The position numbers and the translations under genes are program-made. The notes beneath the pieces are model-generated. The model was not told the DNA's origin, made no database searches, and was given only the letters and a program-made list of their open reading frames with translations. A DNA stretch of 63,709 nt from a virus: positions 1 to 63,709 of the IMG/VR virus record IMGVR_UViG_3300050034_000204. One strand, 5' to 3'. Positions 1 to 63,709 of the stretch are shown here, piece by piece. Each line of letters begins with the position of its first letter. Within the stretch, counting starts at the first letter, position 1.

Positions 1-2387
1 ATTGCTTTCTTATTTTGAATTAAGCCAGAAGAGAACTCGACATAAGTAATACAACCAGAAGTTGCATAATAAGCAAATTCAGATTCAATGTTAATTTTTT
101 CTGTCATCGTAATATTTTCCCAAACAGGAATGTGATGACTATTGGTTAGATATTCTCGATCAGTTACTCCGGGAATAACCCCATATATTTCTTTTAATTT
201 AGCCATGGCCGTAAAGCAAAGGTTTTCAGCCGGGGTGGCATAAGTTCCAAAATTTCTATCATACTTCTCAGACATTCTCTTAGAAAAATCATAGATTCTT
301 TTTACAATATCCAAAGCAAATTGTTTTACTTTTTCATCTTGTGAATGATTTTTACCAAATAACGCCACCATGGTTTCTGCTATACCAATATATCCAATAG
401 CAAGAGTGCCATGTTTCATGGCTGGTTCAACTGTGTCAATACATTTATCTGCGTCCGCAATAGACCCGTTATCATACATAAACACCGAAGAAGAGGGTTT
501 TTGGCTTGTTATAATATCATACCTATCAAGCAATGATTTACAAGTGACTTCAAGGGTTTTATCCAATGCAGCCCAAAATCCGGGGATATCGCCCCTATGT
601 TCAATTCCAAGAGCAGGTAAAATAATTGTGGTAGGAACAATATTACCACGACCTACTTTAGAATAACCCATTCCATGCCGATCTTTTGCAATCATAGTAC
701 GGCAGTTATGACTATAAATTCCAGAAACTTCGAAATGATCACTTTCGGTTGTTACATCATAACTGTCTTCATTTTTTTCAGGAAGTTCCAACATGTTAGT
801 AATAAATAACGGATTTTTAAAATGATCAAAAACTCTATCACCGATTTTTAAATCTTTTGCGAAAATACGTCCTTGATTAATAATTGGTAGGGGATGATCG
901 GTGGTGACCGTAAGAGTTATATCATTTGAAAATGATAGTTTAATCCATGTATTATTTTTTGCAGCCCGTTTAAGCATTCGATAACATGGCACAAATCCAT
1001 TAAAAGTATCTAGAACCCGAACATTTACATCAATTAAATCAATATATTCCCCTAATTCACTTTTAACAATAGGAAATTCATTACCAAGTCTCTTCCATGC
1101 CAATTTGAAGCTTTCATGATATAAATTACCAAGATATCTATACGTGATTACTTCATCCTTATCCACACATCCCATAGTTGCCATATAAGTATCAGGATTA
1201 TTAATGTCTTCTTCATGATTAGTAAAATCGCAATTTACCCAATTAGGATAAATTCTCTTACTCATACTTTCAATGGCAAGCTCCTTTAAAAAATAATTAG
1301 GAGTTCCGGGTTTATCATTAATTCCCTTTTTATGTTGAAAAATTGAAATTGGAAAAATACTAGTACGATGAAACTTTCCAATTCCTGCAATACTTGCTCT
1401 TAGAATATTTTCTGATACTAGTTGCCCTTCCGGGGAAGTATCTCTTCCGAAGTTCGCGCTCGAAAACGGAAGTTGGGCTCCCGACCTCGATTCCAAACTG
1501 TTTAAATTATGATAAAAAGCCTCAAAAGATTGTTTAGCTTCTAATTTTAATTGTTCTACTGCATATGTCCAAGCCTTTGGATATTTATTAGCATATGAAG
1601 TATCATTTAATGAAACCATTTCCGGAACAGTTTCATTGACATTCTCGTAAAGATATTTTAAACCTTTGATAAGATGTTTTGATAATGATTTCTTAACATA
1701 GGGTGCAAGATCATAATCAATATGAGCAACGCCACATCCTCCGAACTGTCCCTGAGATTGTAGCTGTAGAATGACCGCAGTAAGCTGTAGAGCGGCGCTG
1801 AGAGAGTTTGCGGGTCGAATATCACCATTCCTCAATGAGAAACCATTTGCAAGCAGGTGGGCCAAGTCTACGAATAAACAATTATGAGAGCCGGTGGCAT
1901 AGAAGGAAAAATCATGAAGATAAATTTTTCCTTCATCAAAATATTTCTTTACGGAAGGAGAAAGTAGATTATCAAAAGCAAATTGTTTTTGAACAATTTC
2001 GGATACGTGTTCGCGTCTTCCTGAAAATGATTCATCTGACATATTGGCATTGCTACGTTCTTTTAATTCGCCATTCAAGATTTTACTAGTTTTTTTATAT
2101 AGGGAAGATCGTTTATTTCTTTCGGTGGTGCGGTCCTTTCGATATAGAATATAAGCTTTGGCAGCATCTTTATGAGAAGAAGCCATTAACTTCTTTTCGA
2201 TAATATCTTGCACTTCTTCAACTGATAACTGTTCTGCTGGAAGTTCTTCAATATGAGTTATAATTTTATTAATTAATTCCGGGTCATCTGCCCCAACCTG
2301 AGTCATTGCATTTTGTATTGCTGATTTAATTTTTTCTGAGTCAAAGCTAACAGCGCGACCATCGCGCTTTACAATTGATTTTGTCAT
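1..2387 (-). CDS. nrdD: Anaerobic ribonucleoside-triphosphate reductase, partial, intein-containing
   Basis: Reduces ribonucleoside triphosphates to deoxy forms without oxygen, using a glycyl radical. The gene starts at ATG 2387 (GGAG about 12 nt upstream) and runs off the left edge, so the glycyl-radical C-terminus is not seen. Residues 1-95 form an ATP-cone (MTKSIVKRDGRAVSFD). Further on come QGQFGGCGV, GAQLPFSS and GIGKFHRTSIFP, all typical of NrdD. The finger-loop motif MGC-RT is split by a 155-residue insertion with intein splice motifs (residues 407-561). In the family the MGCRT cysteine is the thiyl-radical residue, so the protein should be inactive until spliced. A late-type box (GATAAATA) lies 33 nt upstream. 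NrdA is unlikely because the motifs are of the class III type. Confidence 0.95.
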   Translation of the reverse strand, partial: MTKSIVKRDGRAVSFDSEKIKSAIQNAMTQVGADDPELINKIITHIEELPAEQLSVEEVQDIIEKKLMASSHKDAAKAYILYRKDRTTERNKRSSLYKKTSKILNGELKERSNANMSDESFSGRREHVSEIVQKQFAFDNLLSPSVKKYFDEGKIYLHDFSFYATGSHNCLFVDLAHLLANGFSLRNGDIRPANSLSAALQLTAVILQLQSQGQFGGCGVAHIDYDLAPYVKKSLSKHLIKGLKYLYENVNETVPEMVSLNDTSYANKYPKAWTYAVEQLKLEAKQSFEAFYHNLNSLESRSGAQLPFSSANFGRDTSPEGQLVSENILRASIAGIGKFHRTSIFPISIFQHKKGINDKPGTPNYFLKELAIESMSKRIYPNWVNCDFTNHEEDINNPDTYMATMGCVDKDEVITYRYLGNLYHESFKLAWKRLGNEFPIVKSELGEYIDLIDVNVRVLDTFNGFVPCYRMLKRAAKNNTWIKLSFSNDITLTVTTDHPLPIINQGRIFAKDLKIGDRVFDHFKNPLFITNMLELPEKNEDSYDVTTESDHFEVSGIYSHNCRTMIAKDRHGMGYSKVGRGNIVPTTIILPALGIEHRGDIPGFWAALDKTLEVTCKSLLDRYDIITSQKPSSSVFMYDNGSIADADKCIDTVEPAMKHGTLAIGYIGIAETMVALFGKNHSQDEKVKQFALDIVKRIYDFSKRMSEKYDRNFGTYATPAENLCFTAMAKLKEIYGVIPGVTDREYLTNSHHIPVWENITMTEKINIESEFAYYATSGCITYVEFSSGLIQNKKA
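705..1169 (-). other. Mini-intein within NrdD (155 residues)
   Basis: The insertion begins with Cys (CVDKDEVITYR, block A) and carries block B (TVTTDHPLPI, with the T-x-x-H pattern). It ends with block F/G (YDVTTESDHFEVSGIY, then SHN) followed by extein Cys+1. Removing it in frame restores the NrdD motif ATMG-CRT exactly. At 155 residues there is no room for a homing endonuclease, so it is a mini-intein. It sits directly before the cysteine expected to carry the thiyl radical, the kind of conserved active-site position that inteins favour. The splice residues C1, T-x-x-H, H-N and C+1 are all present, so splicing activity is likely. Confidence 0.92.
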
Positions 2388-2419
2388 TGATTTTTATTTC
2401 TCCAAATTGTGTGTAATGA

Positions 2420-2427
2420 TATTTATC
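2420..2427 (-). promoter_or_regulatory. Late-type promoter box for nrdD
   Basis: GATAAATA on the minus strand, one base from the T4 late consensus TATAAATA. It overlaps the end of the upstream gene and would start a transcript about 27 nt before the nrdD ATG. Confidence 0.5.
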
Positions 2428-2803
2428 GAATAAGATCGGTGTATTCAATAGTTAAAGTAATAATATTTGGTTTTCCTCCGGCAGTTAAATCAAACTCTCC
2501 ATAATTTGTTTCAATAATGTTACAATTTTTATATAGATATGAAGAAGCGATTGTAAATTCATCTGGGCCAATTTGTTGAATAGTTACATCGAAGCCGGGG
2601 GTATTATCATCTAAGAAATTAATTACGGAGTTATCCCAAGTATCTCTTACTTTAACAGTTAATATATTATTTTCATCTTTTCCTATGGTGGGTAATGAAG
2701 CATATAAAGTATGATTAGTCATTACTCCATCTAGATCGTTTGAAAAAATGATCTTACTTCTATTTTTTGATTTATATTGTGAACCTATTGTACCGATCTG
2801 CAT
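2423..2803 (-). CDS. Hypothetical protein, 126 aa
   Basis: Not recognised. The start ATG 2803 (MQIGTIGSQYKS) is chosen because AAGGAG lies just upstream; an earlier in-frame Met falls inside the promoter. The product is beta-rich and soluble in appearance (KNRSKIIFSNDLDG, NNILTVKVRDTWDNS, PNIITLTIEYTDLIR), with no signal peptide or membrane segment. It stands alone behind its own sigma70-like promoter and ends inside the late promoter region of nrdD. A small structural protein is possible but nothing in the sequence proves it. Confidence 0.75.
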   Translation of the reverse strand: MQIGTIGSQYKSKNRSKIIFSNDLDGVMTNHTLYASLPTIGKDENNILTVKVRDTWDNSVINFLDDNTPGFDVTIQQIGPDEFTIASSYLYKNCNIIETNYGEFDLTAGGKPNIITLTIEYTDLIR

Positions 2804-2820
2804 AAGTTTCTCCTTGTTAG

Positions 2821-2849
2821 TTATAATCATAGCAAAGAAAAAATGTCAA
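2821..2849 (-). promoter_or_regulatory. Sigma70-like promoter
   Basis: TTGACA (2844-2849) and, after 17 nt, TTATAA preceded by TGA (2821-2826). AAGGAG and ATG 2803 follow at once. It belongs to the TTGACA-N17 promoter set seen through the window. Confidence 0.65.
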
Positions 2850-2860
2850 ATCAAATGAAA

Positions 2861-2882
2861 ATGGAGAGATTTCTCTCTCCAT
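2861..2882 (-). terminator. Hairpin terminator after the GP88-like gene
   Basis: A 9-bp stem (ATGGAGAGA / TCTCTCCAT) with a 4-nt loop, followed on the minus strand by TTTTCATTT. It lies just beyond the stop codon of the minus-strand gene ending at 2889. Confidence 0.6.
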
Positions 2883-2888
2883 ATAATT

Positions 2889-4040
2889 TTAATGTTGTAA
2901 TAAGAATGTTGTTTGTACTCTTGGATCAGTTGAAGAATTATCGCCGTTTCCAGAACGAACAATCACAAAAAATTTCTTGTTATCATCAAGTTTATCTTCG
3001 GAATCAAGCTTCATATATTGCTCATAGGATAGTATTGTTTTTCTATCAATATGATATTTTTGAGCAATTCTATCTTTCAAAGTATTCATAGCTTCATTAG
3101 TAAATGCCCAAGCACCATTTTCGTCACGGATAATGGTTCTTCCATTCTTTTGCATTAAGTCACCAAACAATGATGTTGGAACAATAACTGCCCGCTTTGT
3201 GTTTTCAATGTCAACTAGTTTTTCTTGTGCAGGAGCGGCACTACCTGATGAGAAGTTGATAATAAAATTCTTTGGTTTTTCTGCATTGGCAACGGATGCC
3301 ATTTTGGTATAAGCATAAAACAAATTCTTTGGAAATGCCCTTGCAACATCAAATGCAAGCTTCATATATTCTGGAGAAAAGAAATCTCCGCTATCATGCC
3401 AACGAATGGCTACTTTAGCCTTGCTACGATTCTTGGCAATAGCAACCATAATTTCGGCTTTTAATTGTTCAGTAAAACTTTCCGGATCATTCACCAAATA
3501 ATTTAAAGTTTGAGTCTGCTTCATGGAAACAGCTTTAAATAGAATATAACTTCCATTCATTGCATAACATAATAATTTGCATGAGCCACTTCCGGGACAC
3601 GTATCAGCAATAACAAACTTTCCGGTTTTCTCATTAACTACCAATCCTTTTAATGCTGGCAAGCCAACATTATAAAATTGTATTGTTCCACTACTATGCA
3701 CCATTTTTTCATTTTGCTTTAATAGAGAAGATGGCCGTTGCATAATAGCTTCTTTCAGCGCATCTAAATCATATGGTTGGTCGGCATCATCAACAATCTT
3801 AATATTACTTTTATGAATATATGGAAGTTTATATTTATCAGTGGGAGTTTTCTCACCTTTGTAAATTCTATCCAAGTATTTAGACATTTCTTTATCTGGA
3901 AGTGTTTTAGTATGTGCTCCCAGTCCAAAATCTGCTTCATTCAATTCGTCACTGTCGCTTTCTTGATCCACAAAAGAATCCAAGGACTGAATAGTAAAAC
4001 CATTTAATGTTTCTTCTGCAATAACTTCATTCCATCGCAT
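2889..4040 (-). CDS. GP88-like phage protein with Alt-like N-terminal peptide
   Basis: 383 aa. The central region matches the phage Gene product 88 family as I know it: a cysteine cluster CPGSGSCKLLCYA (C148, C154, C158) followed by RWHDSGDF (213-220) and FYAYTK. The biochemical role of that family is not established; the Cys/His/Asp residues suggest a metal site or an enzyme. The N-terminus MRWNEVIAE-E resembles the capsid-targeting peptide of T4 internal protein III (MKTYQEFIAE-A), with an I-A-E site for a gp21-type protease. Residues 20-45 are acidic and probably disordered. A CATAAATA late box and AGGAG lie upstream of ATG 4040, so the gene is expressed late. The gene stands alone between two non-coding gaps. 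Confidence 0.7.
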   Translation of the reverse strand: MRWNEVIAEETLNGFTIQSLDSFVDQESDSDELNEADFGLGAHTKTLPDKEMSKYLDRIYKGEKTPTDKYKLPYIHKSNIKIVDDADQPYDLDALKEAIMQRPSSLLKQNEKMVHSSGTIQFYNVGLPALKGLVVNEKTGKFVIADTCPGSGSCKLLCYAMNGSYILFKAVSMKQTQTLNYLVNDPESFTEQLKAEIMVAIAKNRSKAKVAIRWHDSGDFFSPEYMKLAFDVARAFPKNLFYAYTKMASVANAEKPKNFIINFSSGSAAPAQEKLVDIENTKRAVIVPTSLFGDLMQKNGRTIIRDENGAWAFTNEAMNTLKDRIAQKYHIDRKTILSYEQYMKLDSEDKLDDNKKFFVIVRSGNGDNSSTDPRVQTTFLLQH

Positions 4041-4060
4041 GTATTATAAACTCCTACTAC

Positions 4061-4068
4061 TATTTATG
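4061..4068 (-). promoter_or_regulatory. Late promoter box CATAAATA
   Basis: Followed by an AGGAG ribosome binding site and ATG 4040, giving a short leader of about 15 nt. Confidence 0.65.
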
Positions 4069-4087
4069 TGCGATGGAATATTGTTAG

Positions 4088-4288
4088 TTAAAGATGAAGT
4101 TTAAAACCATGCTGATTGAAATTGGAAGCAAGTGCCCAAGAACATGCACCAATCGGTCCAAGGGCAATAATTGTAATGGTGAATCCTGCCATATCCCGAT
4201 ATGAGTCATTCCAGTCAGCTTCCGACAGCATTGTTCCCCATGAGTAGAAGATAGATACCAACCATACAGCGATAATTAATATAATCAT
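4088..4288 (-). CDS. Small membrane protein, 66 aa
   Basis: Two hydrophobic segments are visible: MIILIIAVWLVSIFYSW at the start and FTITIIALGPIGACSWAL in the middle. The start is ATG 4288, which overlaps the upstream stop as ATGA, so translation is probably coupled to the secreted protein gene ending at 4285. GGGAGAAGAAGG lies upstream. Function unknown. The pairing of a secreted protein with a small two-helix membrane protein could mean the two act together at the envelope, which is inference only. Confidence 0.75.
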   Translation of the reverse strand: MIILIIAVWLVSIFYSWGTMLSEADWNDSYRDMAGFTITIIALGPIGACSWALASNFNQHGFKLHL

Positions 4289-4899
4289 ATGAGTGCCTTC
4301 TTCTCCCAAATAGTATATACTTCACCAGTTTCGTAATTGTAAATCAAAATCTCAACTGGATTAATATATGATAATACCGAATTGGACTGAATCTGATTAC
4401 AAACCAGTAATACTCGAAGATTTTTATTTAACTTCTTATAATTTGCAACTGAAATAGGAAGCATAATAACAAAGTCATTGGGATTATCATCTAAGCCACC
4501 GACCCAATCTTTCCCAACCGCAAATTCAAGCCATTTCCCTTTAATAGTTTGAATAGAACGATAATTATTCTTTGCATCTTTATCAAGATCAGTCATATGA
4601 TAAGTATGGATAATGAAGTCCAAGTCTTGTCCATCGGAATCAAATCTGGTGTCATAATCCGTCAAAACATATGATGTTAAAGTTAACTTATTAAGTTCAT
4701 TTGGATTATTTCCATTAAAGCGCGGAGAAAGCCAATGTTCTCTGCGCATATTATGAGCAAAAGAAAACGCAGTAGGGGAGTACTCTATTCCACTTTGAAG
4801 AGCAGCAAGGTGGCTTCCTGCGTCTTTAATGAGCACTTCCTGAGACTGTGCAATAGAAATAGAAAATACAAATAATGCAAAAACCAATAACTTTTTCAT
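4285..4899 (-). CDS. Putative secreted protein, 204 aa
   Basis: Starts with a clear Sec signal peptide: MKK, a hydrophobic core (LLVFALFVFSISI) and a probable cleavage near AQSQ-E. The mature part is soluble and not recognised (AHNMRREHWLSPRF, DSDGQDLDFIIHTY, GKDWVGGLDDNPND, then a beta-rich tail ending IWEKKALI). AAAGG precedes ATG 4899. It is the third gene of a four-gene minus-strand run (6066 to 4088) that contains two exported proteins. Such proteins in a phage may act in the periplasm during infection, for example in superinfection exclusion, but there is no direct evidence. Confidence 0.8.
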   Translation of the reverse strand: MKKLLVFALFVFSISIAQSQEVLIKDAGSHLAALQSGIEYSPTAFSFAHNMRREHWLSPRFNGNNPNELNKLTLTSYVLTDYDTRFDSDGQDLDFIIHTYHMTDLDKDAKNNYRSIQTIKGKWLEFAVGKDWVGGLDDNPNDFVIMLPISVANYKKLNKNLRVLLVCNQIQSNSVLSYINPVEILIYNYETGEVYTIWEKKALI

Positions 4900-4912
4900 A
4901 GTTTCCTTTCAT

Positions 4913-5239
4913 TTAAACAAGATCGGTTTCCTGCAAGTTCTTCCATGCTTTGGCAATTGTTACGCGAGATGGGCGAACGGGATCAACATACCAAGAATAT
5001 TCATTGAATACAACTTTAGAAAATACCCCATATGGATAATTTCCGACCCAATAAACAATACCTTCGATGGAAACCATACATTTTGGATCGTGGGGATAAG
5101 AATAGTGAGGATCAATTGCTTTATGAAAAGTGTCATTTTCCAAAGCATCTTTTAATTGATCATCGCATTCTTTATCATATGGATAAATCATAACCCAAAA
5201 TTTCGGATTGAGATAAACTTTCAAATCACTTAATGTCAT
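4913..5239 (-). CDS. Hypothetical protein, 108 aa
   Basis: Not recognised. It is rich in aromatic residues and proline (FWVMIYPYDKECDD, HYSYPHDPKC, YWVGNYPYGVF, EYSWYVDPVRPSR), which suggests a compact globular protein. No signal peptide. The ribosome binding site AGGAGG is strong and close to ATG 5239. The gene lies between two genes for exported proteins with short gaps, so it is probably co-transcribed with them. Confidence 0.75.
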   Translation of the reverse strand: MTLSDLKVYLNPKFWVMIYPYDKECDDQLKDALENDTFHKAIDPHYSYPHDPKCMVSIEGIVYWVGNYPYGVFSKVVFNEYSWYVDPVRPSRVTIAKAWKNLQETDLV

Positions 5240-5250
5240 AATCCTCCTTT

Positions 5251-5829
5251 TTAATTTCCAGAAGTGTTTCGATTAAGCATTTCTGCCAACTGTTCCCAAA
5301 ACTGCTTAGTATCTTTATCAATATTAATATTAGAGAATCGAATCACGGTGCCATCTTTCTTAATTCCAATAATTCTGTCAGTCTTGCTATACAAAGATAA
5401 GATATAATCACTGGTTGGATTTCCAATTTCCCAATAATCATCTCCGGATGGAATATATAGTCCTCCCATGGAAACATTAAGGGTGGACATTGAAGTAATC
5501 GCAGTTGATTCGTTGAAAATAGGAATGCATACTGGGGCAGCAGTTCGCAAAATATCTGAGGTAACTACCTGAACCGAGCGAATTGTATAATCATTATATG
5601 ATGAATTTCCTACCACATTTGAAACAAACATTCCACCGGAAGCATTTGTAATCACCGGAGGCTTTTTATCAGCTAATGCATAGTTGATTGGGCAGGAATA
5701 TGCATGATCAACTGCTGGAATATCGACAACTGTTGCTGGAATTTCTTTAATGGTGTTCTTATCTTGAGAAAATCCAACGGTAGAAATCATCAATGCCAAT
5801 GTTAAAATAATATAATTTAAATACTTCAT
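5251..5829 (-). CDS. Putative secreted protein, 192 aa
   Basis: The N-terminus is a Sec signal peptide (MKYLNYIILTLALMISTVGF, probable cleavage at FS-Q). The mature region is not recognised; it is beta-rich with isolated Cys residues (YSCPINYAL, AAPVCIPIF) that could form a disulfide in the periplasm. The C-terminal part (DRIIGIKKDGTVIRFS) looks like a beta-hairpin segment. AAGGAG precedes ATG 5829. It lies in the same minus-strand run as the exported protein at 4285-4899. Confidence 0.8.
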   Translation of the reverse strand: MKYLNYIILTLALMISTVGFSQDKNTIKEIPATVVDIPAVDHAYSCPINYALADKKPPVITNASGGMFVSNVVGNSSYNDYTIRSVQVVTSDILRTAAPVCIPIFNESTAITSMSTLNVSMGGLYIPSGDDYWEIGNPTSDYILSLYSKTDRIIGIKKDGTVIRFSNINIDKDTKQFWEQLAEMLNRNTSGN

Positions 5830-5886
5830 TGTTCTCCTTAAAAATGGATGATATCATAAACTAATTGATATCATCCCATATGGTAA

Positions 5887-6066
5887 TTATGCGTTCTCTT
5901 CGGTTGTATAATTCTTGATGGAAATGGTATGCTTGCTGGCCTTCTTATAGGTATGACTTTCTACATCAAAGTGTGCCTTGGTCTTACGAGCGGTGGGAAG
6001 AACCTCGATTGCATCGAGCAGGTCAGCGTTCTCTTCAAAATCAGCAAGCGTCAAATAAGCAGTCAT
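5887..6066 (-). CDS. Small hypothetical protein, 59 aa
   Basis: Start ATG 6066 (MTAYLTLADFEENADLLD) is chosen because GAAAGG lies just upstream and a sigma70-like promoter lies at 6104-6132; an upstream in-frame Met lies within the promoter. The product is acidic at the N-terminus and basic in the middle (KTKAHFDVESHTYKKASKHT). No recognised domain. It is probably the first gene of the run that includes the exported proteins. Confidence 0.65.
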   Translation of the reverse strand: MTAYLTLADFEENADLLDAIEVLPTARKTKAHFDVESHTYKKASKHTISIKNYTTEENA

Positions 6067-6103
6067 AATAAAATCCTTTCGATTTATTCCTAACAACATA
6101 ATA

Positions 6104-6132
6104 AGAATATCAAATGTTTGGTTGATTGTCAA
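6104..6132 (-). promoter_or_regulatory. Sigma70-like extended -10 promoter
   Basis: TTGACA (6127-6132), 17-nt spacer ending in TGA, TATTCT (6104-6109). It overlaps the 3' end of the upstream zinc-finger gene and reads into the run from 6066 to 4088. Confidence 0.75.
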
Positions 6133-6500
6133 GCATTATTTGCATCATCTCTGCAAATTGCTGCGCCTTGATGCGCTATTGCTTCTTTCTGTTGGTAGAT
6201 TTTGCGGCAATCTCTGGAGCAAAAGTGCAGCTTATCATCTTTTTGCCTCATCATAAGTTTTTCTGGAACCAGCAACCCGCATACTGGGCAGAGCCAATCT
6301 TGCAGTTCTCCGTATTTTTCAGCCATTGCATAACTATGACCAATATGGTACTTCCCACATTCAAAGCACTGATATGGATGAAGCCATGTTCTTGTTTTAT
6401 AAATCATCCGTTCTGCTGCTTTTGCAGCCGATTCATATGTACGATATGGCACTTTTCTATCGCACACTTTTGAATTAAAATCAAAATCAAGTTCTTGCAT
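6129..6500 (-). CDS. Zinc-finger protein, 123 aa
   Basis: Contains CFECGKYHIGH (residues about 45-55) and, further on, CPVCG then HFCSRDCRKIY, giving two likely zinc-binding knuckle sets. The N-terminal part (VPYRTYESAAKAAERMIYK) is a common lead-in of small phage zinc-ribbon proteins. Probably binds nucleic acid or protein; the specific role is unknown. It starts at ATG 6500, 1 nt downstream of the HTH gene stop at 6502, so the two are probably one transcript. Confidence 0.75.
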   Translation of the reverse strand: MQELDFDFNSKVCDRKVPYRTYESAAKAAERMIYKTRTWLHPYQCFECGKYHIGHSYAMAEKYGELQDWLCPVCGLLVPEKLMMRQKDDKLHFCSRDCRKIYQQKEAIAHQGAAICRDDANNA

Positions 6501-6501
6501 G

Positions 6502-6999
6502 TTAAACCCCCTTATATAGATATTTTGCCAAATGACCCGAAATAGTACTTTCTGGAAGATTTTTCAAAGGAATGCGGCTATTTCTCTGATAATGCGTGAC
6601 ATTACCATATAGTCCATTACACCGCCCCCCCACGGCTGCTCCACATACCGGGCAAATGCTACTCAAATACTTGGTCTTATAGGTAATTACCGACTTTTTG
6701 GCAGCGTATCCTTTTTCTTGAATTCGAGCAAGCTTATTATCTGAAAAATAATCTTTTTCTGCGCGAATATTTGCACAATCGATTGCAGAAATACCAAATT
6801 TATATGCCAGAACCTCGTTTGTTTGATTGCCATCATTAATAAGCTTTTTGATATTTGACGGAATATTCTTCTTATATCCCTTCCACCCGCGACGATATTT
6901 CTGTACTGTCCGAAGGGATACTTCATAAATATCAGCCGTATATGCGGTAGAATATGGGCTATTCTTAATAGATTCAATTGTGTTATTTGAAATAATCAT
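6502..6999 (-). CDS. HTH DNA-binding protein with C-terminal Cys motif, 165 aa
   Basis: Start ATG 6999 follows GTGAGGAG and a sigma70-like promoter. The N-terminal 35 residues form a helix-turn-helix-like segment (YSTAYTADIYEVSLRTVQKY), and a second HTH-like segment follows (NQTNEVLAYKFGISAIDCANI). The C-terminal part holds CPVCGAAVGGRC, perhaps half of a zinc site. It is probably a transcription factor or a recombination/endonuclease-type DNA-binding protein. It overlaps nothing and is transcribed with the zinc-finger gene. The precise target cannot be inferred. Confidence 0.65.
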   Translation of the reverse strand: MIISNNTIESIKNSPYSTAYTADIYEVSLRTVQKYRRGWKGYKKNIPSNIKKLINDGNQTNEVLAYKFGISAIDCANIRAEKDYFSDNKLARIQEKGYAAKKSVITYKTKYLSSICPVCGAAVGGRCNGLYGNVTHYQRNSRIPLKNLPESTISGHLAKYLYKGV

Positions 7000-7024
7000 G
7001 TGTTTGTTTCTCCTCACTGAAATA

Positions 7025-7053
7025 ACTATATCAAATTGCTCATTGCTTTGCAA
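7025..7053 (-). promoter_or_regulatory. Sigma70-like extended -10 promoter
   Basis: TTGCAA (7048-7053), 17-nt spacer ending in TGA, TATAGT (7025-7030). The HTH gene begins about 25 nt downstream. Confidence 0.7.
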
Positions 7054-7094
7054 GAAGGAAATAAAGTCTTGATATCAATGATAAATAATGATAT

Positions 7095-7102
7095 TATAAA
7101 TA
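7095..7102 (+). promoter_or_regulatory. Late promoter box TATAAATA
   Basis: Perfect T4 late consensus 19 nt before ATG 7122, with GGAG in the leader. A second box, GATAAATA, lies at 7080-7087. Confidence 0.7.
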
Positions 7103-7121
7103 TTGTTCAAGGAGAGAATAT

Positions 7122-7376
7122 ATGCACAATCGAGCAGAACGTCGTTATCGAACAGAAATTATTGCAAAACGCCGCGCATCCCATCTCAATAATCGAGAAT
7201 ATGATGAACGGGGAAATCGAATTGAATCTGCACCCATTGGGCACTTTCGTAAGGATAAAGGATTTACCCCGCATCGTAGCAAAGGCTTTGGATATGACGT
7301 AAAAAAGAAATCGTTACATTTTGTTCAAATGAAGGCTAATCGAAGAAATCCTATTGATACAGAAGAAAATCGTTGA
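7122..7376 (+). CDS. Small basic protein, 84 aa
   Basis: Very rich in Arg and Lys from the start (MHNRAERRYRTEIIAKRRAS, RSKGFGYDVKKK, KANRRNPIDTEENR), with no hydrophobic segment. It could be a nucleic-acid binding or virion-internal protein, given the perfect late promoter TATAAATA at 7095-7102 and GGAG before ATG 7122. No family recognised. A longer overlapping frame starting at 7036 has no promoter or ribosome binding site and is rejected. Confidence 0.75.
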   Translation: MHNRAERRYRTEIIAKRRASHLNNREYDERGNRIESAPIGHFRKDKGFTPHRSKGFGYDVKKKSLHFVQMKANRRNPIDTEENR

Positions 7377-7401
7377 CAGTGATCTGAAAATATAATAAAC
7401 T
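7373..7401 (+). promoter_or_regulatory. Sigma70-like promoter
   Basis: TTGACA (7373-7378), 17 nt, TAAACT (7396-7401). Same two hexamers and same spacing as the promoter at 22268-22296. Confidence 0.75.
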
Positions 7402-7422
7402 ATTTTCAGATTGGAGAACGAT

Positions 7423-7620
7423 ATGAATTATGAGAAAGTTGAAAAACTAGCCAACCTTAATCCAAATCGAATCACTCTAGAAGAAGTTGCATCTCTTCTG
7501 CCGTGTTTCAACTTCAAGTGGTTCGCGAAACTGATTATGTATGCGGGAGTTCGGCGTGGTGAGTTTGTGAAAAATGAAGATAACACTTACAAGTTTGTTG
7601 GAGGAAACAATGAAGACTAA
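7423..7620 (+). CDS. Small hypothetical protein, 65 aa
   Basis: Start ATG 7423 follows GGAG by 6 nt; a TTG further upstream is rejected. The sequence (MNYEKVEKLANLNPNRITLE, then FAKLIMYAGVRRGEFVKN) looks like a small helical winged or HTH-type fold, but this is uncertain. It has its own sigma70-like promoter 22 nt upstream. It overlaps the next gene by 11 nt, so the two are probably translated together. Confidence 0.7.
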   Translation: MNYEKVEKLANLNPNRITLEEVASLLPCFNFKWFAKLIMYAGVRRGEFVKNEDNTYKFVGGNNED

Positions 7621-7762
7621 GACTGCTGTTTGCGCTGATTGTGGAACAAAATTTGTTAAGGCAACCATTACTAGCAAGTGCTGTTCTCAAAATTGTAAGA
7701 CTCGTTACTGGGAAAAGAATCAAGACGAACTTGAACCGCGTGATCGTTTTTATGATCGATAA
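7610..7762 (+). CDS. Zinc-ribbon micro-protein, 50 aa
   Basis: Start ATG 7610 (MKTKTAVCADCGTKF) follows GGAGG by 6 nt and lies inside the end of the previous gene. CADCGTKF and CCSQNCKTRYW give four cysteines spaced as in a zinc ribbon. The C-terminus is acidic then basic (DELEPRDRFYDR). Likely a small DNA- or protein-binding factor. The message ends at the strong hairpin at 7761-7789. Confidence 0.7.
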   Translation: MKTKTAVCADCGTKFVKATITSKCCSQNCKTRYWEKNQDELEPRDRFYDR

Positions 7763-7789
7763 AAAGGTGGGCATTATGCCCACCTTTTT
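7761..7789. terminator. Bidirectional terminator
   Basis: AAAAAGGTGGGC and GCCCACCTTTTT form a 12-bp stem with a 5-nt loop. A-run and T-run on both sides serve the converging genes ending at 7762 (+) and 7789 (-). Confidence 0.9.
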
Positions 7790-8541
7790 CATTTTGTAAC
7801 AATCTTTAAATCTTCATCCAATTGGGTAACATTTAATCCAGTTGGATCTATTCCAGAAACATTAAACCAGTCCTCACCGATCAAACAATATGCTTCATCA
7901 ACATATTTTAACCAGAAATTCCAAGTTAATTTATATATTTCTCCCCAAGTGATTATGTATACGTATTTTGCATCATATCCACAAACCGACACGCAATGTC
8001 CTCCCCAGCTAAACGGTTCTGCCGTACCATCAGATGCATTATTTACAACATCCCATGTACCATTTTGGGTTTGCGCGGTCAATGGAAGTCCGACCCCAAT
8101 ATATAATCCACCAAATAAATTAATGCCAGTTTTAATTTCTTGAATGTTATGAACATTTGTAGCAGCATAGGCATGCAAAATGTGTCCATTAAATTTAGTT
8201 GTTCTCCATTTATTAAGAACATCCAATTCATTGCCGCCTTGATCAGTTTTAGAATCCTTGGGATTATATCCATCCCACTCAATATAATACTTTAAAACAT
8301 CGTTATCAGCAAATGTCAATGCTTTAGATGAATTGATAGCCCATGTTTGTATAAGATGGGCTACACCGGCAATGGTACAATCTCCCAAACTATCATTCAA
8401 ATATTCTCCCCATGAAGTTTGTCCTTTGCTCCAATCAACTTTTATTGGCGGGGCTGGAAGAGATGATGGCAAGTATGCAGATAGCAATAATGTTCTTGGA
8501 TCATTTCGTTTTGGTTGTCTTCCTAATTTTCGATTAATCAT
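7789..8541 (-). CDS. Papain-like cysteine-peptidase fold protein, 250 aa
   Basis: The order of motifs matches the papain (C1) fold: GDCTIAGVAH with Cys55 at the head of a helix, then GGHCVSVCGYD with His182, and ITWGE at 197-201 where papain has NSWG. The usual third catalytic Asn is Ile here. The W-G and the following LTW-F-YVDEAY pattern are kept, as I recall from bacterial relatives that read TWG. It may be a peptidase acting in lysis, entry or prohead processing, or an inactive fold. It starts at ATG 8541 in a TAATG overlap with the upstream gene, behind GGAGG. Confidence 0.65.
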   Translation of the reverse strand: MINRKLGRQPKRNDPRTLLLSAYLPSSLPAPPIKVDWSKGQTSWGEYLNDSLGDCTIAGVAHLIQTWAINSSKALTFADNDVLKYYIEWDGYNPKDSKTDQGGNELDVLNKWRTTKFNGHILHAYAATNVHNIQEIKTGINLFGGLYIGVGLPLTAQTQNGTWDVVNNASDGTAEPFSWGGHCVSVCGYDAKYVYIITWGEIYKLTWNFWLKYVDEAYCLIGEDWFNVSGIDPTGLNVTQLDEDLKIVTK

Positions 8542-9269
8542 TATTTTCCTCCAATGGCTCGTTTAAATAGCAAAATTCGTTGAAGCCATGATAATTTTTT
8601 TGATGATGGTTTAGTTATTAGTTCAGTGGTTGCCACGTGAATATCAGAAGTTATTCCAGCAGTATTGACTCCTATCTGCATTAGATAAGGATTATTAATT
8701 AGTTGTTGAAAGCTTTTTAAAGAATCATTGGTATTTTCATATATAGTTTCTTCTTGATTATCCAAAGTAGATAATCTTCTTTCTTCATGAGATATGATCA
8801 TATCGGCATGTACCGCATCTGATTTTACTGCTAATAAGGTTTTATTAGTTTCCTTCAAAGTACCATTTTCATTGTTTATAATATCAAAGGATTGTTGCAT
8901 ATTTCTATTTGTGCTAGATAAGATGCCATCATATCCATTAATATATGAAAATGAAGTATTCATGTTATGATTAGCATGAGCAACAAAAGAATTTCCGGAA
9001 TAAATTAATGCATTGATATTTGGTATTATATTCACTCTTATGTAATATGCTATATCTGCCAATTGCTCTGATGTTTCTGCCATAGAACCAGTAGACTTTT
9101 GAATATTTGAAACTGATTGACTTATTTGATTAAGGTCAGTTCTTGCTACTCTCATCGTATCATTTACTTCATTTATTGTTTTACAATATAACGTAATCAT
9201 TATCAACATCGAGATGCAGCATACGACTAATAAAATAATCTTCATTATTTCTTTTATTGTTTCAATCAT
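8541..9269 (-). CDS. Membrane-anchored coiled-coil protein, 242 aa
   Basis: Residues 10-30 form one transmembrane helix (IILLVVCCISMLIMITLY). About 150 residues of heptad-like sequence follow, rich in Asn, Ser and Gln (MRVARTDLNQISQSVSNIQ, TSEQLADIAYYIRVN), and the C-terminus is basic. Overall it resembles the long periplasmic or cytoplasmic stalk proteins of phage accessory regions; no family is recognised. Its start overlaps the GNAT-like gene by 4 nt and its stop overlaps the papain-like gene, so the three are co-translated. Confidence 0.7.
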   Translation of the reverse strand: MIETIKEIMKIILLVVCCISMLIMITLYCKTINEVNDTMRVARTDLNQISQSVSNIQKSTGSMAETSEQLADIAYYIRVNIIPNINALIYSGNSFVAHANHNMNTSFSYINGYDGILSSTNRNMQQSFDIINNENGTLKETNKTLLAVKSDAVHADMIISHEERRLSTLDNQEETIYENTNDSLKSFQQLINNPYLMQIGVNTAGITSDIHVATTELITKPSSKKLSWLQRILLFKRAIGGK

Positions 9270-9919
9270 TTTGCTACCGCCAATATTCTAATATTATTGC
9301 TTATATTTTCTTGCTCTATTTTATATCTTTCTAATTGCTTTGTAAGTTCTTGCTTTTTATTTTTATTATCTGTATTTTCTATTTCATCCTGAATATAATC
9401 AATTTCATCAGTTAAATTGTTATTCCAAATATCTTCATTGAACAAATCATTCTTATCTATTTGAAACAATTTATTGGACTTCATATCATATCCGAAGCAA
9501 TCAATTCCCTGAATTTTTACCAGTCGTTCCCAAATACTTCTTCCACCTTTTGTTTGCTCATTCCCAGAAAGTATCTTTAATTTTAAATTTTTTAATAAGA
9601 ATCGATACATCAAGATAGGAAGATTTAATCCTCTATAATTATCATTAACTGAAATCAAATCTATTTGCCATGTGTTAGTATTAATCCAGACAGCACTTAT
9701 TTCAACAATAAGTACTAATTGATCATTGGACTTATCTTTAAGACATATTATATTTTCTTTTATGACTTCTTCTAAGGAAAATACCTCGAAATTTTTTAAG
9801 TTTCCCCATGACTTTCTTCCATATAACTTAACAAAACGATGCCATCTTCTAACCATATCTGGAAATACTTTAGATCCAGAAGCAACATCATTTATCATTT
9901 CAATTTCATAAAGTCTCAT
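9266..9919 (-). CDS. GNAT-like protein with capsid-targeting-like N-terminus, 217 aa
   Basis: The mid region (SVNDNYRGLNLPILMYRFLL, then LSGNEQTKGGRSIWERLVK) has the order of an N-acetyltransferase fold: a beta strand, a YRG acetyl-CoA loop, a helix, then a Q-T-x-G-x-x-x-W motif seen in phage GNAT-like proteins. The last 60 residues form a charged coiled coil. The start is ATG 9919 (MRLYEIE), because the late box CATAAATA at 9925-9932 would place transcript +1 on this A; a longer frame to 9949 runs through the promoter and terminator. MRLYE-I fits a gp21-type site (L-x-E) and nearly copies the start of the ADP-ribosyltransferase-like gene at 21696. Confidence 0.6.
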   Translation of the reverse strand: MRLYEIEMINDVASGSKVFPDMVRRWHRFVKLYGRKSWGNLKNFEVFSLEEVIKENIICLKDKSNDQLVLIVEISAVWINTNTWQIDLISVNDNYRGLNLPILMYRFLLKNLKLKILSGNEQTKGGRSIWERLVKIQGIDCFGYDMKSNKLFQIDKNDLFNEDIWNNNLTDEIDYIQDEIENTDNKNKKQELTKQLERYKIEQENISNNIRILAVAK

Positions 9920-9924
9920 GAATA

Positions 9925-9932
9925 TATTTATG
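9925..9932 (-). promoter_or_regulatory. Late promoter box CATAAATA, 5 nt before ATG
   Basis: With T4 late spacing (box at -13 to -6) the +1 base is the A of ATG 9919, predicting a leaderless mRNA. The box adjoins the capsid gene terminator. Confidence 0.75.
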
Positions 9933-9934
9933 CC

Positions 9935-9968
9935 AAAAGAGGGAGACATCTACTTGTCTCCCTCTTTT
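9935..9968 (-). terminator. Strong terminator after the major capsid gene
   Basis: A perfect 14-bp stem (AAAAGAGGGAGACA / TGTCTCCCTCTTTT) with a 6-nt loop and a T-run, 25 nt beyond the capsid stop codon. Confidence 0.9.
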
Positions 9969-9992
9969 GCTGTTATTAAATTGATATTTTAA

Positions 9993-11027
9993 TTATAAAT
10001 TCATATCAATCTTGCAATAATAATCCTTGGCATTTGATGCAAACACATAGGCATCTTCACCAGTCAATTCAACCGTATCATCAATGCTTGATTTAATTTT
10101 GGCTGGATTATGAGCAATATAATTTATTCCGTTATCAGTATGGAGTCCCTGATATCCAACCAATATTGGATCAGTATCCTTTGCGTAAATATTTACATAA
10201 ATCTTAATGTTACCATTTATAGTTCCAGCAAATCTAATGGAAAACGGAGCACCAAGTGAGTTTTCTTCTTCGGTATTAGGTAAGAATGCCTTTGTGGAAT
10301 CATTTTGAATAATAGTTAGCGCCGCATTAGAAACTACAGCCCAGTTACCAACACCTCTACGTGTACGTTGTGCAATAAGATTAGAAGCACGGTTAATATC
10401 AATTATAAGGTCCGCATTATCATCTTTTTTGCTTGTGAAAGTATAGTCGGCAGTAGGAACCAAGTTTGAAATTTCTTGTAATAATTGCATGTCATGATGA
10501 ATAGCTAGTTCGGCAACGCCCGCGTCCATAAATTCATTTTCTAAATTCACTCCAGCGTGTATCATATTACTCATTTCTTGCAGATACTTGCTGACGGGAG
10601 AAAGTTGACAGTAAGTATCTGTGTGACGCTTGATTACAAATGGACAGCGAATGGCGGCTACTTGTATCTGTCCAGACTTTGCGATAGCATCACGACTATG
10701 CTCATCTTCTTCTGCCATCGGAATAGCGTCTGGAAGAGGATTAAATTTAACTTCCATAGCTGAAATCGATCCGGTCTTATCCTTACTAGCATCCACTCCG
10801 ACCAATTTATGTGCAGCTAGATGATTAAATGCAATCCCAGCAATAGGAATTATCATTCTTTTTACGTCTGGATTAAGTTGAGGAAGACCGGCACTAGTCA
10901 GTACATCATTTGTAATAATATCAGACCTAACATTGTCCAATACGGTTCCCAATGCACTGCTATTAACTGAATCTGCAATTAGTTGTGATTTAATTTTTTC
11001 CCAGTTAGAATTTGTTGCAATATCCAT
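9993..11027 (-). CDS. Major capsid protein, T4 gp23-like
   Basis: 344 aa. RRGVGNWAVVSNAALTIIQ and NIKIYVNIYAKDTDPILVGY match the order seen in T4 gp23 (a TRRGxGN segment, then an I-x-Y-V-D-x-Y-A segment and a VGYKG-like motif). It forms the HK97-fold capsid shell. At 344 residues it is much shorter than T4 gp23 (about 520). I see no obvious [L/I]-x-E cleavage site near the N-terminus (MDIATNSNWEKIKSQ), so it may lack a cleaved delta region. AGAGG precedes ATG 11027, a strong terminator follows, and an Sm-like protein gene precedes it by 6 nt. Confidence 0.85.
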   Translation of the reverse strand: MDIATNSNWEKIKSQLIADSVNSSALGTVLDNVRSDIITNDVLTSAGLPQLNPDVKRMIIPIAGIAFNHLAAHKLVGVDASKDKTGSISAMEVKFNPLPDAIPMAEEDEHSRDAIAKSGQIQVAAIRCPFVIKRHTDTYCQLSPVSKYLQEMSNMIHAGVNLENEFMDAGVAELAIHHDMQLLQEISNLVPTADYTFTSKKDDNADLIIDINRASNLIAQRTRRGVGNWAVVSNAALTIIQNDSTKAFLPNTEEENSLGAPFSIRFAGTINGNIKIYVNIYAKDTDPILVGYQGLHTDNGINYIAHNPAKIKSSIDDTVELTGEDAYVFASNAKDYYCKIDMNL

Positions 11028-11033
11028 GTTGTT

Positions 11034-11342
11034 TTATCCTCTTAAAATTTGTTTGTTTGGAATTACTAGTTTAGAAACACTTTGGCTATATGCCGCTTCA
11101 AGGCCATCTCGAAGATATTTTGTCTTAGCTGCTACTGCATTCTTTGAAAGTTCTATAACATGCTCTGGACTTGCAGAAAACATAAATGGTCCTAATTTTA
11201 GTGCTCCATTCATATCCTGCATAAGTATTCTAGCATCTTGTAAAATATAAGAAGTAATTGTTTCTTCTTGAATTTTACCAAGTAATTCTTCACCAGAACT
11301 TAATTTAATTGCGTATACCTTTGATATTGTTATTTCTCCCAT
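11034..11342 (-). CDS. Sm-like fold protein, 102 aa
   Basis: Start ATG 11342 (MGEITISKVYAIKLSSGEEL) follows AAGGAG; a longer frame to 11399 has no ribosome binding site. The pattern KLSSGEELLGKI followed by ILQDARILMQDMNG is that of an Sm/LSm domain (strands 1-4), as in Hfq-like proteins reported from T4-related and marine phages. It may bind RNA, or serve as a small structural or assembly factor, since it is directly upstream of the capsid gene in the same transcript. Confidence 0.55.
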   Translation of the reverse strand: MGEITISKVYAIKLSSGEELLGKIQEETITSYILQDARILMQDMNGALKLGPFMFSASPEHVIELSKNAVAAKTKYLRDGLEAAYSQSVSKLVIPNKQILRG

Positions 11343-11343
11343 A

Positions 11344-11775
11344 TTATTTCTCCTTAATATTATGTTTAATTTCTTCTGCGGTAATAATGAATCTAACATT
11401 ATAATTGCTCAATTCATCTTGATAATCATTTCCTACTAAAATAGCTGGAATTGCCCCCTCGATAACATCATCAATAATAGCCAACGCAAAATTATTATCT
11501 TTTCCATGCTCACTCATTACTAATGTATATAGCGTTCCTAAACATTGAGAATTTTTACAAAAAGAATTTTTACTGAATAATTCCCACGGGGTGGGCCAGC
11601 AAGATAATTCAGCAATATCAAACTGTAATTGATTTAGAAATGGTCCAGATTCCCATTGATTTTTTGTTAATTGAACTGCTTCTTGCAATGGCAAGGTAGA
11701 AATATATTTTCTAAATTTTCTAATTGAAATAATTCTATCTTCGGCTGAACCAATCCATTTAATATTAGTACTCAT
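11344..11775 (-). CDS. Conserved phage hypothetical protein, 143 aa
   Basis: Features include LPLQEAVQLTKNQWES, then CWPTPWELFSKNSFCKN and LGTLYTLVMSEHGKDNN. A WPTPWEL block followed by a short strand-rich segment is familiar from T4-like phages, but I cannot attach a function. AAAAGGGG precedes ATG 11775. The stop at 11344 is 2 nt from the next gene, so it belongs to the Sm-like/capsid transcript. The homing endonuclease gene begins just upstream on the other strand. Confidence 0.7.
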   Translation of the reverse strand: MSTNIKWIGSAEDRIISIRKFRKYISTLPLQEAVQLTKNQWESGPFLNQLQFDIAELSCWPTPWELFSKNSFCKNSQCLGTLYTLVMSEHGKDNNFALAIIDDVIEGAIPAILVGNDYQDELSNYNVRFIITAEEIKHNIKEK

Positions 11776-11804
11776 AGTTCCCCTTTTTTCTTATTTACTT
11801 GGTT

Positions 11805-11812
11805 GATAAATA
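11805..11812 (+). promoter_or_regulatory. Late promoter box GATAAATA, 5 nt before ATG
   Basis: Places +1 on the A of ATG 11818 with T4 late spacing; leaderless mRNA predicted. No Shine-Dalgarno is present. Confidence 0.65.
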
Positions 11813-11817
11813 TTACT

Positions 11818-12561
11818 ATGAAAAATCCTAATCGTTTTTATGTATATGCATATATTAGAGAATTTGATGATGAAAATGACGTAGCCAACACCCCGTATTA
11901 TATTGGGAAAGGATCGGGACGAAGGATTCATAGTCTCCACTATTGCAAAGTCCCATCCAACAAATTTAAAGTATTTATCTGCCAAAATATGGAAGAGGGA
12001 GAAGCATTTTTGTTAGAGGATCAACTTATTAGCATGTTTGGAAGAATAGATTTAAATACTGGGTGCTTGGAAAATCGAACTGGGGGTGGTGGGTGCATCT
12101 GGAATGCAAAATTAGCTGCACAAGCAAACGAGAATCGTAGAAAGAATCCAAACTGGAAAAATACCACCGAGCGCGCGAACCGAGGATGGGAAACTCGCAG
12201 AAAGAATAATAACGCGGCGCACTCCGAGGAATCATGTAAACGTGGATGGGAAACACGTCGAAAACACGGCAAAGATAAACATTCAGAAGCCACCAAGAAA
12301 AAAATAGTTAATACTCATATGGAACGCTACGGAAAAGGAAGCTCAAGTAATTCCGAGAGCGCCCATCGCGCCATTTTAACAAGAATTAAAAATGGAAACG
12401 ATACTACCAGTAAGCCAGTAACCATTGATGGGGTATCCTATCATAGTATTAATGATGCTTCCAGAAATCTTAATATGACTAGCTATGCGACTAGAAAATT
12501 TATAGATCATAAAATTGAGATGCACGATCCCACCACATATTGGAATAATTCTCAAAGTTAG
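11818..12561 (+). CDS. GIY-YIG homing endonuclease, free-standing
   Basis: 247 aa. YVYAYI (8-13) and PYYIGKGSGRR (26-36) are the two strands and the Arg of the GIY-YIG nuclease core, with a Glu (LLEDQLISMFG) following. The C-terminal half is basic and carries two copies of RGWETRRK with H-S-E spacing, like the DNA-binding repeats of phage homing endonucleases. The last part (VTIDGVSYHSINDASRNL) resembles NUMOD helix-turn-helix segments. It nicks DNA to copy itself into related phages. The gene is + while its neighbours are -, and its 3' end overlaps the PD-(D/E)XK gene by 62 nt. Start ATG 11818 is favoured over TTG 11803 because of the late box. Confidence 0.85.
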   Translation: MKNPNRFYVYAYIREFDDENDVANTPYYIGKGSGRRIHSLHYCKVPSNKFKVFICQNMEEGEAFLLEDQLISMFGRIDLNTGCLENRTGGGGCIWNAKLAAQANENRRKNPNWKNTTERANRGWETRRKNNNAAHSEESCKRGWETRRKHGKDKHSEATKKKIVNTHMERYGKGSSSNSESAHRAILTRIKNGNDTTSKPVTIDGVSYHSINDASRNLNMTSYATRKFIDHKIEMHDPTTYWNNSQS

Positions 12562-13177
12562 ATGCATCTATAATAAATTCTTGATATTCATACTCTGTTG
12601 TAGCGATCATAATTATTGCTTGCTTAATTTCCTGTTTATATAATTCATTAAATGCAAGTATATAGGCACAGCATTGGCAATAATAAGATATAACTCTATC
12701 TTCTGATTTCAAATGAATGGAATTTTTAAAATCTACAATGGTTAATTCACCCTTCCATTCCGCCACTAAATCGGTAGTTCCGGCATATAATAACGGATAC
12801 CACAGCGCGACTTCCGATCCATAAATTGCACCCAATTTTGATAATCCACTATCAATGATCACATTTGCCATTTTACGGGCTTGGATTGAACATGGATGCG
12901 AACCAGACGGTGATAATGTATCTGTGCTAACATAATTTTCTAAAAAACGATGCATGCGCGTGCCTCGTGCGGCTGCTTCATTTTTAATTTGCTCTGCTTT
13001 AACTATCCCGACACGCTTCTTCCATTGCTCTAATGCATTTCTTTCTTTTTCGGTTTTAGTCTTATCTAATATTGTAGTAACTGATGGCAAATTTTGATTA
13101 TTTGGGCATTGATATACTCGCTGCCCATTCACCTCGGTTCTATTTAACGCAGTATAATCAAATCTCTTTGTGATCAT
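12500..13177 (-). CDS. PD-(D/E)XK exonuclease family protein, 225 aa
   Basis: RecB/Cas4-like nuclease motifs in order: RGTRMHRFLE (71-80), a Glu at 122, YAGTTDLVAEWKG (Asp136), TIVDFKNS (Asp149 and Lys151) and a Q-x-x-x-Y helix (168-172). These form a Mg2+-dependent DNA nuclease active site. Such proteins in phages act in recombination, DNA degradation or processing of branched DNA. It starts at ATG 13177 after an extended -10 promoter at 13184-13212. Its last 62 bases overlap the end of the homing endonuclease gene, so invasion there may have replaced the original 3' end. Confidence 0.85.
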   Translation of the reverse strand: MITKRFDYTALNRTEVNGQRVYQCPNNQNLPSVTTILDKTKTEKERNALEQWKKRVGIVKAEQIKNEAAARGTRMHRFLENYVSTDTLSPSGSHPCSIQARKMANVIIDSGLSKLGAIYGSEVALWYPLLYAGTTDLVAEWKGELTIVDFKNSIHLKSEDRVISYYCQCCAYILAFNELYKQEIKQAIIMIATTEYEYQEFIIDASNFENYSNMWWDRASQFYDL

Positions 13178-13183
13178 ATAAAG

Positions 13184-13212
13184 AGTTTATCAAACAAAAA
13201 ATGAACATTCAA
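13184..13212 (-). promoter_or_regulatory. Sigma70-like extended -10 promoter
   Basis: TTGAAT (13207-13212), 17 nt ending in TGA, TAAACT (13184-13189). Reads into the PD-(D/E)XK gene only. Confidence 0.7.
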
Positions 13213-13216
13213 ATGT

Positions 13217-13666
13217 TTAATTCATTCGATTTGCTGCACGTCTTGCCATATCTGTTACCGGATTTATTTGAGAAGGAACATTGGGTTGATTATTAGTCAT
13301 TTGTTGCTGTTGATTGGCCCCTTGCTGCCCTTGCTGAGAACCATCGGTACTCAGGTCCAAGTCATCTGGAATATCATCGTCCTCGTCCGACATTTCATCT
13401 GGATCTGGAACATCCAAATCAGAATCAGTTTCTCCAGTGAGATTTATTTTTACTTGATTTTTATCAATATTAGCTACCATATTTCCAATTACTTGATCTT
13501 GTTGAATAAGATCTGAAAGTTCTTGATAAGTAACATTTATTCCAGTACCTCGTAGAATATCAATAAATTTTTTAGTAGAAACCACAGGCACAAGATTTTT
13601 ATCCTGTGCCTTATGTTTCATTAACTGAAGTAATGAAATAAGAGAATTTCGTATAGATGAATCCAT
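13217..13666 (-). CDS. Prohead or scaffold-associated protein, acidic middle and Q-rich tail, 149 aa
   Basis: The N-terminal half is a folded helical/strand region (LLQLMKHKAQDKNLVPVVS, INVTYQELSDLIQQDQVIG). A run of acidic residues (DPDEMSDEDDDIPDDLD) follows, then a Q/N-rich tail (GQQGANQQQQMTNNQPN). Acidic and disordered content is common in scaffolds and internal head proteins. It overlaps the upstream gene by 1 nt (ATAATG). Upstream genes are scaffold-like, so a role in head assembly is likely but not shown. Confidence 0.5.
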   Translation of the reverse strand: MDSSIRNSLISLLQLMKHKAQDKNLVPVVSTKKFIDILRGTGINVTYQELSDLIQQDQVIGNMVANIDKNQVKINLTGETDSDLDVPDPDEMSDEDDDIPDDLDLSTDGSQQGQQGANQQQQMTNNQPNVPSQINPVTDMARRAANRMN

Positions 13667-14259
13667 TATTTCCTCTTGGTTGGTTTAAAATTTTTACGAT
13701 CTTCTTTGATTCCTTCAATAGCCAATCTATTCATTTCTTCTGCAAGGCGTCTTGCTTGCTTTGGAAATTTCTTTTTGTTAATTTCATTTAGTGCATTTTT
13801 AAGGGCAATAATTTTGGCTTCTCTAACTCTAGCTTCTCTTCCAAGCGGAGCAGCTTCATCGCTTCCAAAATCCTCTCCATCTAAAGAATCTTTATCAGAA
13901 GGAATTTCTTCATCTTCTCCGGAAGGCAATGCTAAATCCGAGCCAGTATCAGACGCATCCCCAGTAAGAACCAAGGTGGCCTTTTCTAGTTCTGCTCTCT
14001 TCTCTTTAACGGTCATTAATAGATCATTGAGTACTTGATTGGCAGTTTGTTGATAAGCTTCTGCTGATTCCTGCCCAAAACTTCCTCGAATAGAATCAAT
14101 TAATGCAGGTAATTCATCATTGCTCATCTTACCAAGATCAGTGATAATATCCAATAATCTATCTACAATATCTTTTGCAGCTAACGCTGCTTCCGCATTT
14201 TGCATTTCTCCTTCAATAATTAGCTTGCGGCATCTTGATTCCAATAAATTTTTCTTCAT
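13666..14259 (-). CDS. Prohead core/scaffold-like protein, 197 aa
   Basis: Highly charged, predicted mainly helical: a helical N-terminus (AALAAKDIVDRLLDIITDL), an acidic middle (PSGEDEEIPSDKDSLDGEDF), and a basic helical C-terminus (KFPKQARRLAEEMNRL, FKPTKRK). Two [L/I]-x-E sites occur near the start (NLLE-S, LIIE-G), the pattern cleaved by the T4 gp21 protease in scaffold proteins. CATAAATA at 14276-14283 and AGGAG precede ATG 14259. Likely a head core or scaffold protein; alternatively an uncharacterised virion-internal protein. Confidence 0.55.
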   Translation of the reverse strand: MKKNLLESRCRKLIIEGEMQNAEAALAAKDIVDRLLDIITDLGKMSNDELPALIDSIRGSFGQESAEAYQQTANQVLNDLLMTVKEKRAELEKATLVLTGDASDTGSDLALPSGEDEEIPSDKDSLDGEDFGSDEAAPLGREARVREAKIIALKNALNEINKKKFPKQARRLAEEMNRLAIEGIKEDRKNFKPTKRK

Positions 14260-14274
14260 AAAATTCTCCTATGG

Positions 14275-15324
14275 TTATTTATGATTTTTCTGCGTTGCAT
14301 CTTCTTTAACAGATTTATACAAGTTATAAAAATATTCAATTATTAATTTCTTTTGAGTTCCAATTTTGCGATCAAATGCACCATCGCTACTTTGTTTTAT
14401 TATTTTCCAAATAGCCTTCCAAGACCTAGTTATATTTGTTTTAGAATCTGCAATTCCCATTGCATATACTCTCTTATATACTGCAAAAATATATGGTTTG
14501 CTTTTAGTAGAATATGATCCAAAATGCTTTTCTAGTTCGTCCAATAACTCTCTATTTATATTGGTATCTCCATAGGATGAAATAACTGTGTGCAAGTCTC
14601 TAAAATACTTACTATACTTGGACTTATCTAAATCAGTTTCCAACTCATCCTTTTTTAATCCAGCAACGAATCCCCCAACCATTCCTCCCAATAAAGAAGC
14701 CCCTCTTCTTTTATTTTTATGCAGGTTATCCATAAAAGATTTATATAATTCTTGGGCTTTCTCTTTATCGTCGTGTGACATTTGCTTATATAATTCAACA
14801 TTTGTTTTATCATCAAGTGGTTCATGCTCGAAATATTCTTGCATCCAATTCTTTCCATCATACACATAATAGGCATCTCCGACAGAAAGAAGATCATTTT
14901 TCTGGGGAGTTCCATCAAATAATTTTGTAAGAGTGTCTTGCCGGGATGAAAATTTTCCATCTTTACCACGAAGCCATTGATTACCAATTAAGGTATATTT
15001 AACTCCATTTCTAGTAACATATACCTTGGATATATTCTTTCCATTTCTTATGTTAACTCTTCCAGCTTCAAATAGAAAATACTTGTTGGTTAGCAAATGT
15101 GATAAAACATTTTCAATTAATGAAAAAATATGATTTTGCTTACTATATCCAGTTTTAAATGACTCAATATATTGGAAAGATTTCTTTTCTTCTTTTATCA
15201 TAGTCAGCATTGCCATTGTAATATCACTATTCAATTTTTCAACTGGAACAGTTATTCCATAAGTTTCTTGCAGAGTTTCATATGATTTAATATATGATTC
15301 TTTTTTAAACTCTTCCAATATCAT
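14275..15324 (-). CDS. Hypothetical protein with capsid-targeting-like N-terminus, 349 aa
   Basis: The N-terminus MILEEFKKE has an L-E-E site at position 5. The body is mainly helical and basic with a short beta motif (VTRNGVKYTLIGNQWLRGKDG) followed by VGDAYYVYDGKNWM. A Gly-rich hydrophobic stretch (GASLLGGMVGGFVAGL, about residues 210-225) could be a membrane-active or amphipathic segment. No family recognised. It overlaps the kinase-like gene by one base (ATAATG), so the two are translated as a pair. Confidence 0.6.
   Translation of the reverse strand: MILEEFKKESYIKSYETLQETYGITVPVEKLNSDITMAMLTMIKEEKKSFQYIESFKTGYSKQNHIFSLIENVLSHLLTNKYFLFEAGRVNIRNGKNISKVYVTRNGVKYTLIGNQWLRGKDGKFSSRQDTLTKLFDGTPQKNDLLSVGDAYYVYDGKNWMQEYFEHEPLDDKTNVELYKQMSHDDKEKAQELYKSFMDNLHKNKRRGASLLGGMVGGFVAGLKKDELETDLDKSKYSKYFRDLHTVISSYGDTNINRELLDELEKHFGSYSTKSKPYIFAVYKRVYAMGIADSKTNITRSWKAIWKIIKQSSDGAFDRKIGTQKKLIIEYFYNLYKSVKEDATQKNHK
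14276..14283 (-). promoter_or_regulatory. Late promoter box CATAAATA
   Basis: Lies 16 nt before ATG 14259 and partly inside the end of the upstream gene; AGGAG lies in the leader. Confidence 0.55.
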
Positions 15325-16022
15325 TATATTTCTCCCTCAAAGTAAAATGGATCAATGAAAACAACAGTTCCATCTTTTCGTTGCATAATATTTCCGCTAT
15401 TCATAACATCCAAAGATGCTCCCGTCTTTTTTGAGAATTCTTTTAATTGTGTAATAGCCTCAAAAAAACTACGAGGAAGCTTCTTAAAAACAAGCTCTTC
15501 CCGATCACCTAATGGTATATAAGGAGCAAGATCCTGCAATTCTTCAAATGATTCCGCACGGAAAGAGTCGGTATTTCCTGATAATAATACCTCAATGATA
15601 TTTCTAATTTGTCTATTTTTCATTGAAGGAATCGAATATAATTTTTCAATTAAGTAACAATAATATTTTTCTTTTCCAATTCGTATAATTTTAGCATTAC
15701 CTATAACTGGAAAATGAATGTTATGGGATAACCTAGAAAATAATGCAAATTTAGCAAAGGCGCTGTCAAGAGAACGATTAATTTTTAAAATATAATCATA
15801 TCCATCTTTTTCATACGCATTAGAAAAGTGACCGATTCCAACCCTATTCCAACCATTTTTTATTAAGATATTATCGGCTTTGTAATTATTATTTGTGTCA
15901 TCATAATGATCTTTAAACAACGCAACATCATTATTAAAATTATTATCTTTATAAAATGAGTCTATGCCTTGCTCAGAATCGGAGGACCATTGTGCGGTAT
16001 TTGTTAATTCATCTAATATCAT
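15324..16022 (-). CDS. Protein-kinase-like protein with capsid-targeting-like N-terminus, 232 aa
   Basis: Short protein-kinase fold: a nucleotide-loop-like IGHFSNAYE (63-71), a strand with Lys80 (YILKI), a helix with AFAKF, then LDVMNSGNIMQRKDGTVVF (204-222), resembling the catalytic loop (Asp205, Asn211), and IDPF (Asp224) in place of DFG. The Asp-to-Asn spacing is one residue longer than in typical kinases, so activity is uncertain. It most resembles the small kinase-like proteins of large phages. The N-terminus MILDE-L matches an L-x-E cleavage pattern. Probably a kinase acting on a host or phage protein; it could be inactive. Confidence 0.55.
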   Translation of the reverse strand: MILDELTNTAQWSSDSEQGIDSFYKDNNFNNDVALFKDHYDDTNNNYKADNILIKNGWNRVGIGHFSNAYEKDGYDYILKINRSLDSAFAKFALFSRLSHNIHFPVIGNAKIIRIGKEKYYCYLIEKLYSIPSMKNRQIRNIIEVLLSGNTDSFRAESFEELQDLAPYIPLGDREELVFKKLPRSFFEAITQLKEFSKKTGASLDVMNSGNIMQRKDGTVVFIDPFYFEGEI

Positions 16023-16030
16023 ATAATCTC

Positions 16031-16342
16031 TTATTTTAAATTAGCCATTATAATAGGTACTATAACTTTCATAATTATTGCCCCCATGGCAGTTATAAAA
16101 GTTGCAATAATACCTATCCCCCAATTTATAAGCTGCTTGTTGCGATCATCTTTAATAGCTTGAATAAGATCTCGCATTTCACCAAACTGAGTTTCATATT
16201 TTTCTTTCATTTCATCAATAGTCTTTGAAAGCTCTTCGTTTGATTTTTCAATCATATCTAATCGAAGAGTTATTACTGCAAATTCTTTCGCATCTTCTAT
16301 TGCATTGCCTGAACTTTTTGAATCATTTCCTCGTGGAGACAT
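16031..16342 (-). CDS. Coiled-coil plus transmembrane protein, 103 aa (holin- or spanin-like layout)
   Basis: Start ATG 16342 (MSPRGNDSKSSGNAIEDAKE) has AGGTG about 9 nt upstream; an earlier GTG is less well placed. A coiled coil (EKSNEELSKTIDEMKEKYE) leads into one or two hydrophobic helices (WGIGIIATFITAMGAIIMKV and IVPIIM). This layout is found in phage membrane proteins with a C-terminal anchor. Function unknown. A CATAAATA box lies at 16369-16376. A protein with a similar layout occurs at 63269-63631. Confidence 0.65.
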   Translation of the reverse strand: MSPRGNDSKSSGNAIEDAKEFAVITLRLDMIEKSNEELSKTIDEMKEKYETQFGEMRDLIQAIKDDRNKQLINWGIGIIATFITAMGAIIMKVIVPIIMANLK

Positions 16343-16354
16343 AACGCAATTCAC

Positions 16355-16729
16355 CTACCTTTCTATATTATTTATGGAAATTCTTATATTTTTAAATTTA
16401 CCATTTGATATGAAGCATTCCGAGGAAGTTTTTTCATTCAAGCCACTAACTACGGGAATTTTATTAAAATCTTGTAAAATTTCATCGATATTTATTTGCG
16501 AATAATCATATTCAAAATACAAAACCCACTCATTCCCAACATGAATGGGAATAGAAATATTTTCCGGTTGAAATCGCAATCCTAATATCTGCACTGTAAC
16601 ATCATAATTTCGTTGTTGATTTCTTAAAAAAATCCAATCATCTAACGAATATTTTGAATTAAATGGAGGGATATTCCATTTTGCATTGGTTTTGGTAATA
16701 TCTATAGTTGTTCTTAATTCATAAGTCAT
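16355..16729 (-). CDS. Hypothetical protein, 124 aa
   Basis: Not recognised. Soluble and beta-rich with several aromatic residues (MTYELRTTIDITKTNAKWN, VGNEWVLYFEYDYSQI, FKNIRISINNIER). It is the last gene of the left-hand minus-strand block and lies directly beyond the inverted repeat copy at 16765-16888. No clear Shine-Dalgarno precedes ATG 16729. Confidence 0.6.
   Translation of the reverse strand: MTYELRTTIDITKTNAKWNIPPFNSKYSLDDWIFLRNQQRNYDVTVQILGLRFQPENISIPIHVGNEWVLYFEYDYSQINIDEILQDFNKIPVVSGLNEKTSSECFISNGKFKNIRISINNIER
16369..16376 (-). promoter_or_regulatory. Late promoter box CATAAATA
   Basis: Lies in the 3' end of the 124-aa gene and serves the coiled-coil/transmembrane gene at 16342. 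Confidence 0.55.
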
Positions 16730-16764
16730 ACTTCTATTTAAGAAATTATATTTTGATAAAGAGA

Positions 16765-16888
16765 GTGACAGGAAACCCGTAAAGATCTATACGAAAAACA
16801 TGTCGCACCTAGTTGTCTATGATAATTTACTACACAATATATAGTGCTTTTAATATAACCAACCCATAGTTTAAAATAATACTCGTTC
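16765..16888 (+). repeat. Inverted repeat copy 1 (partner at 45081-45206)
   Basis: 96 bp (16765-16860, GTGACAGGAAACCCG to TAATATAACC) match the other copy in reverse with one mismatch. After about 18 unlike bases a further 10-bp match ends ATACTCGTTC (16879-16888). It lies in the gap between diverging genes. Both copies have the same orientation relative to the gene behind them (16918 + and 45031 -), which fits a duplicated regulatory region. Confidence 0.9.
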
Positions 16889-16895
16889 AAAATAT

Positions 16896-16903
16896 CATAA
16901 ATA
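16896..16903 (+). promoter_or_regulatory. Late promoter box CATAAATA
   Basis: Lies 14 nt before ATG 16918 with AGGAG in the leader. An ATG at 16903 would be upstream of +1 and is rejected. Confidence 0.6.
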
Positions 16904-16917
16904 TGGTAGGAGATAAA

Positions 16918-17697
16918 ATGCCTTCACAGATTAAACCGAACTCGATTGATGCTACTTATCCTGTTGCCGGGGTTTCGCAACCGACACAAGGATTCAGGAC
17001 AAATTTTCTAGCTATTCAAAATGCATTTAAAGAAACTGCATTGGAACTAGAAGATCTTGTTAATAAAACAATTGTATCTGCTCCATTGACATATGGAAAT
17101 TCAAATGTATATATTAATAATTTTGGTGGAATGAATAATTCCAACCTGAGTCTTACAGCATATGCTGATTCAATATATGATCATGGTGAAATTTCTGGTT
17201 CTAGTACTATTGATGTAGATATGAGTGCAGGTACAATCCATACTTTTTCGTTATCAACTTCTTCGGTGCAAACTATCAATGTTGAAAATTTTCCCGGACT
17301 TGGATATAGTAAAATTGTATTATCGGTGACGGCAAATGCCACGCCACAATATATTGATTTTTCTACTATCTATGGGAGCGTGTCTGCATATCCGCAAAGT
17401 ACTACCGGAAGTGATATGTTATATGCACCCCAAGCATCAAATGCAAATCTTAGACTGGATTCGTCATATTATAATTATTTAATTGATATTAGCAGCGAAG
17501 ATGGAACAAATTGGTTTGTGCAAATTGAAAATCCGCCAGAGCAAATGTATGTTGTATCCGTTCCAACTACCAGCATAGGAAGTGCCGGAGATTGTAAAGG
17601 AATGGTTGCATATGATTATTCTTATTTGTATCTGTGCAATGGTTATTATGATGGTAGTACTCAGATTTGGAGAAGAATTGTATTGAGCACATTTTAA
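16918..17697 (+). CDS. Virion structural protein, 259 aa
   Basis: The N-terminus (MPSQIKPNSIDATYPVAGVS, then QGFRTNFLAIQNAF) closely resembles the start of several T4-like and marine phage virion proteins that read like IPVAGQDNDSQGFRDNF. The middle is beta-rich. The C-terminal segment (GSAGDCKGMVAYDYSYLYL, then YDGSTQIWRRIVL) is a familiar end domain of phage fibre or neck proteins. Likely a tail fibre, whisker or neck decoration protein. Start ATG 16918 follows AGGAG, with a late box at 16896-16903. Confidence 0.65.
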   Translation: MPSQIKPNSIDATYPVAGVSQPTQGFRTNFLAIQNAFKETALELEDLVNKTIVSAPLTYGNSNVYINNFGGMNNSNLSLTAYADSIYDHGEISGSSTIDVDMSAGTIHTFSLSTSSVQTINVENFPGLGYSKIVLSVTANATPQYIDFSTIYGSVSAYPQSTTGSDMLYAPQASNANLRLDSSYYNYLIDISSEDGTNWFVQIENPPEQMYVVSVPTTSIGSAGDCKGMVAYDYSYLYLCNGYYDGSTQIWRRIVLSTF

Positions 17698-17699
17698 TC

Positions 17700-17728
17700 T
17701 TGACTTTACTATTCGCATATGAGATACT
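17700..17728 (+). promoter_or_regulatory. Sigma70-like extended -10 promoter
   Basis: TTGACT (17700-17705), 17 nt ending in TGA, GATACT (17723-17728). Expected start about 17735, leaving a leader that includes GGAG before ATG 17769. Confidence 0.65.
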
Positions 17729-17748
17729 TGTTAGGTAGACAAATCATA

Positions 17749-17756
17749 TATAAATA
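17749..17756 (+). promoter_or_regulatory. Late-type box TATAAATA in the dUTPase leader
   Basis: Perfect consensus, but a start from it at 17762 would cut the GGAG site, leaving only 7 nt of leader. A second, later promoter is possible. Confidence 0.4.
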
Positions 17757-17768
17757 CTTGGAGAAAAT

Positions 17769-18215
17769 ATGCTTTTAGTAAAGAAGATGCAAGAAGATGC
17801 AATTGTTCCAACATGTAGTCATCCCGGAGAAGATTTTGGTTATGATGTATATTCAGTCGAAGATGTAACGCTTATTCCAAATAAAGTGGTAATGGTTGAT
17901 ACCGGCATTTCTGCTCAATATTATATGCCAGATGGTACTAATAAAGTATGGGGATTATTGATTAAGGATAGATCAAGTATGGCAGCAAAAGGAATTACTA
18001 CTTCTGGTGGGGTAATTGATGCTTCATACACGGACAATATTCGGATTTTAATGACCCTGCACGGCACTTGTCATAACGAATCATATATTATCCCAAAGGG
18101 AGCAAAGATTGCGCAACTGATCCCTATTCCAGTTGCAACAAATAGTATTACAGAAGTAGATGAATTGCCTAGAAGTTCTCGGGGAACAAATGGATTCGGC
18201 AGCACAGGAGCATAA
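17769..18215 (+). CDS. dut: dUTP pyrophosphatase (trimeric type)
   Basis: 148 aa. Converts dUTP to dUMP and keeps uracil out of phage DNA. All five dUTPase motifs are present: motif 1 GEDFGYDVYS, motif 2 KDRSSMA, motif 3 GGVIDASYTDNI, motif 4 GAKIAQLIP, and motif 5 RGTNGFGSTG. The length is normal for the trimeric family. GGAG precedes ATG 17769. The stop overlaps the start of the next gene (TAATG), so the two are coupled. A sigma70-like promoter suggests early expression, with a possible late box closer in. Confidence 0.95.
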   Translation: MLLVKKMQEDAIVPTCSHPGEDFGYDVYSVEDVTLIPNKVVMVDTGISAQYYMPDGTNKVWGLLIKDRSSMAAKGITTSGGVIDASYTDNIRILMTLHGTCHNESYIIPKGAKIAQLIPIPVATNSITEVDELPRSSRGTNGFGSTGA

Positions 18216-18460
18216 TGTTTTTTGATGGATTATATTCAAATTTAAAAAATGCTGAAATAGAAGAACGTATTTCAAAATTACAAGCTCTTTTAGCTTCAGG
18301 GTATCAAAATGAATCCGTTATTAATCAAGCATACATGTTTATGAATGAATTGACAGAAGAACGGGATCGAAGATATCAGCAAAAATTAGAAAAATATTAT
18401 AAAAAGAAGGGGATTGTTAATCCAGACAAGGATGATAGCCCAATCGATTTTGGAGAATAA
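18215..18460 (+). CDS. Small helical protein, 81 aa
   Basis: Overlaps the dUTPase stop by one base (ATAATG). Mainly alpha-helical and charged (NAEIEERISKLQALLASGY, EERDRRYQQKLEKYYKKKG) with an acidic tail (DKDDSPIDFGE). No recognised family. The overlap and position suggest co-translation with the dUTPase, but no functional link is shown. Confidence 0.75.
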   Translation: MFFDGLYSNLKNAEIEERISKLQALLASGYQNESVINQAYMFMNELTEERDRRYQQKLEKYYKKKGIVNPDKDDSPIDFGE

Positions 18461-18461
18461 T

Positions 18462-19103
18462 ATGCTAGAAAATACTTCATTACAGCACGATATTAGTTTT
18501 CATTCCATCTTTGTGGTTGATACTGCAATCTATCCTGTTAATTTTAAAGTTAACATACGATATGATGTTGCGTCATTTAATTCAGAAGAGCATACAATTG
18601 CGATTCGAAGAATTTTATTTTTCTTTAATGAAGTACTTAATAAATCCATTTTCATAGCAAAAGATAATCCCATCTTATCAAAAATGAAAAAATTCAAGGG
18701 ACCAAATATTTTTGTTGAATTGCCAGATGTTCCAAGTGAACATATTCTTGGTTTATTATTATATGATAAAATCCAAGCAATTGTTCAAGATGTTTTTGTA
18801 ATAGATACATTTACTATTTTGGGAGATTATGGAAATATTTCGTATGTTATCGATTCCGAGACTAAATTTGTAGATGAAGGCGAAGATGTTTGGTGGGAGC
18901 GCCCCGATCCATCGGTATCTGATGATTATAAAGCAAATGTCAATCAACTTACTTGGGATATGCTTGAATTAACACTGGATGAAGAACTTATCGAAATGCC
19001 ATCTATTGAATTGATTCCGGGAAAATCTCCCACCCCAGAAAAAATAAATGAAGAATTAATTAAATCCATTGAACAAATTGATGGAGAAGAAGATGAAGAT
19101 TAA
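18462..19103 (+). CDS. Hypothetical protein, 213 aa
   Basis: Start ATG 18462 (MLENTSLQHDISFHSIFVVD) follows GGAG; an earlier in-frame start at 18414 lies inside the previous gene and has no such site. The protein is mixed alpha/beta and ends in an acidic region (PGKSPTPEKINEELIKSIEQ, GEEDED). Not recognised. The start of the next gene lies inside its end, so these genes are tightly packed in one transcript with the dUTPase. Confidence 0.75.
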   Translation: MLENTSLQHDISFHSIFVVDTAIYPVNFKVNIRYDVASFNSEEHTIAIRRILFFFNEVLNKSIFIAKDNPILSKMKKFKGPNIFVELPDVPSEHILGLLLYDKIQAIVQDVFVIDTFTILGDYGNISYVIDSETKFVDEGEDVWWERPDPSVSDDYKANVNQLTWDMLELTLDEELIEMPSIELIPGKSPTPEKINEELIKSIEQIDGEEDED

Positions 19104-19614
19104 TGATTATGGATTGTGCGGAGTTTCTCAGGATGAGGTTATTGAGGAACTTCGCAAAAATCCTAATTTAGATATTGAAAAATTATTATTAGAAGATTCG
19201 GAATATAATGATAACGTAAAAAATACTTATGCATATGAACTTCCTACAACCAAAATATATACTGATAAATTAAATATATCCCCTTCTGAATTTCATAATT
19301 CTTTAAATAAAGAATGGCTCATGCCAGAAGAATATACAAACATGAATATCATATCTTATATTAATGGATTGTGCAAAACTCCCGAGGAACTTGATAGAGC
19401 ACATATAGAATTAGAATTATATGCTAAATTTGAATTGATTGATTTATTACGATATTTAAAATATTTACGAGATACGGCCATCAAAAATAATGTAGTGTGG
19501 GGAGTTGGAAGAGGAAGTTCTTGTTGTTCATATGTGTTATACTTATTAGGGATACATAAAGTAAATAGTATTTTATATGATCTAAAAATAGAAGATTTTC
19601 TCAGGAATAAATAA
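19093..19614 (+). CDS. DnaE-like (C-family polymerase) fragment protein, 173 aa
   Basis: The last 40 residues (WGVGRGSSCCSYVLYLLGIH, then SILYDLKIEDFLRNK) match the well-known block of bacterial DNA polymerase III alpha that runs GPGRGSAAGSLVAYALGIT...YDLLFERFLNPER. The protein stops right after it, before the catalytic aspartates expected downstream. So it is a truncated or repurposed polymerase segment, not an active polymerase. It could be a nucleotide- or DNA-binding protein derived from the palm domain. Start ATG 19093 follows GGAGAAGAAG inside the previous gene. Confidence 0.65.
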   Translation: MKINDYGLCGVSQDEVIEELRKNPNLDIEKLLLEDSEYNDNVKNTYAYELPTTKIYTDKLNISPSEFHNSLNKEWLMPEEYTNMNIISYINGLCKTPEELDRAHIELELYAKFELIDLLRYLKYLRDTAIKNNVVWGVGRGSSCCSYVLYLLGIHKVNSILYDLKIEDFLRNK

Positions 19615-19630
19615 GTACTAGGAGAAATCA

Positions 19631-19903
19631 ATGGCAAGACGAGTTGTAATATCAGCAAGAGGAAAGAAAGTAGATTTTGATGCGTTGAAGGATCGATATG
19701 CAAGTATGAATTCGATTAAAAAGCATTCTGCTAAACCAAAGAAAATTAAAGAAAAGCCAAAGACGGCTGAGGTAGTTGTTCCAAGGATTCCTCGATTAAC
19801 TATGGAGTCACCCGCCCCTCGTCCAATTCCGGTTGAGGAACCGCCGGTGCAGGTAACAGAAATTGATGTAGTAGGAACTTCAAAACCAACCAAAAAGAGG
19901 TAA
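19631..19903 (+). CDS. Small basic, proline-rich protein, 90 aa
   Basis: MARRVVISARGKKVDFDAL leads into a lysine-rich stretch (KKHSAKPKKIKEKPKTAE) and then a proline-rich stretch (ESPAPRPIPVEEPPV), with a basic end. Likely disordered. Similar N-termini of small basic proteins occur next to replication genes in T4-like phages, but I cannot assign a role. AGGAG precedes ATG 19631. It is directly upstream of the co-chaperonin gene. Confidence 0.7.
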   Translation: MARRVVISARGKKVDFDALKDRYASMNSIKKHSAKPKKIKEKPKTAEVVVPRIPRLTMESPAPRPIPVEEPPVQVTEIDVVGTSKPTKKR

Positions 19904-19905
19904 TA

Positions 19906-20292
19906 ATGTCATCGCAAAAACCAGTAATTAATCATGTAAAAGGAAATCATATTCAACCTTTGAAGAATAAAATTCTTGTAAGAGATATGTCATTTGGTGA
20001 CATTAAAACAAAGAGTGGAATAATTTTAATCAATGATGATGCTACTTCAAGAGGTATTCATCCACGGTGGGCACAAATTTATGCAGTTGGAGATAAAGTA
20101 AAGGATGTTCATCCGTTGCAATGGGTATTGGTTGATCATGGTCGGTGGACTCGGGGTGTTGAATTCGAAGTTGAAGATACCGCAGAAATATTCACTGTTC
20201 GGGAAGTAGAAGAAAGTTCTATTCTATTAGTAGCAGATGAGAAACCAGATTTTTCTAGGTTTTCATTTCCCGGCAAACCAGACGCAATTTAA
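19906..20292 (+). CDS. GroES-like co-chaperonin (T4 gp31 type), 128 aa
   Basis: Caps the host GroEL chamber so that phage proteins, typically the major capsid protein, can fold. It shows the GroES pattern: IQPLKNKILVRDMSFGD (strand plus start of the mobile loop), KTKSGIILINDD, then WAQIYAVGDKVKDVHP and WVLVDHGRWTRGVEF, ending in VEESSILLVAD. It is somewhat longer than GroES (97) and close to T4 gp31 (111). ATG 19906 comes 2 nt after the previous stop. It is transcribed with the clamp loader gene. Confidence 0.8.
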   Translation: MSSQKPVINHVKGNHIQPLKNKILVRDMSFGDIKTKSGIILINDDATSRGIHPRWAQIYAVGDKVKDVHPLQWVLVDHGRWTRGVEFEVEDTAEIFTVREVEESSILLVADEKPDFSRFSFPGKPDAI

Positions 20293-20303
20293 AAGGATAA
20301 TAC

Positions 20304-21233
20304 ATGGTAGATAAGAATAAATTATGGGTAGAAAAATATCGTCCTTCATCAGTTGATGATTTTGTATTCACTGATGAACAACAACAAGCACAAATTACTA
20401 ACTGGATTAAAAATCAAGATTGTGGAAATATTTTATTTTATGGTACTGCTGGCACAGGAAAGACGAGCCTTGCACTTTTACTAGTTAAATGCCTTAATAT
20501 TGATCCATATGATTTTTTAAAGATCAATGCCAGCAAGGAACGTAATATTGATGTGATGCGAGAAAAAGTTACCAACTTTGCATCCACTATTCCATTTGGT
20601 AAACTCAAAGTAGTTCTCTTAGATGAAGCTGATGGCCTTACTCCAGATGCGCAAAACTCGTTAAAAGGAATGATTGAGCAATATACTTCATGCCGATGGA
20701 TTCTAACCGCCAATGCCAAAAATAGAATTATTCCTCCCATTCATAGCCGCACCCAATCAATGGAAATTTCTAGGTTAGATCATACCGAGTATTTGGCAAG
20801 AGTTGCAAAAATTTTGATTGATGAAAATATTGATTTTGAATTGGAAACTCTAGAATTATATACTTCTGCATATTGGCCGGATCTTCGTAAATGTATTAAT
20901 TCTTTACAAACAAATTGCATTGATGGTAAATTATTAAGTCCTACTAAGTCTTCGGTGGCTACAAGTGATTATAGGTTAGAAGCTATTGACTTATTCAAGC
21001 AAGGGAAATTTCGAGAAGCAAGAAGCAAAATTGCTTCGCAAATTCGGCCAGAAGATGCTGAAGAGTTTTTTAGATTCTTATATGATAATTTGGATTTGCT
21101 TGGGGATACCGATGAGCAAAAAGATGGCGCTATTTTGATTATTCGCAAAGGATTGGTTCAAATACCGCTGGCATCTGATGTAGAAATTTTAATATCAGCG
21201 GTACTTACTGAATTAATGCAAAATAGAGGATAA
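20304..21233 (+). CDS. Sliding-clamp loader ATPase, T4 gp44-like
   Basis: 309 aa. AAA+ ATPase that opens the polymerase clamp. It shows LWVEKYRPSSVDDFV at the N-terminus, Walker A GTAGTGKT (47-54), Walker B LLDEAD (105-110), a sensor-like WILTANAKN, and the SRT Arg finger (148-150). Length is close to T4 gp44 (319). The C-terminal collar-like domain is present. AAGGAT precedes ATG 20304. The gp62-like partner is not clearly seen; the small gene after it is too short to be one. Confidence 0.9.
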   Translation: MVDKNKLWVEKYRPSSVDDFVFTDEQQQAQITNWIKNQDCGNILFYGTAGTGKTSLALLLVKCLNIDPYDFLKINASKERNIDVMREKVTNFASTIPFGKLKVVLLDEADGLTPDAQNSLKGMIEQYTSCRWILTANAKNRIIPPIHSRTQSMEISRLDHTEYLARVAKILIDENIDFELETLELYTSAYWPDLRKCINSLQTNCIDGKLLSPTKSSVATSDYRLEAIDLFKQGKFREARSKIASQIRPEDAEEFFRFLYDNLDLLGDTDEQKDGAILIIRKGLVQIPLASDVEILISAVLTELMQNRG

Positions 21234-21234
21234 T

Positions 21235-21408
21235 ATGTCAGTTAAAAAGAAAATAACTTTTAAGATCGTAGATAAATCAAACGTAGTAAGTGAATATTCA
21301 TTTACTTTTACCGAATCTGGTAATATGTGGAATCTGGCTCTCACAGATAATGCTCTACAAGTTCTAATTGAAGAATTATCATATAAGCATTCTGAAATCG
21401 ATTATTGA
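21235..21408 (+). CDS. Small hypothetical protein, 57 aa
   Basis: Starts at ATG 21235, one base after the clamp loader stop (TAATATG), with AGAGGA just upstream. The protein is MSVKKKITFKIVDKSNVVS, then YSFTFTESGNMWNLALTD and a helix, ending EIDY. A short beta-hairpin plus helix; no family recognised. Gene density and position make it a likely real gene in the clamp-loader transcript. Confidence 0.65.
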   Translation: MSVKKKITFKIVDKSNVVSEYSFTFTESGNMWNLALTDNALQVLIEELSYKHSEIDY

Positions 21409-21412
21409 TTAA

Positions 21413-21420
21413 GTTAAATA
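21413..21420 (+). promoter_or_regulatory. Possible late box GTTAAATA
   Basis: Variant of the late box (as before the gene at 32838), 18 nt before ATG 21439 with AGGAGG in the leader. Confidence 0.35.
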
Positions 21421-21438
21421 GTCTTAGGAGGATGCATT

Positions 21439-21657
21439 ATGTATTTAATTTTGACGAGTATTCAATGTGGAAAAAATATCGAAGATCATCCCGAGATTGT
21501 ATCCAAATTAAGTAATACTGCATTACGCGAAGCAAATCTCATTCTTGACTTAGATAATAAAGATGTAATTAAATGTCGTGGTTATTTGATTGATGGCAAT
21601 CCTGTAGAACGAGATTTTGATCTTCTTTTAAAATCAGTTCAAGACAAATACGTTTAA
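21439..21657 (+). CDS. Small hypothetical protein, 72 aa
   Basis: ATG 21439 lies behind a strong AGGAGG. Sequence: MYLILTSIQCGKNIEDHPEI, then a mixed alpha/beta body ending DLLLKSVQDKYV. No family recognised. A 14-bp hairpin follows the stop at once, so the message ends there. Confidence 0.7.
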   Translation: MYLILTSIQCGKNIEDHPEIVSKLSNTALREANLILDLDNKDVIKCRGYLIDGNPVERDFDLLLKSVQDKYV

Positions 21658-21658
21658 A

Positions 21659-21688
21659 TTTATCCCATGATCGAGATCATGGGATAAA
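21659..21688 (+). terminator. Terminator hairpin, overlapping a late promoter
   Basis: Perfect 14-bp stem (TTTATCCCATGATC / GATCATGGGATAAA) with a 2-nt loop. Its right arm supplies the GATAAA of the late box at 21683-21690. It separates the clamp-loader transcript from the next gene. Confidence 0.75.
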
Positions 21689-21690
21689 TA
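21683..21690 (+). promoter_or_regulatory. Late promoter box GATAAATA, 5 nt before ATG
   Basis: Places +1 on the A of ATG 21696; leaderless mRNA predicted. Box plus first codons match those of the 9919 gene at 27 of 34 bases. Confidence 0.7.
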
Positions 21691-21695
21691 TTTCT

Positions 21696-22271
21696 ATGAG
21701 ACTATATGAACTAGAATCTTCAACATTTACTTTATGGCATGGCGGAAAAGATCTACAATATAATTATAGAGAATTTCAACCTAGCGGGAAAGGACGATGG
21801 GAATACGGTCCGGGAATATACTTAACCACTCATTATGATACGGCTCGTAAGTATTCGTCTGGCGGCAAAACAACTTACAAAGTTGTCATTAAAAAGGGAA
21901 CGGATATTAGCAAGGTTAATATTCCTTTGGATACCGCCATTGATTTTGTTAAACGATATGCAATCAAAAAATTTCAGAAATCAATAATAGAAGACCTCCG
22001 AGGAATTGCAGAAAAAAGAAATGGTTCGGTTTATATTGTTGCTGTTTCAAATCTATTATTTAATTCAAATGCAATTTCTTCAGCTAATACGGTTGCATTA
22101 CGAAAGTTTTTGGTGGATAATGGTGTTGATTATGAAATTGTTACTCATTTTGGCGGACGAGATGAAACGGTTGTGGTAATATATAATCCAAAAATAATAT
22201 TATCGGTGACCGCTGTGAAAGCAAAAGACGTGCAATCTTCGGAATGGGAACAGCCAACAAATTTATCTTGA
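21696..22271 (+). CDS. ADP-ribosyltransferase-like protein with capsid-targeting-like N-terminus, 191 aa
   Basis: The fold pattern is that of an ADP-ribosyltransferase: a strand with LWHGG (13-17), GPGIYLTTHYDTARKYS (38-54) with Tyr42 in the ART tyrosine region, and GGRDETVVVIYNP (about 153-165). The H-Y class of ART/PARP-like proteins is the closest; the third catalytic residue is not certain. The N-terminus MRLYE-L has a gp21-type site, as does T4 Alt (MELITE-L), which is an ART packaged and injected with the DNA. It may modify host proteins such as RNA polymerase right after infection. Leaderless start predicted, insulated by a terminator. Confidence 0.65.
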   Translation: MRLYELESSTFTLWHGGKDLQYNYREFQPSGKGRWEYGPGIYLTTHYDTARKYSSGGKTTYKVVIKKGTDISKVNIPLDTAIDFVKRYAIKKFQKSIIEDLRGIAEKRNGSVYIVAVSNLLFNSNAISSANTVALRKFLVDNGVDYEIVTHFGGRDETVVVIYNPKIILSVTAVKAKDVQSSEWEQPTNLS

Positions 22272-22296
22272 CATGGCATTCCAAGTTTGATAAACT
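22268..22296 (+). promoter_or_regulatory. Sigma70-like extended -10 promoter
   Basis: TTGACA (22268-22273), 17 nt ending in TGA, TAAACT (22291-22296), overlapping the stop of the ART-like gene. Confidence 0.75.
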
Positions 22297-22325
22297 GGTA
22301 ACGTGGTATCAACAAGGAGAAAAAT

Positions 22326-22874
22326 ATGGTTACGTTTGAGCAATGGTTAGAAGCAACTGATTATCGAATTACGGACAGCGAAAAGTATGGCTGGGATTGT
22401 TACGGAGACGATGCTCGTATTATGAGTTATGATGCTCCAAATGATGAATTTTCACAAGCCGCATCAGTAGAAATTATTTTTTCTGCTGATGGAAGCAAAA
22501 CAGTTTTTGAAGTTGGTGTATATGATTATTTACATAATAAGGCATATCGCCTTATTAATCCCGAGTATATTGGTAAATATCATGATGAAGTAACCCGCCG
22601 AATTGCAGATGGTAAGCTTGATAATGATCGTGCATGGGATGATGTTTCATACATTGATCTAGAAACCGCCGAAGATTTTCTTGAAAAGTTAACTGCTATT
22701 CTTTCTGGAGAGCCATACGATGATCGAGTAAGCATCCCTCTGGACCTTCCGAGTGATTCTGTATTCACTTTAATGAAGATGGCACATGAACAGGATATTA
22801 CGTTCAATCAACTTATCAGCAATATTCTCGTAGACTACATTCATGAAAACGAGCCAGACGACTGGACTGACTAA
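22326..22874 (+). CDS. Hypothetical protein with C-terminal ribbon-helix-helix-like segment, 182 aa
   Basis: The start (MVTFEQWLEATDY) looks like T4 IPIII (MKTYQEFIAE), but the gene has an early-type promoter, so I do not count it as a capsid-targeted protein. The middle is acidic. The last 50 residues (SIPLDLPSDSVFTLMKMAHE, then QLISNILVDYI) read like a ribbon-helix-helix DNA-binding domain: a short strand followed by two helices. Its acidic N-terminal part may be a partner or ligand domain. AGGAG precedes ATG 22326, and it ends at the strong hairpin at 22893. Confidence 0.6.
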   Translation: MVTFEQWLEATDYRITDSEKYGWDCYGDDARIMSYDAPNDEFSQAASVEIIFSADGSKTVFEVGVYDYLHNKAYRLINPEYIGKYHDEVTRRIADGKLDNDRAWDDVSYIDLETAEDFLEKLTAILSGEPYDDRVSIPLDLPSDSVFTLMKMAHEQDITFNQLISNILVDYIHENEPDDWTD

Positions 22875-22892
22875 CCTAATTTAAACAATAGT

Positions 22893-22923
22893 GAAAAGCC
22901 CCGCATATTATGCGGGGCTTTTC
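22893..22923. terminator. Bidirectional terminator
   Basis: GAAAAGCCCCGCA / TGCGGGGCTTTTC, a 13-bp stem with a 5-nt loop, between converging genes ending at 22874 (+) and 22924 (-). Confidence 0.9.
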
Positions 22924-23679
22924 TTATTCTTCTTCGTATAATTTTAAAATGTGCCTTACTAGGGGACTTCGAACAGAATCTTCTTTATTAAACTGTACCA
23001 TGGCGGTAAGCGGAGATTCATATTTTCCCAATCTAGTTATTAAATCTTTGAGGCCATTGTCATTCTCAAATTTTCTATCTGCCTGTTTTAAATCTCCGGT
23101 GATAAAAACTCTGGAAGTTTCCCCAAGGCGAGTGAGCAATGTTTTGCATTCATTGATACTAGAATTTTGCATTTCGTCTGCAACAATCCATGCATCATTT
23201 AAATTTCTTCCTCGTAAGTACATAAGAGGTTCAATTGCCACAATGCCAGTTTCGATCATTTGTGCCACATCTTTCTTGGAATAGAAGTCCTCTAGGAAGT
23301 CCAGCAGGGGCAGTAGGAACGGCTCCATCTTCTCAAACATAGTTCCGGGCAGTGCGCCAATAGAAATTCCGTCTACGGCTGAATACGGGCGAGTGATGAC
23401 AATCTTTCTAATTTTCTTTTCTTCCAGTGCTTTAATAGCAGATGCCATGCAAAGATACGACTTGCCACAGCCCGAAGAACCGATTGTACATACCAATTTC
23501 CTTTCTTCATCCATAAGATATTCCAAAAGTTCTTCTTGTCTTTCATTTCTTGGAATAATAGTAATAGATTGCTTTAGCTGACCCTTTTTCCCTGAAGGAG
23601 TATATTTTGATGGTTTATTGGCAATGTTTGGGTTCTGGGTGGGTTCGGCTGTAATTGCTTTCTTTCTCGATCTAGGCAT
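22924..23679 (-). CDS. phoH: PhoH family ATPase
   Basis: 251 aa. PhoH-type P-loop ATPase (helicase-like superfamily), common in T4-like and marine phages; its role is not fixed, perhaps in RNA handling or phosphate stress. Walker A GSSGCGKS (67-74), ITRPYSAV, EPLMYLRGRNLNDAWIVADE (matches the PhoH block LRGRTLNDAFVIADE) and FITGDLKQAD. The N-terminal 35 residues are basic. Start ATG 23679 with AGGAG; late box CATAAATA lies at 23722-23729. A short segment inside the gene (about 23290-23400) looks richer in G+C than its surroundings. Confidence 0.9.
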   Translation of the reverse strand: MPRSRKKAITAEPTQNPNIANKPSKYTPSGKKGQLKQSITIIPRNERQEELLEYLMDEERKLVCTIGSSGCGKSYLCMASAIKALEEKKIRKIVITRPYSAVDGISIGALPGTMFEKMEPFLLPLLDFLEDFYSKKDVAQMIETGIVAIEPLMYLRGRNLNDAWIVADEMQNSSINECKTLLTRLGETSRVFITGDLKQADRKFENDNGLKDLITRLGKYESPLTAMVQFNKEDSVRSPLVRHILKLYEEE

Positions 23680-23721
23680 AAATTAAAATCTCCTGAAACA
23701 ACTTGAATTGCCTTTCATCTA

Positions 23722-23729
23722 TATTTATG
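23722..23729 (-). promoter_or_regulatory. Late promoter box CATAAATA
   Basis: Gives a leader of about 37 nt to the PhoH gene with AGGAG. The + strand box for the next gene lies 25 bp away, so the gap is a divergent late promoter pair. Confidence 0.6.
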
Positions 23730-23754
23730 GTTTTGAAAATGAGGTATTTTCAAA

Positions 23755-23762
23755 GATAAATA
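23755..23762 (+). promoter_or_regulatory. Late promoter box GATAAATA
   Basis: 14 nt before ATG 23777, with AGAGG in the leader. Confidence 0.6.
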
Positions 23763-23776
23763 CAAAAGAGGTTTTA

Positions 23777-24382
23777 ATGATCGATACTAATACATTACAA
23801 TTAAAAGGGCATGTCACCATTGCCGATTCTGATACAGGAGAAATTCTATTAGATCGAGGAAATGCCATTCACTATGAAAATCTATCTCAATCAATTGTTC
23901 AAAGTCTTATTGATGGTCCATTAGATAATCAATCAAGTGCAGGATTTATTTATAGTATGAATTTTGGGAATGGAGGAACCACGGTTAATTCAAGTGGAAT
24001 AATCACTTATAATCCTCCCAATACTACGGGTTCAACTGCGCAACTATATAATCAAACATATACAAAAGTTATCAATGATTCATTTGCAGCAGATTTAGAT
24101 ACGGTTAATAACAATCTTCAATATAGTCATATTACTGGTAAAACATATACTGATTTAATTTGTACTTGTAAATTAGATTATACTGAGCCAAGTGATCAAT
24201 TGAGTTTTGATAATAGCAATGATATTGATACGGAATATGCATTTGATGAACTTGGTTTATTTAATTACTCTGGAATGCTATTAACCCATGTATGTTTTTC
24301 ACCAATTATTAAATCTCTGAATCGTTCATTTACAATTACCTATACAGTTAGAATTTCAACACTGTCAACCCTGACAGTATAA
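23777..24382 (+). CDS. Virion structural protein, 201 aa
   Basis: Start ATG 23777 (MIDTNTLQLKGHVTIADSDT) follows AGAGG and a GATAAATA box. The pattern (KGHVTIADSDTGEILLDRGN, then HYENLSQ, FGNGGTTVNSSGI, TYNPPN) is familiar from T4-like and marine phages as a structural protein of the tail or baseplate. It is directly upstream of a fibre gene. No enzyme motifs. Confidence 0.65.
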   Translation: MIDTNTLQLKGHVTIADSDTGEILLDRGNAIHYENLSQSIVQSLIDGPLDNQSSAGFIYSMNFGNGGTTVNSSGIITYNPPNTTGSTAQLYNQTYTKVINDSFAADLDTVNNNLQYSHITGKTYTDLICTCKLDYTEPSDQLSFDNSNDIDTEYAFDELGLFNYSGMLLTHVCFSPIIKSLNRSFTITYTVRISTLSTLTV

Positions 24383-24393
24383 GGATATAATAT

Positions 24394-26493
24394 ATGCCAA
24401 CAACTATAAAACTAACTAATGGAAACACATTAACCACTATACCAGACACTCAATTAGTAACAACATATGCCGGGTTAAGTTTAATTGGTAAAAAATATCC
24501 ATCGTATTGTACTGTTTCTAACACAGACTTGGTACATATTACCGAAAATTTCGCGGCCAGTACTGCACCAACAAATCCGTTAATTGGACAATTTTGGTAT
24601 GACACCAATGAAAAAGTTGTAAAATATTATGATGGGACTTCATTTAAACAAGTAGCAGTATTAACTAGCGATTCATCCGAGCCAACCGATCCAAATGAAA
24701 GTGATCAATGGTTTGATACCAATACCGAGCAATTATATATATATTATGATTATGCATGGGTGTTAATTGGCCCCGCATTAAGCGCAACTTCTTCTGAGGG
24801 ATGGATAACTGAAACCTATTCTGCGGTTTCTGCTAATATCGATTACGAAGAATTGTTTGTAAATGGGAATGCGGTATGTATTGGCTCATCTAATGAAATT
24901 GTTCCAACGTCTACCCCGATTATTGGTTTTTCAAATATTCGTTCTGGATTAAATTTTGTATCTTCTGAAGTTGAAGGAACGGTTTCTGGAGGAATATACA
25001 ATGCAACTGATGTAACTCTCGGAGAAGGTGACGAATTTTCTCTATCAACAGATGATTCAAGAAATGGTTTAGTTACTTCCAACGGCAATCTTACACAGAT
25101 TAATGCTGGTGGACAAAGTGAAAATATTGCCGCCTTTACTTCATGGAAAAACGGAGAACTTACTGGAAATATCTATTTGAATAATGAAATGGTTAGCAAT
25201 ATTACTATTTCAAATGACTTGATATCTGTTGGAAAAAATATTTTCAGTGGCAATCTTGCGGTAACTGGAAATATTTGGGTTGGGCCAAATAGTAATATAA
25301 GTGCTCCCGGAACATCTGGTCAAGTTCTTTTTAATGAGGCAAGTAATATCGGAGCAACCACCGCGATATCTGTAAGTGGAACATCTACTTCATTAAATGG
25401 ACCATCAGAACTGCATGGCGCAGCAACATTAGATAGTACTTTGACTGTTGCTGGTGCAGCAACTTTAAATGCGGGAGAGACTGTATCTGGCGCAATTCAA
25501 CAATCTGGTGGAGAAAATCATTTTGCATTTGGAACTTATACCGATCCTTCCACTGGCTATAGTTATGATGCCAAATTTGGAGGAACTAATAAAGGAATTG
25601 CAGTTAATGGTTCGAGCCTATTTAATTCAGATATTAGTATTGCCGGATCAACTGAATTACATGGCGCAGCTACTTTAGATAGTACTTTGAATGTAACTGG
25701 TGCAACCACTTTGGATAGTACCTTAACTGTTGAGCAAGGTACAACTTTAGATACTACGTTATCTGTTGGTACTACCACCGAACTTCATGGTGCTGCAACT
25801 TTAGATAGCACATTATCCGTTGCTGGTGCTTCGTCATTGAATAATACCTTGAATGTAACTGGTGCAACAACATTAGATAGTACATTAGTTGTTGAGCAAG
25901 GTACAACTTTAGATAGCACATTATCTGTTTCTGGTGCGACCACGTTGAATAGTACTCTTGCTGTCTCCGGTGCGGCTACATTAAGTTCTTCTGAAACAGT
26001 TGGTGGTACTCTTAATGTGGTTGGTACGACTACTTTAAATTCAGGAGTAAGCGGAAGTCAATTTTCATTGCCAACATCTACTCTAGGAGCACTGGGTACA
26101 GTTATTATGTCAATGGGTTCTGGAACCACCCAATGGTCAACCAGTAACATCGCCGAGTGGAGTAATTATTCTGCCACCACTCCGGGATATATGTATCTTC
26201 CAAATGGATTATTGATTCAATGGGCAAAAGGAACGCAAGTAAGTAATGGTTCGGGCGGCGGCGGTCGTGGTCAAACAACGGTTTCATGGGATATTTCTTT
26301 CCCACACGCGTGCTTTGCAGTAAGCGCCACCGTTGGGTTCGTTAACACCGTCTCTGGTACTGATTGGCAGGGAGTTGCCTTCTACGTTCAGCCGGGAACC
26401 CATCTATCCAGCGTTTATTTGCAATATGATACTAGATCAGATGGATCAGCAAGTTCTCCATTCTTCCCAATTATATTTGGTATTGGATATTAA
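24394..26493 (+). CDS. Tail fibre protein with TLDSTL-type repeats, 699 aa
   Basis: The N-terminal part (KLTNGNTLTTIPDTQLVTTY, then NFAASTAPTNPLIGQFWYDT) is the familiar virion-attachment type of T4-like fibres. Residues about 330-550 contain repeats of ATLDSTL-x-V with TELHGAATLDSTL. The C-terminus (GYMYLPNGLLIQWAKGTQ, then FPHACFAVSA and FFPIIFGIGY) resembles the gp53-like C-terminal receptor-binding domain of many tail fibres. DNA of the C-terminal part (from about 26.2 kb) looks richer in G+C. The gene ends in a palindromic terminator shared with the converging gene. Confidence 0.75.
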   Translation: MPTTIKLTNGNTLTTIPDTQLVTTYAGLSLIGKKYPSYCTVSNTDLVHITENFAASTAPTNPLIGQFWYDTNEKVVKYYDGTSFKQVAVLTSDSSEPTDPNESDQWFDTNTEQLYIYYDYAWVLIGPALSATSSEGWITETYSAVSANIDYEELFVNGNAVCIGSSNEIVPTSTPIIGFSNIRSGLNFVSSEVEGTVSGGIYNATDVTLGEGDEFSLSTDDSRNGLVTSNGNLTQINAGGQSENIAAFTSWKNGELTGNIYLNNEMVSNITISNDLISVGKNIFSGNLAVTGNIWVGPNSNISAPGTSGQVLFNEASNIGATTAISVSGTSTSLNGPSELHGAATLDSTLTVAGAATLNAGETVSGAIQQSGGENHFAFGTYTDPSTGYSYDAKFGGTNKGIAVNGSSLFNSDISIAGSTELHGAATLDSTLNVTGATTLDSTLTVEQGTTLDTTLSVGTTTELHGAATLDSTLSVAGASSLNNTLNVTGATTLDSTLVVEQGTTLDSTLSVSGATTLNSTLAVSGAATLSSSETVGGTLNVVGTTTLNSGVSGSQFSLPTSTLGALGTVIMSMGSGTTQWSTSNIAEWSNYSATTPGYMYLPNGLLIQWAKGTQVSNGSGGGGRGQTTVSWDISFPHACFAVSATVGFVNTVSGTDWQGVAFYVQPGTHLSSVYLQYDTRSDGSASSPFFPIIFGIGY
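25393..26050 (+). repeat. Degenerate tandem repeats in the tail fibre gene
   Basis: Successive 30-60 bp units encode versions of GAATLDSTLTV. Examples include TELHGAATLDSTL three times and VEQGTTLD twice. It is a coding repeat, not CRISPR: the spacing varies and the units are in frame. Confidence 0.8.
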
Positions 26494-26524
26494 GTTAAGG
26501 GGCAGATATCTGCCCCTTAACTTA
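26491..26524. terminator. Bidirectional palindromic terminator containing both stop codons
   Basis: A perfect 34-nt palindrome (TAAGTTAAGGGGCAGAT and its complement). The first TAA is the stop of the + fibre gene; the complement of 26517-26519 is the stop of the minus gene. Confidence 0.85.
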
Positions 26525-27821
26525 TTATAAAACTTCCTTTATCAATCAACAATGTTGAAATTGTAGTATTAGCATTCTGCAAACTTGTATCACTATTAGC
26601 AGAATACCATATTGATTTTCCAACATCTTCTGCGAGAATATTTGCAATATCTGTTGAATCGCTATAATTTATAACTTGTGATCCGATATTGGTTATATTC
26701 AAAGTACCAGTTCCATATACTCCTCGTGTCAATCCTGATAATGTCCCGCTAGAAATATCATTATATAGATAACTAATACATTCTCCGTCAGCAAATACAT
26801 ATCCTCGTTCATATGGAATATTTGGAATATCAAAGTTTGCGGTAGATGCTAATATAAGACTTTGCGAGTTGGCATATAATGGGCTAGTAAGGGTACTAAC
26901 ACAATTAGAACCAAGTACATTATATTTTGTTTTTCCAGTTGCAATAACATACATATTTCCATTTATTGGAGATGTTAAAAGTATTTTTTTATAAGCACCT
27001 TCCCACTGAGATGAACTTAATATGTTTCCATTTTGAATAATGGATGCTTCTGCACTTTTAAGAGACGATTCCCACGGAACTGCATAAGAATCATTTGCAG
27101 AAGTGGTTGTAATTTTAACATTTGAAATATCATGCAATTCGCTCGTTGTTTTAAATAAACTATAACCAATAATAGGAGTAGCGGTGTTATCCGATCCTAT
27201 TTCTAATTGTGATATCTTAATCTGAAGTGAATCTGTGATAAATCCCGGAACTAACTCTTCGGGATTGCACCTATTATAAAAATCTCCACCAAAAATATCA
27301 ATATCTTGTGCTTTATATGGAGTTGGGAATTCATGGGAAATATCTGTCGTATCGAGAAACTTTGATACATGAATAGCTTTTTCTTTAGTGATTTTAAAAT
27401 CACCAAATTCTCCGATGAATGCATTCGATCCATTATACTGCGCCCCAATAGTAAGATAGCCATGATTACTACTATTATTTAAATTGACTACAACATTTGA
27501 TTTTCCTTGCATTATTCCATCTGAAAATAAATAAAATACATTTGAATATCTTTCAAAACTTATAAAATGCATTACGTTTGAAGATATATTTTCTCCATTT
27601 ATAATAAAGGAAGATATTGTGTTTGATGGCGTTCCACAAGAAGCATATATATTCCCACCCGAAAGATATGATTGAAAGTCCAGCGTAGAATTGTCGCTTA
27701 CATCAAATAATACTTGAGAATTATTTGATGTAATAGCAGCATTTGCAAAAAATTCAATTGTAAAATCAGAATATGAAAATTGAAAATCTGCCTCGTGTTT
27801 ACTTTGAATATAGTTACTCAT
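26517..27821 (-). CDS. Virion structural protein with N-terminal LamG-like domain, 434 aa
   Basis: The first 150 residues look like a concanavalin A/LamG jelly-roll (FTIEFFANAAITSNNSQVLF, then ISFERYSNVFYLFSDG, LTIGAQYNGSNAFIGEFGDF). Then comes GGDFYNRCNPEELVPG, a phrase I know from phage structural proteins. The rest is beta-rich. It shares the LamG type with the C-terminus of the 1674-aa protein just upstream, so the two may be parts of one structure. Its start overlaps the upstream stop by 8 nt. A late virion component, perhaps carbohydrate-binding. Confidence 0.65.
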   Translation of the reverse strand: MSNYIQSKHEADFQFSYSDFTIEFFANAAITSNNSQVLFDVSDNSTLDFQSYLSGGNIYASCGTPSNTISSFIINGENISSNVMHFISFERYSNVFYLFSDGIMQGKSNVVVNLNNSSNHGYLTIGAQYNGSNAFIGEFGDFKITKEKAIHVSKFLDTTDISHEFPTPYKAQDIDIFGGDFYNRCNPEELVPGFITDSLQIKISQLEIGSDNTATPIIGYSLFKTTSELHDISNVKITTTSANDSYAVPWESSLKSAEASIIQNGNILSSSQWEGAYKKILLTSPINGNMYVIATGKTKYNVLGSNCVSTLTSPLYANSQSLILASTANFDIPNIPYERGYVFADGECISYLYNDISSGTLSGLTRGVYGTGTLNITNIGSQVINYSDSTDIANILAEDVGKSIWYSANSDTSLQNANTTISTLLIDKGSFIIS

Positions 27822-30800
27822 TAATTTTCACCAACATTATATAATCATTTGAGGTTCCATCTACCGTTACGTTCCCAACTATAGTTAATTGCTTTTGATT
27901 CCATGATAGATCAGAAACATATTTAGTAGAATTGATTCCAGTAAAAGATATTAATTTAGATTCGTTAGTCATTGATTCAAATCCATATAATATCGGGGTA
28001 TAACTAAAATAGTTATCAGAATATTCTGATCGTGGGAATGGCTCTGATGGAATAGCCGATGCAACATTTGCATATCGATTGAATTTCTTTGTAATACGCA
28101 ATTCATCCATATAACCATTCATAATATTTCCGCCATCTACAGAAGCCCCCAAAGTTAAGGCATTGTCAGTTATATCATAGGACGCATTAGAAATTCCAAC
28201 AATATTTCCGTTAAGATACATTTCCACATTAGAAGTATTTCCGGCAATCATTATATAATTCCAATTATTCGCAGAAACTTCAACATTTGATGTTATATTA
28301 ATATTCGCGGTAGTTAAAATTATACTACCATTCGATGAAGAGATAACTGCGCCCATATTGCTACTATTAGAAGTTCTGCCATCTAAAATTGTTATATTAG
28401 ATAGATCATTAAGCCGAACAAAGAATTCTAATGTAAAGTTTGCATTTCCCAAATTAATATCAGTTGATCCGGTGTTCGCAACAATATAAGAATTATTAAA
28501 ATATCCTGATGAATTTCCAAAACGAGGAAATTCGTGACTTAGAATACTATCATTTAATTGTTGCGGTTTCCAAGAAAGATTTAATACAACATTGCTATCA
28601 TCAATATAATCATAATCAAAAATAGTACTTATTGGTGGAGTATAGGTTGGGCTAAATGGAATACTTTCGATTGTTAAATTAGAAGCATGTCCATAATTAT
28701 TTCCTCGCATATTTGCATTTGGGGTATATGCTGCAAATATACGATTTGCAGCAGTGGTTGTAGCAATACTTTCGGAATTGGCTGTGGTCCATTCGGATAC
28801 ATTTCCAATAGTAGTATTCGAAGTGGCTTGCATAAATGCACTATTAGCAGTTAGGTAAACAATTGATCCCGTTTGATAAACAATATTTGATTCTCCGAGT
28901 TCAATATTTGAGGAGACTCTATCAAATCGAATATTCGAGGTTAACTCTCGAACCAATGAATTTTCCAAAGTAGCTACTACCGTTGCTTCCACGTTGGCAT
29001 AATCATCACTGATAATAATTGTTGGAGTACTTGTAAATGATCCTCCATCATAAATGGTAAAATCATTTATTCCAAATTTAAAATTAAAAGTTGCCCCAGA
29101 ACCATTGCTAGTTACGTTGGTGGGAACAACTCCAATGTAACTAGATGCCGAAGTATAAGTTATATCAGCAAACTCGGTATTAAATGATTTTATTGCACCG
29201 TTAGAAAACACGGTATCAATAATAATATTCCCTGCATCTGATGGTAATTCAAGAATATCATTGGCAGAATAATCAAATCCCAAAGATTTAATATTTGCTT
29301 CTACTAGCCGAATATTTTTTACTACAATATTTGCTCCAGAAGCATAGATATTTGCCGACGTATTTATGTATCCTTCGCCGGGGTCAACAACTCTCAAATT
29401 TGAGATTGTATAATCATAATTATTATACCAAGCAGAATAAACAGAAGTATTACTTAACGTGTTGGCATCTGTTAATTGAGATCCATCCACCGACCGAATA
29501 AATGATAACGTATTAGCAACACTTTCAAATGGAATAGTTACCGCACCATTTGGATAAAATGGTATAGATTCGTTGTTGATATATAAATATCTTAAATTAT
29601 ACGGAATTCCTCTGAAAGTTGGTCCAATTACATATGGATAGGTATTGGTAGAAAAATAAGCATACGTTCCATTTGGATATTCTGGAGTAATGCAATACTT
29701 TCCATTATTTTCATCCAAAGTTCCGCTTCCCTCTACATAGATATAATCATCTACATATTTCCCATCTGGAGAAGTATAATTTCCAACAAATAATCCATTA
29801 TATATTTCGCTTGATTCAAGTCTAGCAATATTTGATAATGCATAGCTGGATGTTTGTTTTATAATTATAGTACTATTTGCATTTGCATATCCATATGGGC
29901 CATATATAGGATTTCCGTCGAGTGCAAACCCAATAATTGGGCTATGAGAAGAAGAATCTCCCAATAGATATTCTGGAAGAGTGATATAAGATAATACTCC
30001 ATATTGATCTACTATTCCATTTGCAACATTCGCGGCGGCAGCTTCGTTGATGAGATGCTTCTCAGAGGTAGCCAAATTCGCGTTGTAGTACACCACCACG
30101 GCGTTTCCTTTGTTAGGACCATATACCGGCACCCCATCGATTGCTAATGCATTGGGAAACGCGTTTCCCAATGATTGATCCACGTTGTTCATAATCAAGT
30201 CTACATTAGATCCATAATTGGTAGAGAATGTAGAATATTGTATTGCTGAATTATTACTAGGAACCAAATCAAATGCAAATTTCCAAGTTTTTGACGCAAT
30301 ATTAGAAGTTATATTGCTGGTAACATACATGGTATTTGCTGTCCCATATACTCCGCAATTTGGAAGAAATGGACTATTCATTTTTGGATTATTGGTGGTT
30401 GCCAAAATCATATTATAATAATTTGTATCAAATTGAGAAGGCAAATCAAAATCAGATACCCCAACATTTCCATATTCTGTGCCAGTATATTTGTTATTGA
30501 ATTCGCGAATTCTTGCATGAAAAGGAAGAGTTTCATACATGAAATTTTTAATATCATCTTCATTATCTGCTTCAAAATTAGTCTCTGTCATAAGGTCCCG
30601 ATTATTATAATCAACCGTAACAAAGCTAGTTTTAAATAGCCAATCAAGATTGCTATTTTCATACAAGATATATTTGATCATTGAAAAGAATGCAGCATCC
30701 GCAGCAGAAGATAACTCTTCATTTAATGTCAAAACAATTTCATTCAAGATTCTAACAATTTTACGAATCTCTAAATAAGGTTCAGAATCATAGGAAGTAG

Positions 30801-32838
30801 AACCAAAGGATGCTTCCCCATATCCAATATTTGAATAATTAAAATCATATAAATTCTTTGTAAATTGAATAGTTCCATTTTCAATATATACGGGTTCGAG
30901 ATCAATGACTGCATTATTAAGTGAATTCTCTACTGCCATATATGTAATGCCATTATCATTTACTTGAATAGTATCGCCAGAAACATAAGTTATCTTAGGT
31001 AATTCTCCAATACTATCAATTGTATAAGTGGCAACATTTGAAGAAGAATAATTATTTGCATACCAATCTGAATATTCCCATTTATCTCTTAGATCATATG
31101 TACAAGAACGATCATATATCCAATCATCTCCATCTGAATATACAACACTCCAATTATTATTGAAGATAGAAGAATCACTTTGTACTAAAATACGAATACT
31201 TTCATCATATTCATCTGGATTCATTTCTTCTAGCGATTCGTAAGTATCAACCAATATATCATAGTCGGCTGGCGCTGGATCAAAATCTGATAAAGAAGAA
31301 ATAATATTTGAAGTTGCAACTGCGCTATTTGCTAAATGAGAATTTACAATTTCAAAATAAGTTTTAATTGCCAATACTCTATCTGAAAACAATGTCTGAG
31401 ATGGATTTGAAAAAATTCCAATTTGCTGTTGAGACGGCAAAGTATAATCGGGAACTAATTGCTCAGTTTCTTCTGAAGCTCCGCATAAACTATCAATAAA
31501 TTTTTGATATATAGGAGTTTCTATCCAAGATTTTGTTCCATTATTTCCAATAAGAGCAAACTCATTATGAATTTTATTATGAGAAGATTCCGAAATATAT
31601 TCAATATGGAGAATGGCAGTATATGCTGCCACATATGAATTTATATTCCACACTGCCACGCTATTTGTATCAATAGCAGAAATAATAGGAATTCCAGAAT
31701 TGGGGATATCCCCAATGCTATCTGCTAAAGATGAAATTGCTATTTTATGAAGAGTTCCATTTGCAGTTTTTCCATAAACCCAAAATCCATACTTCTTAGA
31801 AACAGAATCATACATATATGGAATATCTACTGATTCTAAATATCCAGTATCATCACTTTGAACATAGTCAGTTGGATCATTGGTACTTATCACCCATTCG
31901 TAAACTTTAATTGAGGTACTTGGAAACCAATCATTCCAATTTTGATATCGCTCTTCCAACGTTCCAACTTGACCATCAATTACTTTTAATAAATCAGTTT
32001 TAAACCAAGTCTTACCTTCATAGGAAGAACCCCAATAAGTTAATCCAGCATTCTGGGTTGTTATTGATCCGAGATTATTCCAAAGATCGGTACTGAAAAC
32101 ACTTCCGCTCTTTCCAGAATATAATGCTTTATATAAAATACCGCCATAATTAACAACATCATCAATGCTATAAATTGTTCCCGGTTTCCATTGTGGAATA
32201 TTATATACAGCAGGATCAATATCACAAATGTAATCTAAATTTTTTGTAAGATCACTGGGCAAGACTCCATGATATAAATCAACCACTTCTACATCAGTTA
32301 CCTTTTCTTTGGTTTCTGCATCATATATCCACGCAGAAGAAATACTGCTGCTATCAATCCGTGCTTCGCTCGGGGTTGATAAGGTCCAGCCATGTGATAA
32401 ATCTAAATTATTATAAATTGCAATTTGAATATCTGGATTATTTTTATCTAATACAAAGATATTATCGACTTGCCCATCATAAATTGCTGACGTATTATTA
32501 GCGCCGCCACTTATGGTAATATTAGACACTCTTGCTGGATTTAAAATATTATCATATGCTCCAATCCATGAACCATCTGTTTTAAGTATCTGATAAATTG
32601 AAATGCATTGATTAAATGATGGAATAGTATTACCAAACTGACTATTATTATCATCAAATAATGTTCCATCATCAAATGAAATCAAACTATCAATGCTGCC
32701 AGTTGTGCTGGTATATACTGCACCAAACATATCAGACGATAACCATTTAACAGATTGGCCAAAGTTTCTTCCGTACACGTTTCCCGAAGTTATTTCGCCT
32801 GACATTATATATTGGCTTTGCAGATTTCCACTATTCAT
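27814..32838 (-). CDS. Large tail/structural protein with C-terminal LamG-like domain, 1674 aa
   Basis: The late box GTTAAATA lies 5 nt before ATG 32838, so this gene is also likely leaderless. The sequence is rich in Ser, Asn, Thr and Tyr and beta-type throughout. The C-terminal region has another LamG-like unit (FTLEFFVRLNDLSNITILDG, ANNWNYIMIAGNTSNVEM). Several segments (ALDGNPIYGPYGYANANSTI and AIDGVPVYGPNKGNAVVV) resemble YHYH-type motifs used in large phage adhesins. Likely part of the baseplate or a tail fibre. Function inferred from size and context only. Confidence 0.6.
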   Translation of the reverse strand: MNSGNLQSQYIMSGEITSGNVYGRNFGQSVKWLSSDMFGAVYTSTTGSIDSLISFDDGTLFDDNNSQFGNTIPSFNQCISIYQILKTDGSWIGAYDNILNPARVSNITISGGANNTSAIYDGQVDNIFVLDKNNPDIQIAIYNNLDLSHGWTLSTPSEARIDSSSISSAWIYDAETKEKVTDVEVVDLYHGVLPSDLTKNLDYICDIDPAVYNIPQWKPGTIYSIDDVVNYGGILYKALYSGKSGSVFSTDLWNNLGSITTQNAGLTYWGSSYEGKTWFKTDLLKVIDGQVGTLEERYQNWNDWFPSTSIKVYEWVISTNDPTDYVQSDDTGYLESVDIPYMYDSVSKKYGFWVYGKTANGTLHKIAISSLADSIGDIPNSGIPIISAIDTNSVAVWNINSYVAAYTAILHIEYISESSHNKIHNEFALIGNNGTKSWIETPIYQKFIDSLCGASEETEQLVPDYTLPSQQQIGIFSNPSQTLFSDRVLAIKTYFEIVNSHLANSAVATSNIISSLSDFDPAPADYDILVDTYESLEEMNPDEYDESIRILVQSDSSIFNNNWSVVYSDGDDWIYDRSCTYDLRDKWEYSDWYANNYSSSNVATYTIDSIGELPKITYVSGDTIQVNDNGITYMAVENSLNNAVIDLEPVYIENGTIQFTKNLYDFNYSNIGYGEASFGSTSYDSEPYLEIRKIVRILNEIVLTLNEELSSAADAAFFSMIKYILYENSNLDWLFKTSFVTVDYNNRDLMTETNFEADNEDDIKNFMYETLPFHARIREFNNKYTGTEYGNVGVSDFDLPSQFDTNYYNMILATTNNPKMNSPFLPNCGVYGTANTMYVTSNITSNIASKTWKFAFDLVPSNNSAIQYSTFSTNYGSNVDLIMNNVDQSLGNAFPNALAIDGVPVYGPNKGNAVVVYYNANLATSEKHLINEAAAANVANGIVDQYGVLSYITLPEYLLGDSSSHSPIIGFALDGNPIYGPYGYANANSTIIIKQTSSYALSNIARLESSEIYNGLFVGNYTSPDGKYVDDYIYVEGSGTLDENNGKYCITPEYPNGTYAYFSTNTYPYVIGPTFRGIPYNLRYLYINNESIPFYPNGAVTIPFESVANTLSFIRSVDGSQLTDANTLSNTSVYSAWYNNYDYTISNLRVVDPGEGYINTSANIYASGANIVVKNIRLVEANIKSLGFDYSANDILELPSDAGNIIIDTVFSNGAIKSFNTEFADITYTSASSYIGVVPTNVTSNGSGATFNFKFGINDFTIYDGGSFTSTPTIIISDDYANVEATVVATLENSLVRELTSNIRFDRVSSNIELGESNIVYQTGSIVYLTANSAFMQATSNTTIGNVSEWTTANSESIATTTAANRIFAAYTPNANMRGNNYGHASNLTIESIPFSPTYTPPISTIFDYDYIDDSNVVLNLSWKPQQLNDSILSHEFPRFGNSSGYFNNSYIVANTGSTDINLGNANFTLEFFVRLNDLSNITILDGRTSNSSNMGAVISSSNGSIILTTANINITSNVEVSANNWNYIMIAGNTSNVEMYLNGNIVGISNASYDITDNALTLGASVDGGNIMNGYMDELRITKKFNRYANVASAIPSEPFPRSEYSDNYFSYTPILYGFESMTNESKLISFTGINSTKYVSDLSWNQKQLTIVGNVTVDGTSNDYIMLVKINE

Positions 32839-32843
32839 ATATG

Positions 32844-32851
32844 TATTTAAC
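32844..32851 (-). promoter_or_regulatory. Late box variant GTTAAATA, 5 nt before ATG
   Basis: Same box-N5-ATG geometry as the other leaderless genes, with a T at the second base. No Shine-Dalgarno close to the ATG. Confidence 0.5.
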
Positions 32852-32853
32852 CT

Positions 32854-35800
32854 TTAAAAGTTGAAGGAAATCCCATTATCTTGCATGGAATTGTCAATGG
32901 TTAGTATTATATTAGAATTGCTAGAATCCAACGAAGCAGAGATTCCGGTTTTCCCGTTCGAAGTATTAAGATCGGTAATTAACGTTGAAATATTACTTCC
33001 ACTTCTAGAAATTATCCAACTATTAACCATAATCTGCGATTGCGATAATTGATCTGAAGTAATATCACCCGTTGGGATTACTTTTTGTGTAGTATTATCG
33101 GTATCTAATATATACATGTATACTTTTCCAGCTTTTACAATTCCATCAACTCTAGAATTTTTACTGCCAACCAATAACTTTTTATCTCTAATAGAAACAC
33201 TACTACCAAATAATAAATCGTTGGAAGAAGGTGCTTCTACAAATTGAGTTAATACATATCTAGGACCATCGATTTCAATAGTACTTCCCGCCGCCACAAT
33301 ATTTGCAAATGATAATGTAGTATGATAATCCCTTGTTTCAAATATTGGATTAAGAATCGTATTTGCAGTAACTGAATAATTTGCACTTGAATTTGAATTG
33401 CTAATATAATTAATAGTATAATAATTTTGAGATAAAATACTTCCATTAATTTTTAAATATGAAATATCAGCAAATGCTGTATCGGGTACTAATGAAGAAA
33501 TTGCTGTTGAAGTTAATACTTTTTCAGAAATTCTGCTATAGATAGCAACTGCACCTGCTCCGCTATTATAAGAAGGCAGACCAATTGCAAGCATTGATGC
33601 AGTATCATCGCAACTCACCGATGTACCAAATCCATCAGAACTTGAAAATGAATATCCGGAATTGTTAAAGATATTCGTTCCTGCATTTTCAACAAAGTAA
33701 TTTTCAACACCATCTATAAATGTGCTATATCCACTTACTCCAATATTGTGAGAAGTTGTATCAATCGCAATTGTTGAATTTGATAGAACAGTATAATCTG
33801 TTCCTGCCAACAAAGTAATAACTTCATAGTTGGTATCGTTTTGAATTCTAATAAGTATTCCTCTAGAGTCTGTTAACGTTGCGGGCGATACCGTTATTTC
33901 AGAAGATGAAATACTTGAAATAGTATAATCCTCAGTATAATTTAGATTTTCATGCATGGAGTACATAGCAATATTGCTATTTCCCGTTGCAAACATGCAT
34001 TCCCCATCTAAACTTATTGTCAACGTATCCATGCTATGTATATTTGACATATTGCATTTATAAATTGAAGTATACTCTGGAAGAGAATTACTTGAATAGG
34101 AACCAACGTAGATATAACTATTTCCTCCAACCGCGCTATTTGCGCTTGCTGCAAATACTCCATTGTTTGATGCAACGCATCCGCCCAAATTAATAGTATC
34201 ATCTTGCATATATGAAAGATAAGTATCGGTCGCAGAAAATGTTGGATATACATTTCCATCTGAACTTTTATATTCGGTTACTGGTTTATATTGAAGCATA
34301 CCTCTATAGTTTTCAACATCAGCATCATATTGAGTATTGGGCTTTCCTAGCCAAACACTTTCAACATCGCTATCATATGATATAGCCGTGGAAATCGTTT
34401 CATCTATTAGTAATGAAGTTCCACTTATTTTAGTATTGTATGGAGTTATCAATTCATAATTGGCTTCGCCATATTCATCTTGATTAATAAAAATAAGCTC
34501 GGTATTAGCTGAAATATTGCTCGATCCAATATCATTAAATCTTAAATCAGATGATACCAATATATCAGTGGTCGATTCTGGGGTAGTATCCCATACTAAA
34601 TTAATAGATGAACTTACATTGGCATATATACATAGATTTGCATATGATTGTACGTTTCCATTATTATATGGAGAAATGTTATAACTTTCAACCTGATATG
34701 CTCCCTGTAATGTTACATTGGCATTTGCATCTACATAATCAATAACTACCAATCTATCTTTTTCGGTATCAATATTTGTAGTTAATCTAAATGAGATGAT
34801 ATTTCCGCCAAGTGAAGTAATTGAAGTTATTCCAGATGGTTGCCCTTGGAAGCGCAAGACGTTCCATTGATTATCTGCATCCACCGTGGTATCATTGGCC
34901 ACCCAAAAAACCCCTCCGCTTTTAGCTACTTTTAGAATAATTGGTATAATATTAGAATTTGCAGAAGTAAAATCTTCATAGGAATTGAAATATGTTCCAA
35001 TAATATCAGCATTGGAAAAGCTTGCACTTTTATTACGATTATAAGACTGCAAACGTTGCGGAACAATTGGCCCAGCCGTAGTAAATGCTTGACTATCTAT
35101 TGCTAAGTTTCCCCTTGTTTGAATAAAATCCTTATCCCAGTTTATTGATTTTTCAAATAAGGTGGATTCGGTTACTTGCAATGCAACATTGCTATTTGAA
35201 TTAGTTTCAGATACAAATGAAATTACTACTGGATTTTTTACGTTATAATCATTTGAAATAGATACATCACAATATCCACTTCTATTATCTGCGCCATATG
35301 TTCCGACTTTAATTGCATATTCTTCGGTATATGATAACTTAGAAGCAGCTTTATTAGAAGTTCCATAACTATATGTAGTAATAGCTCTTGATGTACCTTT
35401 TTCTTTGATCCATCCTCGATAATAATCAATTTGAGCGCCCTCGCTTAATTCTAAGGTACTCAACCACTGCCGTTCAATATAACCAAGAGTATTATTTCTC
35501 AATGTTATTAAATCAGTAATAAATGGACGATAACTGGTATTATATACCTTTGAAAAATCGGTTGTCTTCAAGGATATATTTGGAAGAACGTTATTTTTAA
35601 ACGTAATTGATATTTGTTTAAAATAGGATGATTGAAACGTGCTTGCGCCAATTACATCGCTAATTGCGTAATAATAAATGTTTTTATATTTTACAAGACT
35701 TCCAAATACATAATCCGTATTTGCTACCCACGTATCAACAGAAGAGGTTGTAAGAATAAATCCATCGGCATTGATAGTTCCATTCCATCCCCCGCTTCGT

Positions 35801-38800
35801 TGTCCGGAAAGTTTCAATCTAGTTTGGCGAATACCTGTGATCGGATCATATATAACATCGGAAAATGCAGTAGTATTATCAAAAACCAATCGGTGCTCAT
35901 AACTAATTATATCTGCATCAATGCATGCAATTACGCCGCCAGTTAAACTCTTGATAGTTGTTACATTATCTTCTCGAAATACATCCAAAGAACGTTGATC
36001 TATATACTTTCCAGATACATCTAATATGCTACTAATAGAAGGGTCTGATAAATCGTCTAATGTTCCAGATGTTGCCGAATATTCAAAAATAGAAGAACTT
36101 GGATTAAGGGCCAAGGATAGCCCATTATCGGTAGTTAGCGCCCATTTTATATATTGAATGCTAGAATCATACCAACCAATTCTTGATTGAGACGTATCCA
36201 ATGTAAAACTTACTCCAAGCGTAGTTAGATATTGTTCATAACCTGCCATGAAATTTATAACTTCTTGAATGCTGTAAAATATAGTGTTATATGATATTTT
36301 ACTTGAAGTCGTACTAAATTTCAAAGGATAATTATATATTGCTGTTCCAACTTTAAGTTGCTTCACAGAACCAGCCGTGGCTGCATAGATATTAAAATAT
36401 GGAGTTGTTTTGCTATATCCAGTAATTTGATAATATCCATTTGTGGTTTTTGATATAAGAAGTCCACTATAATTCAAAGTACTAGTTGGGGTACTTTTAT
36501 TCAAAAACATGTAATAATCGGTATCCGGAATCAATTCTTCTGTTGAAGTATCAAATGGATTATTGGGGTTTGCATATACTTCAATATCAGAAGGGGCGGA
36601 ATATCCTCCAACCGAATACATCAATTGTGGAGTAGTTAAAGATATATCCGTACTCAATAATGATTCATCCATATTCATTTTATTAAGATATTCATATGAA
36701 TAAACAAGAATTCCATTACTGGTTGAATCGGTTGGAATATCGCTAATTGTAGGGATTTCTCCATTATAAAGAAATTCCTTAAAATCAGAAGTAGGCAAAT
36801 AATTATTAGTATCCCATAGCATACCCAACACAAACATTGGATTCAATAAAGCTCTTGCTCGGAGTAAGGAAAACTGATAGCTGCTCGACCTTTTCCACGC
36901 AGTTTCAACGGGGCCACCATCGCCAAAAACGAAATCATTTTGCGCGGAAGAGGTATCATATACTCCCACCAAAGAAGTATTGGGGCTTTGAAAATTTCCG
37001 TATTCATCAACTGGAAGAACTTGCAATAATTCGTCTCTGGTGCCTATGGAGCTTGCCGTAGCACCGCTAGGATCGCTTATAGTTCCATTTGCGATATCTG
37101 ACCACATAATACTTTGGCCGTTCGTGTACGGGGCTACACCATATACTTCATCCCACCATGACGGCTTGACACTTAAATTAAGCATTTCCCATGGACGAGT
37201 ATGAACCATGTCTGTTCCATAAAAATAATTGTAGATCCCTCGCCAATAGCCATCCAAAAATGAATTGGATAACTTATCTTTAGATGATGACCAATTCCAA
37301 GTAAAATAATTGGATTCGTCATAAAAAGTATTAAGATAATTTACATTATATTCTGCAACCCATTCATAATACATTCTACTTAGAACTTCATTATATTCGG
37401 ACTTACTATATAAAGTATCCTTCCAGAATCCGCAATCGGGAACATAAGTTTGAATTGCATCGGAAATCAATTGATTATCTACTTTTAAATTATTATAAAT
37501 TCTTAATTCGTAATCAAGCAATACCTGATCACGATAATCTCCATAACAAGTAGTAATACTTCCATCATGGCCTCTTAATACATTTCTAGAAGTTTGATAG
37601 GTAGTATCTTTAAAAATTTCTGGTTTATAGGCTGGAGCTAATCCTAATTTTGCTGGAGTAGAAGGAATATAATTTCCTTTAGTAGAAGATACTTCATATC
37701 TATCTAAAACATCCCCAATTTTCAATGAAGTAGAAATAGTAAGAATAGTTCCGCTAACCGTATAATCTATTCCCTTAACTAACTGTACATCATTTAAATA
37801 TACATATAATGCATAATAATTAGCTTGAGAAAAATCATAGGTTTGAGATAGACTGAAAATTTTAGAATCAAATTTAGTAATTGTATGACTGGTTTCTGTT
37901 CCACCCCAATAACACATATCGCTATTTTCCCAAGCAGTATTTCCAGCAAGAGAAGTTGAAGCTAAACTAGATAGAACTGAATCGCATGCTACTTTTGGAG
38001 TTAATGATTCTGCATTAGATAATGTACCCAATGTATTAATGAATTTTTGTTTGAATAAAGTATAATCTTCTCCAGCCACTCGGATAGCTTTATCAATATC
38101 ATAATCTGTGTTACATAATAAAAGTGCTGGTATAAGTGCGAATGCTTCATTTTTACGAATATCAGCAGTGCGAATTTCACTTATATTCATTGTGTTCAAC
38201 GTGGCATTAAGAGGATTGTATTGAAATGCCGTTGGAACATCATACCATGCATTTGTAATAGGTGTTGATGAGATAACTCGAATTAATATTTCATCGGAGA
38301 TAGTAATATCTTGAGAAATTACAAAAATAATATTATTTCCACTTTGTGAAGATGTAAAAGTTACTTCTTCTCCATTTACATATACATAAGAAGTGGTATC
38401 GGATACAACAGTTCCATTATATAAAGTAATGGAAGAGCTATCTCCATTAGTCGATACAAAATTTTGATATAAGTGACTGTTTTGCTCAACATAATTCCAT
38501 TCATCATATAATGAATAATCTAATCCACTTGGATCAAGATACATAGGTTTTCCAACATTTATATTTTCGGCAGTGGTCAAACTATCATATGCAAAAGTAT
38601 CTGCATCATAATTATTAGAAAATACTACATCATTAAGATTTCCAATTAATCCATATGTTAGCGGGAATCCCAACACGGTGTCATCTGTTCCCGTTCCTTC
38701 TTCATACGAAAACAAAGAAGTACCTACAAACGTTGACGTGGTATAAGAAGACAAACTAACATTGTCAGAATCAAATAAATCAAATAACGGAGATTGCTGT

Positions 38801-39966
38801 AGAGAAGTTTTTCGCTGTGGAGAAACGACCCATTTATCTCCGTTCCATGATGCACTTCCAGATCCATATTCTGATCCATCGATAATTGATACACAATTAA
38901 TATCTTGTGCAGTATCATATATTGTTAAATGATAAGTATTATCCGATATACTTACTTTATAAATATTTTGTCTAACAATGTGATTTTGATCATTATTGAA
39001 AATGATAGTATCCCCATCATTAACTGCAATATCATCGCAAATAAATTCCACCGTAGTTCCATCAATTACCGAGAATGCATTTGGAGTATAATTATCAAAG
39101 TGAGTAACTGCCTCCAATCCAATCTTATTTGAGTTAATTAAAACAAGTGGAATAAATTCAATAATTGGACGATTTCCAATATTAAAAGAAGTGGGCGCCA
39201 CAAAATCTTCATATTGAGACAATAAAATTGTTATAATATCATTGACTACCGATGATGCCACCCAACAATTACTCATGGACCACAAGTTTTTATCAGAAGA
39301 TGCTCTATTGATCGTAACATAATCTGCTGCATAATTTTCTTCAATTGAAATGGTGGTATCAATCATATCATCGGAATTTGTTAAAGTAATATATGATCCA
39401 ACCCCATCAACAATAAATGTACCATCTGAACAAGAAATATACATTCCATTTGATAACGTAATAGAAGATAATGAATATGAACTTTGCCCAATAATTTCAG
39501 TTGAGGCAATATCACTTAATAATATTGGATAATCCCAATACCAAGTATCGCTTTTCTTTATCCAAGAATAATTAAAATAGTTTATTAATTTATCTTGATC
39601 AATGAATCCATTCCATTCGTAATAATTACTGGATAATAACCTATTCCACGAAGTAACATTGGCATTCTTTGCTGCTGCTGAATTCAAGATATCTATAAAA
39701 TTACTCACTGCCGTTATTTCCGAATCAGCATCATATGTTACAAATGCCGGTTCTGCTTGATAACTTTGCCGAGCCAAGGTGCTTTCTTTAATATATTGAC
39801 CATCCAATATAGAACCATTATATACAGTTCTTCCCACATATCCGCAAAATTTATCGATCACCGGAGTGGCGCTTAATCTATCCAGCGTGGATTGAAAAAA
39901 CTTTTTATTTGATACCGTTCCTAGATATGATGGTAAAAACTTAATTGCGCTATTTGATGTTGACAT
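32854..39966 (-). CDS. Giant virion structural protein, 2370 aa
   Basis: The largest gene in the window. It has tail-like phrases such as YWRGIYNYFYGTDMVHTRPW then KPSWWDEVYGVAPYTNG, which I associate with large structural proteins of T4-like and marine phages. A segment (FGTSVSCDDTASMLAIGLPS) reads like an FG-GAP beta-propeller repeat, and another (LLFGSSVSIRDKKLLVGSKN) repeats that type. Beta-rich throughout with many Ser, Thr, Tyr and Asn. Late box GATAAATA at 39984-39991 and AGAGG precede ATG 39966. It could be a long tail fibre or baseplate component. No signal peptide. Confidence 0.65.
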   Translation of the reverse strand: MSTSNSAIKFLPSYLGTVSNKKFFQSTLDRLSATPVIDKFCGYVGRTVYNGSILDGQYIKESTLARQSYQAEPAFVTYDADSEITAVSNFIDILNSAAAKNANVTSWNRLLSSNYYEWNGFIDQDKLINYFNYSWIKKSDTWYWDYPILLSDIASTEIIGQSSYSLSSITLSNGMYISCSDGTFIVDGVGSYITLTNSDDMIDTTISIEENYAADYVTINRASSDKNLWSMSNCWVASSVVNDIITILLSQYEDFVAPTSFNIGNRPIIEFIPLVLINSNKIGLEAVTHFDNYTPNAFSVIDGTTVEFICDDIAVNDGDTIIFNNDQNHIVRQNIYKVSISDNTYHLTIYDTAQDINCVSIIDGSEYGSGSASWNGDKWVVSPQRKTSLQQSPLFDLFDSDNVSLSSYTTSTFVGTSLFSYEEGTGTDDTVLGFPLTYGLIGNLNDVVFSNNYDADTFAYDSLTTAENINVGKPMYLDPSGLDYSLYDEWNYVEQNSHLYQNFVSTNGDSSSITLYNGTVVSDTTSYVYVNGEEVTFTSSQSGNNIIFVISQDITISDEILIRVISSTPITNAWYDVPTAFQYNPLNATLNTMNISEIRTADIRKNEAFALIPALLLCNTDYDIDKAIRVAGEDYTLFKQKFINTLGTLSNAESLTPKVACDSVLSSLASTSLAGNTAWENSDMCYWGGTETSHTITKFDSKIFSLSQTYDFSQANYYALYVYLNDVQLVKGIDYTVSGTILTISTSLKIGDVLDRYEVSSTKGNYIPSTPAKLGLAPAYKPEIFKDTTYQTSRNVLRGHDGSITTCYGDYRDQVLLDYELRIYNNLKVDNQLISDAIQTYVPDCGFWKDTLYSKSEYNEVLSRMYYEWVAEYNVNYLNTFYDESNYFTWNWSSSKDKLSNSFLDGYWRGIYNYFYGTDMVHTRPWEMLNLSVKPSWWDEVYGVAPYTNGQSIMWSDIANGTISDPSGATASSIGTRDELLQVLPVDEYGNFQSPNTSLVGVYDTSSAQNDFVFGDGGPVETAWKRSSSYQFSLLRARALLNPMFVLGMLWDTNNYLPTSDFKEFLYNGEIPTISDIPTDSTSNGILVYSYEYLNKMNMDESLLSTDISLTTPQLMYSVGGYSAPSDIEVYANPNNPFDTSTEELIPDTDYYMFLNKSTPTSTLNYSGLLISKTTNGYYQITGYSKTTPYFNIYAATAGSVKQLKVGTAIYNYPLKFSTTSSKISYNTIFYSIQEVINFMAGYEQYLTTLGVSFTLDTSQSRIGWYDSSIQYIKWALTTDNGLSLALNPSSSIFEYSATSGTLDDLSDPSISSILDVSGKYIDQRSLDVFREDNVTTIKSLTGGVIACIDADIISYEHRLVFDNTTAFSDVIYDPITGIRQTRLKLSGQRSGGWNGTINADGFILTTSSVDTWVANTDYVFGSLVKYKNIYYYAISDVIGASTFQSSYFKQISITFKNNVLPNISLKTTDFSKVYNTSYRPFITDLITLRNNTLGYIERQWLSTLELSEGAQIDYYRGWIKEKGTSRAITTYSYGTSNKAASKLSYTEEYAIKVGTYGADNRSGYCDVSISNDYNVKNPVVISFVSETNSNSNVALQVTESTLFEKSINWDKDFIQTRGNLAIDSQAFTTAGPIVPQRLQSYNRNKSASFSNADIIGTYFNSYEDFTSANSNIIPIILKVAKSGGVFWVANDTTVDADNQWNVLRFQGQPSGITSITSLGGNIISFRLTTNIDTEKDRLVVIDYVDANANVTLQGAYQVESYNISPYNNGNVQSYANLCIYANVSSSINLVWDTTPESTTDILVSSDLRFNDIGSSNISANTELIFINQDEYGEANYELITPYNTKISGTSLLIDETISTAISYDSDVESVWLGKPNTQYDADVENYRGMLQYKPVTEYKSSDGNVYPTFSATDTYLSYMQDDTINLGGCVASNNGVFAASANSAVGGNSYIYVGSYSSNSLPEYTSIYKCNMSNIHSMDTLTISLDGECMFATGNSNIAMYSMHENLNYTEDYTISSISSSEITVSPATLTDSRGILIRIQNDTNYEVITLLAGTDYTVLSNSTIAIDTTSHNIGVSGYSTFIDGVENYFVENAGTNIFNNSGYSFSSSDGFGTSVSCDDTASMLAIGLPSYNSGAGAVAIYSRISEKVLTSTAISSLVPDTAFADISYLKINGSILSQNYYTINYISNSNSSANYSVTANTILNPIFETRDYHTTLSFANIVAAGSTIEIDGPRYVLTQFVEAPSSNDLLFGSSVSIRDKKLLVGSKNSRVDGIVKAGKVYMYILDTDNTTQKVIPTGDITSDQLSQSQIMVNSWIISRSGSNISTLITDLNTSNGKTGISASLDSSNSNIILTIDNSMQDNGISFNF

Positions 39967-39983
39967 CTGGTTCCTCTATGGAA

Positions 39984-39991
39984 TATTTATC
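39984..39991 (-). promoter_or_regulatory. Late promoter box GATAAATA
   Basis: Leader of about 12 nt with AGAGG before ATG 39966. Confidence 0.6.
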
Positions 39992-40010
39992 CTCTGAAAA
40001 ACCATTAAAA

Positions 40011-40868
40011 TTAAGGTAGATAACTATAAAATACAATAATAGAATCTGAACTTTCTGGAGCAGAAATCATCGAAATGGTATTTCCACTAATAGAAAAATC
40101 CGAAGTATTATTTAACATCACGCCATTTAAATAAACATATAAATCATCTATGGGAGATGGTTCATACAAGATCACAAAACTTTTGTTATTTCCATTTAAT
40201 AACCCGGTTGGAGTTTCATAATCCGAATATGAATATAAAGATATATTTCCGTTGGCACTTTCGGAGCTTGTAATGGTAATATTATAATTTGCAGTGACAT
40301 TAGTAGTATATTGTATATCAAAACTATAAACATAGGATGATGCGCTTCCAGCTAATTCTGGCTTATTGCTTTCCATATTCTGATAAATGTTTGCCGTATT
40401 ATATAATACACTTGGAAATACTATACCAGATATTATTCCGCTATTTGCATCAAGAGAAAGATTGGATGGCAATGATCCAGAAATAATTTCAATATTTCCA
40501 AAGTATTCTGGAACATATACATTTGCAGCAATACTTATAGATAATTCTTGTGCAACTGGCCAAATTCCAAGATTTGCATTTGGAAATGATACCACAATAG
40601 GATGAGTCACAATGATGTTGTAGGTGCGATCCGTGACGACGGAATTGGATGTGGCTCTGATAGTGAATGAATAGGTTCCAATCGCTGCTAGGAGGCTCAC
40701 GGTTCCAGCAATCAATAGATTGTTGTATGTCAGCCCGCTTGGCAAGGTTCCGGAGATGATTTTGGTACTAGTTATGGAATTATCATAATCAAGTGACAAC
40801 GTATATGAAAAAGTTGAACCTTTTGAAACTGATCCAATATTACCTGCGGAAGTGATCCATTCAATCAT
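40011..40868 (-). CDS. Structural protein with putative Ig-like domains, 285 aa
   Basis: The segment GTLPSGLTYNNLLIAGTVS, then GTYSFTIRATSNSVVTDRTY is the He-PIG / putative Ig type (GxLPxGLxLxxxGxxGTPxxxGTYxFTVxAT). A second unit follows (GSLPSNLSLDANSGIISG). The C-terminal part (GLLNGNNKSFVILYEPSPID, LYVYLNGVMLNNTSDFSI) repeats the type found at the start of the 877-aa protein at 45224. Its ATG 40868 has a perfect TATAAATA exactly 5 nt upstream. Likely a virion surface or tail decoration protein. Confidence 0.7.
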   Translation of the reverse strand: MIEWITSAGNIGSVSKGSTFSYTLSLDYDNSITSTKIISGTLPSGLTYNNLLIAGTVSLLAAIGTYSFTIRATSNSVVTDRTYNIIVTHPIVVSFPNANLGIWPVAQELSISIAANVYVPEYFGNIEIISGSLPSNLSLDANSGIISGIVFPSVLYNTANIYQNMESNKPELAGSASSYVYSFDIQYTTNVTANYNITITSSESANGNISLYSYSDYETPTGLLNGNNKSFVILYEPSPIDDLYVYLNGVMLNNTSDFSISGNTISMISAPESSDSIIVFYSYLP

Positions 40869-40873
40869 ACATA

Positions 40874-40881
40874 TATTTATA
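40874..40881 (-). promoter_or_regulatory. Late promoter box TATAAATA, 5 nt before ATG
   Basis: Perfect T4 consensus. With T4 spacing, +1 is the A of ATG 40868, so a leaderless mRNA is predicted. The box abuts the IF-1 terminator. Confidence 0.8.
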
Positions 40882-40911
40882 AAAATAGCTCCCGTTAACG
40901 GGAGCTATTTT
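40882..40911 (-). terminator. Palindromic terminator after IF-1
   Basis: A perfect 30-nt palindrome (AAAATAGCTCCCGTT and its complement) that includes part of the IF-1 stop. The T-run continues straight into the late box. Confidence 0.85.
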
Positions 40912-41125
40912 AAAATCTATAAACAATTCTTGCTCGTTCCATAGAATACGGGCTCATTTCTAATTGAACTTCGTCGCCCAATCCAATGCGAATGCTATTT
41001 TTCCGAAGTTTTCCACCCAAATAAGCGGTTATTTGCTGACCATTGGGAATTTCAACCACCCAATTTGCATTTGGTAAATTTTTAACAATCTTTCCTTTAA
41101 TAGATACTTGATCTGCTCTTGCCAC
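40910..41125 (-). CDS. infA: Translation initiation factor IF-1 homologue
   Basis: 71 aa, the normal IF-1 length. The sequence follows bacterial IF-1 throughout: SIKGKIVKNLPNANWVVEIP, then NGQQITAYLGGKLRKNSIRI, GLGDEVQLEMSPYSMERARI and VYRF, matching the OB-fold pattern of E. coli IF-1 (GKMRKNYIRI, GDKVTVELTPYDLSKGRI). IF-1 binds the 30S A site and helps select the start codon. It begins at GTG 41125 with GGAGG about 12 nt upstream. Most phages lack it. It could favour phage messages, including those with short or absent leaders. A fused or truncated form is not seen. Confidence 0.9.
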   Translation of the reverse strand: MARADQVSIKGKIVKNLPNANWVVEIPNGQQITAYLGGKLRKNSIRIGLGDEVQLEMSPYSMERARIVYRF

Positions 41126-41146
41126 TAAGTTTTTAATTCCTCCGTA

Positions 41147-41341
41147 TTATTGTTCAAGTTGATTTTGAATTCTATGTGAAACAATGGTCCATGCTTGATC
41201 CCATGCCGCCTCTTCTCCACCATAAAATCGAATTGTGATAATATGCTCGTCTTCTTTATTTACAATTAAATGTCTATCTCGCTCCTTTTTATAATATGCG
41301 AGTGGATAAACACCCAATACATTCTCTTTTGAAGTAGTCAT
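41147..41341 (-). CDS. Small hypothetical protein, 64 aa (paralogue of the next gene)
   Basis: Begins 4 nt inside the previous gene (ATGA). Contains VLGVYPLAYYKKERDRHLIV, then GGEEAAWDQAWTIVSHRI. The A-W-x-x-A-x-x-x-I helix at the end and the strand pattern match the 65-aa protein encoded next to it, so the two look like old duplicates. No domain recognised. Confidence 0.7.
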   Translation of the reverse strand: MTTSKENVLGVYPLAYYKKERDRHLIVNKEDEHIITIRFYGGEEAAWDQAWTIVSHRIQNQLEQ

Positions 41342-41535
41342 CTTTCGAAAATATCCTGCATTTCAGTTAATATCTTATCTTTCGCCTTTCCCCATGCATC
41401 ATCTTCAGAATAATTTGAAGTAGCCAATATTTTTTGAAAAGGCAACGAAGAATTAATTATCAACCATACCCCATTTGCATAACTGCAAAAGCATCTGGAA
41501 TTCTGACTTTTAACAAACTGCTTATTCTCACTCAT
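41338..41535 (-). CDS. Small hypothetical protein, 65 aa (paralogue of the previous entry)
   Basis: ATG 41535 overlaps the upstream stop as ATGA. MSENKQFVKSQNSRCFCSYA leads into a strand pair and EDDAWGKAKDKILTEMQDIF, which aligns with the C-terminal helix of the 64-aa neighbour. The three small genes at 41684, 41535 and 41341 are joined by 4-nt overlaps, so they form one translation unit. Role unknown. Confidence 0.7.
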   Translation of the reverse strand: MSENKQFVKSQNSRCFCSYANGVWLIINSSLPFQKILATSNYSEDDAWGKAKDKILTEMQDIFER

Positions 41536-41684
41536 GCAATCGTCCCTTTATTGCGAATAAGTGTAGGAATATCCAAATATGCATAAGAATATAACAAACC
41601 TTCTTGCCATCCCATGCGCTGCTTTAAAAAACGAATATGAGCTATTAGTTCTTCTTTGCTCCATTTTTCATAATCAATTTGCAT
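41532..41684 (-). CDS. Small hypothetical protein, 50 aa
   Basis: A short helical protein: MQIDYEKWSKEELIAHIRFL, then QRMGWQEGLLYSYAYLDIPT. The first helix resembles the leading part of phage and bacterial proteins with W-S-x-E-E-L-x-x-H. GGGAG lies 9 nt before ATG 41684, and its stop overlaps the start of the next gene. A sigma70-like promoter precedes it. Confidence 0.65.
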   Translation of the reverse strand: MQIDYEKWSKEELIAHIRFLKQRMGWQEGLLYSYAYLDIPTLIRNKGTIA

Positions 41685-41703
41685 ATTATATTCTCCCGTG
41701 CAA

Positions 41704-41733
41704 AGGATAGCACATGAATGAGATTGTTGTCAA
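41704..41733 (-). promoter_or_regulatory. Sigma70-like promoter
   Basis: TTGACA (41728-41733), 18 nt, TATCCT (41704-41709). Reads into the chain of small genes that leads to IF-1. Confidence 0.65.
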
Positions 41734-41735
41734 CA

Positions 41736-42905
41736 TTATTTAAATGTTTTCAGTAATAATGTTTGCGGGCCAATACAGCTTTTAATTTTCATATCCACTG
41801 AATGAATTTCCGAAAACCACTTCAATGTTTTTGAAGATGTGCCCAATGCCATGAATTTCTTCAACTGCTCCGCTGGCTTTCGCAAAGTTTTTTGCACACT
41901 TTTGGATTCATCCAAATTTAAAATTTTTGTTCCTTTAACATCTAAAGTGCAATTTGGGATTGCTACGAAATGCTGAATTTTTCTTGTCTTCTCATTATAT
42001 GCCCATAATTCTGCTGATTTTAAAATATCAATCGAATTAATCGACGTGATTTTTAATTCAGATGAATCATGAAGATATTTTAGATTGGCAACAATTTTTG
42101 CAGGAGGAACTGCTTTCTTCTTACGTACTTTGATTGCACGTTTTTGAACCGCAACTGCATTAATTTCATTAATAGCTCGTTCAAACCATTCAATGACACT
42201 CTTTAATTGTTTTGCAGAATAGGTTCTATAATCTTCATCATATGGAACAATCTTTGCTTGAGCTTTCTTGAAAGGAAGCATCTCATCATTAATAAAAGCT
42301 ATAACATCTTTCTTTTTATTAGATGGTATTGATGAAATTAAAGAAGTAATAGAATGCGATCCCTTGTATCCACCATAAATGAAATCAGAAAATAATCCAT
42401 CAATTTCTGCACAGATTCTTTTTACCTTTTCATTTAATCTATCTTGAATATTCGGTTTGTCCTCCGAGGTTTTTTCAGATATAGAAGCATGATAATATGA
42501 TAAACTTTTCGCAATTTCTTTTGCAATAAACTTCTTATTACGAAATGATGGAATATATCCAACTTGCATCATTCGAATAAGTTTACAGGCAGTAATGCTA
42601 AGTTCTCTATCGCTGCGTTCTAATTTCTTTACTAAGTTTAATGCATGGCCGGAAGCAGATAGAGATTTATAAGCAAGCTTTCGCATGGACCGATCTTCTT
42701 GCGTGGCAGTATACCAATTTAAAGCTTTAACTACTTGCAATTCTCGCTCGTCATGGGTCCATTCATTTTGAATTTCTGATGATGGCCATTCCATTTCAGA
42801 AATTCCAAGTTCTTTATGACCATCTCCCCGAAAACCAAGAAGATGAATTTTCTGGGGAATGGCAGGTAGAAATGATTTAATAACCTTATCTAAATTCTTT
42901 TTCAA
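41736..42905 (-). CDS. Conserved hypothetical protein, 389 aa
   Basis: The likely start is TTG 42905, with GAGG 5 nt upstream at the end of the exonuclease gene; an earlier TTG at 42923 has no ribosome binding site. The protein has a helical, basic middle region (KKLERSDRELSITACKLIRM), a lysine-rich linker (AIKVRKKKAVPPAKIV), and a beta-rich C-terminus (AELWAYNEKTRKIQHFVAI, KPAEQLKKFMALGTSS). I know the C-terminal type from T4-like phages but not a function. No enzyme motif found. Confidence 0.6.
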   Translation of the reverse strand: MKKNLDKVIKSFLPAIPQKIHLLGFRGDGHKELGISEMEWPSSEIQNEWTHDERELQVVKALNWYTATQEDRSMRKLAYKSLSASGHALNLVKKLERSDRELSITACKLIRMMQVGYIPSFRNKKFIAKEIAKSLSYYHASISEKTSEDKPNIQDRLNEKVKRICAEIDGLFSDFIYGGYKGSHSITSLISSIPSNKKKDVIAFINDEMLPFKKAQAKIVPYDEDYRTYSAKQLKSVIEWFERAINEINAVAVQKRAIKVRKKKAVPPAKIVANLKYLHDSSELKITSINSIDILKSAELWAYNEKTRKIQHFVAIPNCTLDVKGTKILNLDESKSVQKTLRKPAEQLKKFMALGTSSKTLKWFSEIHSVDMKIKSCIGPQTLLLKTFK

Positions 42906-42906
42906 C

Positions 42907-43464
42907 TTATCCTCGTTTTTCAAATGATTGAATGTTTCTATTTTTTAAAATATACAATAATCCATCTATTTGATTGTAGCAATCATCCAAGCTATCATGA
43001 ATTATTGTTTTAGCTGGAACCTTTCCCAATAATAGCATTGTTCTATAATCTTTCCAAGTCCAATAATTCCATGGGAAAAACATTTTATTTTCTTTAAAAA
43101 TATCTTCTAAAATTACTTGATCAAATGCTCCCTTACTCCACAGTCGAGATTTCCCATGAAGAAATGTTGCTAATTCTCGAAGTCCTCTTATAACAGGAGT
43201 ACGGCCATTCTCTGCAAAGATCTTTTCAATTACTTCTTGAGATTGTTTTCCCCACCATTCAACTGTCTTTGGATCTTCAAATCTATTATCTTGACCATCC
43301 AATTCTAGCAGAATATCAAATGATGGATTACTTCTAATATCTGCATCGAAATCAAATTCATCAAATGCCACCGCAGAAATTGATAATATTTTTGCTGATG
43401 ATATTGTTGCTAATGTTTCAATATCCACCATTGCAGATGGATATTCACTTAATAACTTTTCCAT
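42907..43464 (-). CDS. 3'-5' exonuclease, DexA-like (DnaQ superfamily)
   Basis: 185 aa. The three exonuclease motifs are present: ExoI DIETL (14-18), ExoII WSKGAFDQVILED (109-121), and ExoIII HDSLDDCYNQ (156-165). The EWWGKQ pattern following FEDPKTV is also found in T4 DexA-type enzymes. It degrades single-stranded DNA 3' to 5' and needs metal ions. AAGGAG precedes ATG 43464. Next to it are a putative sugar-related pair and the 389-aa protein in one minus-strand run. Confidence 0.85.
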   Translation of the reverse strand: MEKLLSEYPSAMVDIETLATISSAKILSISAVAFDEFDFDADIRSNPSFDILLELDGQDNRFEDPKTVEWWGKQSQEVIEKIFAENGRTPVIRGLRELATFLHGKSRLWSKGAFDQVILEDIFKENKMFFPWNYWTWKDYRTMLLLGKVPAKTIIHDSLDDCYNQIDGLLYILKNRNIQSFEKRG

Positions 43465-43472
43465 ATATCTCC

Positions 43473-44195
43473 TTAATCGTGAATTGGCTCTCCATTTGGC
43501 CCAATATTTCCCTTTACTCCAATTTCATCCAATTCCATAACACTTGCACCATCAAAAAACTTCAATAATAAGTGCTCGGTATCTTTATATTGTTTATTTG
43601 CTAACGCAGAAGTAAATTCTTCTAACATAAGATTATATCGATAAAATACCATATCAATTTTATTTTTATTAAATGACCATAAACGACTCATAAATTGTTC
43701 AGTCAAGCCACCAGTAAGATTAGGATGAAACTGACTCCTAGTACGTTTTGCAAAATAATATTTGTTTGGATTAGAAAAATTATTTAGATCGAATTTATCA
43801 TCTAACTCATATCTTCCAGATAGCTTAAATATTTGATCTACATCCTTTAATAAATCTTGTTCTGAGTATACCATCTTTTTCAAAGTTTGTCCAATAATAA
43901 GTAACTCTGTTAAATTTTTAACAACATCGTGATTACTTCCACCCTGTTCATAAATTCTTTTTACTTGAGCATCGCTTGAATAAGAATCAATCCGAGTAAC
44001 TAATCCATTTAAAATATTCTTCTCTTTTTTCGTTAAGGGTGATTCAACACTACTTTCTATTAAAATAATTTTTGAAGATGGCGCACGAGTTTTAATGCTC
44101 TCTAATGTCTTAATAGTTTGATTGAACCGATCTTCGTTTGAATATACTCCATACTTAGTATGAATTGCAGAGGTAACTAAAAATAATGATTGCAT
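43473..44195 (-). CDS. Putative glycosyltransferase-like protein, 240 aa
   Basis: The N-terminus (MQSLFLVTSAIHTKYGVYS, then RFNQTIKTLESIKTRAPSSK) has the layout of a nucleotide-sugar binding strand and helix, and IFKLSGRYELDD in the middle is like the K-[L/I]-S-G-R-Y segment of GT-A type glycosyltransferases. The remainder is helical. No signal peptide or membrane segment. It lies in one transcript with the 275-aa protein upstream. Modification of DNA or surface sugars is possible; a sequence profile is needed to decide. Confidence 0.45.
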   Translation of the reverse strand: MQSLFLVTSAIHTKYGVYSNEDRFNQTIKTLESIKTRAPSSKIILIESSVESPLTKKEKNILNGLVTRIDSYSSDAQVKRIYEQGGSNHDVVKNLTELLIIGQTLKKMVYSEQDLLKDVDQIFKLSGRYELDDKFDLNNFSNPNKYYFAKRTRSQFHPNLTGGLTEQFMSRLWSFNKNKIDMVFYRYNLMLEEFTSALANKQYKDTEHLLLKFFDGASVMELDEIGVKGNIGPNGEPIHD

Positions 44196-44203
44196 AATTC
44201 TCC

Positions 44204-45031
44204 CTACTCCATGTGAAACAATAATTTATATTGTGTGGTTGTTAAATTTCGATAATCTGCATAATCTTGCTTTTCTTTTTTAGTTATAGCAGAATTTTTC
44301 ATTTCAGTCAATGCGATAATTTGTTTTAATAAATTATCTGGTAAATTGGTCTTCATCTTTAATTCTTCAAAAGTATATTTATATGCCAATACATTGACAT
44401 CCCTATTTAACATTAAAAAAACACTGAATAATCTTTCTATTACAAATGAATAATACGGAATTTCTCTATCACGGCTATAATTGGCACTATTTGAATATAT
44501 CATCTCTTTATCAGTAATATCATTACTCACTTCTTTTAAGAAATTATCAACAAATGTAATATATCTATACCAAAATCCACGATTACCACAAAAATAATTA
44601 CAAAAAGCAAAAATATTATCATCCATAAAAACCATCGGGTCAAGTTCATATCCCATTCTTGAAAGCACCTTAATTATTAAATTGGATATACCTTTATGAA
44701 ACATCTCCCCATGTATGAGAACATTTGGATAAATTGCGGCATTAATAGGACACGGATTTATAAAATGAACATCTGCATCCCCTTCATCATTTTCAATAAA
44801 ATTTAAAAACTTCTGAGGAGATATACTTGTCTTTTCTTCAAATCTAGGACTTAATATTCCCCATCTAAGAAGTTCTGTTGGAACACTTTCATATGCTTTA
44901 TGAAAGATTGGATACTCTCTTAAAATAGATTCTTGATTATGGGTATTATCCCATGGAACAAGCGGAGATTTTACTTGTGCCATCTGAGAAGACGTATAAC
45001 ATAATTGATATAATGTAGTGAATTTCGACAT
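44204..45031 (-). CDS. Conserved hypothetical protein, possibly sugar-related, 275 aa
   Basis: WGILSPRFEEKTSISPQKF followed by DADVHFINPCPI resembles a family that I know beside glycosyltransferases in bacteria and phages, in which a WG-x-x-S-x-R-F-x-x-K-T motif and an N-P motif are conserved. The C-terminal part is helical. It is the first gene of the minus-strand run, and inverted repeat copy 2 lies upstream. Its promoter (TTGAAA-N17-TATCAT) ends 6 nt before ATG 45031. No strong Shine-Dalgarno (AGG only). Confidence 0.45.
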   Translation of the reverse strand: MSKFTTLYQLCYTSSQMAQVKSPLVPWDNTHNQESILREYPIFHKAYESVPTELLRWGILSPRFEEKTSISPQKFLNFIENDEGDADVHFINPCPINAAIYPNVLIHGEMFHKGISNLIIKVLSRMGYELDPMVFMDDNIFAFCNYFCGNRGFWYRYITFVDNFLKEVSNDITDKEMIYSNSANYSRDREIPYYSFVIERLFSVFLMLNRDVNVLAYKYTFEELKMKTNLPDNLLKQIIALTEMKNSAITKKEKQDYADYRNLTTTQYKLLFHME

Positions 45032-45037
45032 ACCTAT

Positions 45038-45066
45038 ATGATACTATTCAAAAAATGTCATTTCAA
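45038..45066 (-). promoter_or_regulatory. Sigma70-like promoter close to ATG
   Basis: TTGAAA (45061-45066), 17 nt, TATCAT (45038-45043). Transcription would start at or within a few bases of ATG 45031. Confidence 0.55.
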
Positions 45067-45080
45067 ATATTCATTTAAAT

Positions 45081-45206
45081 GAACGAGTATCATATAAAAA
45101 GATTGTGGGTGGTTATATTAAAAGCACTATATGTTGTGTAGTAAATTATCATAGACAACTAGGTGCGACATGTTTTTCGTATAGATCTTTACGGGTTTCC
45201 TGTCAC
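45081..45206 (-). repeat. Inverted repeat copy 2 (partner at 16765-16888)
   Basis: The 96-bp core (45111-45206) matches copy 1 in reverse with one mismatch, and a 10-bp block GAACGAGTAT (45081-45090) also matches. It is between the promoter region of the gene at 45031 and the end of the 877-aa gene. Confidence 0.9.
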
Positions 45207-45223
45207 GCTTCTAATGAGTTATT

Positions 45224-47857
45224 TTATCTATCTAAATCTCCATATATATTATATTCGTTGAAAGCGAGATATATACTGTTTTGGTCTTCATCTAAAAATG
45301 AATTGCTGGTGTTCGCTGCCCATCCAGAAGATATAATATTGATATTCGATGTGATGGACAATATATTACCTGATGGATCATAAACTTGAAATGGTAATCC
45401 GTACTGATTTTGAATAGAAAATATATTTGATGAAGACATATTTCCGGTAATACCGTGAACATTTCCTTCATTTATAGCAATGCAGATATTGCTATATCCA
45501 TTGACTGATACATTTGCATTTCCTCCCCAAATCCATGTAATAGGATATAAATTAGAATACCTTTTTTCTGGGAGCGCGGTGTTAATAATAATATTACCAG
45601 AATATATGTTGGAAGAAGTTATTGTGGCATTGACATAACTAGTAGGAGCTTGCTTCCAATTTTCACAATAGCCACAATTCCAAACATATCGATCACTATA
45701 AATTTCAATTTGATTTAATGGTAAATTATTATCTAGCCATTGTTGCAGAAAATTTAACGCTTTCTTTCCTTTTCCTGTTTTAATATAAATTAAAGGAATA
45801 GCAGACACATAACCAAGAATATTTCCATCGGGTTGATAGTCAGTCATCCATGAAGGAAGAGAGTAGGAATTAAAATCAGATATTGATCGAGTAAAACTAT
45901 ATTGCATATTTGGTATAGAAGCAATATTGGAATTATCTGATAATACATCATAATTTATAGTTGTATAATCATCCAATGGCTGAATATATATTACTTCGTA
46001 ATTATCAGTGGTAGATTGTGCCCACCTTAAATTATTAAGTAGATATTTTTTTGGATAATGTGCATAGTTAATTGCTTTTAATAGTTCATCGATTGAAGTT
46101 GGAGATATTCCATAAGCAACTAGCATTCGAAGATTGTTGGGTATTCCAAAATAGAAATCATCTTGTCTAAAAATATCAGTAGAAGGAATCAATAAATTAT
46201 TATGTAAGATATCTTGTAATTTATCGAAGGTATCATCATTGGTAAAAAATTCTAGAGATAAATTTGTTAGAGGTTCTATTGCGGGAGAAATAACTTGTAA
46301 AGTAAATTCTTTGGTGTTCGCCATATTAAAATTTTCATATGCGGTTTCAGCTTGAACTGTTATGGTATATGAATTTGCATTTGATGGATATGGCATTCCT
46401 CGGAGCATACCATTTTCCCCAAGTAATAATCCATCGGGCAAATTTCCAGAAGTGACGGTATAAACAATGGGATTAATTGCACTACTAACATTTCCAGAGG
46501 TAATTGTTACTGTTGGAAAGTCAGTATAATAATTTCCAGAATCGATAACTCCCACATTAGAAATTCTTCCAAAGTTAATATAAGGAATAGCATTGGCATA
46601 AGATGATTGTCCAACATTACCAAAATTTATTATTGCAGTGTCATAATAATTTCCTGCATCGGTTATATTAATAGTATCGATACCAAAATTTAAAAATAAT
46701 GTGGCAGCTTTACTATCACCGTCTGGATTTTCCCATATAAATTCAAAATCATCTGGAAGTTCGGTATATTCTTGATGAAACGGAGTAATTGACACTGAAG
46801 TAATTGCGCCATTGGCATCAACCGATGAAATAATTATATTTGCATTATTACTGCAAATTCCTCCGGCCAATATTTGAAAATTCCCAACCGAGAAGTTTTC
46901 TCCCCCATCAGAGATATTTGCAGCTTGTAATTTTAAAGTGCAGTTTGCTAAAGCAAGACTTATATTTGGATTTGTGAAGGTTGGTATTACATTTGCATAA
47001 ATTTGTAAAGAAGATGGCCTACCTGCTATTACATTTCCAATATTACTATTTGAAAACCACTTAACTCTATCCAAGTATGGTGAGAGAATATCAAGAGTAT
47101 AAGTTGTTGTGGTAGAATACGTGTTCATAATTTCTTTTGCAACGGTAACATCAAATGAATAATTTCCAGTATTTGATCTATCGATATAACCAGAAATCAA
47201 TCCAGAGATAGAATTTATTGTAATGTTACCGGGAATTGAAGATGTTCCATTCGCACTATAAATTAACGTATTATATTCAAAATCTTCCGCTTCCACTTGG
47301 AAAGAAATTGTTTCTCCTGTTCCATATATAATATCATTACCATTTAATATAATTGGATTATGATACGTGGCACTTTCGCTATCTTCATTTGAAAAGGAAG
47401 TGCGGTACATTGCCAAAATAGTACTATCTGCATCTGGAGTAAAACCAAATGTGATAGTATTCCCCAATAAACTCCAAGCAGAATTACTTTGAAGTAAGCC
47501 ATTATAAAATGCTCTTATACTATTATTTGAAGTCGGAGTTTCGCTGAGGATGAATGAGGTATTGTTTCCATTTATGTTCCCACTTGGAATTTCTAAGAAA
47601 TATCCTCCAGCTATTTCCGAAGTGGCATATTCATAAAATGCTGTTAGAGAATCTCCCACTATTGGAGCAATATTCATTAAAATTGTTTGATTTGATGCTC
47701 CAGTTATGCTATAATCAATATTATTTGTGAGAGTTACCCCATTTTTAACAAGAACTATGGAATCCTCAATTACAATTATATTAGATAATGTAAATATAGT
47801 GTTACTGCCATCTATATTTCCGGTTGGGTTTTCATTTCCTGCAAAAAATACACTCAT
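45224..47857 (-). CDS. Large tail/structural protein with repeated Ig-like domains, 877 aa
   Basis: The N-terminus has two copies of a familiar structural unit: NPTGNIDGSNTIFTLSNII and IPSGNINGNNTSFILSETPT, each followed by a strand and Y-x-x-x-x-P-x-x-x-D. The middle includes a He-PIG-like unit (TSGNLPDGLLLGENGMLRG, then YPSNANSYTITVQAE). The C-terminal region (FFTNDDTFDKLQDILHNNLL, then ISPTSIDELLKAINYAHYPK) is helical and unlike the rest. CATAAATA at 47873-47880 and GAGAGG precede ATG 47857. Likely a virion tail fibre or baseplate component. Confidence 0.65.
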   Translation of the reverse strand: MSVFFAGNENPTGNIDGSNTIFTLSNIIVIEDSIVLVKNGVTLTNNIDYSITGASNQTILMNIAPIVGDSLTAFYEYATSEIAGGYFLEIPSGNINGNNTSFILSETPTSNNSIRAFYNGLLQSNSAWSLLGNTITFGFTPDADSTILAMYRTSFSNEDSESATYHNPIILNGNDIIYGTGETISFQVEAEDFEYNTLIYSANGTSSIPGNITINSISGLISGYIDRSNTGNYSFDVTVAKEIMNTYSTTTTYTLDILSPYLDRVKWFSNSNIGNVIAGRPSSLQIYANVIPTFTNPNISLALANCTLKLQAANISDGGENFSVGNFQILAGGICSNNANIIISSVDANGAITSVSITPFHQEYTELPDDFEFIWENPDGDSKAATLFLNFGIDTINITDAGNYYDTAIINFGNVGQSSYANAIPYINFGRISNVGVIDSGNYYTDFPTVTITSGNVSSAINPIVYTVTSGNLPDGLLLGENGMLRGMPYPSNANSYTITVQAETAYENFNMANTKEFTLQVISPAIEPLTNLSLEFFTNDDTFDKLQDILHNNLLIPSTDIFRQDDFYFGIPNNLRMLVAYGISPTSIDELLKAINYAHYPKKYLLNNLRWAQSTTDNYEVIYIQPLDDYTTINYDVLSDNSNIASIPNMQYSFTRSISDFNSYSLPSWMTDYQPDGNILGYVSAIPLIYIKTGKGKKALNFLQQWLDNNLPLNQIEIYSDRYVWNCGYCENWKQAPTSYVNATITSSNIYSGNIIINTALPEKRYSNLYPITWIWGGNANVSVNGYSNICIAINEGNVHGITGNMSSSNIFSIQNQYGLPFQVYDPSGNILSITSNINIISSGWAANTSNSFLDEDQNSIYLAFNEYNIYGDLDR

Positions 47858-47872
47858 GGGAATCCTCTCTTA

Positions 47873-47880
47873 TATTTATG
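47873..47880 (-). promoter_or_regulatory. Late promoter box CATAAATA
   Basis: 15 nt before ATG 47857, leader with GAGAGG. Confidence 0.6.
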
Positions 47881-47896
47881 GCATATGGAGAGTATT

Positions 47897-48022
47897 ATGA
47901 ATAATATTATCGAGTTCCCGGCAATTCAAACACAAGAACATCTTAAAATTGTTGTTAGTACCGAAACAGCAAATATAACCGTCGTTAATCAACGAGTGAA
48001 TCAACAACCAAAAAAGAAGTGA
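47897..48022 (+). CDS. Small hypothetical protein, 41 aa
   Basis: ATG 47897 is preceded by GGAGAG. The product (MNNIIEFPAIQTQEHLKIVV, then STETANITVVNQ) is a strand-helix-like peptide ending in KKK. The sequence A AAA AAG, the classic -1 frameshift site, occurs in frame just before the stop; a slip would add five codons. It is divergent from the 877-aa gene. No homologue recognised. The space from 48023 to 48203 holds only a weak 25-codon frame. Confidence 0.5.
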   Translation: MNNIIEFPAIQTQEHLKIVVSTETANITVVNQRVNQQPKKK

Positions 48023-48029
48023 TATTTCA

Positions 48030-48107
48030 GTGAAATTTGCAATTGGTACTGTGGTAAGTACAGTCTTAGCAAGGAAAGCCCACCAGCATGCCATAGAACG
48101 TGATTAA
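48030..48107 (+). CDS. Possible leader peptide, 25 aa (weak)
   Basis: GTG 48030 to TAA 48107: VKFAIGTVVSTVLARKAHQH then AIERD. There is no clear Shine-Dalgarno. I list it only because the space between 48022 and the late box at 48204 is otherwise unexplained; the rest of that gap (48108-48203) holds nothing I can support. Confidence 0.2.
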   Translation: MKFAIGTVVSTVLARKAHQHAIERD

Positions 48108-48203
48108 TGCGTAGTGTGAGGTGACGTTGGTATCCTCGAAATATTTGCATAGATTATTAATTAGTTAAGCCGAAATAGTTGTAAAAAGACTCTGATAAAT
48201 TGG

Positions 48204-48211
48204 CATAAATA
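48204..48211 (+). promoter_or_regulatory. Late promoter box CATAAATA, 5 nt before ATG
   Basis: Places +1 on the A of ATG 48217 with T4 spacing. No Shine-Dalgarno is present in the 10 nt upstream. Confidence 0.75.
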
Positions 48212-48216
48212 AGATT

Positions 48217-51200
48217 ATGGCTACTACATCAAATATAACTTCTTCATTAATGACTACCACAGCGGGTTCGCAGAGTTGGGATGCAGTGTATTCTTCTTCT
48301 CCTCAAAATCCATTGCTGGCTTCATATGACTTCGAGACTCTGCGAAAGGCATTAATTAATTATATACAGTTAAATAATCCCGAGTCATACACCGACTATA
48401 TAAATTCTTCCGAATTTATTTCACTTGTTGATTGCATTAGCTATCTTGGTCAGAGTCTTAGTTATAGAATTGATTTAAATGCTAGGGAGTGTTTTCTATC
48501 AACCGCCACCACGAGAAATGCGATCACGGCTCTTGCTAATTTAGTTAATTATAAGCCATCGAGAAATCTAGCAGCCAATGGTTATTTAAAAATAACTAGT
48601 TTGAATGTCAATGAAGATGTATATGATAGTTTGGGAAATAATTTAAATGGTGTAGCTATTTTATGGAATGATAAAACTAATAGAAATTGGTTAGATCAGT
48701 GGAATTGTATTATAAATGCAATTTTGATTAATTCGCAGACCGTTGGGAGTCCGGCCAATACCAAAGAGATTAATGATATTAGCACATCTGAATATAATAT
48801 TAATTTAAGTACATCAAGTACTCCTCCCTATGCATTTACGGCAACGGTTGATAGTACTTCGATGACTTTTGAAATGGTGAATACCTCGTCGGTGGGGAAA
48901 TCATATCTATATGAACTTTCTCCAAAGGCATCTTCTAATTTTAATTTGTTATATCAGAATGATGGAAATGGATATGCAAGTACAAATACTGGATTCTTTT
49001 TTTACTTTAAGCAAGGAACCTTAAGTAATGAGACATTTACTATTGATACGGCCACTCCAAATTACACATATACTATTACTGCTACCGGGGTTAATGATAA
49101 TGATGTTTGGTTATATCAAGTAAACACCGATGGTAGTTATACAGAATGGACCCAAGTTGATTCTATCTATTCGGTAGAATCAAATAGTGGAACTATATTT
49201 TCAGTTTCTACGATCACCGATGATGGAATAACATTAGTATTTGGAGATGGTGTTTTTGGGGATATTCCAAACGGAAATTTTATAGTATATACTCGGTCCA
49301 GCAATGGATTATCATATAGAATTAATCCATCTGAGATGACAAATATGTCTACTAAGATTGCGTATACTTCTAAAACAAGTAGAACACAATCAATTACTTT
49401 GAAGTCATCTTTGCAATATACAGTTGGAAATAGTTCTGCTACAGAATCATTGGGAAATATCAAATTAAAAGCTCCTCAAAGTTTTTATAGTCAAAACAGA
49501 ATGGTAAATGGGCAAGATTATACTTCATTTCCATTTACAAAATATAGCAATATCTTACAATCAAAAGCCATTAATCGAGTAAGCTCTGGAATCTCTGCTT
49601 ATTTAGATGTAGCTGATCCTACTGGAAAATATTCCAGTACAATTTCATATTGTGATGATGGATTTATGTATTTGGATTCTTCGATGCAAACAAATACTTA
49701 TACATATACTTCAACTAATGCTTTAGCTACTGTGCTAGAAAAGGCACTTAATACAATTGTAAGTTCTTCGAATTTGATGGGATTTATTTTCAATAATTAT
49801 TCTTCTTATGATATTTCTGGAAGTGACGTAGAATGGAATCTATCGTTAAGAAATAATACATCGTGTTCTGGGTATTTAACTATTGATTCATCTGTTATTA
49901 CAATAAATGATACCTCATTTGCTCAGGGATATGGATCAGTATTAGTTCCGGGAGCAATTATTAAATTTACTCCTCCCAGTGGTTATATGTTTGATGCAAA
50001 TAATGATCTTGTTTCCAATTCAACGGGAGTTGCCATTCTTAATCAATCAGATGCTTTATATGCTACTATTAGCGCCACTCCAACCAGTGATGGATATGGC
50101 AATAGCATTGATATGACTGGGGTGAATATTGATGGTACTGGCGCAATTACTCTTAATCAGATTATTCCAAGTGGTGCGTTATTAACAACAATATTCCCTT
50201 ATTATACTACAACTATGCCAAGTACTATTATAAGTTCTATTGTTAAGTATGCAGTTAGCGGTGTTTCCGTTGCAGTAAGATATTATCCAGCAAAAATTGG
50301 AAATAGTTCAACTGCTATTTGGGATATTATTACAAGTCCTACTTTCCCTCTAGCATATTCTCCAGATGTTTATGGAAGTTCATTTGTTCAACCAAGCAGT
50401 TCATCTTCTACCGTAGAAAATAATTGGGTTATTGCTATTGTTCCTCAGTCATCTTCATCTATCATTGTTTATAATAGAAGTAATGCTTATTATTTTGGAA
50501 GCGCCAAACAGAATTCATTTTATTTTGATTCAAGTGCTAAAGTATATGATCCAATCAATGCATATCTACTTCCTGATAAAGTCGAAATTCTCAAAGTAAA
50601 TGCTGCACCATCTTCATCAACAAATCTTGGATTATCACAAAACATTCCAGTTGATATTTTTGATAAAGTAACTAATTCTGATGGTACTTCTGACAATACC
50701 AGAGTTAAGATTCAATATGCAGATTTTTATTCAACGGGAGTTCCAAGTAATCCAGTTTTCTTTTCTTCTTTTGTTGAAAGTACCGATTATGTATTTTTAG
50801 TAACTAATAATACGACTTATAAAACAACCTTATTAACTGATGGATTGGTTGTTAGTACGCCATCAACAATAAATAGCAATTTATATAATTATTCAAATGG
50901 AACAATTATATATTGCACCTCCAATGATACTTTTTATAAAGTAACTCGATCTGGAACAACCGCTTCTAAGAGTACCTTGAATAATTCAGGAGATACTTTA
51001 TCTTATAGTTATTATAATGGTCGTCAAGATATTAGTTTTGAATATATTCATCATGCTGCGGATTCTAGAAGGATTGATCCATCTCCGGCAAATGTAATTG
51101 ATTTATACGTACTTGAAAGTAGCTATGCAACAGCATATCAGCAATGGTTAACTGATACAACTGGATCAGTTTCAGAACCAGATCCCCCAACCACCACTGA

Positions 51201-51645
51201 ATTATCAACTGATTATTCTGAGTTAGAAGATTACAAGATGATAACCGATGAGATTATCATGAATAGTGCTCAGTTTGTTCCTCTTTTCGGATCAAAAGCA
51301 GCCAATAATTTACAAGCCACTTTTGTTGCTGTTCTTAATTCAAGTTATCCAGTTGGAAGTGGGGAGATTGCTTCAAATATCATTACTTTGGTAAATGAAT
51401 ATTTTATGGTTGGTAATTTTGCATTCGGTCAGACATTTTATTGGAGCCAATTATCAAATTATATCATGACTAATATTGGGAATCTTATTAATTCAATTCA
51501 TTTGGTTCCAACTTCGTCAGAACTGGCTTATGGAAACTTAGAAGAAATTACTTGTAACTCATATGAAATATTTGTAAGTTGCGCGACGGTATCCGATGTT
51601 TCCGTTGTTTCTTCTTTAACCAATTTGAATTTGAGAATTTCATAG
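48217..51645 (+). CDS. Baseplate wedge protein, T4 gp6-like
   Basis: 1142 aa. The N-terminus (ASYDFETLRKALINYIQ, then ESYTDYINSSEFISLVDCIS, YLGQSLSYRIDLNARECFLS and TTRNAITALANLVNY) parallels T4 gp6, where FAEIKQNLIEWL is followed by DYDFEGSRLNVLCDLLAYNT and then TANLRSSVVQAAQ. The rest is beta-rich. It is much longer than T4 gp6 (about 660 residues). It is the first gene of the right-hand late transcript, with the amidoligase-like and neck genes after it. No Shine-Dalgarno; leaderless start predicted. Confidence 0.75.
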   Translation: MATTSNITSSLMTTTAGSQSWDAVYSSSPQNPLLASYDFETLRKALINYIQLNNPESYTDYINSSEFISLVDCISYLGQSLSYRIDLNARECFLSTATTRNAITALANLVNYKPSRNLAANGYLKITSLNVNEDVYDSLGNNLNGVAILWNDKTNRNWLDQWNCIINAILINSQTVGSPANTKEINDISTSEYNINLSTSSTPPYAFTATVDSTSMTFEMVNTSSVGKSYLYELSPKASSNFNLLYQNDGNGYASTNTGFFFYFKQGTLSNETFTIDTATPNYTYTITATGVNDNDVWLYQVNTDGSYTEWTQVDSIYSVESNSGTIFSVSTITDDGITLVFGDGVFGDIPNGNFIVYTRSSNGLSYRINPSEMTNMSTKIAYTSKTSRTQSITLKSSLQYTVGNSSATESLGNIKLKAPQSFYSQNRMVNGQDYTSFPFTKYSNILQSKAINRVSSGISAYLDVADPTGKYSSTISYCDDGFMYLDSSMQTNTYTYTSTNALATVLEKALNTIVSSSNLMGFIFNNYSSYDISGSDVEWNLSLRNNTSCSGYLTIDSSVITINDTSFAQGYGSVLVPGAIIKFTPPSGYMFDANNDLVSNSTGVAILNQSDALYATISATPTSDGYGNSIDMTGVNIDGTGAITLNQIIPSGALLTTIFPYYTTTMPSTIISSIVKYAVSGVSVAVRYYPAKIGNSSTAIWDIITSPTFPLAYSPDVYGSSFVQPSSSSSTVENNWVIAIVPQSSSSIIVYNRSNAYYFGSAKQNSFYFDSSAKVYDPINAYLLPDKVEILKVNAAPSSSTNLGLSQNIPVDIFDKVTNSDGTSDNTRVKIQYADFYSTGVPSNPVFFSSFVESTDYVFLVTNNTTYKTTLLTDGLVVSTPSTINSNLYNYSNGTIIYCTSNDTFYKVTRSGTTASKSTLNNSGDTLSYSYYNGRQDISFEYIHHAADSRRIDPSPANVIDLYVLESSYATAYQQWLTDTTGSVSEPDPPTTTELSTDYSELEDYKMITDEIIMNSAQFVPLFGSKAANNLQATFVAVLNSSYPVGSGEIASNIITLVNEYFMVGNFAFGQTFYWSQLSNYIMTNIGNLINSIHLVPTSSELAYGNLEEITCNSYEIFVSCATVSDVSVVSSLTNLNLRIS

Positions 51646-51653
51646 GATAATAA

Positions 51654-52805
51654 ATGAAGATACGAGAATTATTTGAATACAAAGCAAGTCCAAATACCTT
51701 ATCTAGAATTGCGTCTCACATAGATGCAACGGTTGGAATGGAATTCGAAATGGTAGTACCTAATAAAACACTAATTAATATAACTAAAAGTTTTTCAGAA
51801 TATATTGGAAAAGAGGTTTATAGTTCTTCTACTTATCATGGCGGACCAAGAAAAGAAAATGCATATACCATTGAGCCAGATTCTTCTATTATTCCAACAA
51901 AAGAATATAGCAGTGGATTGGAATTTATAAGTCCGCCTATGCCATTTATTGAGATGATAGAAGATTTGAAAAAGACTATTGCATGGGCAAAAAAGAATGG
52001 ATGTTCAACTAACGAATCCACCGGACTTCATATGAATATTTCAATTAATGGTAAATCCATGGAATCTCTTAATTATATTAAATTGATATTGTTGCTGGGT
52101 GATCAATATGTATTGGAAAAATTTGAGAGGTCTATTAATGCCGCGTGCGAATCATCATATAAAAAAATATCAAAAATAATGAATATTATTTCCACTGATA
52201 AAGATAGAAGGGAAGCATTACTTAATCATGTTCGGGCAGATTTTGATCATGCAATGAATACTTGGGGAAAAGGAATGTTTTCATCAAAATCTATCGATAA
52301 ATATCAAAGCGTTCATCTTAGAGATAATTATGTGGAATTTGGAGGTCCGGGTGGGGATTGGTTGAAGATGGAGAATAAATCAATAATAACTCTTTCTAGA
52401 TTTATTGTTTGTTTAGATGCTGCCTGTGATCCACAAAAATATAGAAGAGAGTTTATGAAAAAATGGGGGGCCTTTGTTGAAAAGTCATTACCAACCACCT
52501 CGCTTGGAAATATTGTTGCTAGTTATTTAAGCGGAAATATAACAAAAGAAGAAGCAGTCTATAAATTAAAAGGGACCGAATCTCCTTCTTTGGGAATATA
52601 TGGGGTGAGATTTAATAATGGAAATAACATGGCAACGTATTATGATTATACTGATTCGGTATTTGGAATGGGACGTATATGGATGGCACTATCTGTTGCA
52701 AAAGATATGTATAAACAATATAAGGACCAATATCCGGATGCTGAGTTAGTAAAGAAAAATTCAGATGGAACGATATCTTCGGTAAAGGTGGATAATAATG
52801 TCTAG
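51654..52805 (+). CDS. Amidoligase-like enzyme with capsid-targeting-like N-terminus, 383 aa
   Basis: The motifs of the putative amidoligase family (COOH-NH2 ligase, glutamine-synthetase-like fold) are seen in order: VGMEFEM (27-33), YTIEPDSSIIP (71-81), GLEFISPP (88-95), and TNESTGLHMNIS (119-130). Such enzymes join a carboxyl group to an amine using ATP. The N-terminus MKIRE-L has an I-x-E site like the other proteins of the targeting set. It lies between gp6-like and gp14-like virion genes, so it is co-expressed with the virion. It may modify host proteins, cell wall peptides or a small molecule. AGGAT is present 8 nt before ATG. Its stop overlaps the next start by 8 nt. Confidence 0.65.
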   Translation: MKIRELFEYKASPNTLSRIASHIDATVGMEFEMVVPNKTLINITKSFSEYIGKEVYSSSTYHGGPRKENAYTIEPDSSIIPTKEYSSGLEFISPPMPFIEMIEDLKKTIAWAKKNGCSTNESTGLHMNISINGKSMESLNYIKLILLLGDQYVLEKFERSINAACESSYKKISKIMNIISTDKDRREALLNHVRADFDHAMNTWGKGMFSSKSIDKYQSVHLRDNYVEFGGPGGDWLKMENKSIITLSRFIVCLDAACDPQKYRREFMKKWGAFVEKSLPTTSLGNIVASYLSGNITKEEAVYKLKGTESPSLGIYGVRFNNGNNMATYYDYTDSVFGMGRIWMALSVAKDMYKQYKDQYPDAELVKKNSDGTISSVKVDNNV

Positions 52806-54003
52806 AATATCAATGTGGCAAGATGGAAAATATGGGCAAGATGCAAAGTATTTTGACAGATTACTACTTGAGCAATTTTTGATTGGTGGGGTTGATGTAT
52901 ATATTCACAAGTACCTTGGATCAGCTAATTCTAATATTGCAACGGATACTACTCAGCCCCAATATACCAACTTATCAGAAACAAACATTCAAGACTTGCT
53001 ATTTCTTGAAAATAGAGATAGAAAGTACTCCCAAGATATTGTTAAAATGAGAGCGCAATTTCAAGCAAGTGATTTAGATTTGGATCTATCTCAATTTGGA
53101 TTATCGTTGGGAACTTCTGGAATGCTAAATGTCACGGTTCATTTGAAAAATTGTGTTGATACTCTCGGAAGAAAGTTAATGTCTGGCGATGTATTAGAAA
53201 TGCCATGTATGAAGGATTTCTATGCATTAGATGAAGATATTCCAGTTGCTTTAAAAAAATATTATGTAGTTCAAACTGCTGCTAGACCTTCTGCGGGTTA
53301 TTCTGCATCATGGTGGAATCATTTATGGAGATGTAAATGTACTCCGATGGTTTCTAGTCAGGAATATAATGACATTCTTAGTAAGCCAGTTACAAATGCA
53401 TGGGATGATATTGTGAATGATTCTAATGGGAATGCAATTACTTACTCACAGATTTTTACCTCAGATAAGTACTATGTGGAAGAAAATGAAGCGGTAATTA
53501 AAGAAGCAGAGCATAATACTCCACTTAGTGGTTATGAAACTGAAAACATTTGGGAACCACAATATGTTATCGGAAAGGGAAAGAAATTTCCTTTACCAGT
53601 TGGAACTAGTCCTGCGTTAAAGTTTTCTGGATATATGGTTGGAAACGGCAAAGCAGAAAATGGATATCCGGTAACGGCTGCTACAGAATTTACAAGTAAT
53701 CCAACCATCGGCGATTATATTCTTAGAACAGATTATTTTCCGGCAAGATTGTATAGATGGTCTGGATCAGCGTGGCAATATTCAAATTCAAATGTTCGTA
53801 CTCCTCTTACTAATGGAGAAGGGCATACTCAGCGCGATCAGTTTATTAATAACGCAAATACTTTTGTAAATACTTCTAATGTTGCCACGCCAATATTACA
53901 AAACATTAGTACAATTTTCAGGCCAGATATGACAGCTAATATATATGCAAATTCTGCGTCATTGGTATCAAATACGGGAAATGATTTAATAATTTTTCCA
54001 TAA
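52798..54003 (+). CDS. Neck protein, probably T4 gp14-like, 401 aa
   Basis: The start of the protein (YFDRLLLEQFLIGGVDVYIH) parallels T4 gp14 ([20 protein letters not shown]), and SQFGLSLGTSGMLNVTVHL with SGDVLEMPCMKDFYALDE parallels the gp14 FGMQVQDEVTLSI and KEGDLIYFPMDNSLFEI segments. At 401 aa it is longer than T4 gp14 (256), with an added C-terminal part. It would close the head-tail junction. The gene begins inside the end of the amidoligase-like gene, with GGTGG upstream. Confidence 0.55.
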   Translation: MSRISMWQDGKYGQDAKYFDRLLLEQFLIGGVDVYIHKYLGSANSNIATDTTQPQYTNLSETNIQDLLFLENRDRKYSQDIVKMRAQFQASDLDLDLSQFGLSLGTSGMLNVTVHLKNCVDTLGRKLMSGDVLEMPCMKDFYALDEDIPVALKKYYVVQTAARPSAGYSASWWNHLWRCKCTPMVSSQEYNDILSKPVTNAWDDIVNDSNGNAITYSQIFTSDKYYVEENEAVIKEAEHNTPLSGYETENIWEPQYVIGKGKKFPLPVGTSPALKFSGYMVGNGKAENGYPVTAATEFTSNPTIGDYILRTDYFPARLYRWSGSAWQYSNSNVRTPLTNGEGHTQRDQFINNANTFVNTSNVATPILQNISTIFRPDMTANIYANSASLVSNTGNDLIIFP

Positions 54004-54006
54004 ATA
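53999..54006 (+). promoter_or_regulatory. Late promoter box CATAAATA, 5 nt before ATG
   Basis: Places +1 on the A of ATG 54012. The leaderless start codes MRDNMKK; a second Met at 54024 has GAGAG 5 nt upstream. Confidence 0.65.
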
Positions 54007-54011
54007 GGTAT

Positions 54012-57000
54012 ATGAGAGATAACATGAAAAAGATTTTAATGCTGACATTGATGATTTTGACACTAGTTGGATCAAGTGAAAGTCGAGTAACACATAAGCA
54101 TCATAAAAATAAAATAACGGCGATCTTGCCAGTAAAATCTTCTCCGAGAATGATGGCAACACAAACATTGATTAATCCAAACACTCAAATTGGAGGTCCG
54201 TTAGTTAGTACTAATAATATGTTGCCGGGTGTTGCATCAGATAATGCAGATGGAATAACTGTTTCTGGAAAAGTAACAACTCCGAATTTATCAGTTAGTA
54301 ATCTTACTGGATATGTTTATGCGAATGGATCAAGTAATTCTACTGCTAGTACAACTATTCCTAATACTGGTTTAGCGAATTCAGCGACAACTGTTAATGG
54401 GCAAACATGTACTCTTGGAAGTACCTGCACGGTGACATCTACTGCTTCCAATAATTTAACTTTAACAGATGGAGCATCTTCAACAAAAACTTATGATGGT
54501 TCTTCTGCACAGACTTTAAATTATATTAGTAGTTCAGAAACAAGTGCTCAGAGTATGGATGGAGAGTTAATTATACCGTCTCTTATTATAAATACAGATC
54601 CAACATCATCCAGCACTCCATATGTTACAGCAGGTCCGCAATCAACCGTTCCTACTTCGTGGACGTTTGATTGGACTACACCAGCATTAGCATTAAGTTC
54701 AATTAATGGTATTTCTTCCACATTGGCTACAAATCAAACTATGAGCGGAACCTTAACTGGCGCGGGCTATATTGGTCCAATTACTGGAACCGTAACAGGT
54801 ACAACTTCTTTAGCAACAAATTTAACTGGTACAGTTGTAAATAGTATACCTTATCAATCAGCATCAGCTACTACCGGATATGTTGCTCCTAATACAACCA
54901 CAACTCCCAAGGTACTCTCGATGACCGGAGATGGAACCAACGGTGCTACTCCAGTATATAGTTCTTTTATAGATCCATCGTTAACTACTACACAAACAAT
55001 GAGCGGGTCTTTATATACACCTACTTTATCTGCTGCCACGGTACTTCCACAAATGTTAGGAACCGTGTATTATGCAGATGGGTATCCAACCTCATGCACG
55101 GTCGGAGGAGTCAGTTATACAACTCAATTAGATTGCGCGTGGTATACTGCATTATCTGCTATTAGCGGCGATACTTCGGTTGTTGTAGAAGTTGGACAGA
55201 ATACCTATACTTCATGCGCCGGACTCCAAATGAAGCCATCGGCAGCGACAGGTAGAGGTGTTGTTAATCTTATCGGTGCAAGTCCAGTAGCATCACACAT
55301 TGAGCTTTCATGCTCAAATTCAAATGGGTTATTATATCTTCCCACCGTTTCCGGAGAATACGCCACGCAACCAACGATTAAGCAAGTTACGCTTGATGCG
55401 CAGCATCTTTCTCCATACGCGATAAATCTTCAAGGACAAACTCATCATATTACTATGTCACATGTTTGGGGCGCTAATGGAACTACAGCCCAAATGCTTT
55501 TTGGGACCGCTACCGGAGTTGCTACTTCCTATGACTCTCAGTTTGAAGATTTAGAAGTGTATGAAAATTGCCCTATTACTGGTGGTTGCGGAACCGGAGC
55601 TATGGTTACTGGATATGGAACGGGCGGTGCTCCTACCCTTGGTTATGGAGTAGTATTGGCATCGCAAGTACTTGGAACCGATTATGCTGGAGATACGTTA
55701 ACTTGCACGGTTTCGGGAGGAACTTATAATGTACAGGCAACTTGTTTAGCTGCTTACAGCAGTGGTGGACTTTATTACCGAATTACAAGTCCGGGAAATT
55801 ATGATTTTGCATCTGCGGTACCGACAATTTCAGTGACTGGTTATACGTCTGGTTCAGGGAGCAGTGCCACGCTCGCGTCATTCGGTGGATCGAACTATGA
55901 TTCCAATACTGAAATCGTTGGTACGGTTGGATCTCAAAATGCAACGTCTAATGTCCCATGCACGACAGTTGGGACGTACACACCAACAATTGTATCTGGC
56001 GTAATCACGGGAATGACAACAACTGACACTGGCTGCACTGGATTGTACTCGGTTTCTATCTATGACTTGGGGTTATCTCAATATGGAATTGATGATGAAT
56101 ATACTACTGACTCTCGCTGGATTGGCATAACTGGAAATACTGGATCAATGGCCAGTATGCGGTTTCAACGAGGAGACAATAAAATATACGGTGCTCACCC
56201 AGAGGGCCAAGGCCAAAATGGAATTATCAATGGCCCACAGTATAACGAGTACTACGGAACCAATTGCGGAGAGCAGTTTTCAGATTGCATATCTAACTAT
56301 GGTAATGCCATTGTAAGTGGAGGGTTATTTTATATAAATACTTCATTTATTAGATATGCATTTGGTTATACTTTATATAGAAACGAAAGTTCGTCTGCGG
56401 TAACTACTGCATCAGACACACAATGTAGTATAACGCAACCCATGGAATATCACACCTTTAGTAGCCCGTCTGGTATAATTGATCAGTTTGGATCTACTAC
56501 CTTTTCGCAAATAGGAAAAAGTACTCTAAGAAATGTTTACTATTGCGGGCTGTCAGGGTACGGTCCTGTAACCGTTACTGTCTCTCCGGAGGTGATGGCC
56601 GAAGATCACCCATCTTGGCCAAATTATCAGAACGGAAGCGGAGTGAGCACAGCAAACTATTATGGGGCGTCGGGAAATCGTGCAGATTTTGGCTATAACG
56701 GATCTAATGCTGTCGTCGCAGCGTCTTCTGGGCACGGAATCAAATTCGGAGTAGGCGCGGCTTATGGCAGTCTTGATGGAACGTGGGTGGGTGGATTTGA
56801 CCAATATGGATCGTTCTGCGTTGGCGGAACAAGTGAGACGTATTGTAATTATAATCCATTTTATATTAATTCTAGCGGGGATGAATCAACCAATAGCATC
56901 ACTACTCGTAATGTCACGTTATCTGCACTAACTACTCCGGTAACGAGTACCTTAACTACAGCTACAACTGGTGGTACATTGGCGGCAAGTACATCATATT

Positions 57001-58787
57001 GCTATCGAGTATCCGCATTTAATAGTTTAGGTAGTACTATTCCAAGTACCGAAAGTTGCTTAACAACTGGAAGTACCACTAGTACAAATACAGTTACAAT
57101 TCCATGGAGTGCTGTTCTTGGTGCTGCATCTTATAGTATATACGGTAGAACAACAAGTGCGGAGTTATTACTTGCAAGTGGTGTAACTGCATTGACTTAT
57201 ACTGATACTGGATCACTGACTCCATCAGGAGCAATGCCAACTACAAATACTACAATTGGTGCGATAAATGGATTAAGTAGCTTAATTTTAAATTCTACTA
57301 CCTCTCCATATCAGCCATATATTTATTATGCAGCAAACGGAACAGATTATTGGAAAACCGCGCTGAGCGGTGTTGCGGGAAACTATAGATTATATGATGT
57401 TATTAATGCTATTAATAGATTAGACTTCGCGCCCAACGGATCCACAAGTATTTCTTCTGGGGCTGGAAGTTATGCGGTTCAAATAAACAATGCTACTAAT
57501 TCTGGAACTGGTGGGTTGGCTGTGTATAGCGGTGGAAGTACTTCTACGAAGGTAGCATCTATTGACGGATCAGGAGATTTCAGTAATCCGAAGGGAATCG
57601 CTATTCCCTATACTGCTAACGGATATACTGGTACGTCTACAAGTAAAGTTACTTTATCAGATACTCCTACATTTACAAATAATGTAACGTTATCTGCATT
57701 AACTACCCCAACAACTAGCACATTAACAACTGCTACCACAGGCGGAACATTGACTGCAAGTACATCATATTGTTATCGAGTTAATGCCGTAAACAGTATT
57801 GGAAGTACTATACCAAGTACTGAAAGTTGCTTAACAACGGGAAGTACCACTAGCACAAATACAATTACTATTCCATGGAGTACTATTTCCGGGGCTACGT
57901 CTTACAGTATATATGGTAGAACAACAAGTGCGGAGTTATTACTTGCAAGTGGTATAACTGCATTAACATACACCGATACTGGATCATTAACTCCATCAGG
58001 AGCAATGCCAACTACAAATACTACATTGGGTTCAATTTATACAGGTAGTTCAACCAGCGGAGATTTGGCTAGTTATTCTGGCACATCTGGCAAAATAGTT
58101 GATAGTGGAGTTTCTTCAACTACTCCATCATTTACTGCTGTGACTGGATTAAGCAACCTTACCTTAAATTCCACAGTATCTCCATTCCAATCATATTTGT
58201 ATTATGCTGCAAATGGAACAAACTATTGGCAAACTTTGCTTACTGGTGTTGCCGGTAATTATAGATTATATGATCCTGTTAATAGTCTTATTAGAATGGA
58301 GTATGCACCTAATAGCACGACTCGTATTAATGCTGGTGTAGGTTCAAGTAACGTGCAAATTAATTCAACTACCGGATCTGGAACCGGAGGATTGGCTGTT
58401 TATAGCGGTGGAAGTACATCAACTTATGTGGGTGCCATAGATGGTTCTGGTAATTTTATTAACGCGAACGGAACGGTAATTCCATCGACTGCTACGGGTA
58501 ATACTGGGGTTTCAACTGGAAAATTATCATTGGTTCCGGGTTCCGAGGATTTTGGATATGCAACGTTAACTTCTGGAACGGTAACGGTTAGTGATACTTT
58601 AACTTGTACTCCTAGTGCTACTTGTATATATAAACTTACCCGATGCGCCGTTAATTCAAGTACCGTAATAGGCGAACTTAGTATAGGAACCGTAACTTCT
58701 GGAACCTCATTTGTGATTAATTCATTAACTGCTGCTAATATTGTTGCTACTGGAGATTTGAGCAGTGTGTGCTGGCAGATAAACTAA
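54012..58787 (+). CDS. Tail fibre/spike protein with signal-peptide-like N-terminus and duplicated domains, 1591 aa
   Basis: The N-terminus looks like a Sec signal peptide (MKKILMLTLMILTLVGSS, with a positive start and a hydrophobic core), which is odd for a virion fibre. The protein is rich in Ser, Thr and Gly, beta-rich, with a pectin-lyase-like middle (residues about 350-900). Near the end a two-part module of about 250 residues is present twice (first at about 56920-57600, second at about 57680-58480). Probably a receptor-binding tail spike. Two starts are possible: leaderless ATG 54012, or ATG 54024, which has GAGAG in front. Confidence 0.6.
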   Translation: MRDNMKKILMLTLMILTLVGSSESRVTHKHHKNKITAILPVKSSPRMMATQTLINPNTQIGGPLVSTNNMLPGVASDNADGITVSGKVTTPNLSVSNLTGYVYANGSSNSTASTTIPNTGLANSATTVNGQTCTLGSTCTVTSTASNNLTLTDGASSTKTYDGSSAQTLNYISSSETSAQSMDGELIIPSLIINTDPTSSSTPYVTAGPQSTVPTSWTFDWTTPALALSSINGISSTLATNQTMSGTLTGAGYIGPITGTVTGTTSLATNLTGTVVNSIPYQSASATTGYVAPNTTTTPKVLSMTGDGTNGATPVYSSFIDPSLTTTQTMSGSLYTPTLSAATVLPQMLGTVYYADGYPTSCTVGGVSYTTQLDCAWYTALSAISGDTSVVVEVGQNTYTSCAGLQMKPSAATGRGVVNLIGASPVASHIELSCSNSNGLLYLPTVSGEYATQPTIKQVTLDAQHLSPYAINLQGQTHHITMSHVWGANGTTAQMLFGTATGVATSYDSQFEDLEVYENCPITGGCGTGAMVTGYGTGGAPTLGYGVVLASQVLGTDYAGDTLTCTVSGGTYNVQATCLAAYSSGGLYYRITSPGNYDFASAVPTISVTGYTSGSGSSATLASFGGSNYDSNTEIVGTVGSQNATSNVPCTTVGTYTPTIVSGVITGMTTTDTGCTGLYSVSIYDLGLSQYGIDDEYTTDSRWIGITGNTGSMASMRFQRGDNKIYGAHPEGQGQNGIINGPQYNEYYGTNCGEQFSDCISNYGNAIVSGGLFYINTSFIRYAFGYTLYRNESSSAVTTASDTQCSITQPMEYHTFSSPSGIIDQFGSTTFSQIGKSTLRNVYYCGLSGYGPVTVTVSPEVMAEDHPSWPNYQNGSGVSTANYYGASGNRADFGYNGSNAVVAASSGHGIKFGVGAAYGSLDGTWVGGFDQYGSFCVGGTSETYCNYNPFYINSSGDESTNSITTRNVTLSALTTPVTSTLTTATTGGTLAASTSYCYRVSAFNSLGSTIPSTESCLTTGSTTSTNTVTIPWSAVLGAASYSIYGRTTSAELLLASGVTALTYTDTGSLTPSGAMPTTNTTIGAINGLSSLILNSTTSPYQPYIYYAANGTDYWKTALSGVAGNYRLYDVINAINRLDFAPNGSTSISSGAGSYAVQINNATNSGTGGLAVYSGGSTSTKVASIDGSGDFSNPKGIAIPYTANGYTGTSTSKVTLSDTPTFTNNVTLSALTTPTTSTLTTATTGGTLTASTSYCYRVNAVNSIGSTIPSTESCLTTGSTTSTNTITIPWSTISGATSYSIYGRTTSAELLLASGITALTYTDTGSLTPSGAMPTTNTTLGSIYTGSSTSGDLASYSGTSGKIVDSGVSSTTPSFTAVTGLSNLTLNSTVSPFQSYLYYAANGTNYWQTLLTGVAGNYRLYDPVNSLIRMEYAPNSTTRINAGVGSSNVQINSTTGSGTGGLAVYSGGSTSTYVGAIDGSGNFINANGTVIPSTATGNTGVSTGKLSLVPGSEDFGYATLTSGTVTVSDTLTCTPSATCIYKLTRCAVNSSTVIGELSIGTVTSGTSFVINSLTAANIVATGDLSSVCWQIN
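56917..58480 (+). repeat. Tandem duplication of a two-domain module in the spike gene
   Basis: Unit 1 begins with TLSALTTPVTSTLTTATTGG, unit 2 with TLSALTTPTTSTLTTATTGG. Each is followed by GSTTSTNT, SYSIYGRTTSAELLLASG and TPSGAMPTTNTT. The second domain (YYAANGT-x-YW, GVAGNYRLYD, GTGGLAVYSGGSTST) is repeated as well. Confidence 0.9.
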
Positions 58788-58824
58788 ATGACACTAATGG
58801 TAAATAGTAATATTAGGAGATTTA

Positions 58825-61800
58825 ATGTTTAAGAAATTTATATTTTTGTGTATTCTATTGAGTTATAACATAGTAAATGCTCAAGGAACAAAAATCACTG
58901 GTTCTGTTCTTATACAGAGTGGGGCAACTGGAACAGTATCTAATTTGGGCGGAACAGTTGTTAATAGTATTCCATATCAGTGTGCTTCGGGTACTACTTG
59001 TTATTTAAGTCCTAGTACAAGCAGTACTACCGAATATCTATGTCAAACTGATTCTGGAGTTCCGGCATGGTGTGCGGTATCTGATGGTGGCGGAAGTGGT
59101 ACAGTAACCAGTGTTGGATTAACTGTACCAGATTGGCTAACAGTTACAAATAGTCCAATTACAAGCAGTGGCACAATAGCAATAACTGGCACAAGCGAAA
59201 CCGCTAATTATTTTATTGCTGCTCCAAATGGAACGGCTGGTGCTATGACTCCTCGTGCTATTGTTGCTGCTGATCTACCATCAAGTATTACTAGCAGTAC
59301 CACAGGAACGGCTGCACAAGTAGTAAACTCGCTTACTTTGACCAATACGCTCGCTACGCCAACATTTACCACATTCAACGGTTCAGCAGCAACGACTGTA
59401 GATATTATTGACCCATCGCAAACCGCGACGCAGACGATGGCGGGAGACTTGACGCTGCCCAATCTTACAGCATCAGGCACCGTTACGGCGGGGTCGATTG
59501 GAACCACAATCTATGCAGCGAACTACTGCACGACCAAAGGAATACTGGACCAAAGCTGCATCGCCAATGCGCTTGCAGCAGCCACAGCGAACACCAACGT
59601 TATCGTCGGGTCTGGAACCTATAATTTTTCAAGCGGTGTAACATGGTCTACAAGCAACACGACCATCACATGCGCTCCCGGTGCGGTATTCAGTCGCGCC
59701 AGTTCTTTATCCTCTTCCATGTTGGTATTAACCGGCAGTTACCAAACGCTTGATGGTTCGTGCGCATTGACAGGAGGTTCAAGCTCTGCAAACGCCTATA
59801 GTGGTCTTGTCCATTTAAGCGATACCTCGTACACCACGTTACGAGGATTACACATTTACACAGTGGGTTCTGACTATGGTATTCGCCTCGATCAGGCGAG
59901 CCATGTGTTGGCAGATCATTTACAGATGGATTCAGATTCGGGCGGGTTCTTTGCTTATGCACCCAATTCGTTTATCGAGTTGAACGGCGGGCGTTACGAC
60001 GGGGGCTATTCAATCCTGTCAGGGTCTAACAACGGAGCCTATAACACAAGCCTGACAAACGATGTGAACATCCACGACGTATCATGCTCATCAAGCGGTC
60101 AAGCTGCGCAATCGGGTAACTATTATTTTTCTTGTGGTGGGGTTGGTGATTTCACTGGTAATACGACGATCACGGGTTACTCAATCACAAGCAATGCAGT
60201 GACTTTCACAACAAGCGGGACCAATCACGTAACAGGAGTGGGAACATCTGTTCTCGTGATTGGATTGAGTACAGGAAACTATCTGAATTACCCATCATGG
60301 TCCGGGGTATGGACTGTCACGGCGGTGGGTACTAATACTTTTACCGTGACATCCCCGGGGTTCGCTCATGCAAATGTTTCCAGCACAACGGATGCAGGAT
60401 TTGCAAACGTAGGAATTATCACCGGATTGCGCATTGTAAACACTACATGCAATATCTCCGGGACTACAAGCACGAGTCAGATTTTTGATTGTTGGACGAT
60501 CCCTAGCTACAACACGATTGGAGCTATATTCTCCGGGAATACAGCTAACGCCGATAACCAGTTCATCAATTATGATGTTCTAGAGTTTGGTGCCAGCCGC
60601 TCAGAAGTGTCTAATAACACTATCCATGCACAGGATTCCGGTATGCAGGTATACAGTGCAATTCACTTTTACTCTGGCGGAAACCACGTGTTCGGGAATC
60701 ATGTTTACGGATGGGGTAACGGGAGTAGTAGTACAGCATCTAGTGGGGTTACGTTTAGCTCGCACACAGCTTCCGGAGGTAGAATTCACGCGGATAATAA
60801 TATCATCACAGGGAATACAGTCTCAAACCCATTGATCGGAACAGACGCGGTTTCGTGTGGCATTTGCGTTTCTACGAATGACAGTAGCGCCCAATCCTCA
60901 GAACTGAACACAATTATCACGGATAACATTGTCGTCGGCCCCATCGCGAGAAGTATTTTTATTGATGATAACGGGTACTCCTCCCCGCTTAACGCCCTTA
61001 TTCAGGGGAACTCGATTTCAGGCGGGACAATCGGTGTTTACTACGGGGCAACTGCAGCCACATCGGTCACTTTAGGAACAAACTATTTTACCGGGGTTAC
61101 AACTAACTACTACGCTCAAGGGTCAGCAGTTGCATCGAATTTAGTCATGGGAAGCACAGTGCAGACCCCCGCTATAACGCCGACAAATCTTTCTTCGAGC
61201 ACTGCCCCCGTGTGCTACTCAACCAGTGGTCAACCGCTGACGAATGTCGGTTGTAAGATCCCCCAGCAGTCAGTCACCACAAATACTGTTGCGGCGTGGT
61301 CCGTATACCTGTATGCAGTATCAGGAATTTATGGGGGAGCACTTTATCCGCAATCAGGACAGACCATTGTTTCGGTGGATTACGCCTACAACGTCGCACC
61401 CGTGGGGTGTTCGTCTTACGGTACAATATACGTTCATGATGTAACCACCAGCACAGACGTTATTACCGTGACATCGTCCGGTCAGATCGGTTCATCAACA
61501 GGCCTGAGTTATCCGCTTAACAGTGCCCATGTGTACGCAATTCATGATGGAGGATTCTCAGGGTGCTCGACAACCCCGGCTAGTTTGACAGTTACAGTCC
61601 AGTTGTCAAATGCTACGGGCGTATCCCTGCGGAATGCCTCCACCGTCGGAAATGACGGAACCTACTATGGCACTTGGGCATCAACCGGGGAAACCATCAC
61701 TCAGATAGATTTTGGTATTGGCCGTGCCGGTGTTGGTTGCACGTCGTTATGGGGCGTTGAGTTGTACGACCAGACGAGTTCTTCGGTTGTGGCGGGAACA

Positions 61801-62640
61801 ACCGTAACAATTGCAAACTCTTTACAACAGGCATCGTCAGGATCAGTATCGGTGGCACTGACCTCAGGCCACAAATACGGATGGACGTATACATCAGGTA
61901 GCGGGTGTACCACACCACCTGCATATTTCAACATCACCGGATGGATACTCGGGAATAGCAGTTGGATTGGTGAAATGCCCCAAACGATTGCGAATTTAAC
62001 CACATATTTACAAGGTGCATTTACTCCGGCGAACGCTCTCTCAGTGTCTGCCGTTTCATCCAGCGGCTATCAAACGCCATCAGGTTGCTCCACCAACGCG
62101 GTAGCACAACTCTATGATAACACAGCGTCCAGCCCGGTCAGCGGACTAGCGCTGACGTTGTCAACACAGTACAACTACAACACACTTGGGGCATTGGTTG
62201 GATTGACCGCAGGTCATCAGTACAGTGTTCAGGTGACCGGCGGAACAGGCTGCACAACCACCCCTAAGAGCGTTGATTATTCAATCTCATTTAGCACGAA
62301 TGGTCCGCTACTGCAGGGTGCTAATAACCTATCAGATGTTTCCAGTTCGTCAACTGCACGCATAAACCTTGGACTAGGCTCGGTATCAACGCTACCATCC
62401 TCGGTTGTATCGCTTCGGGCCGGATCGTGGTCCATCAGCAGCGGAACGAGTGCAACAGTAACATTCGGGACGGCGATGGCAGCGGCCCCGACAAGTTGCG
62501 GCCTAACGCCATCGGCAAGTACCGCATCCACCGGTACACCATTCGCAACCAGTTTGGCGACAACAGGATTCACGGTCAATGTGCCAACAAGCGGTACAAT
62601 CAGCGGAACCTATCAGTGTGTGATTACAAACTCGTATTGA
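58825..62640 (+). CDS. Tail spike protein with beta-helix and a mosaic C-terminal part, 1271 aa
   Basis: Starts with a signal-peptide-like sequence (MFKKFIFLCILLSYNIVNA-Q). The segment to about residue 165 repeats motifs from the previous spike (GTVVNSIPYQ, TVTSVGLTVPDWLTVTNS). From about residue 200 the sequence forms a right-handed beta-helix or pectin-lyase-like region (HLQMDSDSGGFFAYAPNSF, GNHVFGNHVYGWGNGSS). Then a beta-sandwich region with two or three similar units (GCSTTPASLTVTVQLSN, GCTTPPAYFNITGW, GCTTTPKSVDYSISF) follows. The codon use changes sharply near 59.3 kb, where G+C rises. Likely receptor-binding. AGGAG precedes ATG 58825. Confidence 0.65.
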   Translation: MFKKFIFLCILLSYNIVNAQGTKITGSVLIQSGATGTVSNLGGTVVNSIPYQCASGTTCYLSPSTSSTTEYLCQTDSGVPAWCAVSDGGGSGTVTSVGLTVPDWLTVTNSPITSSGTIAITGTSETANYFIAAPNGTAGAMTPRAIVAADLPSSITSSTTGTAAQVVNSLTLTNTLATPTFTTFNGSAATTVDIIDPSQTATQTMAGDLTLPNLTASGTVTAGSIGTTIYAANYCTTKGILDQSCIANALAAATANTNVIVGSGTYNFSSGVTWSTSNTTITCAPGAVFSRASSLSSSMLVLTGSYQTLDGSCALTGGSSSANAYSGLVHLSDTSYTTLRGLHIYTVGSDYGIRLDQASHVLADHLQMDSDSGGFFAYAPNSFIELNGGRYDGGYSILSGSNNGAYNTSLTNDVNIHDVSCSSSGQAAQSGNYYFSCGGVGDFTGNTTITGYSITSNAVTFTTSGTNHVTGVGTSVLVIGLSTGNYLNYPSWSGVWTVTAVGTNTFTVTSPGFAHANVSSTTDAGFANVGIITGLRIVNTTCNISGTTSTSQIFDCWTIPSYNTIGAIFSGNTANADNQFINYDVLEFGASRSEVSNNTIHAQDSGMQVYSAIHFYSGGNHVFGNHVYGWGNGSSSTASSGVTFSSHTASGGRIHADNNIITGNTVSNPLIGTDAVSCGICVSTNDSSAQSSELNTIITDNIVVGPIARSIFIDDNGYSSPLNALIQGNSISGGTIGVYYGATAATSVTLGTNYFTGVTTNYYAQGSAVASNLVMGSTVQTPAITPTNLSSSTAPVCYSTSGQPLTNVGCKIPQQSVTTNTVAAWSVYLYAVSGIYGGALYPQSGQTIVSVDYAYNVAPVGCSSYGTIYVHDVTTSTDVITVTSSGQIGSSTGLSYPLNSAHVYAIHDGGFSGCSTTPASLTVTVQLSNATGVSLRNASTVGNDGTYYGTWASTGETITQIDFGIGRAGVGCTSLWGVELYDQTSSSVVAGTTVTIANSLQQASSGSVSVALTSGHKYGWTYTSGSGCTTPPAYFNITGWILGNSSWIGEMPQTIANLTTYLQGAFTPANALSVSAVSSSGYQTPSGCSTNAVAQLYDNTASSPVSGLALTLSTQYNYNTLGALVGLTAGHQYSVQVTGGTGCTTTPKSVDYSISFSTNGPLLQGANNLSDVSSSSTARINLGLGSVSTLPSSVVSLRAGSWSISSGTSATVTFGTAMAAAPTSCGLTPSASTASTGTPFATSLATTGFTVNVPTSGTISGTYQCVITNSY

Positions 62641-62803
62641 CACTGACGGAACTACGATACTGACAGCGGCTGTCCCTGCGCTGCCGTCTGAGGCGTATAC
62701 GGCAGCGCAAGCGGCTTTGCCTATCGCGGCGGCACAGAAAACGCTGTGGGTGGCAGAGGTTCTGGCGGCAGAAACGTCAGCAGCGGCGGAATCTAAACCG
62801 TGA
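62636..62803 (+). CDS. Possible small Ala-rich protein, no normal start codon (weak)
   Basis: An open frame runs from ATT 62636, overlapping the spike stop, to TGA 62803: ATT or an internal CTG (62660) would be the only starts. It reads GTTILTAAVPALPSEAYTA, then an Ala-rich stretch ending ESKP. The gap is short and G+C rich, so the open frame may be chance. Confidence 0.2.
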   Translation: MDTDGTTILTAAVPALPSEAYTAAQAALPIAAAQKTLWVAEVLAAETSAAAESKP

Positions 62804-62895
62804 CGTTTTACACGACGGTGCCTGAGCAGGATCGGCAATCTATGATAGAGGGACGGGCCAAAGGAGGGCCTGAGCAACATGGCATACCAACTTAG
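62800..62895 (+). CDS. Possible 31-aa peptide (weak)
   Basis: GTG 62800 overlaps the previous stop as GTGA and ends at 62895 inside the next gene: VTFYTTVPEQDRQSMIEGRA then KGGPEQHGIPT. No Shine-Dalgarno. Included because of the overlap only. Confidence 0.2.
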   Translation: MTFYTTVPEQDRQSMIEGRAKGGPEQHGIPT

Positions 62896-63244
62896 TGGCT
62901 ACACAACATCGAGCGGAATCGCACTGACGGCAGCTTATCTGCGTATCACGAACGTGATCGTGGAACATGCTACTAAACAGGCAGTAGTGGGTTACTCGAT
63001 CTATGCAACTGCCGCTACTGCTACTGCGGGCAATGATGCAGTGGCATCAGGCATATGCTCGTTCTACGACTCGTCGGACGGGAACACGCTGCTGTACACC
63101 GACAATTTTGCAACTGCGCTCGGCACCGATCCATCTGGAACACAGCCGACCAAGGTAACTGATATGGCGCAGATGCAGGCATACCTTGCGCTGAAGAGTC
63201 ACAGCAGCATGACCACACTTTTGACTGGTGCTGTTGTAGCATAA
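62879..63244 (+). CDS. Small hypothetical virion-type protein, 121 aa
   Basis: AAAGGAGG precedes ATG 62879. The sequence is beta-rich (MAYQLSGYTTSSGIALTAAY, VIVEHATKQAVVGYSIYA, DSSDGNTLLYTDNFATALG) and ends with a small helix (MAQMQAYLALKSH). It may be a tail fibre assembly or attachment protein, as it directly follows a spike gene. G+C rich, like the end of the spike gene and the following genes. Confidence 0.65.
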   Translation: MAYQLSGYTTSSGIALTAAYLRITNVIVEHATKQAVVGYSIYATAATATAGNDAVASGICSFYDSSDGNTLLYTDNFATALGTDPSGTQPTKVTDMAQMQAYLALKSHSSMTTLLTGAVVA

Positions 63245-63268
63245 TCCTTGTACAAGAGGCCCAAGCGA

Positions 63269-63631
63269 ATGGCTGATTCTATTGATTTCGGGGATGGGAG
63301 TTGGGAGCAATCGGCTCCGACCATCCGTTCAACGCTTACCCACTTGGTCAAAGAGATGGACGGTAACGGTACGCCCGGAGTCAAGGCCGAAGTGGCAGAG
63401 CTTAAATCCATTGCCCGCGTATCGCTGCTCTGGATCAAAGGCATTGGGTGGGCTGTAGGAATTGGCATTGCTGCCGGTGGTCTGTTTATCGCCTACCTGC
63501 AACTCAACCATCGTATCAGCCAAACATCTCCCCCGCCGATTACGGCGAAAGATCAGCAGCAGCAGCAACTCGACACTGATCTCCCGTCCGAATACCAACT
63601 CAACCGAGCAGTACAAAGAGAAACGAGGTAA
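63269..63631 (+). CDS. Putative holin-like or membrane-anchored protein, 120 aa
   Basis: Start ATG 63269 (MADSIDFGDGSWEQSAPTIR) follows AAGAGG; an upstream TTG start is rejected. The region LLWIKGIGWAVGIGIAAGGL (about residues 60-80) is a transmembrane helix. A charged region with a glutamine run follows (KDQQQQQLDTDLPSEYQ). The layout (short soluble part, one helix, charged tail) is similar to holin/antiholin-type proteins near lysis genes. No firm assignment. Confidence 0.5.
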   Translation: MADSIDFGDGSWEQSAPTIRSTLTHLVKEMDGNGTPGVKAEVAELKSIARVSLLWIKGIGWAVGIGIAAGGLFIAYLQLNHRISQTSPPPITAKDQQQQQLDTDLPSEYQLNRAVQRETR

Positions 63632-63633
63632 TC

Positions 63634-63709
63634 ATGGCTCGACCAGACCCAACAGGTAATCCTTTCCCATCCGGCCCAATTGTGTGGGCTGACAAGAAGA
63701 AACCGATCA
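63634..63709 (+). CDS. Start of a gene that leaves the window (partial)
   Basis: GAGG lies 6 nt before ATG 63634. Only 25 codons are visible: MARPDPTGNPFPSGPIVWAD then KKKPI. They are not enough to name the product. A proline-rich start is visible. Composition matches the G+C rich block. It could be a lysis gene given its neighbour, but this is a guess. Confidence 0.4.
   Translation, partial: MARPDPTGNPFPSGPIVWADKKKPI

What the first reader, a model, noticed from the sequence alone, without database searches (positions are those of the whole stretch)
21696..22271. Possible Alt analogue: a short ADP-ribosyltransferase-like protein
T4 Alt is a packaged ADP-ribosyltransferase of 682 residues that modifies RNA polymerase. 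Here a 191-residue ART-like protein has a start peptide of the same kind. It could be a minimal packaged ART with other targets. The H-Y signature suggests the PARP/KptA side of the superfamily rather than the R-S-E type of Alt.
Basis: partly seen in the sequence, partly recalled or inferred. Interest (0 to 1): 0.6.

Follow-up and report, generated by a model that had tools for sequence, protein, structure and literature searches.

The report
Packaged-type ADP-ribosyltransferase of a jumbo phage
A 191-residue protein of a giant T4-related phage has the fold of enzymes that attach ADP-ribose to other molecules, and it starts with a short cleavable tag of the kind that sends T4 proteins into the phage head, so it is probably carried in the virus particle and injected to disarm or reprogram the host.

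Summary
The ORF (21696-22271, 191 aa) is real. Alone it only hints at an ADP-ribosyltransferase (PF18760 19.4 bits, below cut-off). I found a family: nine metagenomic relatives and homologues in XaC1, CBB, GAP32, BF, Munch and Atu_ph07. Eight of nine aligned members match ART-PolyVal (best E 1.6e-7). An alignment-based AlphaFold2 model (pLDDT 82.6, pTM 0.79; residues 1-7 disordered) is ART-like; apart from an unverified cyanophage ejection protein, its best solved matches are ART folds, led by AcrIF11. Putative triad: H15, Y42, D156/E157.

The start peptide is also real. 15 of 16 leaders contain the gp21 cleavage motif [L/I]-x-E before the ART domain (shuffling P about 1e-7). Every large related record carries the gp21-type prohead protease, and most ART genes have a T4-type late promoter. 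In PA5oct a start pattern taken from these leaders marks 7 of 89 virion-detected proteins and 0 of 147 others.

Best reading: a late-made, head-packaged, injected mono-ADP-ribosyltransferase that works like Alt but belongs to the H-Y-E/ART-PolyVal side. Packaging and catalysis are inferred; CBB's homologue was not in its published virion proteome. Head-packaged phage ARTs are a known concept; the single-domain, leader-bearing form is a new variant.

The parts
21696..22271 (+). ART-PolyVal-like ADP-ribosyltransferase gene, 191 aa
21696..21710 (+). Leader M1-E5 (MRLYE), predicted capsid-targeting propeptide; predicted gp21-type cut after L3-Y4-E5. Disordered in the model. Gap-free match to LFE in L107
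   Evidence: motif from PMC9026906
21732..21746 (+). Motif I, L13-W14-H15-G16-G17 (H15 putative NAD-binding His)
   Evidence: invariant in A6
21807..21827 (+). Motif II, G38-P-G-I-Y42-L-T (Y42)
   Evidence: G38, P39, G40, Y42, L43, T44 invariant in A6
22161..22190 (+). Motif III, D156-E157-T-V-V-V-I-Y-N-P; acidic pair just before strand 158-162
   Evidence: cf. D146/E147 of AcrIF11Pae2 (PMC12421852)
21683..21690 (+). T4-type late promoter box GATAAATA, 5 nt before the ATG, so the predicted mRNA start is the A of the ATG
   Evidence: T4 box at -13 to -6 (PMC1524935)
21658..21689 (+). 14-bp hairpin, terminator-like, overlapping the promoter; probably ends the upstream unit
   Evidence: -18.2 kcal/mol, z -4.6
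20304..21233 (+). Clamp loader (gp44-like), left syntenic neighbour
   Evidence: 52% identical to PA5oct; same neighbour in L134/L131
22924..23679 (-). PhoH-like ATPase, right syntenic neighbour
   Evidence: ORF; PhoH also next to the ART gene in L134/L131 and near the clamp loader in PA5oct
9266..9919 (-). Gene with the same leader (MRLYEIE) and the same promoter-N5-ATG arrangement; weak PHROG matches only
15324..16022 (-). Leader-bearing (MILDEL) kinase-like protein
   Evidence: phrog_15752 E 9e-10; Kinase-PolyVal below cut-off
14275..15324 (-). Leader-bearing (MILEEF) protein of unknown family
51654..52805 (+). Leader-bearing (MKIREL) amidoligase-like protein
   Evidence: PF12224 42.6 bits
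2889..4040 (-). GP88-family protein starting MRWNEVIAE; a GP88 homologue also sits next to an ART gene in L098
   Evidence: PF17338 1.2e-31
9993..11027 (-). gp23-type major capsid protein, places the phage in the T4 superfamily
   Evidence: PF07068 6.6e-21

Best explanation
The gene encodes a single-domain mono-ADP-ribosyltransferase of the ART-PolyVal/PARP-like (H-Y-E) type. It is transcribed late from a T4-type late promoter. The first residues (MRLYE) target the protein into the prohead core; the gp21-type prohead protease then cuts after L3-Y4-E5, leaving the mature enzyme inside the head. It is injected with the DNA and acts at the start of infection, using NAD+ to ADP-ribosylate a host target (transcription machinery or a defence complex; target unknown). 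Shown by computation: family relationship, predicted fold, conserved leader, late promoter, protease in related records. Inferred: packaging, cleavage, catalysis, injection, target.
For: ART: 8 of 9 family members match PF18760, XaC1 and L098 homologues well above cut-off; model pLDDT 82.6, pTM 0.79; PDB matches AcrIF11 (6kyf), cholix, diphtheria toxin, RES, Tpt1, PARP14; viral matches to named ART-PolyVal proteins, E down to 3.9e-8 (top row, E 8.9e-9, unnamed). H15 and Y42 invariant; the D156/E157 pair at least partly acidic in 8 of 9. Leader: [L/I]-x-E in 15 of 16, P 9e-8, 1e-6 without near-duplicates. Start pattern M[RKI][LIYF]x[DEQ][LIVFM] in 7 of 89 virion-detected and 0 of 147 other PA5oct proteins, P 9e-4; in CBB both genes whose annotated start carries it (CBB_299, CBB_321) are virion or structural proteins. 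gp21 protease in 13 of 17 records, including every one above 64 kb; the four without are fragments of 20-64 kb, the window among them. Late boxes upstream of ART genes in XaC1, CBB, GAP32, BF, Atu_ph07, L125, L128 and L140. No relative found in about 85,000 bacterial and archaeal genomes.
Against: CBB_455, the CBB homologue, is not among the 55 proteins detected in CBB virions. The loose [L/I]-x-E motif by itself is not enriched in PA5oct virion proteins (23/89 vs 41/147); only the fuller start pattern is, and I had seen four of its seven hits before fixing it. P1' is Leu in the window, unlike the G/S/T/N/D of most relatives. L137 has VNE, and motif III lacks an acidic residue in L140. PDB matches have low TM-scores and E>0.001. 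The window itself holds no gp21 gene. No NAD activity is known for any member.
Confidence: 0.68

Rival explanations
1. An ART made late but not packaged: it acts inside the producing cell (late host take-over, superinfection exclusion, lysis timing). The leader is not a targeting signal.
For: CBB homologue not detected in virions; [L/I]-x-E is common by chance.
Against: Leader motif kept while surrounding leader sequence diverges; disordered in the model; start pattern associated with virion proteins in PA5oct and CBB; protease present in every large related record.
Confidence: 0.22
2. A packaged or early-acting anti-defence ART like AcrIF11, whose target is a CRISPR or other defence complex rather than the transcription machinery. 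This is a version of the best explanation with a specific target.
For: AcrIF11 (6kyf) is the best PDB match of verified ART activity, and AcrIF11Pae2 uses H20/Y46 and D146/E147 (PMC12421852), a pattern close to H15/Y42/D156-E157.
Against: Identity in the fold match is 16%; no anti-CRISPR context and no host known.
Confidence: 0.3
3. A catalytically dead ART fold used as a structural or binding protein of the head.
For: Motif III is variable (DE, ND-S, AE, SSH) and no activity is known.
Against: H and Y are invariant and at least one acidic residue is kept in 8 of 9 members; mono-ARTs tolerate change at the third position (own knowledge).
Confidence: 0.1
4. A toxin of a toxin-antitoxin pair, carried as a moron gene.
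For: ART folds such as RES are toxins of toxin-antitoxin systems.
Against: No relative in about 85,000 bacterial and archaeal genomes; no conserved small partner gene: neighbours differ between L107, L131/L134 and L132.
Confidence: 0.04

Closest known systems
T4 Alt
   Same: Phage ART with a short N-terminal propeptide (7 residues for Alt, PMC9026906) ending in the gp21 motif; T4-superfamily phage; packaged and injected (inferred here).
ART-PolyVal (PF18760), ADP-ribosyltransferases of polyvalent proteins
   Same: Same domain family by sequence (8 of 9 members match) and by fold (viral structure matches).
   Different: Single domain with its own head-targeting leader rather than one module of a giant injected protein; the window protein itself scores below the curated cut-off.
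AcrIF11 anti-CRISPR ADP-ribosyltransferase
   Same: Similar fold and an H-Y-D/E active-site pattern; phage-encoded.
   Different: 16% identity in the structural alignment; no sequence match; no capsid leader known to me in AcrIF11; target here unknown.
T4 internal proteins IPI-IPIII (capsid targeting sequence)
   Same: Short N-terminal targeting and cleavage signal.
   Different: Cargo is an enzyme; leader sequences differ from those of the T4 internal proteins apart from the cleavage motif.

Membership tests
ADP-ribosyltransferase superfamily | ART fold | tested here: met
   Alignment-based AlphaFold2 model and Foldseek matches
ADP-ribosyltransferase superfamily | Conserved NAD-site motifs (H-Y-E type) | tested here: met
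   H15 and Y42 invariant; D156/E157 mostly acidic. Geometry in three dimensions not inspected
ADP-ribosyltransferase superfamily | NAD-dependent transferase activity | not testable with these tools
   Needs a biochemical assay
ART-PolyVal (PF18760) | Score over the curated cut-off | tested here: not met
   Window protein 19.4 bits against 31.2; XaC1 53 and L098 53.8 bits pass, so it is filed as a divergent relative, not as a member by that criterion
T4 Alt family | Sequence match to Alt/Mod (R-S-E type) families | tested here: not met
   No such family in Pfam or PHROG scans up to E=10
T4-type packaged internal protein | N-terminal propeptide ending in [L/I]-x-E | tested here: met
   L3-Y4-E5; conserved in relatives
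T4-type packaged internal protein | Phage encodes the gp21 prohead protease | tested here: inconclusive
   Not in this 63.7-kb fragment; present in 13 of 17 records searched, including all above 64 kb
T4-type packaged internal protein | Late expression | tested here: met
   Late-promoter box at 21683-21690 and upstream of most homologues; expression itself not measured
T4-type packaged internal protein | Present in purified virions, cut after the [L/I]-x-E motif | not testable with these tools
   CBB homologue not listed in the CBB virion proteome
KptA/Tpt1 RNA 2'-phosphotransferase | Sequence match to the family | tested here: not met
   No match in Pfam; Tpt1 only a weak fold match (rank 47)

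The most novel reading that the evidence does not exclude
T4-superfamily jumbo phages use a general cargo cassette: a late promoter placed 4-5 nt before the start codon (leaderless mRNA), a 5-15-residue head-targeting and cleavage leader of the form M[RKI][LIYF]x[DEQ][LIVFM]...[L/I]xE, and an exchangeable effector domain (ART, GNAT, kinase-like, amidoligase-like, GP88). The start peptide would then predict packaged effectors from sequence alone.
Probability: 0.45. Interest if true: 0.72.

Novelty: new variant of a known kind. Interest (0 to 1): 0.52.

Why it matters
Packaged phage ARTs were proposed to be widespread, mostly from domain fusions and gene neighbourhood (PMC9503650; its text mentions no capsid-targeting or prohead-protease signal). 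A conserved, short, cleavable start peptide gives a direct, testable way to recognise single-domain injected effectors in jumbo phages, where most genes are unannotated, and several homologues lie in cultured phages (XaC1, CBB, GAP32, BF, Munch, Atu_ph07).

Tried and rejected
Single-sequence structure prediction: pLDDT 39, unusable. Single-protein scans of viral contigs and phage records: no relatives; an alignment with GPGIY-type blocks was needed. PDB sequence search with A6: only chance matches; with A3: a designed protein first, then PARP10, PARP4 and cholix, all weak. The loose [L/I]-x-E motif as a marker of virion proteins: rejected, not enriched. Alt family and KptA membership: rejected. 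Bacterial relatives: none by genome-contig scan. Family PF01129: no match, but nothing rang in the controls either, so uninformative. Sigma-70 promoter scan: no excess over shuffles. Text search for a paper on cyanophage A4 to verify the 9k3a_B match: nothing found.

Full report
Setting. The window is a 63.7-kb virus record. A gp23-type major capsid protein (9993-11027, minus strand; PF07068 E 6.6e-21) and a clamp loader 52% identical to that of Pseudomonas phage PA5oct place it in the T4 superfamily, near the jumbo phages PA5oct, XaC1, 121Q, CBB and Atu_ph07. It is probably a fragment: no gp21 prohead protease gene is in it.

Observation. The ORF at 21696-22271 encodes 191 residues, with no internal Met. 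On its own it gives only hints: ART-PolyVal 19.4 bits (cut-off 31.2) and DUF3990 17.8 bits, a weak PHROG match, no tblastn match in 50,697 phage records. Taken alone this would not have settled the case.

Relatives. Searching related records one genome at a time gave a homologue in XaC1 (30% identity, E 2.7e-5) which is itself a clear ART-PolyVal protein (53 bits), and independent ART-PolyVal matches in a 264-kb contig (L098) and in Atu_ph07 (the last below cut-off). XaC1's protein leads to 41-46% identical proteins in CBB, GAP32, BF, Munch and relatives. Alignment-guided scans of viral contigs gave nine closer relatives (L107, L125, L126/L127 as one, L128, L129, L130, L137, L139, L140; L139 with its frame interrupted), two of them on contigs of 457 and 578 kb; those aligned in A6 are 27-54% identical to the window protein over their length. 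None was found in about 85,000 bacterial and archaeal genomes. Eight of nine aligned members match PF18760, best E 1.6e-7.

Fold and active site. With the nine-sequence alignment A6 the AlphaFold2 model reaches pLDDT 82.6 and pTM 0.79; residues 1-7 are below 50. The best PDB match is a protein of the cyanophage A4 pre-ejectosome (9k3a_B), whose ART nature I could not verify; next is 6kyf, which is AcrIF11, an anti-CRISPR ART (PMC12421852); then cholix, diphtheria toxin, RES, Tpt1 and PARP14, with rare spurious rows. E-values are above 0.001 and TM-scores mostly 0.3-0.5, so this supports the superfamily rather than a close relation. In the viral library 21 matches have E<=0.001; the best (8.9e-9) has no name in the tables, and several of the next are named ART-PolyVal proteins. 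H15 (LWHGG) and Y42 (GPGIYLT) are invariant; D156/E157 lies directly before strand 158-162 and is at least partly acidic in eight of nine members. AcrIF11Pae2 uses H20/Y46 and D146/E147.

Leader. gp21 of T4 cuts after L/I-x-E; propeptides of virion proteins run from 7 residues (Alt) to 65 (gp23), and the first 10 residues of IPIII suffice for targeting (PMC9026906). The window protein begins MRLYE|LESS. In L107 the gap-free counterpart of LYE is LFE. Across 16 leaders 15 have [L/I]-x-E before the ART motif I; shuffling residues within each leader gives 5.4 expected and P 9e-8, or 1e-6 after dropping near-duplicates. These sequences are related, so the P-value overstates independence, but the leader residues around the motif are diverged.

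Independent test of the leader. PA5oct's record marks proteins detected by mass spectrometry in virions. I compared 89 of these with 147 undetected proteins copied from the same tables. The loose motif is not enriched (23/89 vs 41/147). The fuller start pattern taken from the ART and window leaders, M[RKI][LIYF]x[DEQ][LIVFM], is found in 7/89 and 0/147 (P 9e-4). I had seen four of the seven before fixing the pattern. As a replicate I scanned CBB: two annotated gene starts carry it, CBB_299 (detected in CBB virions, PMC5259590 Table 4) and CBB_321 (annotated structural protein, not in Table 4). In the window five of 57 genes carry it, against an internal frequency of 0.14%. Against packaging: CBB_455, the CBB ART itself, is not in that Table 4.

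Expression. CBB's ATAAATA motif is read as its late promoter (PMC5259590), and the T4 box TATAAATA spans -13 to -6 (PMC1524935). Such a box lies upstream of ART genes in XaC1, CBB, GAP32, BF and Atu_ph07, L125 and L128 and L140. In the window it is 21683-21690, five bases before the ATG, so the predicted transcript begins at the start codon. Nine TAAATA-N5-ATG sites exist in the window against 3.3 expected, and eight start ORFs of 124 residues or more. A stable hairpin (21658-21689) overlaps the box.

Context. L131 and L134 keep the arrangement clamp loader, ART, PhoH, as in the window; in L134 the gp21 protease and scaffold are within 3 kb of the ART gene. The protease is present in 13 of 17 records searched, including all above 64 kb. 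A relative contig (G040) carries further leader-bearing short proteins, one GNAT-like and one with a partial ART-PolyVal match, which suggests a set of packaged effectors.

Conclusion. It works like Alt, in that it is most likely a head-packaged, injected ADP-ribosyltransferase, but it is not a member of the Alt family. It is a divergent, single-domain relative of ART-PolyVal. The idea of packaged ARTs in jumbo phages is already published (PMC9503650). What is new here is the stand-alone form with a conserved capsid-targeting leader. Fold and family: well supported. Packaging: probable. Catalysis and target: inferred.

Noticed in passing
window 9919-, 11818+, 16729-, 21696+, 32838-, 40868-, 48217+, 54012+: TAAATA exactly 5 nt before the ATG of eight genes; with T4 geometry the late mRNAs would be leaderless. 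Similar N4-N5 spacing precedes leader-bearing genes in L110, L132, L136 and L137.
   Followed up: partly
window 2889-4040-, 9266-9919-, 14275-15324-, 15324-16022-, 51654-52805+: Other proteins with similar start peptides: GP88 family, unknown, unknown, kinase-like, amidoligase-like; candidates for a packaged effector set.
   Followed up: partly
L109 1-2435 (relative contig G040): Run of short leader-bearing proteins, including a GNAT and partial ART-like sequences, one cut by the contig end.
   Followed up: partly
L130 1528-2565: ART homologue with a long C-terminal extension of unknown function.
   Followed up: no
L139 5983-6222: ART homologue whose frame is interrupted; homology continues to 6553 in the tblastn match. 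Could be a sequencing error or a decaying gene.
   Followed up: no
window 3-2387-: Ribonucleotide reductase-like protein with an intein-like insertion (CVDKDE ... SHNC), judged by eye only.
   Followed up: no
window 22893-22923: Strong bidirectional terminator-like hairpin between the 182-aa gene and the convergent PhoH gene.
   Followed up: no
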